Below, piece by piece: positions 1 through 64,000 of a stretch of 64,000 nucleotides of DNA (positions are counted from its first letter, which is position 1; every line of letters begins with the position of its first letter). Under the pieces are notes generated by a model. The model did no database searches, was not told where the DNA came from, and saw only the letters and a list, made by a program, of their open reading frames with translations. Position numbers and translations under genes: made by a program. Source of the stretch: Paraburkholderia largidicola (GTDB lineage: Bacteria > Pseudomonadota > Gammaproteobacteria > Burkholderiales > Burkholderiaceae); NCBI RefSeq assembly GCF_013426895.1, contig NZ_AP023174.1:2232001-2296000 (forward strand). The letters run 5' to 3'.

Positions 1-2058
1 CACGATCTTGATCTGCGAGAACGGAATGGCATGGATCGCGCCCTGGCCGTCGCGCAACCGCACGGTGCGGATCGACAGATATTCAACGGTACCCGCGTGT
101 CCGCCGTCGATATCGATCCAGTCGCCGACCGAGATCGTGTCCTCGATGATGATGAACAGGCCTGTAATCAGGTCGCTCACCAGCGACTGCGCGCCGAAAC
201 CGATCGCCAGACCGATCACGCCCGCGCCCGCCAGCAGCGGCGTCACGTTGATGCCGAGATTGGCCGCCGTGACGATGCCCGCAATTGTCAGGATCGTCAC
301 GAACAGCACATTGCGAACGAGCGGGAGCATGGTGCGCGCGCGCATGCTCGGGTTCTTCGACTTGTTGCGCGGGCCGCTTGGATTGACGGCTTCCTGGATC
401 GCCGTGTCGATCAGGATCCACACGAGCCACGACACGAACACCGTGATCAGGATCGCCGTCAACGCGTGCGCGATGCCGCGCGCCGTGACGCTTTCTTCGA
501 TGATCTGCGCAAGCGACACGTCCCACAGGCGCGACGCGAATTCGAAGTACGCGAGCCAGACGAACAGCGTGATCAGCGTGCCCGCGAAACGCAACAGACG
601 CGTCAGATAAGGCGAGCGGCGCCGACGGCGCGTATTGCGAGGCCGCGTCACGCGCAGCACGATGGCCGACAGGAAGAACGCGAGCACCAGCAGCAGCGCC
701 GTCACGACGGAAATCTGCAACACATTCTCACCGCTGCCGATGCCGCCGATCGTCGCGATCACGGAAGCCGTCGCGAGCACGAGCATCGGCACGTGCCAGA
801 GCGACGCGAGCACTTCGAAGCCGTCGGTAGCGGCCTTGTGATCGTGGCGCTGTTCGTAAGCGCGATTGCGGATCAGGTGCGCGACGGGACGGCGAAATGC
901 GAGCGCGAAGTACGCGGTCAACACGGCTGCCGTCATGTTCGAAACGGTCGACACGAGCGCCGCGAGATTGGTGCCGAGTTCATGCGCGACGTCGTAATTG
1001 ACGGCGGCGTCGCCGAGCGCGCTGCAGATGCCGATCGCGAACAGCGGCCGGCGCGCCTGCTCGATCAGCACGCGTACGGCGGCACGTCGATGGCCCGAGC
1101 CGAACAGCGAGAACATGATCAGGCAGATTGCCGAGAACACGGCGCCCGCGACGATCGCATACGCGATCACCATCGCGATCGTGCGGCCGAGTGAATCGGG
1201 CATCGAGCGCACGAACATCAGCGCCGCGACGAACGCGACGATCCACGGCCCGACGCGGCGCAGCGCGAAGATCAACAGTTCGCGCGTGGTCGGATTGGGA
1301 TCGAGCCGCACGACGATACCAAAGCGCGCGTGAATCCTGCGCTGCAGGTAAATCAGGCCCGCCGCGCACGCACCCCACCCCGCGAGCACGGCGATCATGT
1401 TCAGCAACACGCGGCCAAAGTGCTCGCGCCCCTGGCTCGTGACGATCGTATAGATTTCGTTGCCCGCCGCGTTGAAGCGGCCCGACCAGTAATTGAGCGG
1501 TGAGCGCCCTTGCTGCACGTCGGTTTCGAACGAGGCAATGCCCGCGGCGATCGCGCCGAGCAGGCCGGCGCTCGACGGCGCGCTGGCGGACACGGGCGGC
1601 CCGACCGTCTTGGTCGCGTCGCGCAGTTTTTTCAGCTGCGTGACGAGCGCGGTGCGCTGGCGGTCGCTGTCGAGTGTCGTGATCACGCTGTCGAGCGATT
1701 TCTCCAGCTCGGCCTGGCTGGCGGGCGACGGCGCCGATGCCGCATCCGCCGCCGACGCGCCCGACGCGGGCGCCGCCGTCGAGACCGTCGCGCTATTGAT
1801 CAGGCTCTGCAGCGCGGGAATCATCGGCGCGCCGGGTGTGGCACCCGCGGCGTGCGCGGTGCCCGGCATGCCGAGGCACGCGCCAGCGAGCGCGAACCAC
1901 AGGCACAAGGCGGACGCGAGCGCACCCGAACGCCCCCGGCGCAATGCTCGGGCGTGCGAAAAGAATTGGGATAAAGCGCGAAAAACGGCGTCAATCGCCA
2001 GAAGCCCGCCGGATGACGGCGCAGCCCGCGATTCACGCCGCGCGAGGCATGACTTCAT
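1..2058 (-). CDS. MscS-family mechanosensitive ion channel protein (3' end cut by window start)
   Basis: The reading frame is open from ATG at 2058 to the first base of the window (686 codons, no stop), so the C-terminus is missing. Residues about 50-72 form a hydrophobic export signal ending near an Ala-x-Ala site, followed by an Ala/Ser-rich periplasmic stretch with a coiled-coil-like segment. Several membrane helices lie between about residues 190 and 560. The last ~75 visible residues carry the MscS pore helix and beta-domain start, with GLAIGFGAQ and SVGDWIDIDG-like motifs. The long N-terminal extension resembles large MscS homologues (MscK/YbdG or DUF3772 types) rather than the small MscS. 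Expected role: inner-membrane channel that opens on hypo-osmotic shock. Family is secure; the subfamily is not. Confidence 0.9.
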   Translation of the reverse strand, partial: MKSCLARRESRAAPSSGGLLAIDAVFRALSQFFSHARALRRGRSGALASALCLWFALAGACLGMPGTAHAAGATPGAPMIPALQSLINSATVSTAAPASGASAADAASAPSPASQAELEKSLDSVITTLDSDRQRTALVTQLKKLRDATKTVGPPVSASAPSSAGLLGAIAAGIASFETDVQQGRSPLNYWSGRFNAAGNEIYTIVTSQGREHFGRVLLNMIAVLAGWGACAAGLIYLQRRIHARFGIVVRLDPNPTTRELLIFALRRVGPWIVAFVAALMFVRSMPDSLGRTIAMVIAYAIVAGAVFSAICLIMFSLFGSGHRRAAVRVLIEQARRPLFAIGICSALGDAAVNYDVAHELGTNLAALVSTVSNMTAAVLTAYFALAFRRPVAHLIRNRAYEQRHDHKAATDGFEVLASLWHVPMLVLATASVIATIGGIGSGENVLQISVVTALLLVLAFFLSAIVLRVTRPRNTRRRRRSPYLTRLLRFAGTLITLFVWLAYFEFASRLWDVSLAQIIEESVTARGIAHALTAILITVFVSWLVWILIDTAIQEAVNPSGPRNKSKNPSMRARTMLPLVRNVLFVTILTIAGIVTAANLGINVTPLLAGAGVIGLAIGFGAQSLVSDLITGLFIIIEDTISVGDWIDIDGGHAGTVEYLSIRTVRLRDGQGAIHAIPFSQIKIV

Positions 2059-2241
2059 GGCAATCCGTGACTGTTATGCAAGCATCTTGCATGGGAACGG
2101 GAGACGCCAAGTTTAGCGGGTGTCGTCGAGGGAAAGCGCCCCGATGCGTAACCGAATGTTAGTGCACTTGCGCCGCGGCGCAACAGTCGCTCATGCGCGC
2201 CGCGCGGCGGATGCGCGGCGCCCGGCCATGTTTCGAACCCC

Positions 2242-2877
2242 TCAGTACGCGACGGTCGCGAGCTGGTGAACGAAACGACCCTGCTCCAGCTCGTCGACGA
2301 ACGCGATCGCGTAGTCTTCCGCCGAAATGCTGCTGTTGCCCTGCGCATCGACGATCAGCGCGTTGGCGCCCGTGCGGAACGTGCCTTTGCGCTCACCTGG
2401 CGCGATCAGCGCGGCGGGCGCGAAGAACGTCCAGTCGATATCGCTGGCGGCACGCAGGATGGGCAATACGTCGCGGTGCGCGAGCGCGATTGCCCTGTAG
2501 GCTTCCGGAAAGCCTTCCGTGTCGACCAGTTGCTTGCCGGGCGCCACTTCGAGCGAACCCGCGCCGCCCACCACGACGAGACGTTTGACACCCGCCGCGC
2601 GCGTGCCTTCGATCAGCGCGCGGGTCGCCTTGTCGATCTGCGTGAGATCGTTCTGCGGCGGCGCATAGGCGCTCGCGACGACATCGTGTCCGCGCGCTCC
2701 CGCTGCAATGCTCGCCGCATCCGTCACGTCGGCCTGCGCCGCTTTCAGGTTCGCGACATCGGCAGGCACGCGCTCGGGATTGCGCGAGAAAGCCGTCACC
2801 TGATGCCCGCGACGCGCCGCTTCCGCCGCGATGCGCGAGCCGATCATGCCCGTTGCGCCGAACAGCGCGATCTTCAG
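2242..2877 (-). CDS. NAD(P)-binding oxidoreductase (SDR/NmrA-like, YwnB type), with disturbed start
   Basis: The protein has an N-terminal Rossmann motif (LFGATGMIGSRIA) and is a short atypical SDR-type NAD(P)-binding protein of about 200 residues, like B. subtilis YwnB. The Rossmann strand is only complete if translation starts at CTG (2877); the first in-frame ATG (2847) would remove it. A good ribosome site (GGAAGGAA) instead precedes an ATG at 2888 that runs into TGA after four codons in another frame. One extra A in AGCAAGCA would join that ATG to the gene. So the gene either uses a CTG start, or carries a one-base deletion. It sits downstream of, and is co-oriented with, an Rrf2 regulator and shares an operator sequence with it. 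Substrate unknown. Confidence 0.8.
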   Translation of the reverse strand: MKIALFGATGMIGSRIAAEAARRGHQVTAFSRNPERVPADVANLKAAQADVTDAASIAAGARGHDVVASAYAPPQNDLTQIDKATRALIEGTRAAGVKRLVVVGGAGSLEVAPGKQLVDTEGFPEAYRAIALAHRDVLPILRAASDIDWTFFAPAALIAPGERKGTFRTGANALIVDAQGNSSISAEDYAIAFVDELEQGRFVHQLATVAY

Positions 2878-2909
2878 TGCTTGCTCATGTCAATGTTCCT
2901 TCCGCTTAA

Positions 2910-2930
2910 ATGTAACTACGTCGATTACAT
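2910..2930. promoter_or_regulatory. Putative Rrf2 operator upstream of the oxidoreductase
   Basis: Perfect inverted repeat ATGTAA-N9-TTACAT immediately upstream of the oxidoreductase ribosome site. The core TGTAA-N9-TTACA, including the 9-base spacer, is repeated upstream of the neighbouring Rrf2 gene. The shared sequence and spacing make it a likely binding site of that regulator. Confidence 0.65.
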
Positions 2931-2995
2931 ATTTGTTTAAAAAAATTGGGGCGAGGCCCCGCACTTCGTGCTTCTGCTTCTTGCTTCGATTGCGT

Positions 2996-3454
2996 TCAGC
3001 CCTCCGCGGCTTTGCGCTTGCGTTCGCGTGCACGTTCCGCGCGCACGACGTCGGCCGTCGCATCGGCCAGCGTGCGCGACGCCAGCGACGCTTCGAGCGC
3101 CTGTTGCGCATCGCCGATGATGCCCGTCAGCACGGTCTGGATGTTGCGCCCGACCATGCACGCCGGGTTCGGCGTTTCGCGATGCATGGCGAACAGCTGC
3201 GCATCGTCGACGGCGCGGTAGACGTCGAGCAGCGTGATGTCCGCCGGCTCGCGCGCCAGCAGCGCGCCGCCGCCCGCGCCCAGTTGCGACGTGGTGAGGC
3301 CCGCTTCCGCGAGCATCGCCAGCAGACGCCGGATCAGCACGGGATTCGTGTTCACGCTGCCCGCGATCATGTCCGACGACAGCGGCACGCCCTCCTGCAA
3401 CGACAGCAGGGCGAGCACATGAACCGCAAAGGCAAATCGGCTACTCGTATTCAC
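2996..3454 (-). CDS. Rrf2 family transcriptional regulator (YwnA-like)
   Basis: A 152-residue protein with an N-terminal winged helix-turn-helix typical of Rrf2 proteins (residues about 1-60, with the SVNTNPVLIRRLLAML recognition region and a glycine-rich wing GAGGGALL). Only one cysteine (in NPACMVG) is seen in the region where Fe-S Rrf2 members have three, so it is probably not an IscR/NsrR-type cluster protein and may sense thiol or carbonyl stress instead. It is upstream of and co-oriented with the NAD(P)-binding oxidoreductase. Both genes have the same inverted repeat in front, which points to autoregulation and control of the oxidoreductase. Confidence 0.87.
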   Translation of the reverse strand: MNTSSRFAFAVHVLALLSLQEGVPLSSDMIAGSVNTNPVLIRRLLAMLAEAGLTTSQLGAGGGALLAREPADITLLDVYRAVDDAQLFAMHRETPNPACMVGRNIQTVLTGIIGDAQQALEASLASRTLADATADVVRAERARERKRKAAEG

Positions 3455-3513
3455 AACGTTAGATCATCCGATGCGCATCAGACGCGCAAACCCTCTCGCA
3501 CCAACGTGCGACG

Positions 3514-3538
3514 AAGTGTAATCACTATAGTTACACTT
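3514..3538. promoter_or_regulatory. Putative autoregulatory Rrf2 operator
   Basis: A perfect 25-bp inverted repeat, AAGTGTAA-N9-TTACACTT, about 60 bp upstream of the Rrf2 start codon. It contains the same TGTAA-N9-TTACA core as the site at 2910-2930. Position and symmetry fit a dimeric repressor site. Confidence 0.7.
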
Positions 3539-3560
3539 ATCACGCCGGTCAAGCACGGGT

Positions 3561-4025
3561 TTATTTGTCCATCTGCTTCTGGGCGTCGCTGGCTTCGGAA
3601 GGTGCGGATTGCGCGCTGGTCGTCGATGCTTCGCTCGACCATTGCTGCAGCTTGCGTCCTGCCGTTTCCAGTCCTGCGCCCGTCGAGCCCATCGCCTTGT
3701 TGACGGCGGCGTTGGTCGCACTGGCGGCGCTATCCAGATTGGCGCGCGCCTGCGACGCGAGCGCGTTCGGATCGAGGTTGATCGTCGGGCCGGATGCGGC
3801 CGTGTCCAGATTCTGTTGCGCCGTGGCCTTCGCGGCGTCGACCTGCTGGCCGACATAGCTTGCGGCCTGGTCGAGCTTCTGGCCGGCCTGCTGCGAGAGA
3901 TCGTTGAGCTTCGTCGATGCCTGCCCCGCGGTTGCATCGTTTTTCTGGCAAGCGGCAAGGCCTGCGAGCAGCATGGCAGCGAAGGCAGTCGTACGGATGA
4001 GCGGATGGCGTGAGAGTGGTTTCAT
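3561..4025 (-). CDS. Alanine-rich lipoprotein of unknown function
   Basis: A 154-residue protein with a lipoprotein signal peptide: basic start (MKPLSRHPLIR), hydrophobic core and lipobox LAAC with the acylated Cys at about residue 27. The mature part is rich in Ala, Gln and Asp with heptad-like spacing, suggesting an extended coiled coil, and has no enzyme motif. Its ATG overlaps the stop codon of the upstream GNAT gene (ATGA), so the two are translationally coupled. The start at 4025 is chosen because it gives an intact signal peptide; the frame extends upstream only as a shadow. I do not recognise a named family. Confidence 0.8.
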   Translation of the reverse strand: MKPLSRHPLIRTTAFAAMLLAGLAACQKNDATAGQASTKLNDLSQQAGQKLDQAASYVGQQVDAAKATAQQNLDTAASGPTINLDPNALASQARANLDSAASATNAAVNKAMGSTGAGLETAGRKLQQWSSEASTTSAQSAPSEASDAQKQMDK

Positions 4026-4516
4026 ACGTGTGGTCGAGCCGCGGCGAGCGGCTTCATCATGCGAAAACGCCTCAATGATACGCCGTTGCGCGTGACGGAC
4101 TCTTCGGACTCCACCGCGAAGCCCGCGCACTCGAATGCGTGCCTCGCGCTGACACTGACGTCGGCCGTCAACGCGAGCGTGCCTGCAGCGCGCGTCCGCG
4201 CTTCGAGCCGCGCGAGCAGTTCTCCTGCGAGCCCTTGACGCATAAACGCCGGCGCGACATAGAGCATCTCGATGTGATTTGCCGGATGGAGTTGCCCGAA
4301 CCCGCCATAGGCGCTGCCGCGCAAGACGACGAGCGTGACGCCGCGCGCAAGCCGTGCGCCGAACGCGGCGACGTCGTCGGCGGCTGACGCCCATGCCTCG
4401 CGCGCCGCCGGGTCGTAACCCACGGCGGCTAGCGCCGCGTCGCGAAAGAGGGCAGCGAGCGGCGCAGCATCAGTGGGCCGGAACAGGCGAAACACGAAAG
4501 GAATGGGTTCGGTCAT
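4022..4516 (-). CDS. GNAT family N-acetyltransferase
   Basis: A 164-residue protein with a single GNAT fold. The acetyl-CoA loop region is visible around residues 90-115 (LYVAPAFMRQGLAGELLARLEARTR split over beta4/alpha3), matching the V-x-P-x-x-R/Q-x-x-G-x-G/A pattern. The substrate cannot be read from the sequence. Its stop codon overlaps the start of the lipoprotein gene at 4025 by four bases (ATGA), indicating one operon. Confidence 0.87.
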   Translation of the reverse strand: MTEPIPFVFRLFRPTDAAPLAALFRDAALAAVGYDPAAREAWASAADDVAAFGARLARGVTLVVLRGSAYGGFGQLHPANHIEMLYVAPAFMRQGLAGELLARLEARTRAAGTLALTADVSVSARHAFECAGFAVESEESVTRNGVSLRRFRMMKPLAAARPHV

Positions 4517-4594
4517 GCGTTCGCAATGTTGTCAACGACCCTGGAGTAGACTGGCCGTCGTTCGACGTGTTCCCTCAACCACTGGAGGCATGCG

Positions 4595-5176
4595 ATGGCA
4601 GCAAAGAAGATTCTGTTCCTGACGGGCGACTTCGCCGAGGATTACGAAACGATGGTGCCGTTCCAGGCGCTACAGGCAGTCGGTCATATCGTCGACGCCG
4701 TGTGTCCCGGTAAACGCGCGGGCGAGCGCGTGAAAACGGCGATTCACGATTTCGAGGGCGACCAGACGTACACCGAGAAGCCCGGCCACTACTTCACGCT
4801 GAACGCAAGCTTCGATGAGATCGATCCGTCGCAATACGACGCGCTCGCGATCGCCGGCGGCCGCGCGCCGGAGTACCTGCGGCTCAACGCGAAAGTGATC
4901 GACCTCGTGCGCCAGTTCGCCGAGAGCAACAAGCCGATCGCCGCGATCTGCCACGCCGCGCAACTGCTCGCCGCCGCCGACGTGATCCGCGGCAAACGCA
5001 TTTCGGCCTATCCTGCGTGCGCGCCCGAGGTGAAACTGGCGGGCGGGGACTACGCGGACATTCCCGTCGACGCCGCCGTCACCGACGGCAACTTCGTTAC
5101 GGCGCCCGCGTGGCCCGCACATCCCGAATGGCTGCGCCAGTTCCTGGCCGTGCTCGGCACGCGTATCGAACTGTGA
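4595..5176 (+). CDS. DJ-1/PfpI family protein
   Basis: A 193-residue protein of the DJ-1/PfpI superfamily (class I glutamine amidotransferase-like fold). The nucleophile elbow AAICHAAQ places the conserved Cys at residue 119 followed by His120, and an acidic residue in the DFAEDYE segment near residue 15 fits the Glu that pairs with it. Related proteins are YhbO/YajL-type chaperone or deglycase/glyoxalase III-like enzymes, or intracellular peptidase homologues; which activity applies here is open. A strong ribosome site (GGAGG) lies 7 bases before the ATG. It is divergent from the GNAT gene and followed by a hairpin. Confidence 0.88.
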
Positions 5177-5180
5177 TCCA

Positions 5181-5214
5181 GATCGAGGCCGGGCATGCGT
5201 CCGGCCTGTCGATC
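5181..5214 (+). terminator. 3' hairpin after the DJ-1/PfpI gene
   Basis: GATCGAGGCCGG pairs with CCGGCC-TG-TCGATC across an 8-base loop, a 12-bp stem with a two-base bulge, four bases after the stop codon. There is no T run, so it may act with Rho or as an mRNA end-stabiliser rather than as an intrinsic terminator. Confidence 0.45.
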
Positions 5215-5313
5215 AGGCATGCATACGCGCTGTCTATCCTGTTTGAGAGTTCTCTGATTTCCACGATTGGAACGGCTGCCTAAAGTCGCGGGTTGACTTC
5301 GGAAGGCTCCATC

Positions 5314-5637
5314 ATGGATCTCACAAACTGGGTGATTATTCTCGCTGTCGCGCTGATCTCGCTAACCTTCTTCTGCTCGCGCGCGCCGGCAAACTGGTCG
5401 ATCGAAAACCGCGCGCGACGCTTCACCGGCACGCGTCTGCTCGCTCAGGCGGTGCTGTCGTTCTGGACCGCCCTTCTTGTCCTCACGCGCGGACTGTTCG
5501 CGCTGGGTTCACCCGCCATTCACGTCGCGCCCACGGTCATCCTGTCGGGCGCGCTGCTTCTGATCATCGCGAGCGGCTACTGGTCAGTCCGCGGCCGCAG
5601 AATGCTCAAGCCGCGCCGGCTGTTCTCCCCCTCCTGA
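5314..5637 (+). CDS. Small integral membrane protein, unknown function
   Basis: A 107-residue protein with about three hydrophobic segments: residues 5-21 (WVIILAVALISLTFF), 43-63 and 69-90, and a basic C-terminus (RGRRMLKPRR). The start at 5314 is chosen because GGAAGG lies 7 bases upstream; a longer frame from TTG at 5293 has no ribosome site. It converges on the sensor kinase gene that ends at 5662. I do not recognise a family. Confidence 0.65.
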   Translation: MDLTNWVIILAVALISLTFFCSRAPANWSIENRARRFTGTRLLAQAVLSFWTALLVLTRGLFALGSPAIHVAPTVILSGALLLIIASGYWSVRGRRMLKPRRLFSPS

Positions 5638-5661
5638 GCGCTTCGCGGGCGCCCTGCGGCG

Positions 5662-7317
5662 CTAGCGGGCGTCCGCCCGCAACACCTGTCCATCGCCCGC
5701 TGCCGCTGTCTCCTGCTCGTCGTCGCGAGACGGCGCAGCGGCATCCGGCAGCGCCACATAGAACGTCGTCCCCACACCTTCCGTCGATTCCGCCCACACG
5801 CGTCCGCCGTGCCGCTCGACCATGCGCCGCACCAGCGCCAGACCAATCCCCTCACCCGCGGCCACATTGCCGTGCAGCCGCTGGAACGCGTTGAACAGGC
5901 GCGGCATCGCGATTTCCGGAATGCCCAGCCCGTTGTCCTTCACATAAAAGATGCGCAGCGTCTGCACGCCAGGCGGCACAGGCGCCGTGCCGATCTCGAC
6001 CACGCCCGTGCGCTCCGGGCTCAGATAATTGATCGCGTTGCCGATCAGGTTCGCGAAGATCTGTTCGAGCGCCGTCGGATCGCCCCACACGGGAGGAAGC
6101 GCCTGCACGATGACGCGCGCGCGATGGTCGCGAATGGTGGCCTGCATCGCGTCGATCACACGTTGCACGATGTCGCGCACCTCGACCTGTTGACGCCGGT
6201 ATTCGACACGCCCAACGCGCGATAGCCGCAGCAGCGCGTCGATGATGTGCGACGCGCGCAGGACGGCCGTCTGCAGAAAATGCAGCGCCTCGCCGATGTC
6301 CTCGTCGATCAGCCGCTCGACACGCTCGCGCTGCTGCATCGACAGTGACGACTGACGCAGGGCTTCGCGCAGGTCGTCGCAGGCATGGATCAGTTCCTTC
6401 GAAAAACCCTGCAGATTGACGAGCGGCGCGCGCAGATCGTGCGACACGCTATAGATGAACGTCTCGTTTTCCTGGGTTTGCTGGCGCAATGTTTCGTTGA
6501 TCTGCACGAGTTCGGCGGCGTGACGGCCCAGATCGGACTGGAAGCGCGCCTGCTGGCGCTCCGCTTCGAGCAGCTTGCGGCTCGTCATGTGCAGCGTCAG
6601 ATCGAGCCGCGCGATTTCATCGTTGCCGGGCGTGAGCGGCGCCAGCGGCTCGTTGCTGGCGAGCCGGCTGGCATTGTCCGACAGCAGCGCGAGCCGGCCG
6701 CGCACGCCGCGCGCGAACACCCAGAACGCAATCGCGACGAATACCAGCGAGCCGAACACGGCCGCGACGATCAGCGACTGCTGCCGCTCCCGCGCCGCCG
6801 CGGCCTCGGCCGAGCGCACCGAATCGAGTTGCCGCTCCTGCGCCTGGAACGCGGCGATCTGCGCGCGAAAACCATCGAGCACATCGGTTCCAGCAAGGTC
6901 GCGAAAACGCTGCAGCACATCGCGCCGGCGTCCCGAGCGGATCAGGTCCTGCACGCGGTCCGACCATTGACGGTACATCTGCACGGCCTGGCGGATCTGC
7001 GCGGCGCGCTCGACTTGCGTGGGATTGTCGGCGACGAGTTCGGCGAGCCGGTCGATGCGCCGGTCGACGTCCATCCAGAACGCCACGGGCGTGGAGGTGT
7101 CGCGCGTGCCGCTGACCACGGCGCCGCGCAGCCGCACCGATTCGAGCAGCACGGGCGCGAGAATGCTGGCGGTCTGACGCAGCACGTCCTCGCTGTGCAT
7201 GCTCCAGTGCTCGGCCTGTTCGGCATCCGACTGCGCCTTGATGAGACCCGACAGCAATGCCAGTTCGAAGACGGCGGGGATCGCAATCAGAAGCAGGCCT
7301 TTGGTCGTCAGTCTCAT
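5662..7317 (-). CDS. Membrane sensor histidine kinase with CHASE3-like periplasmic domain
   Basis: A 551-residue protein. Transmembrane helix 1 is at about residues 6-25, followed by a helical periplasmic sensor region of CHASE3-like character (30-175), transmembrane helix 2 at 181-202, and a HAMP/coiled-coil linker (203-285). The HisKA dimerisation domain has the H-box YSVSHDLRAPL with phospho-acceptor His293. The ATPase domain has the N-box (ANLIGNAIN, about 422-430), G1 (DNGLGIP, 461-467) and G2 (GEGIGLAL). The layout resembles kinases related to bacteriophytochrome-type HisKA families. No response regulator is adjacent, so it is an orphan kinase. Start chosen at ATG 7317 because it opens directly into the first helix; the frame extends upstream without coding character. 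Confidence 0.9.
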   Translation of the reverse strand: MRLTTKGLLLIAIPAVFELALLSGLIKAQSDAEQAEHWSMHSEDVLRQTASILAPVLLESVRLRGAVVSGTRDTSTPVAFWMDVDRRIDRLAELVADNPTQVERAAQIRQAVQMYRQWSDRVQDLIRSGRRRDVLQRFRDLAGTDVLDGFRAQIAAFQAQERQLDSVRSAEAAAARERQQSLIVAAVFGSLVFVAIAFWVFARGVRGRLALLSDNASRLASNEPLAPLTPGNDEIARLDLTLHMTSRKLLEAERQQARFQSDLGRHAAELVQINETLRQQTQENETFIYSVSHDLRAPLVNLQGFSKELIHACDDLREALRQSSLSMQQRERVERLIDEDIGEALHFLQTAVLRASHIIDALLRLSRVGRVEYRRQQVEVRDIVQRVIDAMQATIRDHRARVIVQALPPVWGDPTALEQIFANLIGNAINYLSPERTGVVEIGTAPVPPGVQTLRIFYVKDNGLGIPEIAMPRLFNAFQRLHGNVAAGEGIGLALVRRMVERHGGRVWAESTEGVGTTFYVALPDAAAPSRDDEQETAAAGDGQVLRADAR

Positions 7318-7593
7318 GCGCGCGCCGGGAGAGTCGGAAGCCGGCGGGTCGCGCCGGGACGGCACATTATGTCGGCGATTGCAGTCCGTGACAAAGCGCG
7401 GCGCGGCGGACACTTCGCCAGTCTGGTGCAGGCGGGAGACCGTCGGGCGTGTTTGACGCCGATCCTGATCTAGCCGTTTTCCGTTGCCCTTTTTTGCGCA
7501 GCCCGTGTCGTTATGATTTCGAAGGGAAATGTTAAGCGAATCACAGGAATATGCCCGTTTTTGGGATATCTGAATGCCCCAATTGCGCACCAT

Positions 7594-7610
7594 TGCACAT
7601 TAACGGTGCC
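7594..7610 (+). promoter_or_regulatory. NtrC-like enhancer site
   Basis: TGCACATTAACGGTGCC matches the NtrC consensus TGCACC-N5-GGTGCA at 10 of 12 fixed positions, with the GCAC and GTGC half sites correctly spaced. It lies about 140 bp upstream of the predicted transcription start of the sigma-54 promoter at 7719, the usual distance for an enhancer. Confidence 0.65.
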
Positions 7611-7718
7611 GATATGTCGAATGCACACTGCGTCACCGGATAAACCGAAACACCGTCCGATCCACGCCAGCCCATTCCAGTGCAGTTCCGCACCGACAAC
7701 ACGCGCTGACGCCTCTAT

Positions 7719-7735
7719 TTGGCCCACTTCTTGCA
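7719..7735 (+). promoter_or_regulatory. Sigma-54 promoter of the ammonium channel gene
   Basis: TTGGCCCACTTCTTGCA has the invariant GG (7721-7722) and GC (7733-7734) separated by exactly 10 bases, with the flanking TT-GG and TTGCA of the -24/-12 consensus. Transcription would begin near 7746, about 30 bp before the ATG at 7775. Confidence 0.8.
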
Positions 7736-7774
7736 TCCGATGCCCGCTTTTTGCGCATCGCAGGATCCAAACGG

Positions 7775-8977
7775 ATGGACAGTCTGAAAACCGGCACCGA
7801 TACCCTCTTTCTTCTGCTCGGCGCGGCGATGGTGCTCGCGATGCACGCGGGCTTCGCGTTCCTCGAGCTGGGCACGGTCCGCAAGAAAAATCAGGTCAAC
7901 GCGCTGGTGAAGATTCTGGTCGACTTTTCGGTATCGACGATCGCCTATTTCTTCATCGGCTACACGATCGCTTACGGCGTCCAGTTCTACGGCAGCGCCG
8001 AAACGCTCGCCGCGCACAACGGCTATGCGCTGGTGCGCTTCTTCTTCCTGCTGACGTTCGCCGCCGCGATTCCCGCGATCGTGTCGGGCGGCATCGCCGA
8101 GCGCTCGAAATTCAATCCGCAGCTGTTCGCGACCTTCGTGCTGGTCGGGTTCATCTATCCGTTTTTCGAAGGGATCGTCTGGAACGGCCACTACGGCATC
8201 CAGACGTGGCTCACGCAGACGCTCGGCGCGCCGTTCCATGATTTCGCGGGCTCGGTGGTGGTGCACGCGTTCGGCGGCTGGGTGGCGCTGCCCGCCGTGA
8301 TGCTGCTCGGCGCGCGCCACGGCCGCTATACGCGCGACGGCCGCATCGCCGCCCATCCGCCGTCGAACATTCCGTTTCTCGCCCTCGGCGCGTGGGTGCT
8401 GGCCGTCGGCTGGTTCGGCTTCAACGTGATGAGCGCGCAGACCATCGACAAGATCAGCGGCCTCGTCGCCGTCAACTCGCTGATGGCGATGGTCGGCGGC
8501 ACGCTGACCGCGTGGCTCGCGGGCCGCAACGACCCGGGCTTCACGTACAACGGCCCGCTCGCGGGACTGGTGGCCGTGTGCGCCGGCTCGGACGTGATGC
8601 ATCCGCTCGGCGCGCTGGTGACGGGCGCGGTCGCAGGCGTGCTGTTCGTCTATATGTTCACGATCGTGCAGAACCGCTGGCGCATCGACGACGTGCTGGG
8701 CGTGTGGCCGCTGCACGGTCTGTGCGGCGCATGGGGCGGCATCGCGGCGGGCATTTTCGGCCAGCACGCGCTGGGCGGACTGGGCGGCGTGTCGTTTGTG
8801 GCGCAGGTGATCGGCACGCTCGGCGGCGTCGTGTTTGCGACGCTCGGCGGCACGATCGTCTATGGCGCGATCCGGATGACCGTCGGGCTGCGCATCGACC
8901 AGGAAAACGAGTTCAACGGCGCCGACCTGTCGATCCACAAGATTACCTCGACGCCGGAACGCGAGACGGTCGGGTGA
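7775..8977 (+). CDS. amtB: Ammonium channel/transporter (Amt family)
   Basis: A 400-residue integral membrane protein with about 11 helices. The twin-His pore is visible: VVVHAFGGW (first His, with the preceding DFAGS motif) and WPLHGLCGAWGG (second His). The Amt signature DFAGSVVVHAFGG is intact. It conducts ammonia/ammonium across the inner membrane, normally under nitrogen limitation and gated by a PII protein. No glnK gene is adjacent, unlike the usual glnK-amtB pair, so the PII partner must be encoded elsewhere. The start at 7775 is favoured because the 5' sigma-54 promoter leaves room for it and it opens into the first helix without a cleavable signal. Nitrogen control by NtrC/sigma-54 is inferred from the upstream sites. 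Confidence 0.93.
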   Translation: MDSLKTGTDTLFLLLGAAMVLAMHAGFAFLELGTVRKKNQVNALVKILVDFSVSTIAYFFIGYTIAYGVQFYGSAETLAAHNGYALVRFFFLLTFAAAIPAIVSGGIAERSKFNPQLFATFVLVGFIYPFFEGIVWNGHYGIQTWLTQTLGAPFHDFAGSVVVHAFGGWVALPAVMLLGARHGRYTRDGRIAAHPPSNIPFLALGAWVLAVGWFGFNVMSAQTIDKISGLVAVNSLMAMVGGTLTAWLAGRNDPGFTYNGPLAGLVAVCAGSDVMHPLGALVTGAVAGVLFVYMFTIVQNRWRIDDVLGVWPLHGLCGAWGGIAAGIFGQHALGGLGGVSFVAQVIGTLGGVVFATLGGTIVYGAIRMTVGLRIDQENEFNGADLSIHKITSTPERETVG

Positions 8978-9102
8978 TGGCATCCGGCGCACGACTGCAA
9001 GCGCGTCGCGTCTGGTGTAATCTCGCGTTTCCGGGATCGGGACATGCCGTTCGGCGCGCCGCCGATCCTTCATACAAACGCGCGCGCCGATGATAGACTT
9101 GC

Positions 9103-9155
9103 GCGCGCCGGAGATGGCATTCTCCTAAACCGCCCTCGTGGCTGATGATGCCTGC
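9103..9155 (+). ncRNA. Fluoride riboswitch (crcB motif RNA)
   Basis: The conserved crcB-motif blocks are present in order and spacing: GGAGATGGCATTCTCC, then TAAACCGCC, then GGCTGATGATGCCTGC. The first block forms the small hairpin, and the ACCGCC and GGCTGATG segments supply the pseudoknot and the closing stem. The motif ends about 80 bases before the crcB start codon, so it can control that gene as a fluoride-responsive ON switch. An open frame running through it from 9138 is not the true protein start. Confidence 0.93.
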
Positions 9156-9236
9156 TTCGCCCGGAACCTGCGGACGTTGCAGCGTCACGCCTCGCCGCAG
9201 CCCGGTTCGTCGATGTTCGGCTTTCCAGGCTTGCTC

Positions 9237-9617
9237 ATGTATCTGTCCATTCTTGCCGTCGGTATCGGCGGCGCACTCGGTTCGCTGTTTCGCTGGTTTC
9301 TCGGTCTGCGCCTCAACGCGCTCTTTCCGACGCTGCCGCTCGGCACGCTCGCGTCGAATGTGATCGCGGGCTACATCATCGGCGTGGCCGTCGCGTACTT
9401 CGGTCGCAATCCGCAGATCGCGCCCGAATGGCGGCTCTTCATCATCACGGGCCTGATGGGCGGCCTGTCGACGTTCTCCACGTTTTCCGCCGAAATCGTC
9501 CAGCATCTGCAGCAAGGGCGCCTCAACTGGGCCGCGGGGGAGATCGCGATTCACGTGACCGCGTCGGTCGTCATGACCGTGCTCGGTGTCGCGACAGTGG
9601 CCGCCGTCTCGCGCTGA
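9237..9617 (+). CDS. crcB: Fluoride efflux channel CrcB/FluC
   Basis: A 126-residue, four-helix membrane protein. Family signatures are visible: [10 protein letters not shown] near the N-terminus, [15 protein letters not shown] in helix 2 and [13 protein letters not shown] in helix 3 (the Phe-box/Ser-Thr track region). It forms a dual-topology dimer that exports fluoride. The start at 9237 ([12 protein letters not shown]) matches the usual length and N-terminus of the family; the alternative ATG at 9213 would add eight residues. The fluoride riboswitch upstream supports both identity and control. Confidence 0.95.
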
Positions 9618-9898
9618 CGGCGCGCGCACACCGCGCCACGGGATGCGTCCGCCCCGATGATGACTGACACCCGCCGTTCATCAAAAGATCATCGCTGAAC
9701 GCCGCCGCGCGCGCGTCGCGTGGCTGTATCATCGACGTCATATGCGGCGGGCATCGTGATAACCGATCATGCACGCACCGCCGCCGAACGCGCGACGAGC
9801 CTCGCATCGTCGCATCGTCGCCAAAAAAGGGCTTGGGCCCGGACGGCGCGCGCGGCGCCCGCTTCGCGCACATCCTATGCAAGCCAGCCGGGGACCTC

Positions 9899-10150
9899 TT
9901 GAAGTACAGATATCTTTCGCGTCGTTCGTTGCTTCCGCTGAAGCGCAGCGCAGAGGAGTTGTCGTTTGCGTTTTCGGAGCTGCTCGCGCAGCCGCTCAGC
10001 CGGCCCGAAGCGGCCGCACGTTTCGAAACCCTGTGGAACGAAGTCAACGACGCCGCGCAGTCATGCGACGACAGCGATGCCGCCTTCACGTACATCGCGT
10101 TGCTGCACAGCATGGACCAGCGCTGGCGGTTCCTGAGATCGATGAACTAG
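9899..10150 (+). CDS. Small hypothetical protein, paralogue of the next gene
   Basis: An 83-residue soluble protein if started at TTG 9899; a longer in-frame start at 9833 is possible. It is not a member of any family I recognise. Residues about 40-75 (FETLWNEVNDAAQ, then YIALLHSM) align with the matching part of the next protein (FERLWDETNALAA, then YIALLKRM), so the two are diverged tandem duplicates separated by 15 bases. Predicted mostly helical. Start uncertain; a GGGGAC run is the only possible ribosome site. Confidence 0.6.
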   Translation: MKYRYLSRRSLLPLKRSAEELSFAFSELLAQPLSRPEAAARFETLWNEVNDAAQSCDDSDAAFTYIALLHSMDQRWRFLRSMN

Positions 10151-10165
10151 CGGGCAAAAACGACC

Positions 10166-10432
10166 GTGTCCTCCGATCAGCCCGACGACGAGCAGACCCA
10201 CGCGGCAGCACGGCCGCCCCGCTTCGCCGACGAAATCGAAAAGGACTTTCTGGATCTGCTGATGTCGGGCATTCCGCCCGATGTCGCGCACGACAAGTTC
10301 GAGCGGCTGTGGGACGAGACGAACGCCCTCGCCGCATCGTCGATGATGACGGCGCGAGGGCTTCCGTATATCGCGCTGCTCAAGCGCATGCATTCGGCGT
10401 TCGCGGAGCGCTATCCGCGCCGAAACGGCTGA
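10166..10432 (+). CDS. Small hypothetical protein, paralogue of the preceding gene
   Basis: An 88-residue, acidic N-terminal, mostly helical protein starting at GTG 10166. It shares the FE-LW-(D/E)-N core and the YIALL helix with the upstream protein, which supports both as real coding genes. The two are in tandem on the same strand and probably co-transcribed. Function unknown. Confidence 0.65.
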   Translation: MSSDQPDDEQTHAAARPPRFADEIEKDFLDLLMSGIPPDVAHDKFERLWDETNALAASSMMTARGLPYIALLKRMHSAFAERYPRRNG

Positions 10433-10480
10433 GCGCGAATGTCCAGGCAGAGCGGCGGCACGCGCGGCCGCCACGCCGAC

Positions 10481-11101
10481 TTACGACTTCGCGGGGCGCC
10501 CCGTCTTGACCGCTTCGAGTTCCTGCACGGCCGCGATCAGCCGTTTGGCCGGCGACACGGCGAGCAGGTTCAGGCCCGCGCGCAGCAGTTCGCTTTTCTT
10601 CACCGAAATGCCCGCATCGAGGCAACGCTGCTTGAGTTCGGCGATTTTCGCGTAGTCGGACTTGGGCATCGTAAAGCTGTCGCGGACGACCTTTTCCTTC
10701 TCTTTCTTCACGCGCGGCTTTTTCTCGACGGCCGTGGCGGGTGCCGGTGCGGCCTTCGCCGTCTTGACGGCCTTGACTGCCTTCGGCGCCTTTGCAGGCT
10801 TCACATTCGCGGCAGGGCTCGCGCTGCCGGCAGGCTTGACTGCCTTTTCCGTCTTCGCGCTCTTTGCCGCTTTCACCGTGCTCGTCGGCTTCGTGACCTT
10901 GGCGGTCTGCGTGGCTTTCGGGGTTGCACTGGCTGCTTCCGGCGCGCTCGCGGGCACCTGTTCGACGGGCGCTGCCCGCTTCGCTTCCGTCGTCCGCGAA
11001 GCCTTGACTGCCGGCTTTTTCGTTTCCGTAGCCGGTTCCTTCGCGCTCTTCGGGAAGTGGAAGGCCTTCCTGGTGGGTTCCTTGATTCGTGGCGTGCTCA
11101 T
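10481..11101 (-). CDS. Ala/Lys/Pro-rich histone-like protein with C-terminal RHH-like domain
   Basis: A 206-residue strongly basic protein. Residues about 1-135 are low-complexity Lys/Ala/Pro/Thr repeats (AKP, KAVK, TAK units), like histone H1-type or AlgP-type DNA-binding tails. Residues about 140-195 (DSFTMPKSDYAKIAELKQRCLDAG and KKSELLRAGLNLL segments) look like a compact helical fold, possibly ribbon-helix-helix: a short strand, then two helices with the SELLR pattern. It probably binds DNA. A GAGGAA ribosome site precedes the ATG. An inverted repeat lies just upstream (11114-11142). The tail is encoded by repetitive GC-rich DNA that is prone to length change. Confidence 0.75.
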   Translation of the reverse strand: MSTPRIKEPTRKAFHFPKSAKEPATETKKPAVKASRTTEAKRAAPVEQVPASAPEAASATPKATQTAKVTKPTSTVKAAKSAKTEKAVKPAGSASPAANVKPAKAPKAVKAVKTAKAAPAPATAVEKKPRVKKEKEKVVRDSFTMPKSDYAKIAELKQRCLDAGISVKKSELLRAGLNLLAVSPAKRLIAAVQELEAVKTGRPAKS

Positions 11102-11113
11102 CGTGTTTCCTCG

Positions 11114-11142
11114 TTAACGGTATAAACAGTATATACGGTTTA
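11114..11142. promoter_or_regulatory. Inverted repeat/AT-rich promoter region of the histone-like gene
   Basis: AACGGTATA and TATACGGTT form arms with one mismatch around a 7-base spacer, within an A/T island that is unusual for this GC-rich region. It lies 13 to 40 bp upstream of the ATG and contains TATACT-like -10 candidates on the minus strand. It could be an autoregulatory operator if the C-terminal domain is RHH-like. Confidence 0.45.
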
Positions 11143-11198
11143 ACGGACAGTGCTGCTCGCCGTCAAATGCGAAGCATGATGTGTGAAGACGGCGCCCG

Positions 11199-12074
11199 CT
11201 ACGCTTCGCGCAGCAACTGCACCGCCTCGCGGCGGCAGGCCTTGCGACGCTCTTTCAGCAACGCAAGGGCCGCGTGCGCCTCGGTCTCGTCGGAGAACAG
11301 ATTGGTGTTTTCGCGCAACAGCGCAATGCTGGCGGTCACGTCGTTGAGTTCGCCGAAGCACTGCTGCAGCTTCTTGAGACGCTTCAGCGTATGGTCGTGG
11401 CCGACGTCGTCGAGCACGGGCCCGAAAAGCTCGATCAGATAGCGAACCTTCTTGCCCGCCTTGCGCACGTCATGGAGCAGCTCATAGTCGGCGCGTTTCG
11501 CGCGGGACGCCTTGCGCATCCGCTTTCGCAGCGACTTCTCGGCGACGTGTACGCGCTTCGCTGCAAACTTCTGCAGTGCGTGCCGTTCGGGCGCCGTGTT
11601 CAATTCCTTCGATGTGCTTGCAAGCGCGCCATGCAGCACGTTGCGTATATCGGCGTTGACGAGCGTCTCGCGGCTCGTGGCCAGCGCGCGCTCACGCGCT
11701 TCGAGCAGGCAGGCGGGTGCGGCGCCCAACGCGCCAGCTTCACTCTCTTCGTTCCTCTCCCCCGCCAGCAGTTCCAGCAGGATGTCCCAGTCGCGCGTCT
11801 TACCGGCGGCATCGGCGAGAAAGCGGTACAGCGAGCGCTGCCGCGTGTTTTCCGGCCTGTCGAGCAGCGGACGATACGCCCACCACAACGAGCGCAAACG
11901 CCGCAGCGCAACGCGCAGCTGATGCAGGGATTCCGGCGAAGCGTCGGCGTGAATGGAGGCGTTGTGCGAAAGCGCTTCGTCGACGAGCGGCGCAGCGAGG
12001 GCGGCGAACGTCGACTCCGCTTGCACTTCGCCGTTGTGTCCGGCGACCTCATGCGTGCGATCGTCGTGTTTCAT
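11199..12074 (-). CDS. CHAD domain protein
   Basis: A 291-residue protein consisting of one CHAD (conserved histidine alpha-helical) domain. Conserved elements include SLHQLRVALRRLRSLWW near residues 48-64 and the second-half motif LLHDVRKAGKKVRYLIELFGP, each with the basic-histidine pattern thought to bind polyphosphate. It lacks the N-terminal CYTH domain found in many relatives, so it is a stand-alone CHAD protein. Known relatives associate with polyphosphate granules. Start at 12074 chosen because the upstream extension has no domain character. Confidence 0.88.
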   Translation of the reverse strand: MKHDDRTHEVAGHNGEVQAESTFAALAAPLVDEALSHNASIHADASPESLHQLRVALRRLRSLWWAYRPLLDRPENTRQRSLYRFLADAAGKTRDWDILLELLAGERNEESEAGALGAAPACLLEARERALATSRETLVNADIRNVLHGALASTSKELNTAPERHALQKFAAKRVHVAEKSLRKRMRKASRAKRADYELLHDVRKAGKKVRYLIELFGPVLDDVGHDHTLKRLKKLQQCFGELNDVTASIALLRENTNLFSDETEAHAALALLKERRKACRREAVQLLREA

Positions 12075-12184
12075 GGGGCCTCGTATTGGGAGCGACAACA
12101 AGATGCCTTGCGATGCATCGATCGATGCAGCACACATCATACGCTTTCCCGATCGCGCCAAAATCGCGTCGTCTGACGCTGCGG

Positions 12185-13015
12185 CTATCTGTCCTGCGGC
12201 AGATGGCGGGCGGCGAAAGTCGGCAGATCCATCACGAGACAGAAGCCCTGGCCTGCTGCGAGCACGCAGTCGCCTGGAACCGCCGCGCGCTCTTCGCGAA
12301 GCGGCTTGCGTCGCAGCGCAACGACGCCCTGAATCCAGCGCCGGAATGCGGGCAACGGCCATCCGCACAACGCGACGTCCGCAGCCTGCACTTCCACGTT
12401 GTCCTCCTGCAGCCAGCCACCGATGTAGTTGCGCGCGCGTAACTGCAATTGCGGGCTCATGACACTCACATGTCCGCTGCCGTTCGCCACGCTCTCGCCG
12501 GGAGCGAGATAGATGAAATAGTGAGGCGCGAGTATCTGCGTACCGGCGACGATATCCTTCGCGCTACGTCCCACGTGACGCGCGGGCAACACGATCTCGC
12601 GCGCATCGGGCGCCGTGTGCGCCCGCATCTCTGTCAGCTTGACGCGTAGTGCTTGAATTTTTTGCCTGCAGGCATTCGTCCAGCGCTGTTCGGCATCGTC
12701 GAAATCGAGTGCGAGCGTGCTGAGGTCGCCCGTATGCATGGACTTCGCATCCGCGAGCGTGCGCCGCGCGGCGACGATCGCCTTCGGCGCGCTCAGCGAG
12801 ATGTACCTCGACAGTTCGCGGTCAACGTCATCGTCATCGATCCGGTATTCGAGCAGGCACCAGCGCAATGACGGATCGTTAAGGGCGACGTCGGCGCGCA
12901 AGATGCGGCCGCCGAGCGCCGTCGTCGCATAGAGATATTCGACTGCCTTGCGCGTCGTCGGCGCGGGCGGTTGGAGTGCAGCCGGATCGGGCTGTGGGAG
13001 ATTCAGGGTGTCCAT
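12185..13015 (-). CDS. Hypothetical protein
   Basis: A 276-residue soluble protein without a signal peptide. There is an Asp-rich segment (YRIDDDDVDRE) and a C-terminal half rich in beta-like stretches (HYFIYLAPGE, LRARNYIGGWLQEDNVEVQ). I do not recognise a family or catalytic motif. The start at 13015 has AGGA six bases upstream; an in-frame ATG at 13021 is possible. It is divergent from the PRC-barrel gene. Confidence 0.6.
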   Translation of the reverse strand: MDTLNLPQPDPAALQPPAPTTRKAVEYLYATTALGGRILRADVALNDPSLRWCLLEYRIDDDDVDRELSRYISLSAPKAIVAARRTLADAKSMHTGDLSTLALDFDDAEQRWTNACRQKIQALRVKLTEMRAHTAPDAREIVLPARHVGRSAKDIVAGTQILAPHYFIYLAPGESVANGSGHVSVMSPQLQLRARNYIGGWLQEDNVEVQAADVALCGWPLPAFRRWIQGVVALRRKPLREERAAVPGDCVLAAGQGFCLVMDLPTFAARHLPQDR

Positions 13016-13222
13016 GTTCATTCCTGCGTCGGTGTTCGCATTGCCGCGCGCAGTTTCAATCAACGCACGGTGATGACCCAGCACAGCTAAAACTACGCCA
13101 CGTCTCCGACGCCTCGCTCGCAGACCAGCACGCACACGGACGTCACGCCTGTCGCGCGCCGCGCGAACGGACAGGCACGCCGGATGCGCTATGCATCCCG
13201 TGGACTTCCAAAGGAGGAAATG

Positions 13223-13690
13223 ATGACCATACTTGACCCGAAAACGAACCCGGCACGTGGCGGCGCAGGCATCGTAGGCGGTGGCGTGGGCGAAGGTCCG
13301 GGGCCTGAAGTGATGGCTGCGGCAACGCTGGATGGCAACAAGGTCGTCTCGTCGGACGGCGAACACGTCGGCAAGATTTCCGACATCATGCTCGACGTGC
13401 GCAGCGGACGCGTCGCCTATGCGGTGCTGTCGGAGGGCGGGTTCCTCGGCATGGGCAGCAATCTGCACGCAATCCCGTGGAGCGCGCTGACCCTCGATAC
13501 CGACGAGAAGGTGTTCCGCGTCGATATCACCGCGCAACGCATCAAGGACGAACCGGGCTTCGACAAGGATCATTGGCCGTCGATGGCCGACGAGACCTGG
13601 GGCACGCAGATGCACCAGTACTACAACCGCGATCCGTACTGGACCACGACGTCGGTGGATCCTGTCGCAGTGCGGGACCCGAGGCTTTGA
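13223..13690 (+). CDS. PRC-barrel domain protein
   Basis: A 155-residue protein with a PRC-barrel fold at about residues 30-110 (NKVVSSDGEHVGKISDIMLDVRSGRVAYAVLS split over two strands, and LHAIPWSALTLD). Such proteins are small beta-barrels linked to RNA metabolism, photosynthetic reaction centre assembly or stress. The N-terminus is Gly-rich and the C-terminus is aromatic. An excellent ribosome site (AAGGAGGA) sits five bases before the ATG at 13223; ATG 13220 is an alternative. A strong terminator follows. Confidence 0.85.
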   Translation: MTILDPKTNPARGGAGIVGGGVGEGPGPEVMAAATLDGNKVVSSDGEHVGKISDIMLDVRSGRVAYAVLSEGGFLGMGSNLHAIPWSALTLDTDEKVFRVDITAQRIKDEPGFDKDHWPSMADETWGTQMHQYYNRDPYWTTTSVDPVAVRDPRL

Positions 13691-13995
13691 TCCCTGGTTG
13701 ACGTTGCTCGCCCGTCGTCTAGCCGGGCGAACGCCACTTTAGCTGCCATCGCGGCGGCCGTCCTGACGGACGGCCGCCGCGCATTTTTATGGGAGTGCGA
13801 CGTTGGACCGAACACGGCATTCCGACACCGGCAATGCGTGAAGTGTTCGTCCGCATCCAACATCGAAGCGTCATCCCGTCGATCCGGATTCAGCTCTACG
13901 GCCCGCAGAAGCCCGCCCCGCCTCATTGAAGCGACGCCATCACCATCGTCGGCACGGTCATTGCGCTTGTTGGCCGTGTCAAACAGGAGCAGGAC
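13691..13995. other. 305-bp intergenic region
   Basis: It contains the terminator at 13751-13790 and the upstream region of the small membrane protein gene. No other gene or motif is seen. Confidence 0.5.
13751..13790 (+). terminator. Intrinsic terminator after the PRC-barrel gene
   Basis: A perfect 13-bp stem (GCGGCGGCCGTCC / GGACGGCCGCCGC) with a 4-base loop, followed by GCATTTTTAT, about 60 bp after the stop codon. Confidence 0.9.
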
Positions 13996-14250
13996 ATGAT
14001 GCGCCACTATCCGGATGCAGCCGAATCGAAATCGATCCGCACGACGACCATCGTCGCGATCGCCGCGCTCGCCCTCATCGCGGCTTGCGGGACTGGGATT
14101 GCGGCACTTTTCGGGCTTCTGCCCGAATCAGAAAATGTCGCCGTCACCGCGACCACGATACCGCTGGTCGATATCTGGCGAAATGAGCCAAGCGCCCCTA
14201 TCCGGCCGCAGTCCGACAACGGGGATTCGGGAACGTCCGTGGAGCAGTGA
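13996..14250 (+). CDS. Small single-pass membrane protein, unknown function
   Basis: An 84-residue protein with one hydrophobic helix (about residues 19-41, VAIAALALIAACGTGIAALF) and a polar C-terminus, possibly periplasmic. A CAGGAG ribosome site precedes two adjacent ATG codons (13996 and 13999). No family recognised. Confidence 0.6.
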   Translation: MMRHYPDAAESKSIRTTTIVAIAALALIAACGTGIAALFGLLPESENVAVTATTIPLVDIWRNEPSAPIRPQSDNGDSGTSVEQ

Positions 14251-14454
14251 CCCGGCACGGTCGACGCGACTCGCATCGACCGTTTCGCCCTCAGCAGGCC
14301 CCCGTTTCACGACATATTTCCCCTCCGCATCGTCCCTGCCAGTTACAAACGCGCGGCGAACCGTCGGAAATAGATCCGGCGAAACGTCGTCGCGTTCTCC
14401 CACAGTCCCGATAGAGCGGACCCAATTACGTGTGAAAAGCACAAATCGAAAGCA

Positions 14455-14487
14455 CAAAAAAAAGGCGCCATGTTTCCATGGCGCCTT
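14455..14487 (-). terminator. Intrinsic terminator, minus strand
   Basis: An 11-bp perfect stem AAGGCGCCATG / CATGGCGCCTT with loop TTTC. Read on the minus strand it is followed by a run of nine T (complement of 14455-14463). No annotated minus-strand gene lies immediately upstream. Confidence 0.85.
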
Positions 14488-14640
14488 CAAAAAGTTCTAG
14501 CCATTCCGAGGGCCGTGCTAGAACCTGAGAGACGGTACTGAAATACTGCTTGGGAAGCGGCGCCGCAGCGACTGCATCTGCTTGAGACACGCGCGCGATT
14601 ACTGCTCGCTTTCGAAATATAGTTCCATTTTTTATGGTAA
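14455..14640 (-). ncRNA. Candidate small RNA ending at an orphan terminator
   Basis: A perfect terminator lies at the left end, and an AT-rich region with TTGACT and a weak -10 lies at the right end, on the minus strand. A transcript of about 150-190 nt would fit between them. A 77-codon frame overlaps it but runs through the terminator stem and has no ribosome site, so a non-coding RNA is more likely. Promoter match is weak. Confidence 0.35.
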
Positions 14641-14822
14641 TGCTGACTAAGTCAAGCAAAATTTAATCGCCGCGGACTGCTTAAAAATTACAGTCCTATA
14701 CAATGAATCATCGTAGGAAAAAGGGACTTAGGCCTTGCTGAGAGAGGGCCTGGGGCGCTTTACTGGAGCCTCCATCCTGAAGCGCGTTCCATAATATTGA
14801 AATAACGTTTCATAAAAACCAC

Positions 14823-15659
14823 ATGAACCAGTCATCGACGCGCCCGGCCGTCATGGATCCCGCAAAGGAAAAAGACGGTTCCGGCGACGAGGTCACCGCG
14901 CTCGCGCGCGGTCTGACGGTGCTCCGGCGGGTCGCAGCCGCCGACGCCCCACTGTCCAACCGCGAACTGACCGAACTGACGGGCATTCCAAAACCGACCG
15001 TCTCCCGGATCACCGCGACCCTGGTGAGCGCCGGCTTTCTGTTCCGCCTGCCCGACAGCGAGCGTTTCGTGCTCACGTCGTCCGTGCTGGAGTTGAGCAA
15101 CGGCTTTCTGCGCAACTTCGACATCCGCGCCCGCTCGCGGCCTTTCCTGATCGAACTGGCCGAGCGGACCTCGCTGTCCGTGCACCTCGCCGTACGCGAC
15201 CGGCTCGAAATGGTCGTCATCGATGCGATCAAGCCGCGCTCCGCCGTGCTGGTGTCGCGCCTCGACGTCGGCTCGCGGATGGACCTGAGCCGCACCGCCG
15301 TCGGCCGCGCGTATCTGGCGGCGCTCACCGACACGGATCGGGAAAAGCTGCTGATCGGCTTGCAGGCCGCTGCCGGCGACGACTGGGGTAACATCAGCGC
15401 CCGGCTCGACGCGGCGCTGCGCGAAACGACCGCGCAAGGCTTCGCGATCGCGACGGGCGAATGGCACGAAGGGCTCAATGCGATAGCGGCCGGCTTCATC
15501 GGGCCTTCGGGCGAACGTTACGCGGTCAATTGCGGCGGCTCCGCGCATCAGTGCCCGCGCGACTGGCTCGTGTCGCGCGCAGCACCGGCGCTGCTCGAAA
15601 CGATCGACCGGATCGTCCACGAGATCGGCGGCACGCCGGGACGCCGGCTCGACGCCTGA
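14823..15659 (+). CDS. IclR family transcriptional regulator
   Basis: A 278-residue regulator. An N-terminal winged helix-turn-helix (about residues 25-85, with LARGLTVLRRV and LTGIPKPTVSRITATL) is followed by an IclR effector-binding domain (about 100-270, with the typical GRAYLAAL and GFAIATGEWHEGLNAIAA motifs). It controls aromatic or small-acid catabolism in many relatives, but no catabolic genes are adjacent here, so its target is unknown. Confidence 0.92.
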   Translation: MNQSSTRPAVMDPAKEKDGSGDEVTALARGLTVLRRVAAADAPLSNRELTELTGIPKPTVSRITATLVSAGFLFRLPDSERFVLTSSVLELSNGFLRNFDIRARSRPFLIELAERTSLSVHLAVRDRLEMVVIDAIKPRSAVLVSRLDVGSRMDLSRTAVGRAYLAALTDTDREKLLIGLQAAAGDDWGNISARLDAALRETTAQGFAIATGEWHEGLNAIAAGFIGPSGERYAVNCGGSAHQCPRDWLVSRAAPALLETIDRIVHEIGGTPGRRLDA

Positions 15660-16145
15660 GCACGGCGGGCCGCAGCTGCACGGTGCAGCAGCCAGCCAAT
15701 GAGAAAACCGACATCCCGCTGACGCACGGCTTTCGATCGCGCGAAAACTGTGTAACGGTCGTAATCCGCCGAAAAATACGCCGCTGGACTGTAACTCGGC
15801 CCGGGACGTAGCATCATGCTTTCCCGCGCGCCCGGGGAAGCTGCCAGTCTCCCGCGCCCCGCCTGCGCATGCGCATCGGCGAAGCGCCCGGCAACGGCGC
15901 GGCGGCGGGCACCAGCACGGCCAACAGGGAGGAGCCGTCAATCAGGCCAGTCACGTGTCTGGCCGCCAACGCGGCCGCCGTCACGTCACGGTCATCGCGA
16001 TGAATCACGCATCAACTAGCATCGCGCAGGCATGCGCGATCAACACCAGGCGGCGCCCGGCGATACACGGCCGCGCATCGCACGTTGACGCCAGCACGTT
16101 TGCCCCAACACGTTTGCCCTATTAAGCCAGTCACCTGATCGAACG
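15660..16145. other. 486-bp intergenic region upstream of the RND operon
   Basis: No gene is supported. Two direct copies of CACGTTTGCCC (16095-16105 and 16109-16119) lie 27 bp before the mdtA start and could be a regulator site. The rest shows nothing I can name. Confidence 0.5.
16095..16119 (+). repeat. Two direct repeats upstream of mdtA
   Basis: CACGTTTGCCC occurs twice with a 14-bp period just upstream of the efflux operon. The period and position would suit tandem binding of a response regulator, but no regulator gene is next to the operon. Confidence 0.4.
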
Positions 16146-17561
16146 ATGGACGAACAAAAAAAGCAGCCTGAAGCTTCACGTAACACCGCCCCCGCCAGCC
16201 CGCCTCCCGGGCGCGATCCCGGTCCTGGTCCTGGCGCCGTCAAGCGGCATCGCGGGCGCACGATCGCGCTGATCGTCGCCGTCGTGGTGATCGCCGGCAT
16301 CGTGCTGGTGCGCTGGCATCCGTGGAGCAAGAACGCTGACGGCGCGAGCGCGGCAGCGGGCGCCAGCGGCGCGCAGGCGGGACGTGCCGGCGGCGGGGGC
16401 CGTCGCGGCGGCGCAGGCGGCGCGAACCAGCCGCAACCCGTTCACGTGGCGACCGTGAAGCAAGGCGAAATGCCCGTCGTGCTGAATGCGCTCGGTACCG
16501 TCACGCCGCTCGCGAACGTCACCGTGCGCACGCAGTTGACGGGCACGTTGCAGACGGTCGCATTCCAGGAAGGTCAGATGGTCAAGAAAGGCGATCTGCT
16601 CGCGCAGGTCGACCCGCGTCCGTATCAGATCAGTCTTGCGAATGCCGAAGGCACGCTCGCCAAGGACACGGCGCTTCTGCAAACCGCCCGTCTCGACCTG
16701 AAGCGCTATCAGACGCTGCTGTCACAAGATTCGATTGCGAGCCAGCAGGTCGACACGCAAGCGTCGCTCGTCAAGCAGTACGAAGGCCAGGTCAAAGCGG
16801 ATCAGGCGAACATCGACACCTTCAAGCTCGATCTCACCTACGCGCGCATTACGGCGCCCGTCTCCGGCCGCGTCGGCCTGCGCCAGGTCGACGCCGGCAA
16901 CTACGTGACGCCGGGCGACACGAACGGCGTCGTCGTGATCACACAGTTGCAGCCGATCAGCGTGATCTTCACGACCTCGGAAGACAACCTGCCCGCCATT
17001 CTCAAAGGCATGCGCGCGAACCAGAAGATGTCGGTGACGGCGTACGACCGCAGCAACACGACGTCGCTCGAAGCCGGCTATCTGGAAACCATCGACAACC
17101 AGATCGACACCACCACGGGCACCGTGAAGCTGCGCGCGACCTTCCAGAACAACGAAGGCCTGCTGTTCCCGAACCAGTTCGTCAACACGCGCCTGCTCGT
17201 GAACGTCGTGAAGGACGCCGTGATCGTGCCGACCTCGTCGGTGCTGAACGGCTCGATGGGCGCGTTCGTGTATGTCGTGAAGCCCGACAACACGGTGACT
17301 GTGCGCGCCGTGAAGGTCGGCCCCGTCGACGGCGAGCGCACCAGCATCGCGTCCGGCCTGCAGGTGGGCGAGCGCGTCGTGATCGACGGCTCGGACCGGC
17401 TGAAGGAAGGCGCGAAGATCACCATTCCCGCCGATCGCCCGCGTGGCGCGTCGGGGGCTTCGGGCGCATCTGCGGCCCGCGCGGCTTCGGGCGCGTCCGG
17501 TGCGATGGGTGCCTCCGGCACGCATCGTCACCGGCACGCGTCACAGACGTCGGCGGAATAA
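16146..17561 (+). CDS. mdtA: RND efflux periplasmic adaptor (MdtA/MuxA type)
   Basis: A 471-residue membrane fusion protein. A short cytoplasmic start is followed by one membrane anchor (residues about 38-57) and a Gly/Ala-rich linker. The adaptor domains follow: lipoyl halves (VTPLANVTVRTQLTGTL and ITAPVSGRVGLRQVD), a coiled-coil hairpin (about 165-225), beta-barrel and membrane-proximal domains. The C-terminus is an Ala/Ser/Gly low-complexity tail ending in HRHRHASQ, longer than in E. coli MdtA. It bridges the two permeases encoded downstream to an outer-membrane channel. First gene of a three-gene operon with 17-bp spacers. Confidence 0.93.
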   Translation: MDEQKKQPEASRNTAPASPPPGRDPGPGPGAVKRHRGRTIALIVAVVVIAGIVLVRWHPWSKNADGASAAAGASGAQAGRAGGGGRRGGAGGANQPQPVHVATVKQGEMPVVLNALGTVTPLANVTVRTQLTGTLQTVAFQEGQMVKKGDLLAQVDPRPYQISLANAEGTLAKDTALLQTARLDLKRYQTLLSQDSIASQQVDTQASLVKQYEGQVKADQANIDTFKLDLTYARITAPVSGRVGLRQVDAGNYVTPGDTNGVVVITQLQPISVIFTTSEDNLPAILKGMRANQKMSVTAYDRSNTTSLEAGYLETIDNQIDTTTGTVKLRATFQNNEGLLFPNQFVNTRLLVNVVKDAVIVPTSSVLNGSMGAFVYVVKPDNTVTVRAVKVGPVDGERTSIASGLQVGERVVIDGSDRLKEGAKITIPADRPRGASGASGASAARAASGASGAMGASGTHRHRHASQTSAE

Positions 17562-17578
17562 GGCACGGCTGAAACCGC

Positions 17579-20500
17579 ATGAATCCATCCCGCGCTTTTA
17601 TCCTGCGCCCGGTCGGCACCGCCCTTCTGATGGCGGCGATCATGCTGGTCGGGCTCGTCGCACTGCGTTTTCTGCCGCTGTCCGCGCTGCCCGAAGTCGA
17701 TTACCCGACCATCCAGGTGCAGACGTTCTACCCGGGCGCGAGCCCCGATGTGATGACGTCATCGGTGACGGCGCCGCTCGAACGCCAGTTCGGGCAGATG
17801 CCGTCGCTGAACCAGATGTCTTCGCAAAGCTCGGCCGGTTCGTCGATCATCACGCTGCAGTTCAGTCTCGACCTGCCGCTCGACGTCGCCGAGCAGGAAG
17901 TGCAGGCGGCCATCAACGCGGCGGGCAACCTGCTGCCGTCCGACCTGCCCGCGCCGCCTATCTACGCTAAGGTCAACCCCGCCGACGCGCCGATCATCAC
18001 GCTCGCGATCACCTCGAAGACGCTGCCGCTCACGCAGATCCAGGACATCGCCGACACGCGCCTCGCGCAGAAAATCTCGCAGGTCGCGGGCGTCGGTCTC
18101 GTCAGCCTGTCGGGCGGCCAGCGCCCTGCCGTGCGCATCCAGGCCAATCCGCGCGCGCTCGCGTCGTACGGGCTGAACCTCGACGATCTGCGCACCACGA
18201 TTTCGAACCTCAACGTCAACACGCCGAAGGGCAACTTCGACGGCCCGTCGCGCTCGTACACGATCAACGCGAACGACCAGCTGACGGACGCCGACGCATA
18301 CAAGAGCGCCGTCGTCGCGTACAAGAACGGCCGCCCGGTGATGCTGACGGACGTCGCGACCATCGTGTCCGGCGCGGAGAACACCAAGCTCGGCGCATGG
18401 GTCAACAGCACGCCGGCGATCATCCTGAACGTGCAGCGCCAGCCTGGCGCGAACGTGATCCAGGTGGTGGACAGCATCAAGAAGCTGTTGCCCACACTCC
18501 AGCAGTCGCTGCCCGCCGCGCTCGACGTGCAGGTCGTCACCGACCGCACCACGACGATCCGCGCATCCGTGCGCGACGTGCAGTTCGAACTGCTGATGTC
18601 GGTCGTGCTGGTCGTGCTGGTGATGTATCTGTTCCTCGCCAACATCTACGCGACCATCATCCCGAGCCTGTCGGTGCCGCTCTCGCTGATCGGCACGCTT
18701 GCCGTGATGTACCTGTGCGGCTTCTCGCTGGACAACCTATCGCTGATGGCACTGACGATCGCCACGGGCTTCGTGGTCGACGACGCCATCGTGATGATCG
18801 AGAACATCGCGCGCTATGTCGAGGAAGGCGAGTCACCGTTAGAAGCCGCGCTCAAAGGCTCGAAGCAGATCGGCTTCACGATCATTTCGCTGACGGTCTC
18901 GCTGATCGCAGTGCTGATCCCCCTGCTCTTCATGGGCGACGTGGTAGGACGCCTGTTCCATGAGTTCGCGATCACGCTCGCCGTGACTATCGTGATCTCG
19001 GCCGTCGTGTCGCTCACGCTGGTGCCGATGATGTGCGCGAAGCTCTTGCGCCACACGCCGCCGAAGGAAAGCCACCGATTCGAAGCGCGCGCGCACGCGG
19101 CCATCGACTGGGTGATCGCGCGCTATGCCGTCGCGCTCGAATGGGTGCTCGACCGGCAGCGCTCGACGCTCGTCGTCGCCGTGCTCACGCTCGTGCTGAC
19201 GGGCGTGCTGTACGTCTACATTCCGAAGGGCTTCTTCCCGACGCAGGACACGGGCGTGATCCAGGCCATCACGCAGGCGCCGCAGTCGGTGTCGTATGCG
19301 TCGATGGCCGAGCGCCAGCAGCAGCTCGCCGCGGAGATCCTGAAGAACCCGAACGTCGAGAGCCTGACCTCGTTCATCGGCGTGGACGGCAGCAACATCA
19401 CGTTGAACAGCGGCCGCATGCTGATCAACCTGAAGCCGCGCGACGACCGGGACGCGACCGCGAGCCAGGTGATCCGCCAGTTGCAGCGCGACACGTCGCA
19501 CATTCCGGGCGCGACGCTCTATATGCAGCCAGTGCAGGATCTGACCATCGATTCGACCGTCAGCCCGACGCAATACCAGTTCATGCTGACCGATCCGAAT
19601 ATCGACGAATTCGCGACGTGGGTGCCGAAGCTGATGGACCGCCTCGCGCAGTCGCCTGAAATCGTCGACGTCGCGACCGATCTGCAGAACAACGGCCAGT
19701 CGGTGTATGTCGAGATCGACCGCGCGTCGGCGGCCCGCTACGGCATCACGCCCGCCACGGTCGACAACGCGCTCTACGACGCATTCGGCCAGCGCATCAT
19801 CTCGACGATCTTCACCCAGTCGAACCAGTACCGCGTGATTCTCGAAGCGCAGCCGACCATGCAGCACTACACGGAGTCGCTGAACTCGATCTATCTGCCG
19901 TCGTCGACGTCGTCGGGCGGACAGGTGCCGCTCAACTCGATTGCGAGCTTCCACGAGAAGCCCGCGCCGCTGCTCGTCACGCACCTGAGCCAGTTCCCGG
20001 CCACGACCGTCTCGTTCAACCTCGCACCGGGCGCGTCGCTTGGCGAAGCCGTGAAGGCGATCCAGCAGGCGGAAAAGGACGTCGGCCTGCCGGCCTCGTT
20101 CCAGACGCGCTTCCAGGGCGCGGCGCTCGCGTTCCAGGCGTCGCTGTCGAACGAGCTGTTCCTGATCCTCGCCGCCATCGTCACGATGTACATCGTGCTC
20201 GGCGTGCTGTACGAGAGCTTCGTACATCCCATCACGATTCTCTCCACACTCCCGTCGGCAGGCGTCGGCGCGCTGCTTGCGCTGCTCGTCACGGGCCACG
20301 ATCTCGACATCATCGGCATCATCGGTATCGTGCTGCTGATCGGTATCGTGAAGAAGAACGCGATCATGATGATCGACTTCGCGCTCGAAGCGGAGCGCGA
20401 GCACGGCAAGCCGCCACGTGAAGCGATCTATCAGGCGTGTCTCCTGCGCTTCCGCCCTATTCTGATGACGACGATGGCGGCGCTGCTCGGCGCACTGCCG

Positions 20501-20716
20501 CTGATGCTCGGCACGGGCGCGGGTTCGGAGTTGCGCCGCCCGCTCGGTATCGCAATTGCCGGTGGCCTGATCGTCAGCCAGCTGCTGACGCTCTTCACGA
20601 CGCCCGTGATCTATCTCGGCTTCGATTCGATTGCGCGGCGTCTGCGCGCGCGCTTTCATCGTGAAGGTCATGGCGACGGTCCGACCCGGCCGCCCGCCAC
20701 CGACGCCGACGTCTGA
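17579..20716 (+). CDS. mdtB: RND efflux permease (MdtB/MuxB type)
   Basis: A 1045-residue inner-membrane RND transporter, full length for the family. It has helix 1 after [18 protein letters not shown], two large periplasmic loops, and the proton-relay region in helix 4 ([17 protein letters not shown]). A second repeat begins around residue 530. It pairs with MdtC to form the heterotrimeric pump known for bile salts, novobiocin and similar compounds in enterobacteria; the substrate here is inferred only. It lies 17 bp after mdtA and 17 bp before mdtC. Confidence 0.94.
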
Positions 20717-20733
20717 ATGAAGAGGCCGAACCG

Positions 20734-23700
20734 ATGAACCTGTCGCGCCCCTTCATTCAACGCCCGGTCGCCACCACGCTGCTGGCTATCGGCATTGCGC
20801 TGGCGGGTCTCTTCGCATTCGCGAAGCTGCCCGTCGCGCCCTTGCCGCAGGTCGATTTCCCGACCATCTCGATTCAGGCGAGCCTGCCGGGCGCGAGCCC
20901 GGAGACGGTCGCGACCAGCGTGGCCAGTCCGCTCGAACGGCATCTCGGCACGATCGCCGACGTCACCGAGATGACCTCGTCGAGTTCGGTCGGCTCGGCG
21001 CGCATCACGATGCAGTTCGGCCTGAACCGCAACATCGACGGCGCCGCGCGCGACGTGCAGGCGGCCATCAACGCGGCGCGCGCCGACCTGCCCGCCAGCC
21101 TGCGCTCGAACCCGACATACCACAAGGTCAATCCCGCCGACGCGCCGATCCTGATTCTCGCGCTCACGTCGAAGACGATGACGGCGGGCCAGCTGTACGA
21201 CTCCGCAGCGACCGTGCTGCAGCAGTCGCTGTCGCAGGTGGACGGTGTCGGCGAAGTCGATGTGAGCGGCTCGGCGAACCCGGCCGTGCGTGTCGAACTG
21301 GAGCCGCAGGCGCTGTTTCACTACGGCATCGGTCTCGAAGACGTGCGCGCGGCGCTCGCGTCGGCGAATGCGAACAGCCCGAAAGGCTCGATCGAGTTCG
21401 GCCCGAACCGCGTGCAGCTCTACACGAACGACCAGGCGAAGAAGGCCTCGCAATACAAGGACCTCGTGATCGCGTATCGCGATGGCGCCGCCGTGCATCT
21501 GTCCGATGTCTCTGAAGTCGTCGATTCCGTCGAAGACCTGCGCAACCTCGGCCTGATGAACAACGAGCGCTCGGTGCTGGTGATTCTCTACCGGCAGCCG
21601 GGCGCGAACATCATCGAGACGATCGACCGCGTGAAGGCGATGATCCCGCAGCTGAAGGCGTCCCTGCCCGCTGCTGTCGAAGTCACGCCGACGGCCGACC
21701 GCTCTACGACGATCCGCGCGTCGCTGAAAGACACGCAGTTCACGCTGATGATCGCCGTCGCGCTCGTCGTGATGGTCGTGTTCCTGTTCCTGCGCAACTG
21801 GCGCGCCACGCTGATTCCGAGCGTCGCGGTGCCGATCTCGATCATCGGCACGTTCGCGGCGATGTACCTGCTCGACTTTTCGATCGACAACCTGTCGCTG
21901 ATGGCGCTGACCATCGCGACGGGCTTCGTGGTCGACGATGCGATCGTCGTGCTGGAGAATATCTCGCGGCATATCGAGAACGGCATGCCGCGCATGAAGG
22001 CGGCCTTTGTCGGCGCGCGCGAAGTCGGCTTCACGGTGATGTCGATCAGCATCTCGCTGGTCGCCGTGTTTCTGCCTATCTTGCTGATGGGCGGGATCGT
22101 CGGGCGGCTGTTCCGCGAGTTTGCGCTGACGCTGTCGCTGGCCATCGGTGTCTCGCTGATCGTGTCGCTGACGCTCACGCCGATGATGTGCTCGCGCCTG
22201 CTGTCCGAGCCGCACGAAAAGAAACAGGAAGGCCGTTTCGCGCGCTGGCTGGAGCGCGGCTTCGACTGGATGCAGCGCGGCTACGAGCGCACGCTCGGCT
22301 GGTCGCTGGCGCATCCGCGGCTGATTCTGCTCGTGCTGATCGCGACGATCGGGCTGAACGTGTATCTGTACATCATCGTGCCGAAGGGCTTTTTCCCGCA
22401 GCAGGACACGGGGCGGCTGGTGGGCGGCATACAGGCCGATCAGTCCACGTCGTTCCAGGCGATGAAGGTGAAGTTCTCCGAGATGATGAAGATCGTCCAG
22501 GCGAACCCGGCTGTGGACAGCGTGGTCGGCTTCACGGGCGGACGGCAGACCAATTCGGGCTTCATGTTCGTGTCGCTCAAGTCGAAGAGCGAACGGAAGA
22601 TTTCCGCCGATCAGGTGATCCAGCAGTTGCGCGGGCCGCTGTCGGACGTCGCCGGCGCGCGCACGTTCCTGCAGGCGGTGCAGGACATTCGCGTGGGCGG
22701 CCGGCAGTCGAACGCGCAATATCAGTTCACGCTGCTGTCCGACACCACCGCCGATCTTTATAAATGGGCGCCGATTCTGACGGAAGCGCTGCAAAAGCGC
22801 CCCGAACTCACCGACGTCAACTCCGACCAGCAGCAAGGCGGTCTGGAAGCGATGGTGACGATCGACCGGGCGACGGCGGCGCGTCTGAACATCAAGCCCG
22901 CGCAGATCGACAACACGCTGTATGACGCGTTCGGCCAACGGCAGGTGTCGACCATCTACAACCCGCTGAACCAGTATCACGTCGTGATGGAAGTTGCGCC
23001 GAAATACTGGCAGAGCCCTGACATGCTCAAGCAGGTGTGGGTCAGCACGTCGGGCGGCAGCGCGAGCGGCTCGCAGTCGACCAACGCGACGGCGGGTACG
23101 GTCACCTCGAGCGCGACGTCGAGTGCATCGTCGGCTGGAACGGGCGGCACGACGTCATCGAGCGCCGCCGCCGTCGCAGGCGATGCCGCGCGCAATCTGG
23201 CCAACAACTCGATTGCGGCGAGCGGCAAGTCGAGCGCATCGACGGGCGCGGCCGTGTCGACGTCGAAGGAAACGATGATTCCGCTGTCCGCGATCGCGAG
23301 CTTCGGACCGGGCAGCACCCCGCTCGCGGTGAACCACCAGAGCCAGTTCGTCGCGTCGACGATCTCGTTCAATCTGCCACCTGGCAAGTCGCTGTCGGAA
23401 GCGACGGACATCATCTACCAGACGATGGCTGAGATCGGCATGCCGGCGACGATTCACGGCAGTTTCCAGGGGACGGCGCAGGCATTCCAGCAGTCGATGT
23501 CGGATCAACCGATTTTGATTCTCGCGGCGCTGGCGGCGGTTTATATCGTGCTTGGCATTCTTTACGAGAGCTATATTCATCCGCTGACCATTTTGTCGAC
23601 GTTGCCGTCGGCGGGGGTCGGGGCGTTGCTGGCCCTGCTGCTCTTCAATACGGAGTTCAGCATCATCGCGCTGATTGCGGTCATTTTGCTGATTGGCATC

Positions 23701-24036
23701 GTGAAGAAGAACGCGATCATGATGGTCGATTTTGCGATCGACGCGTCGCGGCAGGGGCTTTCTTCTCGTGATGCGATTGAGCAGGCTTGTCTGCTGCGCT
23801 TCCGGCCGATCATGATGACCACTTGCGCCGCGTTACTCGGCGCGCTGCCGCTCGCGTTTGGGCGCGGTGAAGGGGCGGAGCTGCGCGCTCCACTCGGCCT
23901 CGCTATTGTGGGTGGGCTTATTGTGAGCCAGATGCTCACGCTCTATACCACGCCCGTTGTTTATCTTTATATGGATCGGATTCGGGTTCGGTGGGAGAGA
24001 AGGCGTAATCGAGGGGCTGCGGCTTCAAGTGCGTAA
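20734..24036 (+). CDS. mdtC: RND efflux permease (MdtC/MuxC type) with a low-complexity insertion
   Basis: A 1100-residue RND transporter with the usual helix-4 motif ([17 protein letters not shown]) and a full second half ending in a short Arg/Ala tail. Residues about 770-847 are a Ser/Thr/Ala/Gly-rich linker (for example [15 protein letters not shown]) inserted in the second periplasmic domain. This makes the protein about 50-70 residues longer than typical MdtC. It forms the heterotrimer with MdtB. No outer-membrane factor follows, so the pump must use one encoded elsewhere, possibly the MdtP-like protein at 40837. Repeat element A starts right after the stop codon. Confidence 0.93.
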
Positions 24037-24066
24037 GGGTTGGTTTTTTTGTCTGCGACGCTGGGT

Positions 24067-24143
24067 GGGGTTTTTTGGGGTTTTTTGGGGTTTTTTGGGG
24101 TTTTTTGGGGTTTTTTGGGGTTTTTGGGGTTTTTGGGGGTTTT
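24067..24143 (+). repeat. G4-T5/6 tandem tract
   Basis: Eight successive G-runs (mostly GGGG) separated by five or six T: five perfect TTTTTTGGGG units, then TTTTTGGGG and TTTTTGGGGG. It lies 30 bp after the mdtC stop and directly flanks repeat element A. The tract could form G-quadruplexes on the plus strand and its transcript. Confidence 0.9.
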
Positions 24144-24147
24144 CGCT

Positions 24148-24797
24148 GGCATCCGCGTGATGTTATTGGTTCGCAAGCGTTGCCCCTGTGCGGGGCGGCA
24201 CCTACTTTTCTTTGCCGCCGCAAAGAAAAGTAGGCAAAAGAAAGCGGCTCACACCGCCAGCACGTGTTCCTATCCACGGGCCCCCAACGTCCCCACGCTT
24301 CACACGGCAGTGCCCGGGCTGCTACCCGTTGCCAACGCTTCGAATGAACGCCTCACCCACTTCAAACACCCATACAACGGCAGGCGGCAGCGAATGGTAT
24401 GTGCCGCCCAGGTGGCAAACTGTGTGCAGGTTGTCGCGTCGTAAAGGGTAGTGCTCTTGCACGCTGGGCGCGTGTGCTATCGGTCCGAAGTGAGACGTGT
24501 GGAGCACTCGGGCCGACACACAGTTTGCCACCTGGGCGGCCGTGGACTATCTGGCGCGGCAACCTGTAACGCGGGAGCGTGAAGCGGGTGAGGCGCACGG
24601 AGAGAACGTTGGCAACGGGCGCGGACTGGCGCGTTGCCGTGTGAAGCGTAAGAACCTGTGGGGACCCTCAGGCAAACACTAGAACTGGCGGTGTGAGCCG
24701 CTTTCTTTTGCCTACTTTTCTTTGCGGCGGCAAAGAAAAGTAGGTGCCGCCCCGCACAGGGGCAACGCATGCCAACCAATAACATCACGCGGATGCC
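24148..24797. repeat. Repeat element A (650 bp, 113-bp terminal inverted repeats)
   Basis: Ends GGCATCCGCG and CGCGGATGCC. The outer 113 bp at each end (24148-24260 and 24685-24797) are near-perfect inverted copies. Each contains a palindrome with the 15-bp arm CCTACTTTTCTTTGC and loop CGCC. Nearer the centre, 24403-24426 and 24517-24540 are a perfect 24-bp inverted pair. There is no credible gene: overlapping frames are short, occur on both strands and run through the palindromes. A second copy is at 52318-52969. It lies between the convergent mdtC and 24841 genes. Confidence 0.9.
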
Positions 24798-24840
24798 ACC
24801 GCAAAGGCCAAACCCCAAAACCAAACCCCAAAACCAAACC

Positions 24841-25305
24841 TTAAAGCTTCTGCGCCATCGCGAGATCAAATATCCTGACCCACTGCCGAGCCTCGCGCTC
24901 GGACCCAACCGGTAAGCGCCACTCGGGATGCGCCACGTCCTTCACATCGAGCTTGACCTGCCAGCGCTCCCCATCCCGCACTGGCTGCGCGCCACGAAGA
25001 TCCGCAAAAATATACGAGCCCCGCAAACCGGCGACCTGCACGTCACACAACCGCTTCCCCGCCGCGAGGCGAACCCCACCCCACTCACCTTTGAGTTCAT
25101 GAGTCCAGTCGCCGTCGCGAATATTCGCCGACACTTCCTTATGCCGACGCCACCACCAGGCAAGCGCCGCAACCACCAGCGCGGCAAAGAGAATCGCCAC
25201 ACCCACGGCCACGCCAAGCCCAAAATGCGCGGAGAGCGCATGAAACGCCTGCACGCAGCCATAAATCAACGCAATCAGAGCAAACAGCGCAACGACGATA
25301 GGCAT
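24841..25305 (-). CDS. Hypothetical protein with two N-terminal membrane helices
   Basis: A 154-residue protein. Residues about 2-22 and 29-52 are hydrophobic (VVALFALIALIYGCVQAF and the GVAVGVAILFAALVVAAL segment), followed by a soluble C-terminal domain of about 100 residues (with GDWTHELKGEWGG and RQWVRIFDLAM). The C-terminal part is probably cytoplasmic. I do not recognise the family. Its stop codon is 43 bp from the end of repeat element A. Confidence 0.72.
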   Translation of the reverse strand: MPIVVALFALIALIYGCVQAFHALSAHFGLGVAVGVAILFAALVVAALAWWWRRHKEVSANIRDGDWTHELKGEWGGVRLAAGKRLCDVQVAGLRGSYIFADLRGAQPVRDGERWQVKLDVKDVAHPEWRLPVGSEREARQWVRIFDLAMAQKL

Positions 25306-25414
25306 GGCAACGAGTCCCGCGAAGGCAGGCGCGATATCTAAAGCCTAAGCAACAACACAGCAACCAGATACCGCACAGCGTAAAAGGAAAACATCGACCG
25401 ACGCCCGCGCAGGG

Positions 25415-25972
25415 CTACTTATGCGTCGCAGCCCACTCCTTGAGCGCCTGCATCGTATTCTCGACGTGTTTGTCCGGCGAAAGGCTCGTGTACTCGTAAA
25501 TGATCTTGCCGTCAGGCGCAATCACATACGACACACGGTTCGCCATCGATGCATGCATCGGCAGCCCCGCGTCGTATGCATTGATGACCTTCGAGTCGGG
25601 ATCGGCCGCGACGGGGAACTTGCTGCGGCATTCGCTGACCGAGAACTTCGTCAGCGTGTCGATGTTGTCGTGCGATACGCCAATCACAGTCGCACCGTAC
25701 TTCTTGTATTCGTCCACAGCTTCGGCGAATTCGTGCGCCTCGATCGTGCAGCCCTTCGTGAACGCTGCCGGATAGAAGTACAGCACCACAGGGCCCTTCT
25801 TCAACGCGTCGGCAAGCGCATAGGTGTACGTCTTGCCGCCCAGCGATGCCTGCGTCGTGAAGTCCGGCGCATTGTCGCCAGGCTTGAGCGTCGCGGAAGC
25901 CGTCAACGCATACAGCGACATCCCCGCGCACAGCACAGCTGCCAGCGCGAACGGCACAATCTTTAGCTTCAT
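25415..25972 (-). CDS. Exported peroxiredoxin (AhpC/TSA, BCP-like)
   Basis: A 185-residue protein with a signal peptide (MKLKIVPFALAAVLCAGMSLYALTASA). The thioredoxin-fold peroxiredoxin domain carries the active-site region YPAAFTKGCTIEAHEF, with peroxidatic Cys in the TxxC motif and a Pro three residues before the Thr region. A second Cys (SECRSKFP, about 45 residues later) could be the resolving Cys of an atypical 2-Cys (BCP-like) enzyme. It would reduce hydroperoxides in the periplasm. Start 25972 chosen to give the signal peptide. Confidence 0.9.
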   Translation of the reverse strand: MKLKIVPFALAAVLCAGMSLYALTASATLKPGDNAPDFTTQASLGGKTYTYALADALKKGPVVLYFYPAAFTKGCTIEAHEFAEAVDEYKKYGATVIGVSHDNIDTLTKFSVSECRSKFPVAADPDSKVINAYDAGLPMHASMANRVSYVIAPDGKIIYEYTSLSPDKHVENTMQALKEWAATHK

Positions 25973-26145
25973 GTCGAATCCTCGAATCGTAAGCGCACGA
26001 TGCCCGTGCAACGCCTCGCGACGCTATGCCTTACAACATGAAGCGTCGAGGCCCCAAGCTTGCGCTCCCTATTGGACCACGTTTGACGATTGCGCGTCGT
26101 CAGCCGGACAAGACCGCCGCATAAGACGCGCGCCGCGTTCGCCAA

Positions 26146-27468
26146 TCAGTCGCCCAGGTGCGCGCCGAACCATGCCGCTGCCGACAGATTCAGCTCGGCC
26201 AGCACGATCGGCGTGAGCGCGCCGAATTCTTTCAGCGACTGCGCGCTCGCCACAGCAGCCGCATCCTGCGCCTCGCCTGCCGCTTCCGCGATGCTCAGCA
26301 GCGCGCCCATCTGCCCCGCGCGTTCGACGATCGCATCGCGAATCATCGGCGACAGGTCGAGCGGATCGAGTGTCGCGTCCGGCGTCGAATCGACGAGCAC
26401 ATGCACCAGCGAGAACACACCCGTCAGGAACGCGGCGTCGGCAAACGCCTCGTCGTTCGGGCGAATCCAGCGCGCCGCCAGCTCCATGAAGCGCGCACGC
26501 GTCCCCGCCAGTTGCACGAGCGGATCGGAGCGCCACGGCAGGTCGCCGCCGCCCGCGTACAGCAGCAGTTGCGCCCAGCGCGCGATCTGCCGCGTGCCCG
26601 TCGCGATGATCGCCTCGCGCAGCGATGCGATGTTGCGCCCGAGGCCGAATGCGCTCGAATTGACGAGCCGCAGCAGTTGCATCACGACATTCGGATTGCG
26701 CTTGAGCTCGTCTTCGAGTTCGACGATGCCCGCGTCGCGCGCGAGCAGTGCGAGCAATCGCAGCAACGAGGTGCGCGACGAGCGCGTACGGCGCGCCGAC
26801 AACACCTGCGGCCGCGCGAAGAAATAGCCCTGGAAGAGATCGAAGCCGAGATCGCGGGCGAGCGCGAAGTCTTCACGCGTCTCGACCTTTTCGGCTATCA
26901 GCGTCTTGCCGTAACCGGCGAGCGTCTTTGCGAGAGCCGGCAGTTGCGTGCGGTCGGTCTGCAGGAAATCCACCTTGACGATATCCGCGTACGGCAGCGC
27001 CGTGAGCAGGTTCGGCGACAGCTCGCATACGTCGTCGAGCGCGACGCGAAAACCCGCGCGGCGCAGGTCGGCGATGCGCGCGATGAGCCGCTCGTCGAAC
27101 TGCACCGTCTCGAGAATTTCGAGCACGAAGCGCTCGGGCTCCATCAGATGCACGATGTCGTCGAACAGCAAATCGCGGCCGATGTTCACGTAGCCGCGAT
27201 GCGTGCCAAGTACGGAAGGCACACCGATGCCGCCGATCGTGCGCACCACCACCTGGGCGGTGGCCTGCGCGTCGTCGGAAACCTGCGCGTAGTTTTGCGC
27301 GCTGCCGCGAAACAGCAGCTCATAAGCGTGCAGCGCACCGTCACGGTCGAGAATAGGCTGACGCCCGACATAGACGAACTGCGCCGATGAGATCGCCTCG
27401 TCCTCTTCGCCTGCTTGCGCAAACGTTTGGGGGCGGCCGGCTTCGTCGTTTTGAAACGGATCAGACAT
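26146..27468 (-). CDS. EAL-HDOD protein (YuxH type) with degenerate EAL domain
   Basis: A 440-residue protein. The N-terminal EAL-like domain (about residues 30-220) begins VGRQPILDRDGALHAYELLFRG. The EAL signature reads ELL and the DDFG motif reads DDVC, so phosphodiesterase activity is unlikely. The C-terminal HDOD domain (about 230-430) includes LLRLVNSSAFGLGRNIASLREAI. This is the known YuxH architecture of signalling adaptors. It is the first of four HDOD/c-di-GMP-linked genes in 6.4 kb and is a paralogue of the gene at 31215. Start at 27468 gives the conserved N-terminus; the upstream frame lacks coding character. Confidence 0.9.
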   Translation of the reverse strand: MSDPFQNDEAGRPQTFAQAGEEDEAISSAQFVYVGRQPILDRDGALHAYELLFRGSAQNYAQVSDDAQATAQVVVRTIGGIGVPSVLGTHRGYVNIGRDLLFDDIVHLMEPERFVLEILETVQFDERLIARIADLRRAGFRVALDDVCELSPNLLTALPYADIVKVDFLQTDRTQLPALAKTLAGYGKTLIAEKVETREDFALARDLGFDLFQGYFFARPQVLSARRTRSSRTSLLRLLALLARDAGIVELEDELKRNPNVVMQLLRLVNSSAFGLGRNIASLREAIIATGTRQIARWAQLLLYAGGGDLPWRSDPLVQLAGTRARFMELAARWIRPNDEAFADAAFLTGVFSLVHVLVDSTPDATLDPLDLSPMIRDAIVERAGQMGALLSIAEAAGEAQDAAAVASAQSLKEFGALTPIVLAELNLSAAAWFGAHLGD

Positions 27469-27775
27469 GTTTGACGGCTGCTTGGATTCGGAAAACGGCT
27501 TGCTTGCGGGGTCGCCAACTCGCGCCCCATCAGGGGAATAACGGAGCGCGTTCGCCGCCACTTTAGCGGAATCCACCGGCGATGCACAGGCATCCGGGGT
27601 AGCCGCGAATCCTTACCATATGTTATGGCGCTTTTTATGTCTGAAAGCTAAAGATTCCGCCGCAAACGTCGTTATCCCGTTCTGATGGACGGCCTCGCGC
27701 CTGCCCCGATCGGTCGGATGGCGGGCGCTGCAAGGCCGTCCAGCCTCAAGACGAACCGGGTAGTCAGCGATACAC

Positions 27776-29605
27776 ATGGAAGCGACCAGGATCACCCCAG
27801 CCCGCCGGGGCTTGCTGCGCACGGCAATCGACCGGTTCCGCGCGGCCCGTCAGCCTGCGCGCGCGACGGTTGCACCGGCCTCGCCAGGTGTCCCGCACGG
27901 GCTCGAACAGGCCGCGCACGCCGTCGACTTCCTTGCGCACGTGGCGCGCAATCTCACCTTTCTGTATGTCTCCGAGGCGAGCCTGCGCTTCATTGGCTAT
28001 CACCGAGAGTATCTGCAAACCGTCACGCTGCACGAACTCGTCGCGCCCGGCGACGTCGCCCGACTCGACGCTGCGCTGCGCCGCGCCGACGAAAGCGGCG
28101 CCGTCGAGAAAATCACGCTGGATCTGATCAAGTCGCTGACCTACCCCGTGCCCGTCGAGCTGCGCATTGCCCGCAACTGTCACGACGGCATCGAAGGCTA
28201 TGCGATCGCCGGCTTCGACGTGTCGAGCTGGCGCGCGACGGAGGCCAGCCTCAAGCATCAGCTGCATCACGACAACCTGACGGGGCTCGCGAACGTGCCC
28301 GCCCTCGTCGAAGAAATGCGTCACGCGCAGCAGAAGGCGGACGCGACGGGCAAGTCGGCCGCCCTGCTGCTGCTCGATCTCGACGACTACCAGCGCGTGA
28401 ACCGCGCGCTCGGCTACGACGCCGGCGACGAGATGCTGCGCGACACCGCGCGCCGCCTGTCCAACATGACGACGCAAGGCGAAGTGATCGCGCGTATCTC
28501 CAGCGACGAGTTCGCGATCCTGCTGCCGCCCGCGCACGCGCGCGCCGACACCGCGATCGCTGCCGAAGCACTGGCGCGGCGCCTGTTGACGGCGATCCAG
28601 CAGCCGTACACGTTCAACCGCCAGCCGGTGCATCTGTCGGCGAGCGTCGGCATCGCACTGTATCCGGACACGCAGCACGCGGGCGAATCATCCGAGCCCG
28701 CGCCGCGCGACAGCCAGCTGTTGCGCTGGGCGGACCATGCGCTGGCACGCGCAAAGGCGGCAGGCGGCAACACGCTCGCGTTCTACGTGCCCGACGACAG
28801 TCCCGCCGACGCCGAGCGCCTGAAGCTCGAATCGGACCTGTACGACGGCGTGCGCAACGGGGAGTTCTCACTGCACTTCCAGCCGATCACGAGCAGTCAG
28901 TCGCACGGCGTGGTCGGCGTCGAAGCGTTGATCCGCTGGCAGCATCCCGTCCACGGGCTCGTGCCGCCGTCGATGTTCATCCCGCTCGCCGAATCCGTCG
29001 GCCTCATCAACTACCTGGGCAACTGGGTGCTGAAGGCCGCGTGCATGCAGTTGATACGTTGGGACATACAAGGCATCCGGCTGCAATACGTCGCGGTCAA
29101 TGTGTCGCCGCAGCAGTTCCGCGACCCGCGCTTCAAGGAAAGCGTGCGCGAGGCGATCGCGCTCACGGGCATCGATCCGCACCGCGTCGTGTTCGAGATC
29201 ACGGAAAGCCTGCTGATGCACGACCCGCAGCACGCCACGGCGTTGCTCGAAGAACTCACGGGTCTCGGCATCCGCTTCGCCGTCGACGATTTCGGCACCG
29301 GCTATTCGAGCCTTGCGTATCTGCAACGCTTTCCGCTCGCGAAACTGAAAATCGACCGGAGTTTTGTGGAGAATCTGCTAACCTCGCGCAACGATCAGGC
29401 GATCGTCAGCGCCGTCGTCGGCCTCGCGCAAACCCTCGATCTCGAACTCGTCGCCGAAGGCGTCGAAACGGAAGCACAGCGTGAGCTACTCACCGAGATG
29501 GGCTGCGGCCACATTCAGGGCTGGCTCGTCTGCAAGGCACTCCCATCGGAAGAACTCGCACAGCGCTTCGCATCGCGCGCGCTTCACGTGCATGGTGAAG
29601 CGTGA
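27776..29605 (+). CDS. PAS-like/GGDEF/EAL protein with degenerate GGDEF motif
   Basis: A 609-residue protein. A PAS-like sensor region spans about residues 45-155. The GGDEF domain (about 160-320) has SSDEF in place of GGDEF, so diguanylate cyclase activity is doubtful. The EAL domain (about 335-595) is intact: EALIRW, the FEITES motif, DDFGTGYSS, KIDRSFV and EGVET. It is expected to hydrolyse cyclic di-GMP, with the GGDEF part perhaps acting as a GTP sensor. No transmembrane helix, so cytoplasmic. It is divergent from the EAL-HDOD gene at 26146, with a 307-bp gap between them that holds no gene. Confidence 0.92.
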   Translation: MEATRITPARRGLLRTAIDRFRAARQPARATVAPASPGVPHGLEQAAHAVDFLAHVARNLTFLYVSEASLRFIGYHREYLQTVTLHELVAPGDVARLDAALRRADESGAVEKITLDLIKSLTYPVPVELRIARNCHDGIEGYAIAGFDVSSWRATEASLKHQLHHDNLTGLANVPALVEEMRHAQQKADATGKSAALLLLDLDDYQRVNRALGYDAGDEMLRDTARRLSNMTTQGEVIARISSDEFAILLPPAHARADTAIAAEALARRLLTAIQQPYTFNRQPVHLSASVGIALYPDTQHAGESSEPAPRDSQLLRWADHALARAKAAGGNTLAFYVPDDSPADAERLKLESDLYDGVRNGEFSLHFQPITSSQSHGVVGVEALIRWQHPVHGLVPPSMFIPLAESVGLINYLGNWVLKAACMQLIRWDIQGIRLQYVAVNVSPQQFRDPRFKESVREAIALTGIDPHRVVFEITESLLMHDPQHATALLEELTGLGIRFAVDDFGTGYSSLAYLQRFPLAKLKIDRSFVENLLTSRNDQAIVSAVVGLAQTLDLELVAEGVETEAQRELLTEMGCGHIQGWLVCKALPSEELAQRFASRALHVHGEA

Positions 29606-29690
29606 CTGACATGACGCGTGTTGATATTGGGCACAGTCCACGTCACGACTTGCCACTCACTGGAACTTGTATGGCTCTTGCGGGACTCTC

Positions 29691-31148
29691 ATGCTAAAGG
29701 CTGCGCTGCTTGACCGGCTCTGGGCTCGCATGAACGAGCGCGGCGATTTCCCGATGCTGCAGCAGTCGCTCCGCTCGACGATGGCCGCGATGAATAACGA
29801 TGACCTCGATTTCAGCGCCCTCGTGCAGATCGTGCTCTCCGACTTCGCGTTGACACAGAAGGTCTTGCGTCTCGCGAATTCGGCGATGTACATGGCGTTC
29901 GGCGGCAACATCACGACCGTCTCTCGCGCGCTGATGGTGCTCGGCATGGATGCCGTCGGGCATCTCGTCGTAGGCCTGAAGATCGTCGATCACTTTCATC
30001 ACAGCGTGCCGCGCCGCATCGACGCGAAACTCGAACTCAACCGCACGATGCTGTCGGGCTGCGTCGCCCGCAAGCTCACCGAGCGCGGCGATCTGCGCGA
30101 CGGCGAAGAGGCTGTCGTCTGCACGCTGATGCGCCAGATCGGCAAGCTGCTCGTGGTGTTCTATCTCGACGCCGAGTGGGACCATATTCGCCGCCAGATC
30201 GATACGGGCATGGGCGAGAACGAAGCGTGCGAAACCGTGCTCGGCGTGACGTTCCATGAAATCGGCCTCGAAGCAGCGTCGCGCTGGCGCCTGCCGGAGA
30301 TGATCCGCATCGGCATGACGGAATTCGATCCGCTGCAGGACGACGAACCGCGCCAGGTGCAATGGCTGCGCGCGATCACGAACTACTCGACGGAAGTCGC
30401 GAACGTGCTCACGCAGCCGCATCTGCCTCAGGCACAGCGCGATGTGCGCATCGCCGAGCTTGCGCAGCGCTACAGCCGCACGCTCAACACTGACCCAGAA
30501 GTACTCGTCGACATGAGCCTGACGCTCGCCGAAGAAGAGACCCGCGACGGCGTGATGCGCGAGATCTTCGAACTGCGCGCGAATGCCGACGCGATCGCTC
30601 GCGAGGCACTCGACCCGGAGTCATGTATCCGTGCCGGCGTGAGCGAATTGCAGGCGCTGCCGAGCGACAGCGGACTCGCGCCCGCGCTTGCGATGGCGTC
30701 GGAAACGGTGCTCGCGGGTTTGCAGTTCGAGCGCACTGTCGTGTTCGTGCGCCATGGCAGCGGCATCTTCAAGGCGACGATGGGCTTCGGCGCCAAGATC
30801 GAAGCCGCGCTGCCGAAGCTCAGCTTTGCAACGGCCTTCGCACCCGACGTGTTTCATCTCGCGATTGCGAACTCGGTCGGCATCTTCATCGAAAACGCGC
30901 GCGATCCGAAGATGCATGCACGCCTGCCGGACTGGTATCGCCGCGCGTTCGAAGGCGTGCATTCATTCGTGCTGCTGCCCGTAGTGCTGGAGAACAAGTC
31001 GACGGTCGCCCTGCTCTATGGCGACTGGGCGCATCATGACGTGCGGCGCCGCATCTCGCAGCGGGAAATGGCCGCGCTCAACGAACTGGCGCGCGAGTTG
31101 GGACGCTTCTTCGCGCATGCGCCCGTGAGCGAAGTCGAAACGCTCTAA
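29691..31148 (+). CDS. HDOD domain protein with C-terminal GAF-like domain
   Basis: A 485-residue protein. The N-terminal HDOD domain (about residues 15-230) has LRLANSAMYMAFGGNITTVSRAL and a helix pair typical of the family; metal-binding HD residues are not conserved, as is usual for HDOD. The C-terminal part (about 310-480) resembles a GAF domain. HDOD proteins act in signalling. It follows the GGDEF/EAL gene on the same strand by 85 bp. A longer start at TTG 29667 is possible; ATG 29691 is preferred. Confidence 0.85.
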   Translation: MLKAALLDRLWARMNERGDFPMLQQSLRSTMAAMNNDDLDFSALVQIVLSDFALTQKVLRLANSAMYMAFGGNITTVSRALMVLGMDAVGHLVVGLKIVDHFHHSVPRRIDAKLELNRTMLSGCVARKLTERGDLRDGEEAVVCTLMRQIGKLLVVFYLDAEWDHIRRQIDTGMGENEACETVLGVTFHEIGLEAASRWRLPEMIRIGMTEFDPLQDDEPRQVQWLRAITNYSTEVANVLTQPHLPQAQRDVRIAELAQRYSRTLNTDPEVLVDMSLTLAEEETRDGVMREIFELRANADAIAREALDPESCIRAGVSELQALPSDSGLAPALAMASETVLAGLQFERTVVFVRHGSGIFKATMGFGAKIEAALPKLSFATAFAPDVFHLAIANSVGIFIENARDPKMHARLPDWYRRAFEGVHSFVLLPVVLENKSTVALLYGDWAHHDVRRRISQREMAALNELARELGRFFAHAPVSEVETL

Positions 31149-31214
31149 CCAAAAACGCGCGCCCTCTTCCATCGACATGCGCGGCTCATCAGTTCGAGCC
31201 GCGCATCTCCCGCC

Positions 31215-32564
31215 TCAATCTTCGATCCGCTCCAATCCCGTCGCCTCGGCGCTGCGGTCGGCAACGCCCGCCCACGCGGCCGACACAAGGCCCATTTGCG
31301 CGACGTCGAGCACTTGCAGACCTTCGAGCCGTTCGCACGCGCTTTCGATATCGGCCCATGCGCCGCGTTCGAGCGCTTCGACCACCGTCAGCAACGTGCC
31401 CAGCACGCCTTCGCGCAACAGGATGGCGTCGCGGATCGGCTTGGACAGCACGAGCACATTGAGCGTGTGTTCGAGCGAGCCGCCGAACACCGAGTCGACG
31501 AACGAGAACACGCCCGTGAGAAACGCCGCGTCGGTTTCGTCGCGCCCCGCCTCGGGTAGACGCTGGACGGCGAGTTCCATGAAGCGCGCACGCGTCGCGG
31601 CGAGTTGCAGCAGCGGATCGTCTTCGAGCGCGACCTTGCGGCCGTCCGCGTAGAGCAGCAGCTGTGTCCAGCGCGCGATGCGGTTCGTGCCCGTCGCGTT
31701 GATCGCTTCGCGCAAGGTCGTGACCTTGCGTCCCATCGCAAGACCGCTCGAATTGGCGAGACGCATCAGATGCATCACCAGCACCGGGTTCAGCTTCAGC
31801 TCGGCTTCGAGCTGTGCGACGGTCGGCTCGCCGCCGAGCAGCTGCAGCAGATTCAGCAGCGCGTGACGCGGCGCGCTGACCTTGCGCGCGGCGGCGCCCT
31901 GCGGGTGCGCGAAGTAATAGCCCTGAAAGCGGTCGAAGCCGAGATCGAGCGCCTGCTCGAACACGTCCTGCGACTCGACGCCCAGCGCGATCAACAGCTT
32001 GCCCGCCGATTTCAGCACGCTCGCGAACTTCGGCAGCATGGCCTGCGGAATGCGGTGCATGTCTATCTTCACGGCGTCCGCGTACGGCAGCAGGCGCGCG
32101 AAGGTGTCGTTGGCCTGCGCAACGTTGTCGATCACGAAGCGATAGCGGCGGCCATGCAATTCGACGATGCGCGAAATCAGTTCATCGTCTGCGACGATGT
32201 CGGGCGGCAGTTCGAGCATGAAACGCTCGGCGGGCAGGCTGCGGATCGCGTCGTCGAACAGCAGCTCGCGCGTGACGGGCAGATAACCGGGATGATTGGC
32301 GAGCGCCGCGCGCACGTCGGGCTGCAGGAGCGCCTGGATGATGACTGAGGCGGCGCTGGCTTGCGCCTCTGGCTGCCCGGCTTGAGCTTCCTGCTCGCCG
32401 GATTCGGCGGCGGGCGCCTGATACAGCTTGAGTTCGAACGCGCACAACATGTTGTCGCGGTTCAGGATGGGCTGACGGGCAAACGAAACGTTTGCGCGCG
32501 CGTCCTGCGCAAAGCCCGGAACGTCTTCTGCCTGGCGTTCCTCAGCGACTGCGGTGGTGGTCAT
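31215..32564 (-). CDS. EAL-HDOD protein (YuxH type), strongly degenerate EAL
   Basis: A 449-residue paralogue of the 26146 protein. The EAL-like domain (about residues 25-215) begins FARQPILNRDNMLCAFELKLYQ, so EAL reads ELK and the DDFG position reads IDNV, ruling out the usual catalysis. An Ala/Gln/Glu-rich insert follows residue 45. The C-terminal HDOD domain has LMRLANSSGLAMGRKVTTLREAINATG. It converges on the HDOD-GAF gene; the set of four is likely a local signalling module. Confidence 0.88.
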   Translation of the reverse strand: MTTTAVAEERQAEDVPGFAQDARANVSFARQPILNRDNMLCAFELKLYQAPAAESGEQEAQAGQPEAQASAASVIIQALLQPDVRAALANHPGYLPVTRELLFDDAIRSLPAERFMLELPPDIVADDELISRIVELHGRRYRFVIDNVAQANDTFARLLPYADAVKIDMHRIPQAMLPKFASVLKSAGKLLIALGVESQDVFEQALDLGFDRFQGYYFAHPQGAAARKVSAPRHALLNLLQLLGGEPTVAQLEAELKLNPVLVMHLMRLANSSGLAMGRKVTTLREAINATGTNRIARWTQLLLYADGRKVALEDDPLLQLAATRARFMELAVQRLPEAGRDETDAAFLTGVFSFVDSVFGGSLEHTLNVLVLSKPIRDAILLREGVLGTLLTVVEALERGAWADIESACERLEGLQVLDVAQMGLVSAAWAGVADRSAEATGLERIED

Positions 32565-32808
32565 TCCGGTCCCCTGTCCGGCCAGCCTTCGCACTTCATT
32601 GCTTATGCTGGTCCCATGCAAGTAGTTGCGGCGAAGCGTGGCGCTTCGTGCTCTCGTCTGTTGAGTATCGTTCTGGCGGCTTCATCCGATATGCCTGGCT
32701 GCACCCGCAGCATATCGAGCCGTCTTTCCCCGTGCGCAGATTTTAGCGCACGCCGCCATGCGCAGGAGCAAGAACAAGCGAAAAAAGACTGGAAAACAAG
32801 GGCAAAAA

Positions 32809-32833
32809 AAACGGCCGCATGAAGCGGCCGTTT
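32809..32833 (-). terminator. Intrinsic terminator of the binding-protein gene
   Basis: AAACGGCCGC pairs with GCGGCCGTTT around loop ATGAA. On the minus strand it is followed by a T run (complement of the A run at 32804-32811), about 45 bp after the stop of the solute-binding gene. Confidence 0.88.
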
Positions 32834-32879
32834 CGACGTTCGGCTCCGGCGCGGCGATCCGCGCCGGATGACGTGCGCA

Positions 32880-33671
32880 TTACTTCAGCGTGACCTTGAC
32901 GTCGAAATACTTTGCTGCGAGCCGGTCGATCGTGCCGTCGGCTTTCAGTTCCTTGAGCGCCTGGTTGACGGCGTCCTTCAACTGGGCGTCGCCCTTGCGC
33001 AGACCGAAGCCGACGCCCGAGCCGAGCAGCTTTTCATCCGACACGGCCGGACCGGCGAATTCGAATCCCGCCCCTTGCGGCTTCTTCAGGAAGCCCTTCG
33101 ACGCCGCTTCCCCGTCCAGGAATGACGCATCGAGACGGCCCGCGACGAGGTCGGCATAGACCTGATCCTGCGCCTGATACGGAATCACGTCGACACCGAG
33201 GGGCGCCCACTTCGCCTTTGCGTAGGCCTCCTGGATCGAGCCTTGCAGCACGCCGACGTGCTTGCCCTTCAGCGATGCCGCTGTCGGCTGCAAACCGCTG
33301 CCCTTCTTCGCGATCACCTGGTTGGGGATCACGTAGATGGGATCGGTGAAGTCGATGACGGCACGCCGCTGGTCGGTGATCGACATGTCCGAGTTGATCG
33401 CGTTGAACTTGCGCGCCTGGAGCGCGGGGATCAGACCGTCGAACGCGTTCTCGACCCACACGCATTTCGCCTTGAGCTTGGCGCAGACTGCATTGCCGAT
33501 GTCGATGTCGAAGCCCTGCAGTTCGCCCGCGGGCGACTTCGATTCGAACGGCGCATACGACGCCTCGACGCCGAAGCGGATTTCCCTGATCTCGGCTGCC
33601 GATACGTTCACTGCCAGCGTAGCGCCCGTCAATGCGGCGAGCACGGCCATCTTTTGCCAACTCATTTTCAT
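32880..33671 (-). CDS. Lysine/arginine/ornithine-type ABC solute-binding protein
   Basis: A 263-residue periplasmic binding protein of family 3 (HisJ/ArgT/AotJ type). The signal peptide ends at VSAAEI. The family signature is visible: FGVEASYAPFESKSPAGELQGFDIDIG (split), plus DMSITDQRRAVIDFTDPI and the GVLQGSIQEAYA hinge region. It binds cationic amino acids and delivers them to an ABC permease. It has no adjacent permease, while the HisQMP/AotQMP-type permease genes at 54-56 kb have no adjacent binding protein, so it is a likely partner. GAGGAA ribosome site supports ATG 33671. Confidence 0.9.
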   Translation of the reverse strand: MKMSWQKMAVLAALTGATLAVNVSAAEIREIRFGVEASYAPFESKSPAGELQGFDIDIGNAVCAKLKAKCVWVENAFDGLIPALQARKFNAINSDMSITDQRRAVIDFTDPIYVIPNQVIAKKGSGLQPTAASLKGKHVGVLQGSIQEAYAKAKWAPLGVDVIPYQAQDQVYADLVAGRLDASFLDGEAASKGFLKKPQGAGFEFAGPAVSDEKLLGSGVGFGLRKGDAQLKDAVNQALKELKADGTIDRLAAKYFDVKVTLK

Positions 33672-34185
33672 CAAAGCTTTTCCTCAAGAAGTGCCTGTGG
33701 CGGAATGCCCCGCCCTGGACGTGCCGCGATCATGGGCACGCCAAAAATACGGTTCAAACGCCGTCGTTCCGTTTGGTGCGGCGCACAAGGCGACGCGAGC
33801 GCGGGATTTTACAGGGTCTTGCTCGACCACCTCGTCAAGCCGGCTGATTCTGTGTTGGGTCGTGCGCCTCGCGATGACAGCCCGAATCCGAAAAAATCTG
33901 TCGCACCGACGCAATGCCCCTTAGGAAATGAGCCGGCACAGAAGACGTGGCCAGGCGGTTGTGATGCAAATCTGTCGATTGACTCAGAACGACTACAAGA
34001 CGCCACGCCTGGGGCGCGTCAGGCTACCCGGCGTCGCACGACGACGCAATACGCCTTTAGGCCAATACAACAATTGATTCGGATTGCGTACGATATTTTC
34101 ATTAAGGATTTCCGCATTACTTCTCTCAAAAAATAACCCTGGCGTCTGACTCATCCCCGGCGACTCCCTTCAAGCATCGATTGCA
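33672..34185. other. 514-bp intergenic region
   Basis: No gene is seen. It should hold the promoter of the binding-protein gene on the left and of the sulfatase maturase on the right. The last 110 bp become AT-rich just before the maturase start. Confidence 0.5.
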
Positions 34186-35472
34186 ATGAAACACAGCACG
34201 GCCATTCCGCTGACACCCCTGCCGACCAGCGCGGGCGACGTCGACGCCCCGCCATCGGGCCCGCGCTTCAAGCGACGTTTTCACGTGATGGCCAAGCCGA
34301 CGGGGTCGGCCTGCAATCTCGATTGCACGTATTGCTTCTATCTCCACAAGGAACAGCTGCTCGACCAGCGCCGCGGCGACTTCATGAACGAGCAGACGCT
34401 GGCGACGTTCATCCGCCAATACATCGAAGCGCAGGACGGCGAGCAGATCGTGTTTTCCTGGCAAGGCGGAGAGCCGACGCTCATGGGGCTCGACTTCTTT
34501 CGCAAGGTCGTCCGTCTGCAGGAGAAGTACAAAAGCGCGCACCAGCGCATTGAAAACAACCTGCAAACCAACGGTACCGCGCTCGACGACACGTGGTGCG
34601 CATTCCTCAAACAGCACGACTTTCTCGTCGGCCTGTCGATAGATGGGCCGCGCGAACTGCACGACGCCTACCGCGTCTCGCGCTCCGGCAAGCCCACGTT
34701 CGACCGGGTCATGCGCGGGCTCGAATGCATCCACCGTCACGGCGTCGCGTTCAATGCGCTCGCCGTGATCAACCGCCTCAACGCACGCAGACCAATCGAC
34801 GTCTATCGCTTCCTCACGCGAGAAGTCGGCGCGACTTACCTGCAGTTCAATCCATGCGTGGAGGCGAGGACATTCAAACAGGTCGCGCCGCAATTCTGGG
34901 ACGAGGCATCGATTCCCGTGGTCGGCAGCGAACGGGCGAAACCGGGCGCAGCGGATTCCGTCGTCACCGACTGGTCCGTCGATCCCGACGACTGGGGCTA
35001 TTTCCTGAGCCGCACTTTCGACGAGTGGTATCGCGAAGATCTGGGCCGGGTGCTGGTCAACCTGTTCGAGACGGCCGTCGCGCAGACCATGGGCCTGCCC
35101 TCGCAGCTTTGCATCACCGCGCCTTTCTGCGGCAAGGGGCTCGCGATGGAGCACGACGGCCGCGTCTATTCCTGCGATCACTACGTCTATCCCGAGTACG
35201 AACTGGGCGACATCGCCAGCCACCCGCTTCATCACCTCGCGTTTTCGGAGCGCCAGAAAGCTTTCGGATTCGGCAAGAAGGACACCCTGCCGAAGTACTG
35301 CCTGCAATGCCAGCACCTGAACCTGTGCTGGGGCGAATGTCCGAAGAACCGGCTGGTTCGTGCGCCGGACGGCGAGCCCGGACTCAACTACCTGTGCCCG
35401 GGAATCAGGCAGTTTCATTCACATGCGGGCCCAAGACTGCGGCAGATCGCCCGCAGCCTCCACGCCGGATAG
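34186..35472 (+). CDS. Anaerobic sulfatase-maturating enzyme (radical SAM/SPASM)
   Basis: A 428-residue radical SAM protein. The SAM-cluster motif CX3CX2C is at Cys43, Cys47 and Cys50 (SACNLDCTYCFY). A C-terminal SPASM domain carries further Cys clusters (LCITAPFCGKG, YSCDHYVYPE, YCLQCQHLNLCWGECP and YLCPG). It matches AtsB/anSME enzymes, which oxidise a Ser or Cys of a sulfatase to the active-site formylglycine. The sulfatase encoded 127 bp downstream has a Ser at that position, so it is the expected substrate. The two genes are probably one operon. Confidence 0.93.
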   Translation: MKHSTAIPLTPLPTSAGDVDAPPSGPRFKRRFHVMAKPTGSACNLDCTYCFYLHKEQLLDQRRGDFMNEQTLATFIRQYIEAQDGEQIVFSWQGGEPTLMGLDFFRKVVRLQEKYKSAHQRIENNLQTNGTALDDTWCAFLKQHDFLVGLSIDGPRELHDAYRVSRSGKPTFDRVMRGLECIHRHGVAFNALAVINRLNARRPIDVYRFLTREVGATYLQFNPCVEARTFKQVAPQFWDEASIPVVGSERAKPGAADSVVTDWSVDPDDWGYFLSRTFDEWYREDLGRVLVNLFETAVAQTMGLPSQLCITAPFCGKGLAMEHDGRVYSCDHYVYPEYELGDIASHPLHHLAFSERQKAFGFGKKDTLPKYCLQCQHLNLCWGECPKNRLVRAPDGEPGLNYLCPGIRQFHSHAGPRLRQIARSLHAG

Positions 35473-35598
35473 CCGGGCCGGCCCGTCATCCACGCGCTCC
35501 AACACAAAGCGGATGGAAATCCGTTTGCGTCGCCTCCTGCCGTTGCGTTTTAGCAGGAGATATTCAAGTGCAGCACCCATAGCCAACAAGAGCAATCG

Positions 35599-37290
35599 AT
35601 GAACAAAAAGACCATGCCTCTCAGGCACATGCTCAAACGCAAGGTCGTCGCGGCGCTGTCCGCGGCGGTCTCCGGATGGCTGGCATTGAGCCCCGCCGCG
35701 TACGCAGCCGACACCACCCGGCCGCCGAATATTCTGGTCATCTTCGGCGACGACATTGGTCAAACCAACATCAGTGCCTATGGCAAGGGTGTCGTCGGCT
35801 ATCAGACGCCCAATATCGACCGCCTCGCGCATGAAGGGATGATGTTCACCGACTACTACGCGGAGAACAGCTCGACGGCCGGCCGCTCTTCTTTCATTAC
35901 CGGGCAATCGCCGTTGCGCACGGGCTTGAGCAAGGTGGGCATTCCCGGCGCGACGCAGGGGCTGCAGGCGTCGGATGTGACGATCGCTCAGGCGCTCAAG
36001 CCGCTCGGCTACGCGACGGGACAGTTCGGCAAGAATCACCTGGGTGACCGCAACGAATATCTGCCCACCGTCCACGGCTTCGATGTGTTCTACGGCAACC
36101 TGTATCACCTGAATGCGGAAGAAGAGCCGGAACGCCCGTACTGGCCGAAAGCCAATACGCCGCAAGGCAAGGCCTATGCGAAATATTTCATGCCGCGCGG
36201 CGTGATGGATTGCAAGGCTTCGGACCATGATGACGCGACCGTCGATGCGCGTTTCGGCAAAGTCGGCAAACAGGTCTGCACGGATACGGGCCCGCTCACG
36301 TCGAAGCGGATGGAAACCATCGACGACGAGACGACAGGCCGCGCCATCGACTTCATGAAAGAACAGGCCCGGTCGGACAAACCGTTCTTCGTCTGGATGA
36401 ACACCACGCGCATGCACGTGTTCACCCACGTACGCCCGGAGTACAAGGACAAAGGCGGCATGGTCGGCAACACGTACGCCGACGGCATGTGGGAGCACGA
36501 TCAGGACGTCGGCAAACTGCTCAAGTCGCTCGACGAAATGGGGATCGCCGACAACACGATCGTCGTCTATACGACGGATAACGGCCCGAACCAGTTCTCG
36601 TGGCCGGATGCCGCGACGACGCCGTTCCGCAACGAGAAGGACTCCAACTACGAAGGCGCGTTCCGTGTGCCCGCCATGGTGCGCTGGCCCGGACACATCA
36701 AGGCGGGAGAGGTGTCCAACGAACTCGTCTCCGGTATGGACTGGTTCCCCACGCTGCTCGCGGCCGCCGGTGACACCGGTATCAAGGAGCGTCTGCTCAA
36801 GGGCGCGAGCATCGGCGGGCGCACCTTCAAGAACCATCTGGACGGCTACAACCAGTTGCCGTACCTCGAAGGCAAGCAGGAGAAGAGCGAGCGCAAGGAG
36901 TTCTACTACTTCGACGACGACGGCGTGCTCGTCGACATGCGTTATGAGGACTGGAAGTTCGTCTACTGCGAACAGCGCGCGCCCGGCGGCTTTGCGGTGT
37001 GGAACAACCCGCTGACCTGTCTGCGTGTGCCGAAGATCTTCAACCTGCGCATGGACCCCTACGAACGCGCCGACGTCGTCTCCGACCAGTACTACGACTG
37101 GACGACCAAGAACGTCTATGTGCTCTACGGTGCGATTGCGGAAACAGCGAAGTTCCTCGACACCTTCGTCGCGTATCCGCCCGCGCAGACGCCCGCCAGC
37201 TTCACGGTAGACGGCATCCGCGCCGGCGTCGATGCCGAAATCGCGCGCAACAACGCCCGTGCGAAAGCGATGGCCAAAAAGGACGACTAA
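35599..37290 (+). CDS. Exported serine-type sulfatase
   Basis: A 563-residue arylsulfatase-family protein with a signal peptide ending at about residue 37 (LSPAAYAAD). The metal-binding start is NILVIFGDDIG (Asp pair 51-52). The formylglycine motif reads S92-T-A-G-R96, i.e. (C/S)-x-(P/A)-x-R with serine, followed by SSFITGQSPLRTG. Later conserved residues include KNHLGD and TTDNGPN. It removes sulfate from an ester, in the periplasm or outside the cell; the substrate is unknown. It is directly downstream of the radical SAM maturase and upstream of the ytcA-mdtNOP-like genes. Confidence 0.93.
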   Translation: MNKKTMPLRHMLKRKVVAALSAAVSGWLALSPAAYAADTTRPPNILVIFGDDIGQTNISAYGKGVVGYQTPNIDRLAHEGMMFTDYYAENSSTAGRSSFITGQSPLRTGLSKVGIPGATQGLQASDVTIAQALKPLGYATGQFGKNHLGDRNEYLPTVHGFDVFYGNLYHLNAEEEPERPYWPKANTPQGKAYAKYFMPRGVMDCKASDHDDATVDARFGKVGKQVCTDTGPLTSKRMETIDDETTGRAIDFMKEQARSDKPFFVWMNTTRMHVFTHVRPEYKDKGGMVGNTYADGMWEHDQDVGKLLKSLDEMGIADNTIVVYTTDNGPNQFSWPDAATTPFRNEKDSNYEGAFRVPAMVRWPGHIKAGEVSNELVSGMDWFPTLLAAAGDTGIKERLLKGASIGGRTFKNHLDGYNQLPYLEGKQEKSERKEFYYFDDDGVLVDMRYEDWKFVYCEQRAPGGFAVWNNPLTCLRVPKIFNLRMDPYERADVVSDQYYDWTTKNVYVLYGAIAETAKFLDTFVAYPPAQTPASFTVDGIRAGVDAEIARNNARAKAMAKKDD

Positions 37291-37399
37291 CGCGATCCCG
37301 TCTTGCGAGGCACGCGCCTGCCGCGTGCCTCGCGGCCGACGCCGCACCCGGCGCCCGATTCGCGACGCCTGCCCGCGTCGACATCATTCTTCGAAGGCT

Positions 37400-37657
37400 A
37401 TGCCTGTGATTAGACCGATCCTGTTGATCATGCTCAGCCTGGCCGCCTCGGGCTGCACGATGCCGCAATCCATTTCCGTGCTCGGCGCGTTTTTTCCGGA
37501 CTGGCTGTTTTGCGCCATCGCCGGTCTCGTGCTGGCGCTCATCGTGCGCGGCATTCTGATCCGGCTCGGACAGGAGCGCACGTTCGGCCCGCCCGTCATG
37601 GTGCAGCCCACGTTGATGCTGCTCTTTTCGCTGCTGGTCTGGCTGGTCTTCTTCTAA
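37400..37657 (+). CDS. ytcA: YtcA-type small inner-membrane lipoprotein
   Basis: An 85-residue protein with lipobox LAASGC (acylated Cys19) and two hydrophobic helices (about residues 30-50 and 66-84). It matches YtcA, which sits next to mdtNOP in enterobacteria; the order ytcA-mdtN-mdtO-mdtP is the same here. It probably works with the efflux pump. Start at 37400 gives the lipoprotein signal. Confidence 0.82.
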   Translation: MPVIRPILLIMLSLAASGCTMPQSISVLGAFFPDWLFCAIAGLVLALIVRGILIRLGQERTFGPPVMVQPTLMLLFSLLVWLVFF

Positions 37658-37687
37658 CGCTGCAATCTCGTCATTCAGAGCCTTCCG

Positions 37688-38740
37688 ATGGCCGTTCGCC
37701 CCAATACATTGAAAAGCAGAAAGTGGCCCGCGCTGGCGCTTGCCATTGTCACGCTGGCCCTGCTCGCCTACGTCATCTGGCGCGCGGATACCGCACCCGG
37801 CACCGATGACGCCTATGCTCAGGCCGACACCATCGATGTGGTGCCCGAAGTCAGCGGACGCATCGTCGAGATGGCCGTCAGGGACAATCAACGGGTCAAC
37901 AGGGGCGACCTGCTGTTCCGCGTCGATCCGCGTCCGTTCGCGGACGAACTGGCGCGAGCCAACGCATCGCTCGTCGCGCTCGACAAGCAGATCGCGCTCA
38001 CGCGGCGCGTGGTCACGGCACAGCAGTACGGCGCCGATTCCGTGCATGCGCTCGTCGAACGGGCCCGCGTCGCGGCGGCGCAAACCGCGGAAACACTGCG
38101 GCGCACGCAGCCGCTGCTGGCGCCGGGCTATGTGTCCGCGGAAGACGTCGACCGCGCCCGCACCGCGCAACGCGCGGCCGAGGCCGACCTGACGGCGGCG
38201 CGGCTCCAGGCGCAACAGGCCGCCTCGGCCGTCACGGGCGTCGACGCGCTGGTCGCGCAGCGCGACGTGGTTCTCGCCGACATTGCGCTGATGCAGTTGC
38301 GCCTCGACATGGCGACGGTGCGCGCCCCGTTCGACGGTCGCGTCGTGTCGCTGAAAACCTCCGTCGGCCAGTTCGCTTCGGCGCTCAAGCCGGTCTTTAC
38401 GCTGATCGACACGGAGCATTGGTACGTCATCGCCAACTTCCGCGAGACCGAACTGAAGAACATTCGCGCCGGCACACCCGCCACCGTCTATCTGATGAGC
38501 GACACGGGCAAGCGCTTCAAAGGCACCGTCGATTCCATCGGCTACGGCGTGCTGCCCGACGACGGCGGCCTCGTGCTCGGCGGACTGCCGCGCGTCCAGC
38601 GCAGCATCAACTGGGTGCGGGTGGCGCAGCGTTTCCCCGTGAAGATCCTCGTCGATCAACCCGATGCGGAACTGTTCCGGATAGGCGCGTCAGCCGTCGC
38701 GCAGCTAAACCCGCAGGCCGCCAAACAACCCCATTCCTGA
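37688..38740 (+). CDS. mdtN: HlyD-family efflux adaptor (MdtN type)
   Basis: A 350-residue membrane fusion protein with one N-terminal helix (about residues 15-32), lipoyl halves (DVVPEVSGRIVEMAV and MATVRAPFDGRVVSLKTSVGQF) and a coiled-coil hairpin between them. C-terminal barrel ends near residue 340. It couples the FUSC-type inner-membrane protein MdtO to MdtP. Second gene of the ytcA-mdtNOP set. Confidence 0.9.
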   Translation: MAVRPNTLKSRKWPALALAIVTLALLAYVIWRADTAPGTDDAYAQADTIDVVPEVSGRIVEMAVRDNQRVNRGDLLFRVDPRPFADELARANASLVALDKQIALTRRVVTAQQYGADSVHALVERARVAAAQTAETLRRTQPLLAPGYVSAEDVDRARTAQRAAEADLTAARLQAQQAASAVTGVDALVAQRDVVLADIALMQLRLDMATVRAPFDGRVVSLKTSVGQFASALKPVFTLIDTEHWYVIANFRETELKNIRAGTPATVYLMSDTGKRFKGTVDSIGYGVLPDDGGLVLGGLPRVQRSINWVRVAQRFPVKILVDQPDAELFRIGASAVAQLNPQAAKQPHS

Positions 38741-38747
38741 GTCCCCG

Positions 38748-40835
38748 ATGAACCTGGCCGACTACATGCCGGAGCGTCTCCGGGCTCTGGCAAGCTTTTT
38801 CCGCGAGGAACTGACTGAGGCGCGTCCCGGGCGCGCCGCTCAGGCAACCCAACTGGGGGCGCTCTGTCTGCTCGTCGTGCTGGTGTCGATGACACTGCGA
38901 GTGCCGATGATCGCGGTGTCCCTGATCGTGCTGTTTTACGGCGTGCAGCCGAACGCGTTCTTTACGAAAGTCGTTGCCTTCGTATTCGTCGTCGCGACCG
39001 TGCTCGACGTCGGCTGCCTGTTTCTGGTGCTCAAATACGCTTACGGTTATCCGCTGATCCGTATCGCGGCGGCCGGCCTGATTCTGCTCGGCAGCATGTA
39101 TCTGATGCGCGTGAACAAGCTCGGGCTGATGTTTTTCGCGGTTGCGCTGGTGGCCGCGTACGGTCAAACCATTCCCGATTCGCTCGACTTCCCGGAAATT
39201 GCAGTACGCGCGTTGATGTGGGCCGTCGTCGCGGGCATGTATCCCGTTCTGCTCATGGTGATCGTGTGCGGCTATCTCATTCCGTCGCGTCCCGTCGCAC
39301 TGTTGCAGCGAGAATTGCATCGTCAGCTTTCCGATGTATCGGCGCGTCTCGATCAGATGCACGGTGCGCCGATCGATGCACCGGTTGCATCACCCGCCGC
39401 CCGCATCGAAAAGGACACGCTGGCGCTGCAAGGGCTGCACACCTTCGCCATTTCCGACGACGCGGCCTACCGTGCGCTCGCGCCGTACTGGAACGCTTGC
39501 ATCGCCGCCGTCGGCTACCTGCGCGCGACCGCGAACGCGCTTGCCGCACGCCGGCTTCCGATGGGCGATGCCGGACGTGCGCTCGTGAGCAGACTGAAGG
39601 ACGAAGTGTCGGCGCTGAATGCGTCAGTCGAACAGGCAGTGCCCTATCGCGGCAGATGGATACCGACCCGCGCTGAACGCGCAACCGCCATGACGTTCGG
39701 TCTGGACGGCGTGTGCCAAACCTTGCAAGCCCTGGCGCGCTTCGACCTCGGGCAACCCGTGCCGAAGGCTCCAAAGGACGCCTTGTTCGTCCCCGACTCG
39801 TTGACGAACCCGGCGTATCTGCGTTTTGCACTCAAGGTGGCACTGGCCGCATCGATCTGTTACGTGTTCTATCACGGCGCGCAGTGGGACGGCATTCATA
39901 CCAGCTTGCTGACCTGCGTGATCGTCGCGTATCCCAGCACGGGCGCGTCGTTCCAGAAAATGATGCTGCGCTGTGGCGGCGCATTGATCGGCGCGCTGCT
40001 CGCGTTGCTCACGACCGTGGTCATCATCCCGCGCCTGGACGGCATCTTCGGCTTTCTGCTGATGCTCGCGCCGATCTTCTTCGCGGGCGCCTGGGTGGCG
40101 ACGGGCTCCGAGCGCTCTTCGTATATCGGCACGCAGTTCGTGTTCACCTTCGCGATGGCCACGCTCGAAAGCGGCTTCGGTCCATCTACCGATCTCGGCG
40201 AGATTCGCGACCGCGCGATCGGCATATTGATCGGCATCGTCGTATCCGCTGTGGTCTACACGTTCATCTGGCCTGAGAGCGAGGCGAATACGCTTCGCCA
40301 GAAACTCGCCGATGCGCTGCGCGAAGCGGGCAAGCTCATTCGCCACGCCGAGTGCGCGGGGGGTTCCGAACAGTTGGGCTATCTGCAGCAACGCGTGGCG
40401 TGCTGGACCGCGCTCAAGAACTGCGAAGACATGGCCGGGCGCGTGACGCTGGAAGTCAACCTGCGAGCCGGCACGCGGCAAGCGACGTTGCAACGCGCGC
40501 GAAACGTTCTGGACGGCTGCCGGCAGATTCTCGATCAATGGGACGTCTTGCGTGACAGCCTCCGCGCCGAAGGGCACGAGCAATCAGATCAGGCATGGGA
40601 CGCATGGCGTCAGCAGGCAGCCGAGGTGCTCGACGACTACGCGGACCGTTTGGCTGCGCAGCCGCCCACGGCCGCCCCGCCCCGCTTGCCGCCCATTGCG
40701 CCGTCCGCCAACGCATCGCCCGCTCTTGCCGCGCAAGCGCGGCGACTGGCCATGCAGATCATCGAACTACCGGACTGGACGCCGGTTGCTTCCGGCATCG
40801 ACACCGCCGCCGTGCAACCGGGAAAGAGCATTTGA
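38748..40835 (+). CDS. mdtO: FUSC-family inner-membrane efflux protein (MdtO type)
   Basis: A 695-residue fusaric acid resistance (FUSC) family protein. It has an N-terminal helix bundle (residues about 35-175), a cytoplasmic domain, and a second helix bundle (about 365-510) with the AVGARTRAGG-like region replaced by SSYIGTQFVFTFAM. MdtO relatives export sulfonamides and other aromatics. The start lies 7 bp after mdtN, and its stop is one base before the mdtP start. Confidence 0.9.
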   Translation: MNLADYMPERLRALASFFREELTEARPGRAAQATQLGALCLLVVLVSMTLRVPMIAVSLIVLFYGVQPNAFFTKVVAFVFVVATVLDVGCLFLVLKYAYGYPLIRIAAAGLILLGSMYLMRVNKLGLMFFAVALVAAYGQTIPDSLDFPEIAVRALMWAVVAGMYPVLLMVIVCGYLIPSRPVALLQRELHRQLSDVSARLDQMHGAPIDAPVASPAARIEKDTLALQGLHTFAISDDAAYRALAPYWNACIAAVGYLRATANALAARRLPMGDAGRALVSRLKDEVSALNASVEQAVPYRGRWIPTRAERATAMTFGLDGVCQTLQALARFDLGQPVPKAPKDALFVPDSLTNPAYLRFALKVALAASICYVFYHGAQWDGIHTSLLTCVIVAYPSTGASFQKMMLRCGGALIGALLALLTTVVIIPRLDGIFGFLLMLAPIFFAGAWVATGSERSSYIGTQFVFTFAMATLESGFGPSTDLGEIRDRAIGILIGIVVSAVVYTFIWPESEANTLRQKLADALREAGKLIRHAECAGGSEQLGYLQQRVACWTALKNCEDMAGRVTLEVNLRAGTRQATLQRARNVLDGCRQILDQWDVLRDSLRAEGHEQSDQAWDAWRQQAAEVLDDYADRLAAQPPTAAPPRLPPIAPSANASPALAAQARRLAMQIIELPDWTPVASGIDTAAVQPGKSI

Positions 40836-40836
40836 C

Positions 40837-42294
40837 ATGACACACACACTCTCTCGCCTCAGACTCGACATACTGATCTGCTGCACAGCCCTGCTGTCAG
40901 GCTGCGCGTTGATCCGCAACGATACGGCGCCGCACGCGCAGATTGCGCCCGAGCAGATCCGGCTTGCCGACGACATCCATCTCGCGCACGACGGCTGGCC
41001 TGACGCGCAATGGTGGAAGCGTTACGACGACCCGCAACTCGACGCATTGATCGAACGCGCACTGGCAGGTTCACCGACTATCGCGATGGCGCGTACACGT
41101 GTCGCCCAGGCGGGTTCTCAGGCGGATCTGCTCCGAGCCGGTACCGGTCTGCAGGTATCCGCGTTCGCGCTCATCAACGAGCAACGCGCATCGGCGAACG
41201 GTTTTCTGGGTCCCTATGCGCTGAACCTGCCGCGTCTCGGCATCACCGGTCCGTGGTACACGGAAGGCGCGCTCGGATTGGTCGCGGATCTGAATATCGA
41301 CTTGTGGGGCATGCACCGTTCGGCCGTCGAAGCCGCGCTCGGCGTGCAGAATGCGCGTATAGCCGAAACGGCCGCTGCGGAACTGGATATCGCGTCGGGC
41401 ATCGCGCAACTCTACTTCAGCATGCAGACCACCTATCGGCTGCTCGAGTTGCTGCAACAAACGAAGCAGGTGCTCGACTACGCAGTCGACGCACATCAGG
41501 GTAAGGTCGAGCACGGACTGGAAGCGAAGGTGCCATTGCACGGCGCACGGGCACAGGTGCTGGCCGTCGACCGTCAGATCGTCGCCGCGCAGGCGCAGAC
41601 CAAGGCGATGCGCGAATCCATCCGGGCGCTCGCGGGCGCGGGACCCGACGACCTGAACGACATAAAACCCGTGCCGCTGCCGCGCGTGGAAGCGAGCCTG
41701 CCCGATACGCTGCAATATGAACTGCTCGCCCGACGCCCGGACCTTCAGGCCATGCGCTGGTATGTGCAATCGTCCTTCAGCCAGATCGATGCCGCGAAGG
41801 CCGCTTTTTATCCGAGTCTCGACATCAAGGCGCTGATCGGCCTCGACTCGCTTCATCTCGACAAGCTGTTTCGCAGCGCCAGTCAACAGATCAATCTGAT
41901 ACCGGGCCTCTATCTGCCCGTCTTCGACGGCGGTCGTCTGAACGCGAACCTGCATGGCACGCGCGCCGCCAGCGACATGTTGATCGAGCAATACAATCAG
42001 GCGGTGCTCAATGCCGTGCGCGACGTTGCCGTCAGCAGCAGCCGTCTGCAGGCACTCGACGACGAGCGCGCACTTCAAATGGAAAAGGTCGACGCAACCC
42101 GCTTCGCGCAGGAATCAGCCGAGGCGCACTACGAGCGTGGGCTCGCAAGCCGTCAGATCGCCACCGAGACCCGCCTGCCCGTGCTGGCTGAACAGATGGC
42201 GCTGTTGCTGCTCGACGGACAGCGCCTGACGGAAAGCATCGCTTTGACCAGGGCGTTGGGTGGCGGCTATCAGCGGGCTAGCGGGAATCCCTGA
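40837..42294 (+). CDS. mdtP: Outer-membrane efflux lipoprotein (MdtP type, TolC superfamily)
   Basis: A 485-residue outer-membrane factor with lipobox LLSGC (acylated Cys23) and two outer membrane efflux protein repeats. The motif AARPDLQAMRW-like stretch (LLARRPDLQAMRW) marks the second repeat. It forms the trimeric channel of the MdtNOP pump and could also serve the RND pump at 16-24 kb, which lacks one. Start at 40837 follows one base after the mdtO stop. Confidence 0.92.
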   Translation: MTHTLSRLRLDILICCTALLSGCALIRNDTAPHAQIAPEQIRLADDIHLAHDGWPDAQWWKRYDDPQLDALIERALAGSPTIAMARTRVAQAGSQADLLRAGTGLQVSAFALINEQRASANGFLGPYALNLPRLGITGPWYTEGALGLVADLNIDLWGMHRSAVEAALGVQNARIAETAAAELDIASGIAQLYFSMQTTYRLLELLQQTKQVLDYAVDAHQGKVEHGLEAKVPLHGARAQVLAVDRQIVAAQAQTKAMRESIRALAGAGPDDLNDIKPVPLPRVEASLPDTLQYELLARRPDLQAMRWYVQSSFSQIDAAKAAFYPSLDIKALIGLDSLHLDKLFRSASQQINLIPGLYLPVFDGGRLNANLHGTRAASDMLIEQYNQAVLNAVRDVAVSSSRLQALDDERALQMEKVDATRFAQESAEAHYERGLASRQIATETRLPVLAEQMALLLLDGQRLTESIALTRALGGGYQRASGNP

Positions 42295-42584
42295 GCCAGG
42301 TCCGGGTGAAACTGGATAAATCTTGCATCTGGTTGAACAAGCCCGCGGCATCGTCGACCGTTCCGCCTGAATCTGCCAGTGAGCGCAGAGGCGGACCGGG
42401 TTGATGCAGTGCATCGTCCATGCGCTCCTTCTCGCATTTTCGGAATCGGCCGATATCGGTCCTAAGACCGCATCGATATTTTGCGCGGGCGATCCTTGTG
42501 CGCCGGTCCACAGCACTGTCCCAAGGCCGCATTCCAACTCCTGCTCACGGCTGCGTCATGCAGCTAGCACTAAAAAAATCTGAC

Positions 42585-44786
42585 ATGAACAACACCTTAT
42601 CCGGTCGCGACGAGCCCAATTGGGGCCTTGTCCGACTCAGGCGGTCCCTGTGCTGCCTGCTACTTGTTCCATACCTTCTGACGGCATGTGGGGGCGGTGA
42701 CGGTGGCTCACCCGCTGTGCCGCATACCAGCGATGCAGTCGCTGCCGCGTCCGAGCCCGCTGCGCAAGTCGCATCCAGTCACTCTGCAAATTCCAACCAG
42801 GTGACGCCTTGGGTAACGGACGCTTTAGCGGCAACACAGACGCTCCCTGCGTCGCCCGTTGCATCGAGCGCGCCCGTCAATTCAGCCCCCGCCACTGCGA
42901 AGGCGATGCTTGGCGCGACGGCGGGCATGGCCGTGAGCGACCTCACGCCGCCTACCGGCATTCCTGGCGATGTGGTCACAATCACGGGCGCAGGCTTCAC
43001 CAATGCCACACGCGTGATCTGGCGAGGCGGGCAGTTGCCATCTCATGATCTGTCTGCCAACCAGATGTTGATCCTGCTTCCGCAGATCAACTCCGCACAG
43101 GACCTGAACGGTACCGTGACGCTCATTCGCGAAGACAATGCCCAGGTAACGTCGAACGCCTCGCTCACTGTCCAGGCCCTGCCCCAACCTTCGGCGCTTT
43201 CCGTTACTAATGCACACGAAGGCGACCAGGTGCGAATCGACGGGAAATACCTGATTCCGCCGCTCATCAAGTCGATGATGATAGGGGACATGGAATTCCT
43301 TCCCACCTCCGCAAACGGTGCAGGCACGCAACTCTTTTTTACGGTACCGAAGGGCGCAACGAGCGGATCGGTCGTGTTGCTCGACTGGAAGGGGCACAGG
43401 ATATCCGCCGGCACGCTCAATGTCATTCCACCGACGCCTTCGATCGAAATCACCAGCGTACAGTTTTCGCAAGGGCCGTTGTACACGGTCAGCGGTCCCA
43501 CCGTCGACAAGAACGTCCGGCTCGTCAGTCAGCGTGATCTTCTTGTACGGCTGCGTTTGAAACCCGCTGAATCGCTGGGGCAAATCAAACCCGAGGTGCT
43601 GCTGGCGTACGGCAACGACGCTCAGGCGGTGCAGGTCGTTTCGATGGCGGGGCCGGCCACGCTCAGCACAACGTCGGTCGCCGAGAACGACATGGCCAAT
43701 AGCTACACCTATTCGATTCCGGGCAGCGCGATCGACAAAGGTTTCTTCTTCGCCGTCAAAGTCAGCGACTCGCGATATCCGGACGCAACGAAGATCTTCA
43801 ATTACACACCGCCCGCGGGCGCGCTCAGCGGGGGCACCTACATTCGCGTACACCTGGTTCCGACCGTAAGACCGGATGGAGTGCGTGCAAAGATCGACCC
43901 TGAGCATTTCAAGCGGGAATTGATGGCGGTCTATCCGCTTTCGACGGTCGATGTCGTTGTCGAACCCGACTTCCATTGGACTGTGGGCAGTCAGATTTCC
44001 AACGACGACATTCTCGATCTGCTGTCGGACATGAACACGCTGCGTTCGAGTTCCCAGTCGAACAACTATGACTTCTACGTCGGTGTGATGGCCTGCTATT
44101 GTTCTTCAGTGGCAGTTTTCCAAGGGCGTGCACTGGTCGTCGCGGATACGTGGTATGGAAGCAATGCGAACGCCGTGACTGAGGCTGCGATGCACGAGAT
44201 CGGCCACAACTTTGGACGCCTCCATCCATGGGACGATGCGAACTCACCGTACAGAAATGGTGGCGTGATAGGCAGCGGGCCCTGGTTGCCGGAGGTCGGG
44301 CCTGACTACAGCCTCTCGTTCGTCGATCCGTCCACCCGCTATGACATCATGTCCTACGACATACCCGATGCCATTTCGCCCTACACCTTCTCCGGCGCAT
44401 ACGACTACTTGAAGGCAAACCTGCCGCTGTCCGCCAAACCGAAGTTGCTGCGCGCCAGTGCGCCGGTAGGCCAGGCGCTCTTCATCACGGGCAGCATCAA
44501 TCTGGACAGCGGAAAGGCGCGCCTGCGCAAGCCGACGAGTGTGAGCGCGTCGCCGGACACCGTTGCGATGGCCGCAGACTCCACGCCGGGCAGCCAGGAT
44601 TATGTGCTCGAGATAAACACGGCGACAGGCAGCTATCGCTATCCGCTGCAGCCTAAAACGGTTGTCACCGAACGTAGCGCGCAATCTCTCGCCAGCTTTG
44701 AATTGAAAGTCGCGCCCGTGGGACAGATACAGCGTATGCGAGTGCGGCGCGGAGATACGCTCCTGCTCGATCAGTCCAGCATGTAA
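42585..44786 (+). CDS. Lipoprotein zinc metalloprotease (metzincin-like) with IPT/TIG domain
   Basis: A 733-residue exported protein. The lipoprotein signal (RRSLCCLLLVPYLLTAC, Cys35) is followed by a Gly/Ser/Ala-rich linker. An IPT/TIG-like domain (about residues 95-180, with LTPPTGIPGDVVTITGAGF) is next. A zinc motif HEIGHNFGRLH has ligands His537, His541 and His547 and catalytic Glu538. A Met-turn (YDIMSYD, Met589) lies 42 residues after the third His, which fits metzincin families. The C-terminal ~110 residues look like a beta-rich domain. It is probably surface or outer-membrane anchored. Named family uncertain (M66-like or an undescribed group). Start at 42585 or 42558; no clear ribosome site. 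Confidence 0.85.
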   Translation: MNNTLSGRDEPNWGLVRLRRSLCCLLLVPYLLTACGGGDGGSPAVPHTSDAVAAASEPAAQVASSHSANSNQVTPWVTDALAATQTLPASPVASSAPVNSAPATAKAMLGATAGMAVSDLTPPTGIPGDVVTITGAGFTNATRVIWRGGQLPSHDLSANQMLILLPQINSAQDLNGTVTLIREDNAQVTSNASLTVQALPQPSALSVTNAHEGDQVRIDGKYLIPPLIKSMMIGDMEFLPTSANGAGTQLFFTVPKGATSGSVVLLDWKGHRISAGTLNVIPPTPSIEITSVQFSQGPLYTVSGPTVDKNVRLVSQRDLLVRLRLKPAESLGQIKPEVLLAYGNDAQAVQVVSMAGPATLSTTSVAENDMANSYTYSIPGSAIDKGFFFAVKVSDSRYPDATKIFNYTPPAGALSGGTYIRVHLVPTVRPDGVRAKIDPEHFKRELMAVYPLSTVDVVVEPDFHWTVGSQISNDDILDLLSDMNTLRSSSQSNNYDFYVGVMACYCSSVAVFQGRALVVADTWYGSNANAVTEAAMHEIGHNFGRLHPWDDANSPYRNGGVIGSGPWLPEVGPDYSLSFVDPSTRYDIMSYDIPDAISPYTFSGAYDYLKANLPLSAKPKLLRASAPVGQALFITGSINLDSGKARLRKPTSVSASPDTVAMAADSTPGSQDYVLEINTATGSYRYPLQPKTVVTERSAQSLASFELKVAPVGQIQRMRVRRGDTLLLDQSSM

Positions 44787-44813
44787 GGCAAACTGACATC
44801 GATGCAGCGTTGA

Positions 44814-44852
44814 AAAGGCCTCACAGATTGCATCTGTGAGGCCTTTCTGTTT
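44814..44852. terminator. Bidirectional terminator between protease and astE
   Basis: A perfect 15-bp stem (AAAGGCCTCACAGAT / ATCTGTGAGGCCTTT) with a 3-base loop, followed by T-rich sequence on both strands, lies between the convergent protease and astE genes. Confidence 0.9.
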
Positions 44853-44891
44853 GCACGCCCCATCGCCAGGTCGCTCAACATTGCGGAGGAT

Positions 44892-45944
44892 TCAGATCAG
44901 AATCGCGTGCGTCTCGGCCGTCGTCTCGACAACCAGCAGCCCCGCCCGTAATCCGGGTTTCACCGTTGCGTTCGGAAACACGATGCGCTCCTCGTCATGC
45001 CGCACGACATAGCGGTAGTCGCCATCGCGCGCGAGGACCGTATCGCGCGTGAACGCCGTGAAATTGGCCACGTCTTTCGCGAGCAGCAACTCGAATGCAT
45101 CGCTTTGCTTGGTGATCTGATCGATGACGGTAAAGACGCGCGGCAGCGGTAAGGAAGCATCGCCGTGCTCACCGGCAATCAGTTGCCGCAGCGCCGCATC
45201 GGCCGAGGCAAATCGCTCAAGATCGTTCTGCCCGAAGGGGCGAACCTTCCCAAGCTCCAGCGTGCAGGCATCCGCGCCGCAAGCCTCGGCAGTGAAATGC
45301 GAGTACGTATTGCCCTTGGTGGTATGCAACAGCACCGCCGCGATCCGCGCATCTCGCAGCCATTCGAACATTGCGCGCGACAACGGCGCGCCCGTATGCG
45401 GCAGCAGCGCGAACTGCTCGAACACGGAAGCGCGTATCGCAGTGTGCAGATCGATATGCCATCGCGCGCCGGGTGCATCGGATGCTGCAGCGAAAAACTG
45501 CTGCGCGATCCGTTCCAGCGCCGCAGCACGCGGCGTCTCGTGGCTCGCGGGCAACTGCGTGTGACGCCCGCTGAAAAGCCGGTTCAGATCGTCGTCGATA
45601 TAACGGCACGACTCGCGCATCGCCTGCACGTTGCCGAGGATCACCAGCAGCCGGCAAGCTAGCGCCGCGCGTCCCTGCGCGATATCGCGCACCACGAACG
45701 ACAGCAGCTCGATCGGCGCCGTCTCGTCGCCGTGAATGCCCGCCGACGCCAGCACGCTGCGACCGTCGCCGCCCTGAAATCCGGCGGGTTCGAAAAGCAG
45801 CACGCCGTCGTCGATCCATGTCCAGCGCACGCCGTGTGCGCACACGCCTTCGCGCGCATCGTCGGCGGGCCGGTGGCCGGCCAGCGTAAACGCGAGGAAA
45901 TCGTCGAGCATCGCCGGCACGGACGGATCAGCGCTGGAAGTCAT
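44892..45944 (-). CDS. astE: Succinylglutamate desuccinylase
   Basis: A 350-residue zinc enzyme of the AstE/AspA family. It has the metal-binding motif [11 protein letters not shown] (His and Glu ligands) and the third ligand in HIDLHTAIR. It catalyses the last step of the succinyltransferase pathway: N-succinylglutamate to glutamate and succinate. The start at 45944 overlaps the end of astB by 17 bp; an internal Met at 45911 would avoid the overlap. It ends the minus-strand operon, followed by a terminator. Confidence 0.95.
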
Positions 45945-47277
45945 ACAGCGAACCCAGACCGAGAATCTGCGTCAGCTCATCGAGCGCCGTGCGCGACTCG
46001 ACGAGCAATTTCGGATCGGCGAGATCGATCGGCGCGAGGCGGTCGCGATAGTGCGTGTCGATCCAGCTATCGAGGCGCGTGAAGAGTTTGTCGTCGATCC
46101 ACACGCCAGGCGTCACCGCGCCCCGCTCCGCCTCGTTCAGCACGACCCGCAAGCGCAGGCAGGCCGGGCCGCCGCCGTTCTTCATGCTCTCGCGCAGATC
46201 GAACACCAGCACATCGTCGATGGGCGCCGTGCTGGCGACCAGTTCGTCGAGATACGCCGCCACGCGCGGATTCTCACGCGACTCCTGCGGCACGACCAGC
46301 ACCTGCTTGCTGCTGGTTCCGTCGTTGAGCAGCAGCAACTGGCTGTTGAACAGATACGACGACACGGCGTCGGCGACGCTCACCTGCGCGTCCGGCACTT
46401 CGATCACGTTGAACTCGCCATTGAGCTTCGAGAGCTTCGAACGCAGTTCGTCGTACACCGCCTTCTGCTCGACGAACGCGAGCTGATGGCAAAACAGCGT
46501 GCGCGCGTTGCCGACCGCGATCACGTCGTTGTGGAACACGCCGGCGTCGATCACTTCGGGCGTCTGTTGCGCGTAGACGGTCGCGTCGTCGGCAAGACCG
46601 TGACGATGCGCAACCGCGCGGCTCGCCTCGAAGGTCTGACGCGCCGGATAGCGCTTCGGCTCCGGTCCGCGGCGGTATTCGCTGCGTCCATAAACGAAGA
46701 ACTCGACGCCCTTCGCACCATACTCCGCGCAGAAACGCGTGTGGTTCGCCGCGCCTTCGTCGCCGAGCGCGGGCGTGCCGGGCAGCGCCTCGTGCACGAC
46801 GAAGCGCGACGGGTCCGCGAAAATCGCGCGCAGCGTGCGGCGCGTCGCTTCATGCTCGATCGCGCGATGCAGCTTGCTGGTCAGGTTTGCCGGCGTGAAA
46901 TGCACGCGGCCGTCCTGCGTATCCGCCGACGGGCTGACCGTCGCGGCATTCGCCGTCCACATCGCCGATGCCGAACTCGCCGCCGCGAGCAGTTCCGGCG
47001 CGTTCTTCGCAACACGCTCGATCACGCTAGCGTCGTCGCCGGAAAAACCAAGTTCGCGCAACAGACGGATCGACGGCCGCTCCTGTGGCGGCAGCACGCC
47101 CTGTTTGAAACCGAGATCCGCGAGCTGCTTCATCTTGCGCAGGCCCTGCTTCGCAGCGGCCTTCGGGTTCGCGACGGACTTCTCGTTGCTCTGCGACGCG
47201 ACGTTGCCGAACGACAACCCCGCGTAATTGTGGGTCGGGCCGACAAGTCCGTCGAAATTGGCTTCAGTGGCTTGCAT
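45928..47277 (-). CDS. astB: N-succinylarginine dihydrolase
   Basis: A 449-residue enzyme of the AstB family (amidinotransferase-type fold). Conserved start [18 protein letters not shown] and the catalytic Cys region [12 protein letters not shown] are intact. It converts N2-succinylarginine to N2-succinylornithine, CO2 and ammonia. It lies 9 bp after astD and overlaps astE. Confidence 0.96.
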
Positions 47278-47286
47278 CGTCGATCC

Positions 47287-49780
<2,494 letters not shown>

Positions 49781-49784
<4 letters not shown>

Positions 49785-50833
49785 TGTGCTTCTCCCGTGG
49801 TGTGTGTCTGTTCCTGCTGATGCAGCGGCACGCAGCGCACCGTATCGCCGTCCTGCGCGTCGAGCGCGTGGCGCGCGGCAGCCGGCAGCAGCGCGCCGCC
49901 GTCCGACTGCGCGGGCAGATCGGCAAGCACGCAGCGGAACTCGCCCGGCTTGTTGCTCGCGACCAGATACGTCGCGCCCTGTTGCGCCGACGCTTCGCGC
50001 ACGGTGCGTGTCTCGTTGCGTTTCACGCACGCGCTGCGCTCGATCTGCGCGGTCAGCACGGGGCCGGCATCGAAGATATCGACGTACCGGTCCGTCTCGA
50101 AGCCTTCTTCCATGTGGATGTCGTACGCGAGCAGCGCCTTTTCGTCGGGCTCGCCGAGCACGCGCTGCGCGGCTTCCGGCAGCAACGGTACATAGATCGG
50201 ATAGCTCGGCATGACTTCAGCGATGAACGTGCTGCTGCGGCCGCCCGACTGCACTTCGATATCGGCGAAATTGCGGCCGAAAAACTTGCGGCCCACGGCT
50301 TCCCAGAACGGCGACACGCCCGTATCGTCCGTCACGCCGAGCAGCAGCGAGAACACTTCCGACGTGAAGCGCTTGCGATTCGCGGCGATGTACATCATCC
50401 GCGCGCGCGACATCAGGTGCGCAGCGGCATCGCCGCGCATCGCCGGGTCGATATAAAAGCCGGCGAGACGGCTCTTGCCCGTCAGTTCATGCGACATCGT
50501 CAGCGCGTGAATCTTGCGATTCACGTGCAGTTCACGCGACGCGTGAATCAGCGCGTCATTGCGGAACACGTAGAACGGTTCCGAATAGCCCGCTGCCGCG
50601 ACGATGCTCGACGTGCCGTGCAGCTTGCCCGTCTCGCTGTCTTCCAGCACGAAGAGATAGAACTCCTCGCCCGGAAAATCAACCTCCGCGCGAAACGAGT
50701 CCTCCGACAACGCGACGCGCGCCTCCAGCGCGCGCCGGTCGTGCGGCAGCGAGTGCAGCACGGGCTGCGCAGTGCGCGCCATCTGTTGCAACGCGTCGAG
50801 ATCGGCCAGGCGGCCAGGGCGGACGAAGAGCAT
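49781..50833 (-). CDS. aruF: Arginine/ornithine N-succinyltransferase, alpha subunit
   Basis: A 350-residue paralogue of the beta subunit in the same operon. Motifs include FVLEDSETGKLHGTSSI, SPFWEAVGRKFF and [12 protein letters not shown]. In Pseudomonas the two subunits (AruF, AruG) form a heteromer, unlike the single AstA of enterobacteria. It lies 29 bp after astC and overlaps aruG by four bases. Confidence 0.94.
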
Positions 50834-50862
50834 CGTGGTCTCGTGTAATGTGGCTTGACGGA

Positions 50863-52092
50863 TTACTTCGCGAGCGCCGTTGCGCCGACGACTTCCTCGA
50901 TCGCCTTTTCGAAGCGCGCGAGGCCTTCGTTCATGTCGTCGGCGGGAATGATCAGCGAAGGCGCGAAACGCAACACGTCGGGACCTGCCATCAGCATGAT
51001 CACGCCGTGCTTGCCGGCTGCCGTGACGAAGTCTTTCGCGCGGCCCTTGAAGGCTTCCGTGAGTTCCATGCCGATCAACAGACCCTTGCCGCGCACGTCC
51101 TTGAAGATACCGAAGCGTTCGTTGATCTTCGCGAGCGTTGCCTTGAATTGTTCGCTGCGCGCGCGCACGCCTTCCAGCAGCTTCGGGTCGCTGACGAGAT
51201 CGACCACCTTCAGCGCGATGGCCGTCGCAAGCGGATTGCCGCCGTACGTGGTGCCGTGCACGCCGACCTTGAAGTGCGCGGCGAATTCGTTGGTGGTCAG
51301 CATCGCGCCGATCGGGAAACCGTTGCCGAGCGCCTTGGCGGTGGTCAGGATGTCGGGCGTCACGCCCGTATCCTGGTACGCATAGAAGAAGCCCGTGCGG
51401 CCGACGCCCGTTTGCACTTCGTCGAAAATCAGCAGTGCGCCGTGCTGGTCACAGGCTTCGCGCAGCGCCTTCAGGAACGCGGGATCGGCGGGGATGACGC
51501 CGCCTTCGCCCTGCACCGGCTCGACGATCACCGCGCAGGTTTTCGGGCCGATCGCGGCGCGCGCCGCTTCGATATCGTTGTAAGGCAGGTGCCGGATGCC
51601 GCCGGGCACGGGGCCGAAGCCTTCCGAATACTTCGGCTGTCCGCCGACGCTGACCGTGAAGAACGTGCGACCGTGGAACGACTGGGTGAACGAGACGATT
51701 TCGTCTTTCTGCGCGCCGTGGCGGTCGAAGGCGACGCGGCGCGCGAGCTTCAGTGCCGCTTCGTTGGCTTCCGCGCCCGAGTTCGCGAAGAATGCGCGAT
51801 CGGCGAAGGTCAGCTCTTCGAGGCGTTTGGCGAGACGCAGGACAGGCTCGTTCGTGTAACCGTTACCGATGTGCCACAACCTGGCACCCTGATCGTGCAG
51901 AACCTTCAGGAGTTCGGGATGCCCGTGGCCCAGCGCCGTCACGGCGATGCCGCCTGCGAAGTCAACGTAGTCCTTGCCTTGCGTGTCCCAAACGCGGGAA
52001 CCGGCGCCGCGGTCCGGTACGAAAGACGCTGGCGCGAAGACGGGGACCATGACTTCGTCGAAAGTCTGGCGGGTCACATTCTGGTCGTTCAT
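50863..52092 (-). CDS. astC: Succinylornithine/acetylornithine aminotransferase
   Basis: A 409-residue class III PLP aminotransferase. It has the cofactor motifs [15 protein letters not shown] and [11 protein letters not shown] (Schiff-base Lys). It converts N2-succinylornithine to the semialdehyde. It is the first gene of the astC-aruFG-astD-astB-astE operon. ATG 52092 is preferred ([17 protein letters not shown]); an upstream start at 52116 is possible. The region before it is repeat element B, so the promoter must lie within 52093-52317 or the element. Confidence 0.94.
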
Positions 52093-52317
52093 GTTGGGGC
52101 CTCGGGTTTGGTTCACTTTGACGGTTCTTAGTTTAGGTGACAGTGGGCGGGGCGTCTTGCGTGGAAGCGACGGGTTCTTTTTTTATGTCTGCGACGCTGG
52201 CGGGTTGGGCGGTGGGTTTGTCTGCGACGCTGGTGGGGTTTTGTCGCTTTTTGCTTGCATTTGCGGGGTGGTTGTCGGTGCTGCGCAAGGCTTGTCGGTG
52301 TGGTTTGCCTTTGCGTT
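52093..52317. repeat. G/T-rich left flank of element B
   Basis: Upstream region of astC. It holds two copies of GTCTGCGACGCTGG, a sequence also found beside element A (24051-24064), and a T- and G-rich stretch running up to the element. No gene. Confidence 0.7.
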
Positions 52318-52969
52318 GGCATCCGCGTGATGTTATTTGTTCGCAAGCGTTGCCCCTGTGCGGGGCGGCACCTACTTTTCTTTGCCGCCGCAAAGAAAAG
52401 TAGGCAAAAGAAAGCGGCTCACACCGCCAGCCCATGTTCCTATCCACGGGCCCCCAACGTCCCCACCCTTCACCCGGCAGCGCCCGGATCCGGTGCCCGT
52501 TGCAAACGCCTTGAATGAATACCTCACCCGCTTCGAACACCCATACTTTGGCCAACGGCAGCGAGTGGTATATGCCGCCCAGGTGGCAAACTGTGTGTAG
52601 GTTGTCGCGTCGTAAAGGGTAGCGTTCTTACAGGGTAGGACGCATGCGCGAGCGTCCGGAGTGAGGCGTGTGGAGCACAGGGGGCCGACACACAGTTTGC
52701 CACCTGGGCGGCGGTGGACTGTCTGGCACGGCGTGCTGCAGCAAGGGAGCGTGAAGCGGATGAGGCGCACTGCAAGAGCGCTAGCAACGAGCGTCGGTCA
52801 CGTGGTTGCCGTTTGAAGCATAAGACCCTGTGGGGGCCCTCAGGCAGGAACAAGCACTGGCGGTGTGAGCCGCTTTCTTTTGCCTACTTTTCTTTGCGGC
52901 GGCAAAGAAAAGTAGGTGCCGCCCCGCACAGGGGCGACGCTTGAAGCACGCTAACAAATCGCGGATGCC
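52318..52969. repeat. Repeat element B (652 bp), second copy of element A
   Basis: Same structure as element A: 113-bp terminal inverted repeats (52318-52430 and 52857-52969), each with the CCTACTTTTCTTTGC palindrome, and the same internal 24-bp inverted pair (52574-52597 and 52689-52712). The interior is diverged but collinear with A. No protein gene is supported. It separates the regulator argR from the astC operon. Confidence 0.92.
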
Positions 52970-53017
52970 AACGAAAACCCAAAAAAGCAAAAAGCAAAAA
53001 GCGAAAAACAAAAACCA

Positions 53018-54070
53018 CTACCCCCGCTCAGGCGGCTCAATCATCGCCGCGGGCCGCGGCTCGCTAATAGCCGCATTGGCACCACTGCCATGCTGCTTCT
53101 CGATGAAATTCCTCCGCTCTTCCCGCGGCGTCACGCCAAACTTCTCCCGATACGCATTAGAAAAATGCGCTGCAGAAGAAAACCCACACGCGAGACTAAT
53201 CTGCACAACCGACTTGCTGGTCCGCTGCAACTGCGTCCGCGCCTTCGCAAGGCGCAATCCGAGGTAGTACTTCGATGGCATCGACCCAAGATACTGCCGG
53301 AACAACCGCTCCAGCTGCCGGCGCGAAACGCCAACCAGCCCGGCGATCTCATCGGAAGTCAGCGGATCCTCGATATTCGCTTCCATCAACAGCAAAGCGT
53401 CATTCAAGCGAGGATGCCGCTCGCCCGGCGCCGTCACGAACGGAATCCGCTGACGCTCCTCGCCGGACCGCAAGGTCCCCACGCCCATCGTATCGGCGAT
53501 ACGGTCAGCCAGTTCCGGCCCGTGCTCGCGGCCAATCATGGCCAGCATGAAATCGACCGTCGCCTGCCCGCCCGCGCACGTCGCGCGATCACGATCGATC
53601 TCGAAGATCTGCTGCGTAACGATCGACCGCTCGAACTGCTCGGTGAACTGCTGATACGTCTCCCAGTTCACGCTCACCCGGTAGCCGGACAACTGCCCCG
53701 CCATCGCCAGCCACCACACGCCGTGATGAATGCCCGTCACGAGCGGCGTACGCTGCCCGACACGCGACAAACTCGCCAGAAACAGCCGGTAATCCGCAAA
53801 CTGCTGAAAGCGCTCGCTAACGATAATCAGCCAGTCGCACGAAATCGCATCGCCGAATGCGGCATCGGCGGGCCACTGCGCGCCGCCCGTGAGCGGCACA
53901 GGCCGGCCGTCCCACGAGCACACCTGCCAGCGGTACAGCGCGCGGCCATCGATCTCATTGGCGAGATTCAATGCATCGACGATAGGCCCCACGCCCGACA
54001 TCGAAACGGGGGGCAACGCGACGATCGCGACCTGAGTCGTGCGCGCCGGACTGGACGACGGACGTGGCAT
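53018..54070 (-). CDS. argR: AraC/GlxA-type regulator, ArgR-like
   Basis: A 350-residue regulator. The N-terminal DJ-1/GATase-like domain (about residues 12-190) resembles GlxA-type proteins. The C-terminal AraC helix-turn-helix pair spans about 230-330 (SDEIAGLVGVSRRQLERLFRQYLG split, and VVQISLACGFSSAAHFSNAYREKFG). In Pseudomonas, the AraC-type ArgR has this architecture and activates aot and aru genes in response to arginine. It sits between the transport genes and the catabolic operon, on the same strand, supporting that role. It lies 25 bp after the ATPase gene, so it is part of the transport operon. Confidence 0.88.
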   Translation of the reverse strand: MPRPSSSPARTTQVAIVALPPVSMSGVGPIVDALNLANEIDGRALYRWQVCSWDGRPVPLTGGAQWPADAAFGDAISCDWLIIVSERFQQFADYRLFLASLSRVGQRTPLVTGIHHGVWWLAMAGQLSGYRVSVNWETYQQFTEQFERSIVTQQIFEIDRDRATCAGGQATVDFMLAMIGREHGPELADRIADTMGVGTLRSGEERQRIPFVTAPGERHPRLNDALLLMEANIEDPLTSDEIAGLVGVSRRQLERLFRQYLGSMPSKYYLGLRLAKARTQLQRTSKSVVQISLACGFSSAAHFSNAYREKFGVTPREERRNFIEKQHGSGANAAISEPRPAAMIEPPERG

Positions 54071-54094
54071 TAACGTGTGTTGCGCAGCGCCGGA

Positions 54095-54886
54095 TTACTT
54101 GAGGCTGCCCGACAGGAACTGCTTCAGCCGCTCGCTCTTCGGCGTGGTCAGCACCTCGGACGGCACGCCCTCTTCTTCCGTGCGGCCCTGATGCAGGAAC
54201 ATTACATGGTTCGACACGTTGCGCGCAAAGCCCATTTCGTGCGTCACGACGATCATCGTGCGACCTTCTTCGGCGAGCTTCTGCATCACCTTCAACACTT
54301 CGCCGACCAGCTCGGGATCGAGCGCGGAAGTCGGCTCGTCGAACAGCATCACGTCCGGGTTCATCGCGAGCGCGCGCGCAATCGCCACACGCTGCTGCTG
54401 CCCGCCCGACAGATGCGACGGGTACTGCTTCTCCAGACGCGGCGCAAGACCGACCTTCTCGAGATACTCGCGCGCGCGGTCTTCGGCTTCCTTGCGCGAC
54501 AGGCCGAGCACGTGAATCGGCGCTTCGACCACGTTCTCCAGCACGTTCATGTGCGCCCACAGGTTGAAGTGCTGGAACACCATCGCGAGCTTGGTGCGGA
54601 TGCGTTGCAACTGCTTGTGATCCGCGACCTCGAAGTTGCCGTGGCGATCGACCTTCGTGCGCACCGCTTCGCCGTCGACTACGATCTGCCCGGCGTTCGG
54701 CCGCTCCAGAAAATTGATGCAGCGCAGGAACGTGCTCTTGCCCGACCCGCTCGCACCGATGATGCTGATCACGTCGCCCTTGTTGGCATTCAGCGAGACG
54801 CCCTTCAGCACTTCGTTATCGCCATAGCGCTTGTGGATGTCCTGCACGGCGAGCTTGCAGGCTTCCGTTTGAGTCGTGTGGAGCAA
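54095..54886 (-). CDS. aotP: ABC transporter ATPase for basic amino acids (HisP/AotP type)
   Basis: A 263-residue ATPase. Walker [10 protein letters not shown], signature LSGGQQQRV, Walker [15 protein letters not shown] and the switch His (VVTHEMGF) are all intact. It powers uptake of arginine/ornithine/histidine. It follows the permease gene by 63 bp and precedes argR by 24 bp. Confidence 0.93.
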
Positions 54887-54949
54887 GATGCTCTCCCAGA
54901 GTAAAGACGGGTGAAACGGATGCAGACGTGTAGTCGGGTCGCTGCGCGG

Positions 54950-55663
54950 TCAATGCCCGCGCACGGCCAGATACGCGAGCCAGTGGCGCTCGGCGCGCCG
55001 GAACAACGCAACCAGCGCGAACGATACCGCAAGATAGATCAGCGCCGCGAGCCCGAAAGCCTCGAACGAGCGGTACGTTGCGGAGTTCGCATCGCGCGCG
55101 ACCTTCAGCACGTCGGGCACGGTGGCCGTGAAGGCGACGGTGGTCGCGTGCAGCATCAGGATCACTTCGTTACTGTACAACGGCAGCGCGCGGCGCAGCG
55201 CGGACGGTATCACAATCCGCCGGTACATCGTGAACCAGCTCATACCATAGGCGCGCGCGGCTTCCACTTCACCATGCGAGGTCGCGCGAATCGCGCCCGC
55301 GAAGATCTCCGTCGTGTACGCGCAGGTGTTCAACGCGAAGGCGAGAATCGCGCAGTGGAAGCCACTGCGGAAGAACGAATCGAGCAGCGCATGCGAGCGC
55401 ACGAACTCGAGGCTGTACATGCCCGTGTAGATCAGCAGCAGCTGCACATAGAGCGGCGTGCCGCGAAACACGTAGGTGTAGAGGCGCACGGGCGTCGACA
55501 GCCAGCGCTTCTTCGATACCCGCGCCACCGCGAGCGGAATCGACGTCACGAAGCCGATGCCGATCGATGCGACCAGCAGCCACAACGTGACGGCAAGACC
55601 CGAGAGGCGCTGCCCGTCCCAGTAGAGGAACGCGCGCCAGAACTGGTTGAGAATGTCGATCAT
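54950..55663 (-). CDS. aotM: ABC permease for basic amino acids (HisM/AotM type)
   Basis: A 237-residue membrane protein with about five helices and the family EAA-type loop (EVEAARAYGMSWFTMYRRIVIPSALRRALP, split). It pairs with the 55689 permease. In the order QMP of arginine/histidine importers. Confidence 0.9.
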   Translation of the reverse strand: MIDILNQFWRAFLYWDGQRLSGLAVTLWLLVASIGIGFVTSIPLAVARVSKKRWLSTPVRLYTYVFRGTPLYVQLLLIYTGMYSLEFVRSHALLDSFFRSGFHCAILAFALNTCAYTTEIFAGAIRATSHGEVEAARAYGMSWFTMYRRIVIPSALRRALPLYSNEVILMLHATTVAFTATVPDVLKVARDANSATYRSFEAFGLAALIYLAVSFALVALFRRAERHWLAYLAVRGH

Positions 55664-55688
55664 GGTCGTCTCCTGCGCGTGGCGCGAA

Positions 55689-56378
55689 TTAGAGTTCGGC
55701 GTGTCGAACGCCGATCGAATAGCGCTTCTCCAGCCAGATCAGCACGAGGTTCGACACGGTCGTGATGGCCAGATAGATCGCCGCGGCAACGAGGATGAAG
55801 AAGAACATGTTGAATGTGCTCTTGCCAGCGTCCTGCGCGGCCTTGACGACATCCGCGAGTCCGATGATCGACACCAGCGCCGTCGCCTTCACGAGCACCT
55901 GCCAGTTGTTGCCGATGCCCGGCAGCGCGAAGCGCATCATCTGCGGGAACAGGATGCGGGCGAACACGCGCGCCCCGCTCATGCCGTACGCCGCGCCCGC
56001 TTCCAGCTGGCCTCGAGGCACGGCGAGAAACGCGCCGCGAAACGTCTCGGTGAAGTACGCGCCGTAAATGAAGCCGAGCGTGAGCACGCCGGCGACGAAC
56101 GGGTCGATGTCGAATTGCGGCAGGTTCAACGCGTCGGTCAGGTTGTTGACGGCGATCTGGATGCTGTAGAACAGCAACAGCATCAGCACGAGATCGGGCA
56201 CCGAGCGGATCAGCGTCGTGTAGCCCGTCGCGATGGCGCGCATCGGCCGGTTGAGCGACAGCTTGGCCGCCGCGCCGATCAGGCCGAGAACGACGGCCGT
56301 CGCCAGAGACAGAACCGACAACTCGATCGTCTTGATCGTGCCGTCGAGGAGCACCGGGCCAAAGCCATATAAGAACAC
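55689..56378 (-). CDS. aotQ: ABC permease for basic amino acids (HisQ/AotQ type)
   Basis: A 229-residue permease with the EAA-type loop (QLEAGAAYGMSGARVFARILFPQ, split). The start is GTG 56378, six bases after AAAGGAG; an ATG-started frame upstream has no ribosome site and would add a hydrophilic extension. First gene of the block running to astE. No binding-protein gene is upstream, which is unusual. Confidence 0.88.
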   Translation of the reverse strand: MFLYGFGPVLLDGTIKTIELSVLSLATAVVLGLIGAAAKLSLNRPMRAIATGYTTLIRSVPDLVLMLLLFYSIQIAVNNLTDALNLPQFDIDPFVAGVLTLGFIYGAYFTETFRGAFLAVPRGQLEAGAAYGMSGARVFARILFPQMMRFALPGIGNNWQVLVKATALVSIIGLADVVKAAQDAGKSTFNMFFFILVAAAIYLAITTVSNLVLIWLEKRYSIGVRHAEL

Positions 56379-56788
56379 GCGTGTCTCCTTTGAGGTTATC
56401 CGGAGCGCCGCAAGGAACTGCGGCATGGCGCGGATACTCGCAAGCAAAAATAATTTGCTCAAACCGGGACATGCGCCTGTTGTGCATCGCAACATTCGCG
56501 AACGCGCCGCACGGCGGGCGTTGGACGCCCGGTATAGCGGGCGCTATCCGTTTGTAAGCAGAGGGTGCGCGCGTTGCGTGTGCCGCGAATTAGCAAGTTT
56601 GCGGTCGCTTTTTCGATAGACGCGTGAAGCCGCCCGCATGCTCGCAAACCTGCGCCGATTGGGGCTTTCCCTGAAAGACAGCAGGACGCGATGCTGCCAG
56701 GCGCTTCCCACCGAAGCCGTCCGGATGCACACGCGTTAGACTTGCCTCAACCTTTCGACACCCGACGCTTCGCGACAAGGATCGCCGC
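56379..56788. other. 410-bp divergent promoter region
   Basis: No gene. An inverted repeat AGCAAA-N5-TTTGCT (56443-56459) lies about 65 bp upstream of the aotQ start and may be a regulator site for the transport operon. The right half should hold the methyltransferase promoter. Confidence 0.45.
56443..56459. promoter_or_regulatory. Inverted repeat upstream of the aotQMP-argR operon
   Basis: AGCAAA-AATAA-TTTGCT, a perfect 6-bp pair in an otherwise GC-rich region, at promoter distance from the GTG start at 56378. A short palindrome; chance occurrence is possible. Confidence 0.4.
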
Positions 56789-57397
56789 ATGACACTTCGC
56801 CCCGATGCCACGACGCTCGACGCCTACAGCCGCGACGCCGCCCGTTACTCACGCGAATGGCGCGACCAGCCGCCGCCCGACGACATGTACGCGCTATGGG
56901 AAAACCATCTGCTGCCGACGGGCAAGACGGCCGATATCGGCTGCGGCAACGGGCGCGATGCCGCGTGGCTCGCGGACCATGGGTATCGCGTGACGGGTTT
57001 CGATGCGTCGGAGGGTTTGCTCGACGAAGCGCGGCGGCTCTATCCGCAGATCACGTTTCGCATGGCGTCGCTGCCGTCGCTCGCCGAGATCGACGAAGCG
57101 TTCGACAACGTGGTTTGCGAAACCGTGCTGATGCATCTGCCCGTCGACGCGATCACCGATGCCGTCGACAATCTCGTGCGCATCCTGCGGCCCAACGGCA
57201 TGCTGTATCTGTCGTGGCGCGTGACGGAGGGCGCGGACGCGCGCCAGCCGGATGGACGGCTTTACTCGGCGTTCGAGCCGTCGCTCGTCACGGACGCGCT
57301 GACCAGTTGCGTGATCCTGTTCGCCGACGACACGACGAGCGCCAGCTCCGGCAAGCGCGTGTGCCGCATCATCGCGGCCAGGCGCTCCGAGGACTGA
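56789..57397 (+). CDS. Class I SAM-dependent methyltransferase
   Basis: A 202-residue protein with the SAM motif DIGCGNGRDAAWLA (about residues 49-62) and the acidic strand-2 end GFDASEGLL. It has the Methyltransf_11-type layout and no substrate motif I recognise. ATG 56789 is preceded by CAAGGA. It converges on the patatin gene. Confidence 0.88.
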   Translation: MTLRPDATTLDAYSRDAARYSREWRDQPPPDDMYALWENHLLPTGKTADIGCGNGRDAAWLADHGYRVTGFDASEGLLDEARRLYPQITFRMASLPSLAEIDEAFDNVVCETVLMHLPVDAITDAVDNLVRILRPNGMLYLSWRVTEGADARQPDGRLYSAFEPSLVTDALTSCVILFADDTTSASSGKRVCRIIAARRSED

Positions 57398-57416
57398 GCG
57401 CGCATCGGATCGCGTT

Positions 57417-58460
57417 TCAATCGATGCCGAGACACGCGCGGATCGCAGGCAGCATCGCCTCGACGGCCGCGCGCCCTTCCGCAATCGCGGGCGCTGCGCG
57501 GTGAAAGTCGAAGATGCCCATGCCGGCGAGGCGCGGCTGGATCAGGATGTCGGCCGGCTCGCCCGCGAGGCGGCTGCGCGTGATCCGCACCTGCATGATG
57601 TCGATGCTTTGCGCGATCGAACTGAGCATCGACGGCACGCGCGCGCTCGGCGCGGGCGCCACGCGCACATCGCGTGAATGCTGTTCGGGCGAAGGCTGCA
57701 GCCAGCCCGGAAAGGGCTTGCCGTTGCGCCGTAGCAGAACGGGCGGCGCTGGCGTCGCGATCACGGGCGGCGGCGCATCGGGATCGAGCGGCAGTGGCTC
57801 GGACTCTTCGACGGCCCGCTCGATGACGGCCTCGATCGATTCTTCCGTCGGCATGGGCGGCAGATCGACCACCGCGCCGCCGAAGTCGCGGCCATTGAGA
57901 ATGTCGTTGTTCAGGTCAACGGCGATCACGCAGTCTGCCCGCATGCCGCGCGCAGCCGACACGGGCACGGGGTTCGACAGCCCGCCGTCGACGAGCCACA
58001 CGCCCTCGTGCAGCACCGGCGTGAAAATGCCCGGAATCGCAATCGACGCGCGCACGGCATCGACCACGCCGCCGTCCTGCAGCCATGTCTCGCGGCCCGA
58101 ATCGAGCTCCGTCGCGACGGCGGCGAACGGTAACCGCAACTGGCTGATCTCGCGTCCGTTGAAGCGGTTCGCAAATACCTGGATGACTTTCCTGCCGCCG
58201 AGCAGCCCGCCCGAAAACCGCAGATCGAGCAGACGCACGACCGACTGCCACGTGAGTCCCGTGACCCACTCTTCGAGCCAGTCGAGATCGCCATTCGCAT
58301 AGACGGCGCCGACCAGCGCGCCGATCGACGTGCCCGCTACCAGATCCGGCTTGATGCCCGCGTCGTGCAACGCCCGGATCGCACCGATGTGCGCCCAGCC
58401 GCGCGCGGCCCCGCCGCCGAGCACGAGGCCGATGCGCTTGTATCGCCTACGTGTGGCCAT
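57417..58460 (-). CDS. Patatin-like phospholipase (RssA type)
   Basis: A 347-residue protein of the patatin family. The oxyanion motif GGGAARGWAHIG, nucleophile Ser in GTSIG (Ser45-46 region) and catalytic Asp in DGGLSNPVPV are all present. Residues about 225-290 form a Pro-rich linker. It probably hydrolyses lipids or acts as a cytosolic esterase. Confidence 0.91.
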   Translation of the reverse strand: MATRRRYKRIGLVLGGGAARGWAHIGAIRALHDAGIKPDLVAGTSIGALVGAVYANGDLDWLEEWVTGLTWQSVVRLLDLRFSGGLLGGRKVIQVFANRFNGREISQLRLPFAAVATELDSGRETWLQDGGVVDAVRASIAIPGIFTPVLHEGVWLVDGGLSNPVPVSAARGMRADCVIAVDLNNDILNGRDFGGAVVDLPPMPTEESIEAVIERAVEESEPLPLDPDAPPPVIATPAPPVLLRRNGKPFPGWLQPSPEQHSRDVRVAPAPSARVPSMLSSIAQSIDIMQVRITRSRLAGEPADILIQPRLAGMGIFDFHRAAPAIAEGRAAVEAMLPAIRACLGID

Positions 58461-58583
58461 TGTTGTTTTCTCCCTTGTTTACAGGCGTTTTCTGCTTGGA
58501 CCGTGGCGCGCGGCGTTTGTTGTCGGCCTTCTTTTAGCGTTCGCTTCCCACCGCCCCGCCCACCCCGGGTTATCCGCCCTCCG

Positions 58584-59153
58584 TCAGTGCCCGCGAATCA
58601 CGTCCGAGCGCGAGGTCGTGTAGACGATGTGATTGACGTCGAAATGCACGTTGAAAAAGCCCTCCTGGGTGACGCCGCCTTCACGCCACTTCCAGCTCCA
58701 TACCGTCTCGGGCTTGAGCGGATAAACGGCCACTTCGCCGGGCTTGCCGAGCAGACGGCGCACTTCGTCTTCCGTCATGCCGATGCGAACCTTCGCGAAG
58801 TTCGCTGCCGTCAGCACCTGCGTGATCGCCTGCAACGTGCCGTCCGGCCCGATGTCGACCATGTACGTATTGAGGCCTTGCGGACCGCGCGGATATTCGA
58901 AGCGCTTCGAGCCGTCGGTGAACTGGCGCTCGGTTTCGGGCTTGCCCATCTGGTCGCGGATCTGCGCTTCCGTCGTGACGCCGGGTGTGAGGCCCTTCAG
59001 AAGCAGCGCATCCGGTTTGACGGCGTTGAAAAATTCCTTGAGCTTTTGCACGGCTTGCTCGCTCTGCTGGTCGTCGCAGCCGGCGAGCGCGGACAGCGCG
59101 CCTGCCATGGCCACGGAAAGCATCATGTTGCGCAACGAGGTGCGATTAACCAT
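58584..59153 (-). CDS. BamE/SmpA-like outer-membrane lipoprotein
   Basis: A 189-residue lipoprotein with lipobox LAGC (Cys26). The region LTPGVTTEAQIRDQMGKPE and the repeat RIGMTEDEVRRLLGKPGEV are two copies of the SmpA/OmlA (BamE-like) motif. Being longer than BamE (about 110 residues) and having two motif copies, it is a BamE-like relative rather than BamE itself. Start at 59153 gives the signal peptide. Confidence 0.85.
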   Translation of the reverse strand: MVNRTSLRNMMLSVAMAGALSALAGCDDQQSEQAVQKLKEFFNAVKPDALLLKGLTPGVTTEAQIRDQMGKPETERQFTDGSKRFEYPRGPQGLNTYMVDIGPDGTLQAITQVLTAANFAKVRIGMTEDEVRRLLGKPGEVAVYPLKPETVWSWKWREGGVTQEGFFNVHFDVNHIVYTTSRSDVIRGH

Positions 59154-60098
59154 CTTCGATAACTGGCAAAGACAAACGTGTGAACGACACAGAGCATAAC
59201 CCGGTCGACAGCCGGATCGCGAACGATGGCTGTGCAGATGTGTATGGAAAGTTAAAGAATTGCTACGCGAGATTTCTCGTGCGCGAGAAACGTGACTTTC
59301 GACGAACGCAGGGGAAGGTTGGCGGATGGGAACGTGACGGCGCATGCCGCGAACATCGGAAGCGTTTCGGCCAGAAGCCACATGTGCTTCTGGCCGTGAC
59401 GCAATTTTCACTGCTATGACGACCGCAAACGACAGCGGCCGCTGGCCCCTCGACTATCCGGCAAGTGCTGACAATCTAGCGTCAGGTTCGAAAATGCGCG
59501 AGAGCGCGTTTACACCGAATCGGCTGACGAATCACAGGCGATCTCGCGTGCTGCGGCCAACGTTTAGTGTCGGCACGCCAGCCTCATGGTTGCGTGATGC
59601 GTGTGTAGTCGTCGCGCCGACGCGCCGGGCCGCGAGCCTGCACCCGGCTGACCCGGCCGACCCGGTTCGTCCGGGTGTGCACTGCGTAGCCGACCTACGC
59701 GTGACGTGAGGGGCCGACCGGCGTCGAGGTCCGTGGAGGCCGCCGTCTCGTCACGCAGGCATGCGTTGCGCAGATCCGCGTCGTTGGCGGCGACGGTGAC
59801 ACATTAACGCGTGCGCGCGTGCGATTCCGTGCGACGGCACACGCACAGGAGCGTCTCGAAGCAACCGGCAACGCATTTCGAGCCCTGTTTTCAGGGGTTT
59901 TCTGCATCGCTGCCGGCGCGGCTCCCGCTTCGCGCAACCGCCGACCCTGCTGCCGGCAGGGACATGATCAGCCTGCCAGCAGGAACGGGAGCGCTTTGGC
60001 ACAATCCCGTTTTCCCGCACGCCACGCGGACCTGCGCTTCGTTCTTGCAAAAGACCTTCGTCCTTGCAAAAGACGATAGTTGGCCGCACATCGATTCC
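59154..60098. other. 945-bp non-coding region
   Basis: The longest gap of the window outside the repeats. No credible gene on either strand. It holds a CG-rich hairpin (CACCCGG at 59641, CCGGGTG at 59671), a short hairpin (GCGTAG/CTACGC at 59684-59700), and a tandem duplication (60037-60074) just upstream of the LLM gene. It should include the promoters for both divergent neighbours. Confidence 0.55.
60037..60074 (+). repeat. 19-bp tandem duplication
   Basis: CTTCGTTCTTGCAAAAGAC is followed directly by CTTCGTCCTTGCAAAAGAC (18 of 19 identical). It lies 25 bp upstream of the LLM start. Confidence 0.85.
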
Positions 60099-61091
60099 AT
60101 GATCCCCTTTTCCGTTCTCGACCTTTCTCCCATCACGGCCGGCGCGAGTGCGGCCGATGCATTCCGTAACTCGCTCGATCTCGCGCAACATGCCGAGCAG
60201 TGGGACTACAAGCGCTTCTGGCTCGCCGAGCATCACAACATGACGGGTATCGCGAGCGCGGCGACGTCGGTCGTGATCGCGCATGTCGCGGGCGGCACGA
60301 AGACGATCCGCGTCGGCTCGGGCGGCGTGATGCTGCCGAATCACGCGCCGCTCGTGATCGCCGAGCAGTTCGGCACGCTGGCGTCGCTGTTTCCTGGGCG
60401 TATCGATCTGGGCCTCGGCCGCGCGCCCGGCACCGACCAGACTACCGCCCGTGCACTGCGCCGCGATCTGCAAGGCAGCGCCGATTCGTTCCCTGACGAC
60501 GTCGTCGAACTGCAGCGCTACTTTGCCGATCCCGTGCCGGGTCAGCGCGTGCGCGCCGTGCCGGGCGCGGGTCTGAAGGTGCCGTTGTGGTTGCTCGGCT
60601 CGAGCCTGTTCAGCGCGCAGCTGGCGGCGGCGCTCGGTCTGCCGTTCGCGTTCGCATCGCACTTCGCGCCCGACTACATGATGCAGGCGCTGCACGTGTA
60701 TCGCGCGCAGTTCCGTCCGTCGGAGACGCTCGACAAGCCTTACGCGATGGTCGGCGTGAACCTGTTCGCCGCTGACACAAACGACGAGGCACGCCGCCTC
60801 TTCACGTCGCTGCAGCAGCAGTTCATCAATCTGCGACGCGGCACGCCGGGCCAGTTGCAGCCGCCCGTCGATCATCTTGCGGTGTCGGAGATGGAATTGA
60901 GCAGCGTGCAGCACTCGCTTGCGTGCTCGGTCATCGGCGATCGCGAGACGGTTCGCGACGGCCTGCGCTCGATCATCCAGCAGACGGGCGCCAACGAGCT
61001 GATGCTCACCGCGCAAATTTACGATCACGCGGCGCGTCTGCGGTCGTTCGAAATCGGCGCGCAAGTGCGTGACGAACTCGGCGACGCCTGA
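60099..61091 (+). CDS. LLM-class flavin-dependent oxidoreductase
   Basis: A 330-residue luciferase-like monooxygenase family protein (bacterial luciferase alpha type with the early SVLDLSPI and WLAEHHNM motifs). The YhbW-like relatives are the closest pattern I recognise. It probably uses reduced flavin from another enzyme; substrate unknown. ATG 60099 starts the conserved N-terminus ([12 protein letters not shown]). Confidence 0.9.
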
Positions 61092-61143
61092 GCCTTAGAG
61101 CGCCGGCAACCGCACCGGAGCGCGCCAGCACGCGCGTCCGGCT

Positions 61144-61173
61144 GAAGCGAAGGCGCATTGCTGCCTTCGCTTC
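61144..61173. terminator. Hairpin between convergent genes
   Basis: A perfect 11-bp stem (GAAGCGAAGGC / GCCTTCGCTTC) with an 8-base loop between the LLM and hydrolase genes. No T run, so termination strength is uncertain. Confidence 0.5.
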
Positions 61174-61191
61174 GAGCGCGTCATCGTTCGC

Positions 61192-62268
61192 TCAATTCTT
61201 CACCGACACGGCGGCAAGCCCATCCAGCAACGCCTTGTGAAACGCCGCCGGGTCCTGCATCTGCGGCGCATGACCGAGTTCGGCGAACTCGACCAGCGTC
61301 GCGTGCGGAATCGCCTTCGCCGCCGACTTGCCCAGTTCCGGGTAATGACCGATCTTCGCGCGCACCTCGGGCGCCGCGGCGTCCTTGCCGATCGCCGTCG
61401 TATCCTTCTGACCGATCAGCAGCAGCGTCGGCATCTTCAGCAGTCCAAGTTCATACACGACGGGCTGGGTGTAGATCATGTCGTACAGCAGCGCCGAATC
61501 CCACGCGACTTCCTTCTTGCCCGGCCCGCGATACATCCCCGCGAGCATCTGCACCCACGGCTCGAAATCGCTGCGCCACTGGCCCGAGTAGTAAGTCGCC
61601 TGCTCGTAGCGGCGTATGCCGTCGGCCGTCGTCTTCAGTTCGCGCTCGTACCACTGGTCGACTGACAGCGACGGCACGCCCTTCGCCTTCCAGTCCTCCA
61701 GCCCGATGGGATTGACGAGCACCAGTTGCTGCGTCTGCGCCGGGTACATCAGCGCGTAGCGGATGGCCAGCATGCCGCCCGTCGAATGCCCGACGATAGT
61801 CGCGTTCTTCACGCCGATCGATTCGAGCAGCGCATGCGTGTTGCGCGCGAGCTGCTGAAAGCTGAACTGGTAGCGCCGCGGCTTGCTCGACTTGCAAAAG
61901 CCGATCTGGTCGGGCGCGATCACGCGATACCCCGCCGTCGACAGCCGCTCGATCGTGCTTTCCCATGTCGCGCCGCAAAAATTCTTGCCGTGCAGCAGAA
62001 CGACGGTGCGGCCGTTCGGATGCTCGGGCGCGATGTCCATGTAAGCCATGTGCAGCGCCTCGCCCTGCGACGTGAACTCGAACTGCCGCACGGGCGCGGG
62101 ATAGTTGAAACCCTGCAACTCGGGCCCGTACGCGGGACCATCGTCGGCGGGTGCGTTCGACGCAGGCGCGGCGCCGGCATTGACGGCATCGGCGGCGAAC
62201 GCATCGAGGCCCAGCATGGCGACGCAGGCGGACAGGGAAACGGCGACGAGGGACGAACGGATGGTCAT
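61192..62268 (-). CDS. Exported alpha/beta hydrolase
   Basis: A 358-residue protein with a signal peptide (MTIRSSLVAVSLSACVAMLGLDAFA). The alpha/beta-hydrolase fold has oxyanion region HGKNF, nucleophile Ser in GHSTGG and catalytic His in LGHAPQ. The substrate is unknown; an esterase or lipase-like role is plausible. Start at 62268 gives the signal peptide. Confidence 0.9.
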   Translation of the reverse strand: MTIRSSLVAVSLSACVAMLGLDAFAADAVNAGAAPASNAPADDGPAYGPELQGFNYPAPVRQFEFTSQGEALHMAYMDIAPEHPNGRTVVLLHGKNFCGATWESTIERLSTAGYRVIAPDQIGFCKSSKPRRYQFSFQQLARNTHALLESIGVKNATIVGHSTGGMLAIRYALMYPAQTQQLVLVNPIGLEDWKAKGVPSLSVDQWYERELKTTADGIRRYEQATYYSGQWRSDFEPWVQMLAGMYRGPGKKEVAWDSALLYDMIYTQPVVYELGLLKMPTLLLIGQKDTTAIGKDAAAPEVRAKIGHYPELGKSAAKAIPHATLVEFAELGHAPQMQDPAAFHKALLDGLAAVSVKN

Positions 62269-62764
62269 AAGGTGGGCGGAGAAGGACAAGGGCAAGGACA
62301 GGAGCAAGGAAAGCACGAGCCCGCCATGATGCCTGCGTCGCGGCCCATTTGCAGCGCCGCGTGCAACCGCCCTCGCCTGACGCACCGGCATCCGCGGCAT
62401 CAAACAGCCGTTTCAATTCCCCACGCGCGCTCGGCGCGCGACCCGTCCGGCATAAATTGCCCGACCAGCCGGCATCGGGCGTGGCGAGGCCGCCTTTTCT
62501 ACCGCCCCATGAGTCGCCTTCCCCGCTGGAGCGGGAACCGAATGTGGCATGGCGAACGCGGCATGTTGCGCGCGGCAGGCGCATGGTCCAGACTAATCGC
62601 TGGCTGGCGGGAACATGCATTGCAAACGTCAGCTCAGGGCCAGGCCAGAAGCCGTCGCCATAAGAACGGGACTACAAGAACAACGTACAGCGTCAGATAA
62701 AAACATAGCAACGCCGGGGCAAAGAAAAGCTTCCACCAGGGCTCACCCATAAACGGAGACGCAC
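62269..62764. other. 496-bp intergenic region
   Basis: No gene found. It should contain the hydrolase and glgC promoters. I see no distinct motif. Confidence 0.5.
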
Positions 62765-64000
62765 ATGGATTCGCCGGCAAGCCTCAACGATCTGCAACAC
62801 ACGACACTCGCCATCGTCCTCGCAGGCGGACGCGGCACGCGCCTCGGGCCGCTGACGAACAAGCGCGTGAAGCCCGCCGTGCACTTCGGCGGCAAATACC
62901 GGATCATCGATTTCGCGCTGTCCAACTGCCTCAACTCGGGCATCCGCCGCATTGCCGTCGTCACGCAGTACAAGGCCCACTCGCTGCTGCGGCACGTGCA
63001 GCGCGGCTGGGGCTTCCTGCGCGGCGAGTTCAACGAATTCATCGACCTGTGGCCGGCGCAGCAGCGCGTCGAAGGCGCGCACTGGTATCGCGGCACGGCC
63101 GACGCCGTATTCCAGAACCTCGACATCATCCGCTCGATCGGCCCGAAATACGTCGTCGTGCTGGCGGGCGATCACATCTACAAGATGGACTACACGCGGA
63201 TGGTGATGGATCACGTCGAATCGGGCGCCGATTGCACGGTCGGCTGTATCGAGGTGCCGCGCATGGAAGCGACGGCGTTCGGCGTGATGCATGTCGACGA
63301 GCAGCGCCACGTGACGGGCTTCGTCGAAAAGCCCGCCGACCCGCCCGCGATGCCCGGCCGACCCGACATCGCGCTCGCCAGCATGGGCATCTACGTGTTC
63401 AGCGCCGACTACCTGTACTCGCTGCTGGAGGAGAACATCAGCAGCGTCGCGACCGACCACGACTTCGGCAAGGACATCATTCCGCGCGTCGTCACGTCGG
63501 GGACGGCGATCGCGCATCCGTTCAGCATGTCGTGCGTGTCGTCGGACCCGACTGTCGAGCCCTACTGGCGCGACGTGGGCACGATCGACGCGTACTGGGC
63601 CGCGAATCTCGATCTGGCCTCGACGATTCCCGCGCTCGACCTCTACGACCGCAACTGGCCGATCTGGACGCATCAGGAACAGCTGCCGCCCGCCAAGTTC
63701 GTGCGCGACCTGAACGGCCTGCAGGGCTCGGGCACCAATCTGATCGTTTGCGGCGGCTGCGTGATCTCCGGATCGCAGATTTCGCGCTCGGTGCTGTCGT
63801 CGAATGTGGTCGTGAATTCGTTCTGTAACATCGCTGAGGCAGTCTTGTTGCCGCAGGTGTCGATCGGCGCGAGTTGCCGGTTGCGCAAGGTCGTGATCGA
63901 CCGCGGCTGCCAGATTCCCGACGGCACCGTGATCGGCGAAGACCCAGTGCGCGACGGCGAACGCTTCTACCGGACCGACAGCGGCGTCGTGCTGGTGACG
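62765..64000 (+). CDS. glgC: Glucose-1-phosphate adenylyltransferase (3' end cut by window)
   Basis: 412 codons are visible and the frame is still open at 64000, so a few codons and the stop are missing. The nucleotide-binding motif [13 protein letters not shown], the substrate site [20 protein letters not shown] (split), the catalytic GDHIYKMDY and the C-terminal left-handed beta-helix ([18 protein letters not shown]) are present. It makes ADP-glucose for glycogen synthesis. A GGAG site precedes the ATG by six bases. Other glycogen genes may follow outside the window. Confidence 0.95.

Follow-up and report, generated by a model that had tools for sequence, protein, structure and literature searches.

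The genome of Paraburkholderia largidicola carries a dispersed, non-coding 650-bp palindrome whose copies keep stable chromosomal sites while their cores are unrelated and often flipped between orthologous sites, and beside which the third codon positions of neighbouring genes are shifted along a gradient that declines with distance on both sides. On balance, we consider this palindrome to be probably a recurrent break point, at which resection of the broken ends would expose single strands to mutation and the break would be repaired from other copies by ectopic gene conversion. As far as can be read from sequence, its main visible activity is an apparent exchange between copies together with mutation of the neighbouring genes.

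Architecture, copy number and placement of the palindrome

The element was studied in a window of 64,000 nucleotides (64 kb), part of C1 in a genome of 9.47 Mb and five contigs. Copy A, at 24148..24797 (+), is an imperfect palindrome across its entire length, matching its own reverse complement at 73% end to end. A first-pass annotation had described a 650-bp unit with 113-bp terminal inverted repeats, each containing a hairpin, and a 24-bp inner inverted pair, and this architecture is borne out: the left and right terminal repeats (24148..24260 and 24685..24797, both +) are encompassed by longer arms of 149 nt that are 89% complementary (24112-24260 and 24685-24833), each repeat contains a perfect hairpin with a 15-bp stem (the left one, CCTACTTTTCTTTGC-CGCC-GCAAAGAAAAGTAGG, at 24201..24234, and the right one, with the loop GGCG, at 24711..24744), as found by inverted-repeat and pattern searches, and the inner pair lies at 24403..24426 and 24517..24540 (+; 24 nt, 100%). 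The motif GTAG is present at the element hairpin. The same annotation had held that one strand could fold into a large structure, which agrees with the DNA fold and understated the palindromy of the unit: the 650 nt fold at -283 kcal/mol, against an average of -132.7 in 20 shuffles (z -20.6, 0 of 20 as low). In an alignment of 29 copies, which were drawn from the best matches to copy A with L025 excluded and so form a favourable sample for invariance, the terminal hairpin stretch is invariant (entropy 0.0, columns 51-100) and the remaining positions vary. Palindromy is conserved in this alignment, with 98% of the cells paired compared to 37-46% in slid controls, and both sides had changed in 15 of 204 pairs compared to 5-11 in slid controls, which is weak evidence of compensatory change.

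The claim that the unit encodes no protein also stands, as the two open reading frames across its ends have no Pfam match; with copies that differ by small indels, a coding element was rejected. No Rfam family falls on the element at the gathering score, which two other families pass elsewhere in the window, a fluoride riboswitch at 9101-9161 (+) and the Burkholderia sRNA ncS54 at 14457-14535 (-). A phage origin was likewise rejected, with 0 matches in 50,697 phage records.

Copy B, recovered through the repeat families D2-D5, lies 28.17 kb from copy A at 52318..52969 (+), with its hairpins at 52371..52404 and 52883..52916, and a search for the hairpin pattern with up to three mismatches finds it 4 times in the window, compared to 0 expected from 100 shuffles. 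The element is far from being confined to these two copies. Genome-wide, 340 exact terminal hairpins were counted (control pattern 0), which at two hairpins per copy gives an estimate of roughly 170 copies, and the exact inner pair occurs 121 times (control 0). When the whole element was searched against its own genome, the best 40 of 229 candidates were scored, and all of them were full or nearly full length at 86-100% identity, the 39 places other than copy A at 86-90%; at those 39 the reverse complement of copy A also matches, at 71-77% and over full or nearly full length. Copies are spread over C1, C2 and C3. Among 398 genomes of the family, 20 have the hairpin, with 1 to 354 hairpins each, and all 20 belong to one and the same genus out of 25. 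Furthermore, six Paraburkholderia plasmid records contain full-length places at 85-89% identity, at least 39-40 places each, and records of Caballeronia and Burkholderia have about one tenth to one quarter of the element in common.

Copies are placed at the 3′ ends of genes. Gene calls came from a six-frame caller applied only to the element flanks, and 19 of the 89 unique copies in the own genome are unclassified for want of a gene call on one side; the 70 classified copies comprise 51 between convergent genes, 19 between tandem genes and 0 between divergent genes, compared to a background of 64 convergent and 63 divergent among 379 adjacent gene pairs in stretches of the same genome. An AcrB-family RND efflux gene, identified by Pfam (20734..24036, +), has its 3′ end at the left of copy A, which on its right faces the 3′ end of a small gene (24841..25305, -), and copy B stands between the 5′ end of a class-III aminotransferase gene (50863..52116, -; PF00202) and the 3′ end of an AraC-type regulator gene (53018..54070, -; PF12833). 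In the one of four annotated plasmid records that had features at the locus, the copy likewise lies between two gene 3′ ends. With its position at gene 3′ ends and a hairpin plus a T-rich tract, the element is located as terminators are. At one site, SITE2, relatives without the element have in its place, as read by eye, a hairpin with a T run (G041, G020 and G004) or a hairpin without a T run (G044 and G031); since an ordinary intrinsic terminator occupies this position in relatives, the element may act as a two-way terminator.

A gradient of mutation in the flanking genes

The DNA next to the copies is strongly skewed. Over 50 bp, left flanks are 78% G+T and right flanks are the mirror of this (48 flank pairs), compared to near 50% G+T in 13 convergent gaps without a copy, and within 25 bp the intergenic flanks reach A 0.02 and C 0.17. 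Copy A has a G/T-rich left flank at 24040..24147 (+), this being the skewed strand, and an A/C-rich right flank at 24798..24840 (+) that mirrors it. The skew continues into the genes. On the strand that runs into the element, the third codon positions of 3′-facing genes change from T 0.32 and C 0.12 within 100 bp to T 0.11 and C 0.41 at 1.2 kb (133 sides), while 164 control genes more than 5 kb from any copy are flat (T 0.10-0.11, C 0.39-0.45) and have no gradient at their 3′ ends. Within 500 bp, the ratio T/(C+T) in 3′-facing genes is 0.566 (n=132) compared to 0.207 in controls (n=143, p = 5e-45), and it is higher near the element than far from it in 67 of 68 paired genes. Divergence follows the same course, since after removal of poorly aligned positions the own genome (G000) and that of a sister species (G052) differ by 0.138 within 100 bp of copies and by about 0.06 beyond 1 kb. 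The rate of T>C per T is also raised near old copies, 0.033 compared to 0.020. Beyond the own species, 20 loci were taken from five further genomes, and after exclusion of 6 with a single exact hairpin (leaving 14 copies and 27 sides in all five) the gradient recurs in four of the five, the fifth, G066, having no gradient over its 2 sides only.

The alternative that survives best is transcription. Flanking genes run into the element, where polymerase would stall or terminate and R-loops would expose the non-template strand to deamination from C to T, the exchange of cores being a separate process. This agrees with the 73% of classified copies that lie between convergent genes and with the terminator found at the SITE2 position in relatives. 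It also agrees with the 16 copies that have one 3′-facing and one 5′-facing gene, at which the 5′ side is the weaker (0.293 vs 0.505) and is lower in 15 of 16. However, transcription predicts that the sign should be reversed on 5′-facing sides, and it is not: on the same into-element strand, 5′-facing genes have a T/(C+T) of 0.33 (n=18, leaving out the 5′-facing side that adjoins an insertion sequence at L034) vs 0.175 in controls (n=143, p = 1e-8), and 4 of 4 such genes are higher in G000 than in the relative G004, one of them marginally (0.276 vs 0.263). As the same strand is shifted whichever way the gene runs, it is the element, and not transcription, that determines which strand is affected. 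Control genes have no gradient at their 3′ ends either, and we regard transcription as an unlikely cause.

Stable sites and apparently exchanged cores

Comparison of orthologous chromosome stretches in G000, G052 and G041 indicates that the sites are mostly common to the species and the contents are not. Of 16 sites in G000, 14 could be compared with G052 and 10 with G041, and the element is present at all 14 of the former and at 9 of the latter, with flanks that are 90-96% identical. The cores at the same sites in G000 and G052 are no more alike than random pairs (identity 0.756 vs 0.752, P = 0.20, 13 pairs), the per-site ranks of similarity are scattered from best to worst, and the core lies in the other orientation at 5 of 13 sites relative to G052 and at 4 of 8 relative to G041. 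Within the own genome, the mean identity in the regional set of copies is 0.753. Conversely, cores at non-orthologous sites can be 98% and 96% identical in tracts with variable ends; the G000 copies at 478658 and 508349, for example, have cores that are 98% identical with breakpoints within the ends, and some other pairs of copies have part of the core in common. Fixed sites with unrelated and often flipped cores point to ectopic gene conversion, by which we infer that the dissimilar same-site cores arose. Flipped cores could be errors of assembly in repeats, and fast evolution of the element could mimic a loss of orthology; the 98% tracts at non-orthologous sites argue against the latter.

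Gains and losses are observed as well. SITE1 is occupied in G052, G042 and G020 and unoccupied in G000, G041, G004, G044 and G031, with G019 and G074 assigned to neither the occupied nor the empty class in the SITE1 and SITE2 comparison, and SITE2 holds the element in G000 and G052, the G042 locus also carrying one. At G000 620162 only an 83-bp remnant is left, joined at short GCCCC repeats, while the G052 site holds the element, a structure consistent with deletion of a palindrome. At the copy A site, G004 has a short palindrome of the outer ends, so that this locus may be either a remnant or a precursor. Solo mini-palindromes that consist of the outer ends alone also adjoin full copies, arranged as tandem repeats with a period of 104 bp, at G000:C2:1983530-1983797 and 1998810-1999056.

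A MITE is a short, non-coding element with terminal inverted repeats and a high copy number. The palindrome resembles one in being non-coding and in having long terminal inverted repeats and many copies on C1, C2 and C3, and its sites are polymorphic, with SITE1 occupied in G052 and not in G000 or G041, and SITE2 empty in G041. A non-autonomous transposon of this kind would jump by means of a transposase acting in trans and would persist at gene 3′ ends either through the harm done by insertions elsewhere or through a role as terminator. Against this, no target-site duplication was seen at the two unoccupied alleles read by eye, the intergenic DNA being replaced there in flanks that evolve fast; neither a transposase with matching ends nor a parent transposon was found in a non-exhaustive search, which covered Y1_Tnp genes genome-wide; the sites are mostly common to the species while their contents differ; and the mutation gradient is left unexplained. 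We therefore consider a MITE-like transposon quite unlikely. The first-pass annotation, which had likened the unit to a MITE or REP and proposed that copies, empty sites and a transposase with matching ends be sought, was right that it is a dispersed, structured, non-coding repeat, longer than REPs, and indeed many copies and sites empty in relatives were found; of the outcomes that it had named as speaking against it (two copies alone with no empty sites, a coding gene or an Rfam family across the unit), none was observed. MITE-like mobility as its main activity found no support.

The Y1_Tnp search gave two matches genome-wide, one above the cut-off, and neither has element-like ends in its 1.5-kb flanks. 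Both genes, at G000:C1:3362839-3363129 and C3:2144291-2144515, are RAYT-like, with an HUH motif that is presumably degenerate, and mobilisation by a RAYT was rejected on the lack of matching ends in those flanks. Some copies are 1.1 kb longer, and the idea that these are the autonomous parent was rejected, the extra DNA being a passenger in the hairpin: in three copies an insertion sequence, which we take to be IS30-like, lies inside the terminal hairpin region (L031 1220-2318, L032 1726-2824 and L033 1705-2803), the inserts of L032 and L033 share 99.4% and 99.9% identity with the L031 insert, and the transposase of 341 aa has HTH_38 and rve domains. Another insertion sequence with a transposase-like open reading frame splits the hairpin of L034 (G000:C1, at about 84 kb), and in G052 the hairpins of copies near 579447 and 603159 are interrupted by an insertion sequence with a common TGTACAGACTGGAGACATC end. 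With several insertion sequences interrupting it, the hairpin looks like a hot spot for their insertion.

Occupied and empty loci, a proposed exposure of strands, and related systems

Relatives in which individual sites are empty serve as natural experiments. One G004 contig has a single detectable copy, and at its copy-free sites the T/(C+T) of 3′-facing genes is lower than in their G000 counterparts in 12 of 12 cases (mean 0.185 vs 0.473); the two genes at 620162, where the G004 copy is present, were kept outside the 12, and the genes beside this sole detectable copy are intermediate (0.39 and 0.32). Counted from G004 to G000, 361 substitutions are C>T and 54 T>C, 146 are A>G and 74 G>A, and 193 are C>G and 88 G>C, and in 84 control genes the opposite directions are in balance (872 C>T, 782 T>C). 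At copy A, the last 600 nt of the RND gene have a T/(C+T) of 0.526 in the own genome, and the end of this gene ranges from 0.47 to 0.66 in 5 of 5 occupied genomes (a sixth occupied locus being too short and excluded) compared to 0.14-0.17 in 3 of 3 unoccupied ones. The small gene on the right, at 0.56 on the into-element strand in the own genome, ranges from 0.40 to 0.73 in 6 occupied genomes and is 0.24, 0.45 and 0.22 in 3 unoccupied ones, where the 0.45 of unoccupied G044 reaches the level of some occupied genomes.

Right of the SITE1 copy in G052, a comparison with G000 counts 28 C>T and 5 T>C, 21 A>G and 7 G>A, and 17 C>G and 4 G>C changes, with a weaker trend for the same pairs on the left side (20 vs 12, 30 vs 16 and 14 vs 12), while the two unoccupied genomes G000 and G041 differ on the right side by balanced numbers of these changes (3 vs 4, 9 vs 7 and 9 vs 7). 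The 5′-facing gene at SITE1 stands at 0.256 in G052, 0.169 in G042 and 0.125 in G020 compared to 0.13-0.18 in five unoccupied relatives, so that a shift is present in G052 and unclear in G042 and G020. The left gene at SITE2 shows hardly any shift in G000 (0.28) and G052 (0.24) compared to 0.23-0.27 in five unoccupied relatives, and is shifted in G042 (0.485). The copies at SITE1 and SITE2, with their mixed shifts, are presumably young.

At any given locus, replication forks arrive mainly from one side. If forks stalled at the hairpin, the lagging-strand template would be left single-stranded on the approach side and would mutate, and a fork from either side would expose the strand that runs into the element, which agrees with the observed strand; the left and right shifts per copy are also correlated weakly (r = 0.19, 50 copies). 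Yet one side should then dominate according to replichore, and among 50 convergent copies 46 have shifts to the left and to the right and 4 have a shift on a single side; neither any quarter of C1 or C2 (with small numbers per quarter) nor any other region of a replicon is one-sided. This two-sidedness argues against fork direction, which we hold to be very unlikely, and fits what resection of both ends predicts. A bias of selection or insertion with no extra mutation, in which the element favours gene ends poor in C, or selection for RecA pairing or termination maintains the G/T-rich flanks, would suit the extreme G/T-richness of the intergenic flanks but is hardly credible, given that the same genes are lower where G004 lacks the element (as is the RND gene at copy A), that synonymous third positions about 1 kb away are changed, and that divergence itself is elevated near copies.

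From the invariant hairpins, the flipped or unrelated cores, the near-identical tracts and the two-sided gradient, we infer the following order of events. A hairpin or cruciform at the palindrome would lead to a two-ended DNA break, presumably at the hairpins; a RecBCD-type enzyme, of which RecB is present in the genome, would resect the ends and leave 3′ single strands exposed, left of the element the top one and right of it the bottom one; damage to these 3′-ended strands would give C-to-T and A-to-G changes and thereby the strand skew; and repair against another copy would replace or flip the core, in the pattern that is seen between genomes. The weak left-right correlation and the weaker 5′ side are not predicted by simple resection, and together with the raised T>C and the weak shift at SITE2 they lie outside the model; young age, or stronger selection against codons ending in A, are guesses at their cause.

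SbcD is a partner in the classical palindrome nuclease. It falls below the cut-off in G000 (26.5 vs 77.65 bits), as in G041 and G052, and exceeds it in 9 of 77 genomes of the genus, the carriers G017 and G042 among them, and SbcCD was therefore rejected as the general breaker; as a guess, its loss may let long palindromes persist.

If the break model is true, the element would be a natural, genome-wide bacterial counterpart of break-induced, strand-coordinated mutagenesis, in which the length of resection, the strand and the spectrum of changes can be read without experiments from the synonymous sites beside copies. The persistence of palindromes, the frequency of ectopic conversion and the influence of repeats on the evolution of flanking genes would become testable, and what is measured as codon usage or divergence beside such repeats may be a record of past repair and not of selection on the gene. 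A more tentative extension, possible though rather doubtful, is that of a self-breaking network, in which the roughly 170 copies survive by templating each other's repair and draw on a common stock of cores while their addresses stay fixed, each address being a permanent station of hypermutation that rewrites the last kilobase of the flanking genes on a predictable strand; such a network would be a novel type of parasite or resident of the genome.

Several known systems invite comparison. Clusters of the kataegis type arise at breaks, with changes of C on one strand to the left and on the other strand to the right, and the flanks of the element are likewise changed at C on opposite strands on either side; unlike such clusters, its footprint is accumulated, genome-wide and tied to fixed repeat sites, is not a burst, and comes without an identified deaminase. 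The element also resembles REP, BIME and REPIN sequences in being intergenic, palindromic and present in many copies at gene 3′ ends and in convergent gaps, with GTAG at its hairpin as in GTAG-tagged REPs, and gene conversion was reportedly proposed for the evolution of REPs already by Higgins in 1988. REPs are reported to be placed mostly between unidirectional and convergent ORFs (PMC3733652), and REP units are 20-60 bp, with REPINs made of two REPs (PMC3116915). In contrast to these 20-60 bp units and to the doublet of about 100 bp, the element has 650 bp and is palindromic as a whole, and it differs further in its orthologous sites with unrelated cores and in flanking genes with a kilobase gradient of mutation. 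Inverted repeats engineered into yeast are reported to break and to mutate their flanks via resected single strands (PMC3681665). The element resembles these fragile palindromes in the rise of mutation on both flanks, which declines with distance and may likewise come from break resection; it differs in being natural and bacterial, the yeast loci being engineered and Sae2-dependent, and processing of the Mre11/Rad50 (SbcCD) type finds no counterpart in G000, where SbcD is below the cut-off. The literature searched, which lay mostly outside subscription journals, yielded no description of this element and none of a comparable bacterial gradient. We class it among the dispersed bacterial palindromes, distinguished by its mutational footprint and typical neither of MITEs nor of REPs.

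Some features of the flanks may be recorded here. The Chi-like motif GCTGGTGG was observed 20 times compared to 13.7 in shuffles, an excess that is not convincing, and it was set aside. Adjoining copy A at 24070-24140 is a telomere-like tract of GGGGTTTTTT repeats, a possible G-quadruplex former. An outer unit that starts with TCTGCGACG, often extends to GCTGGGTGG and is represented in the left flank of copy A by GTCTGCGACGCTGGGTGG at 24051-24068, presumably resembles the Chi motif of E. coli; it occurs within 250 bp in 60 of 156 flanks and in all cases points toward the element (0 reversed).
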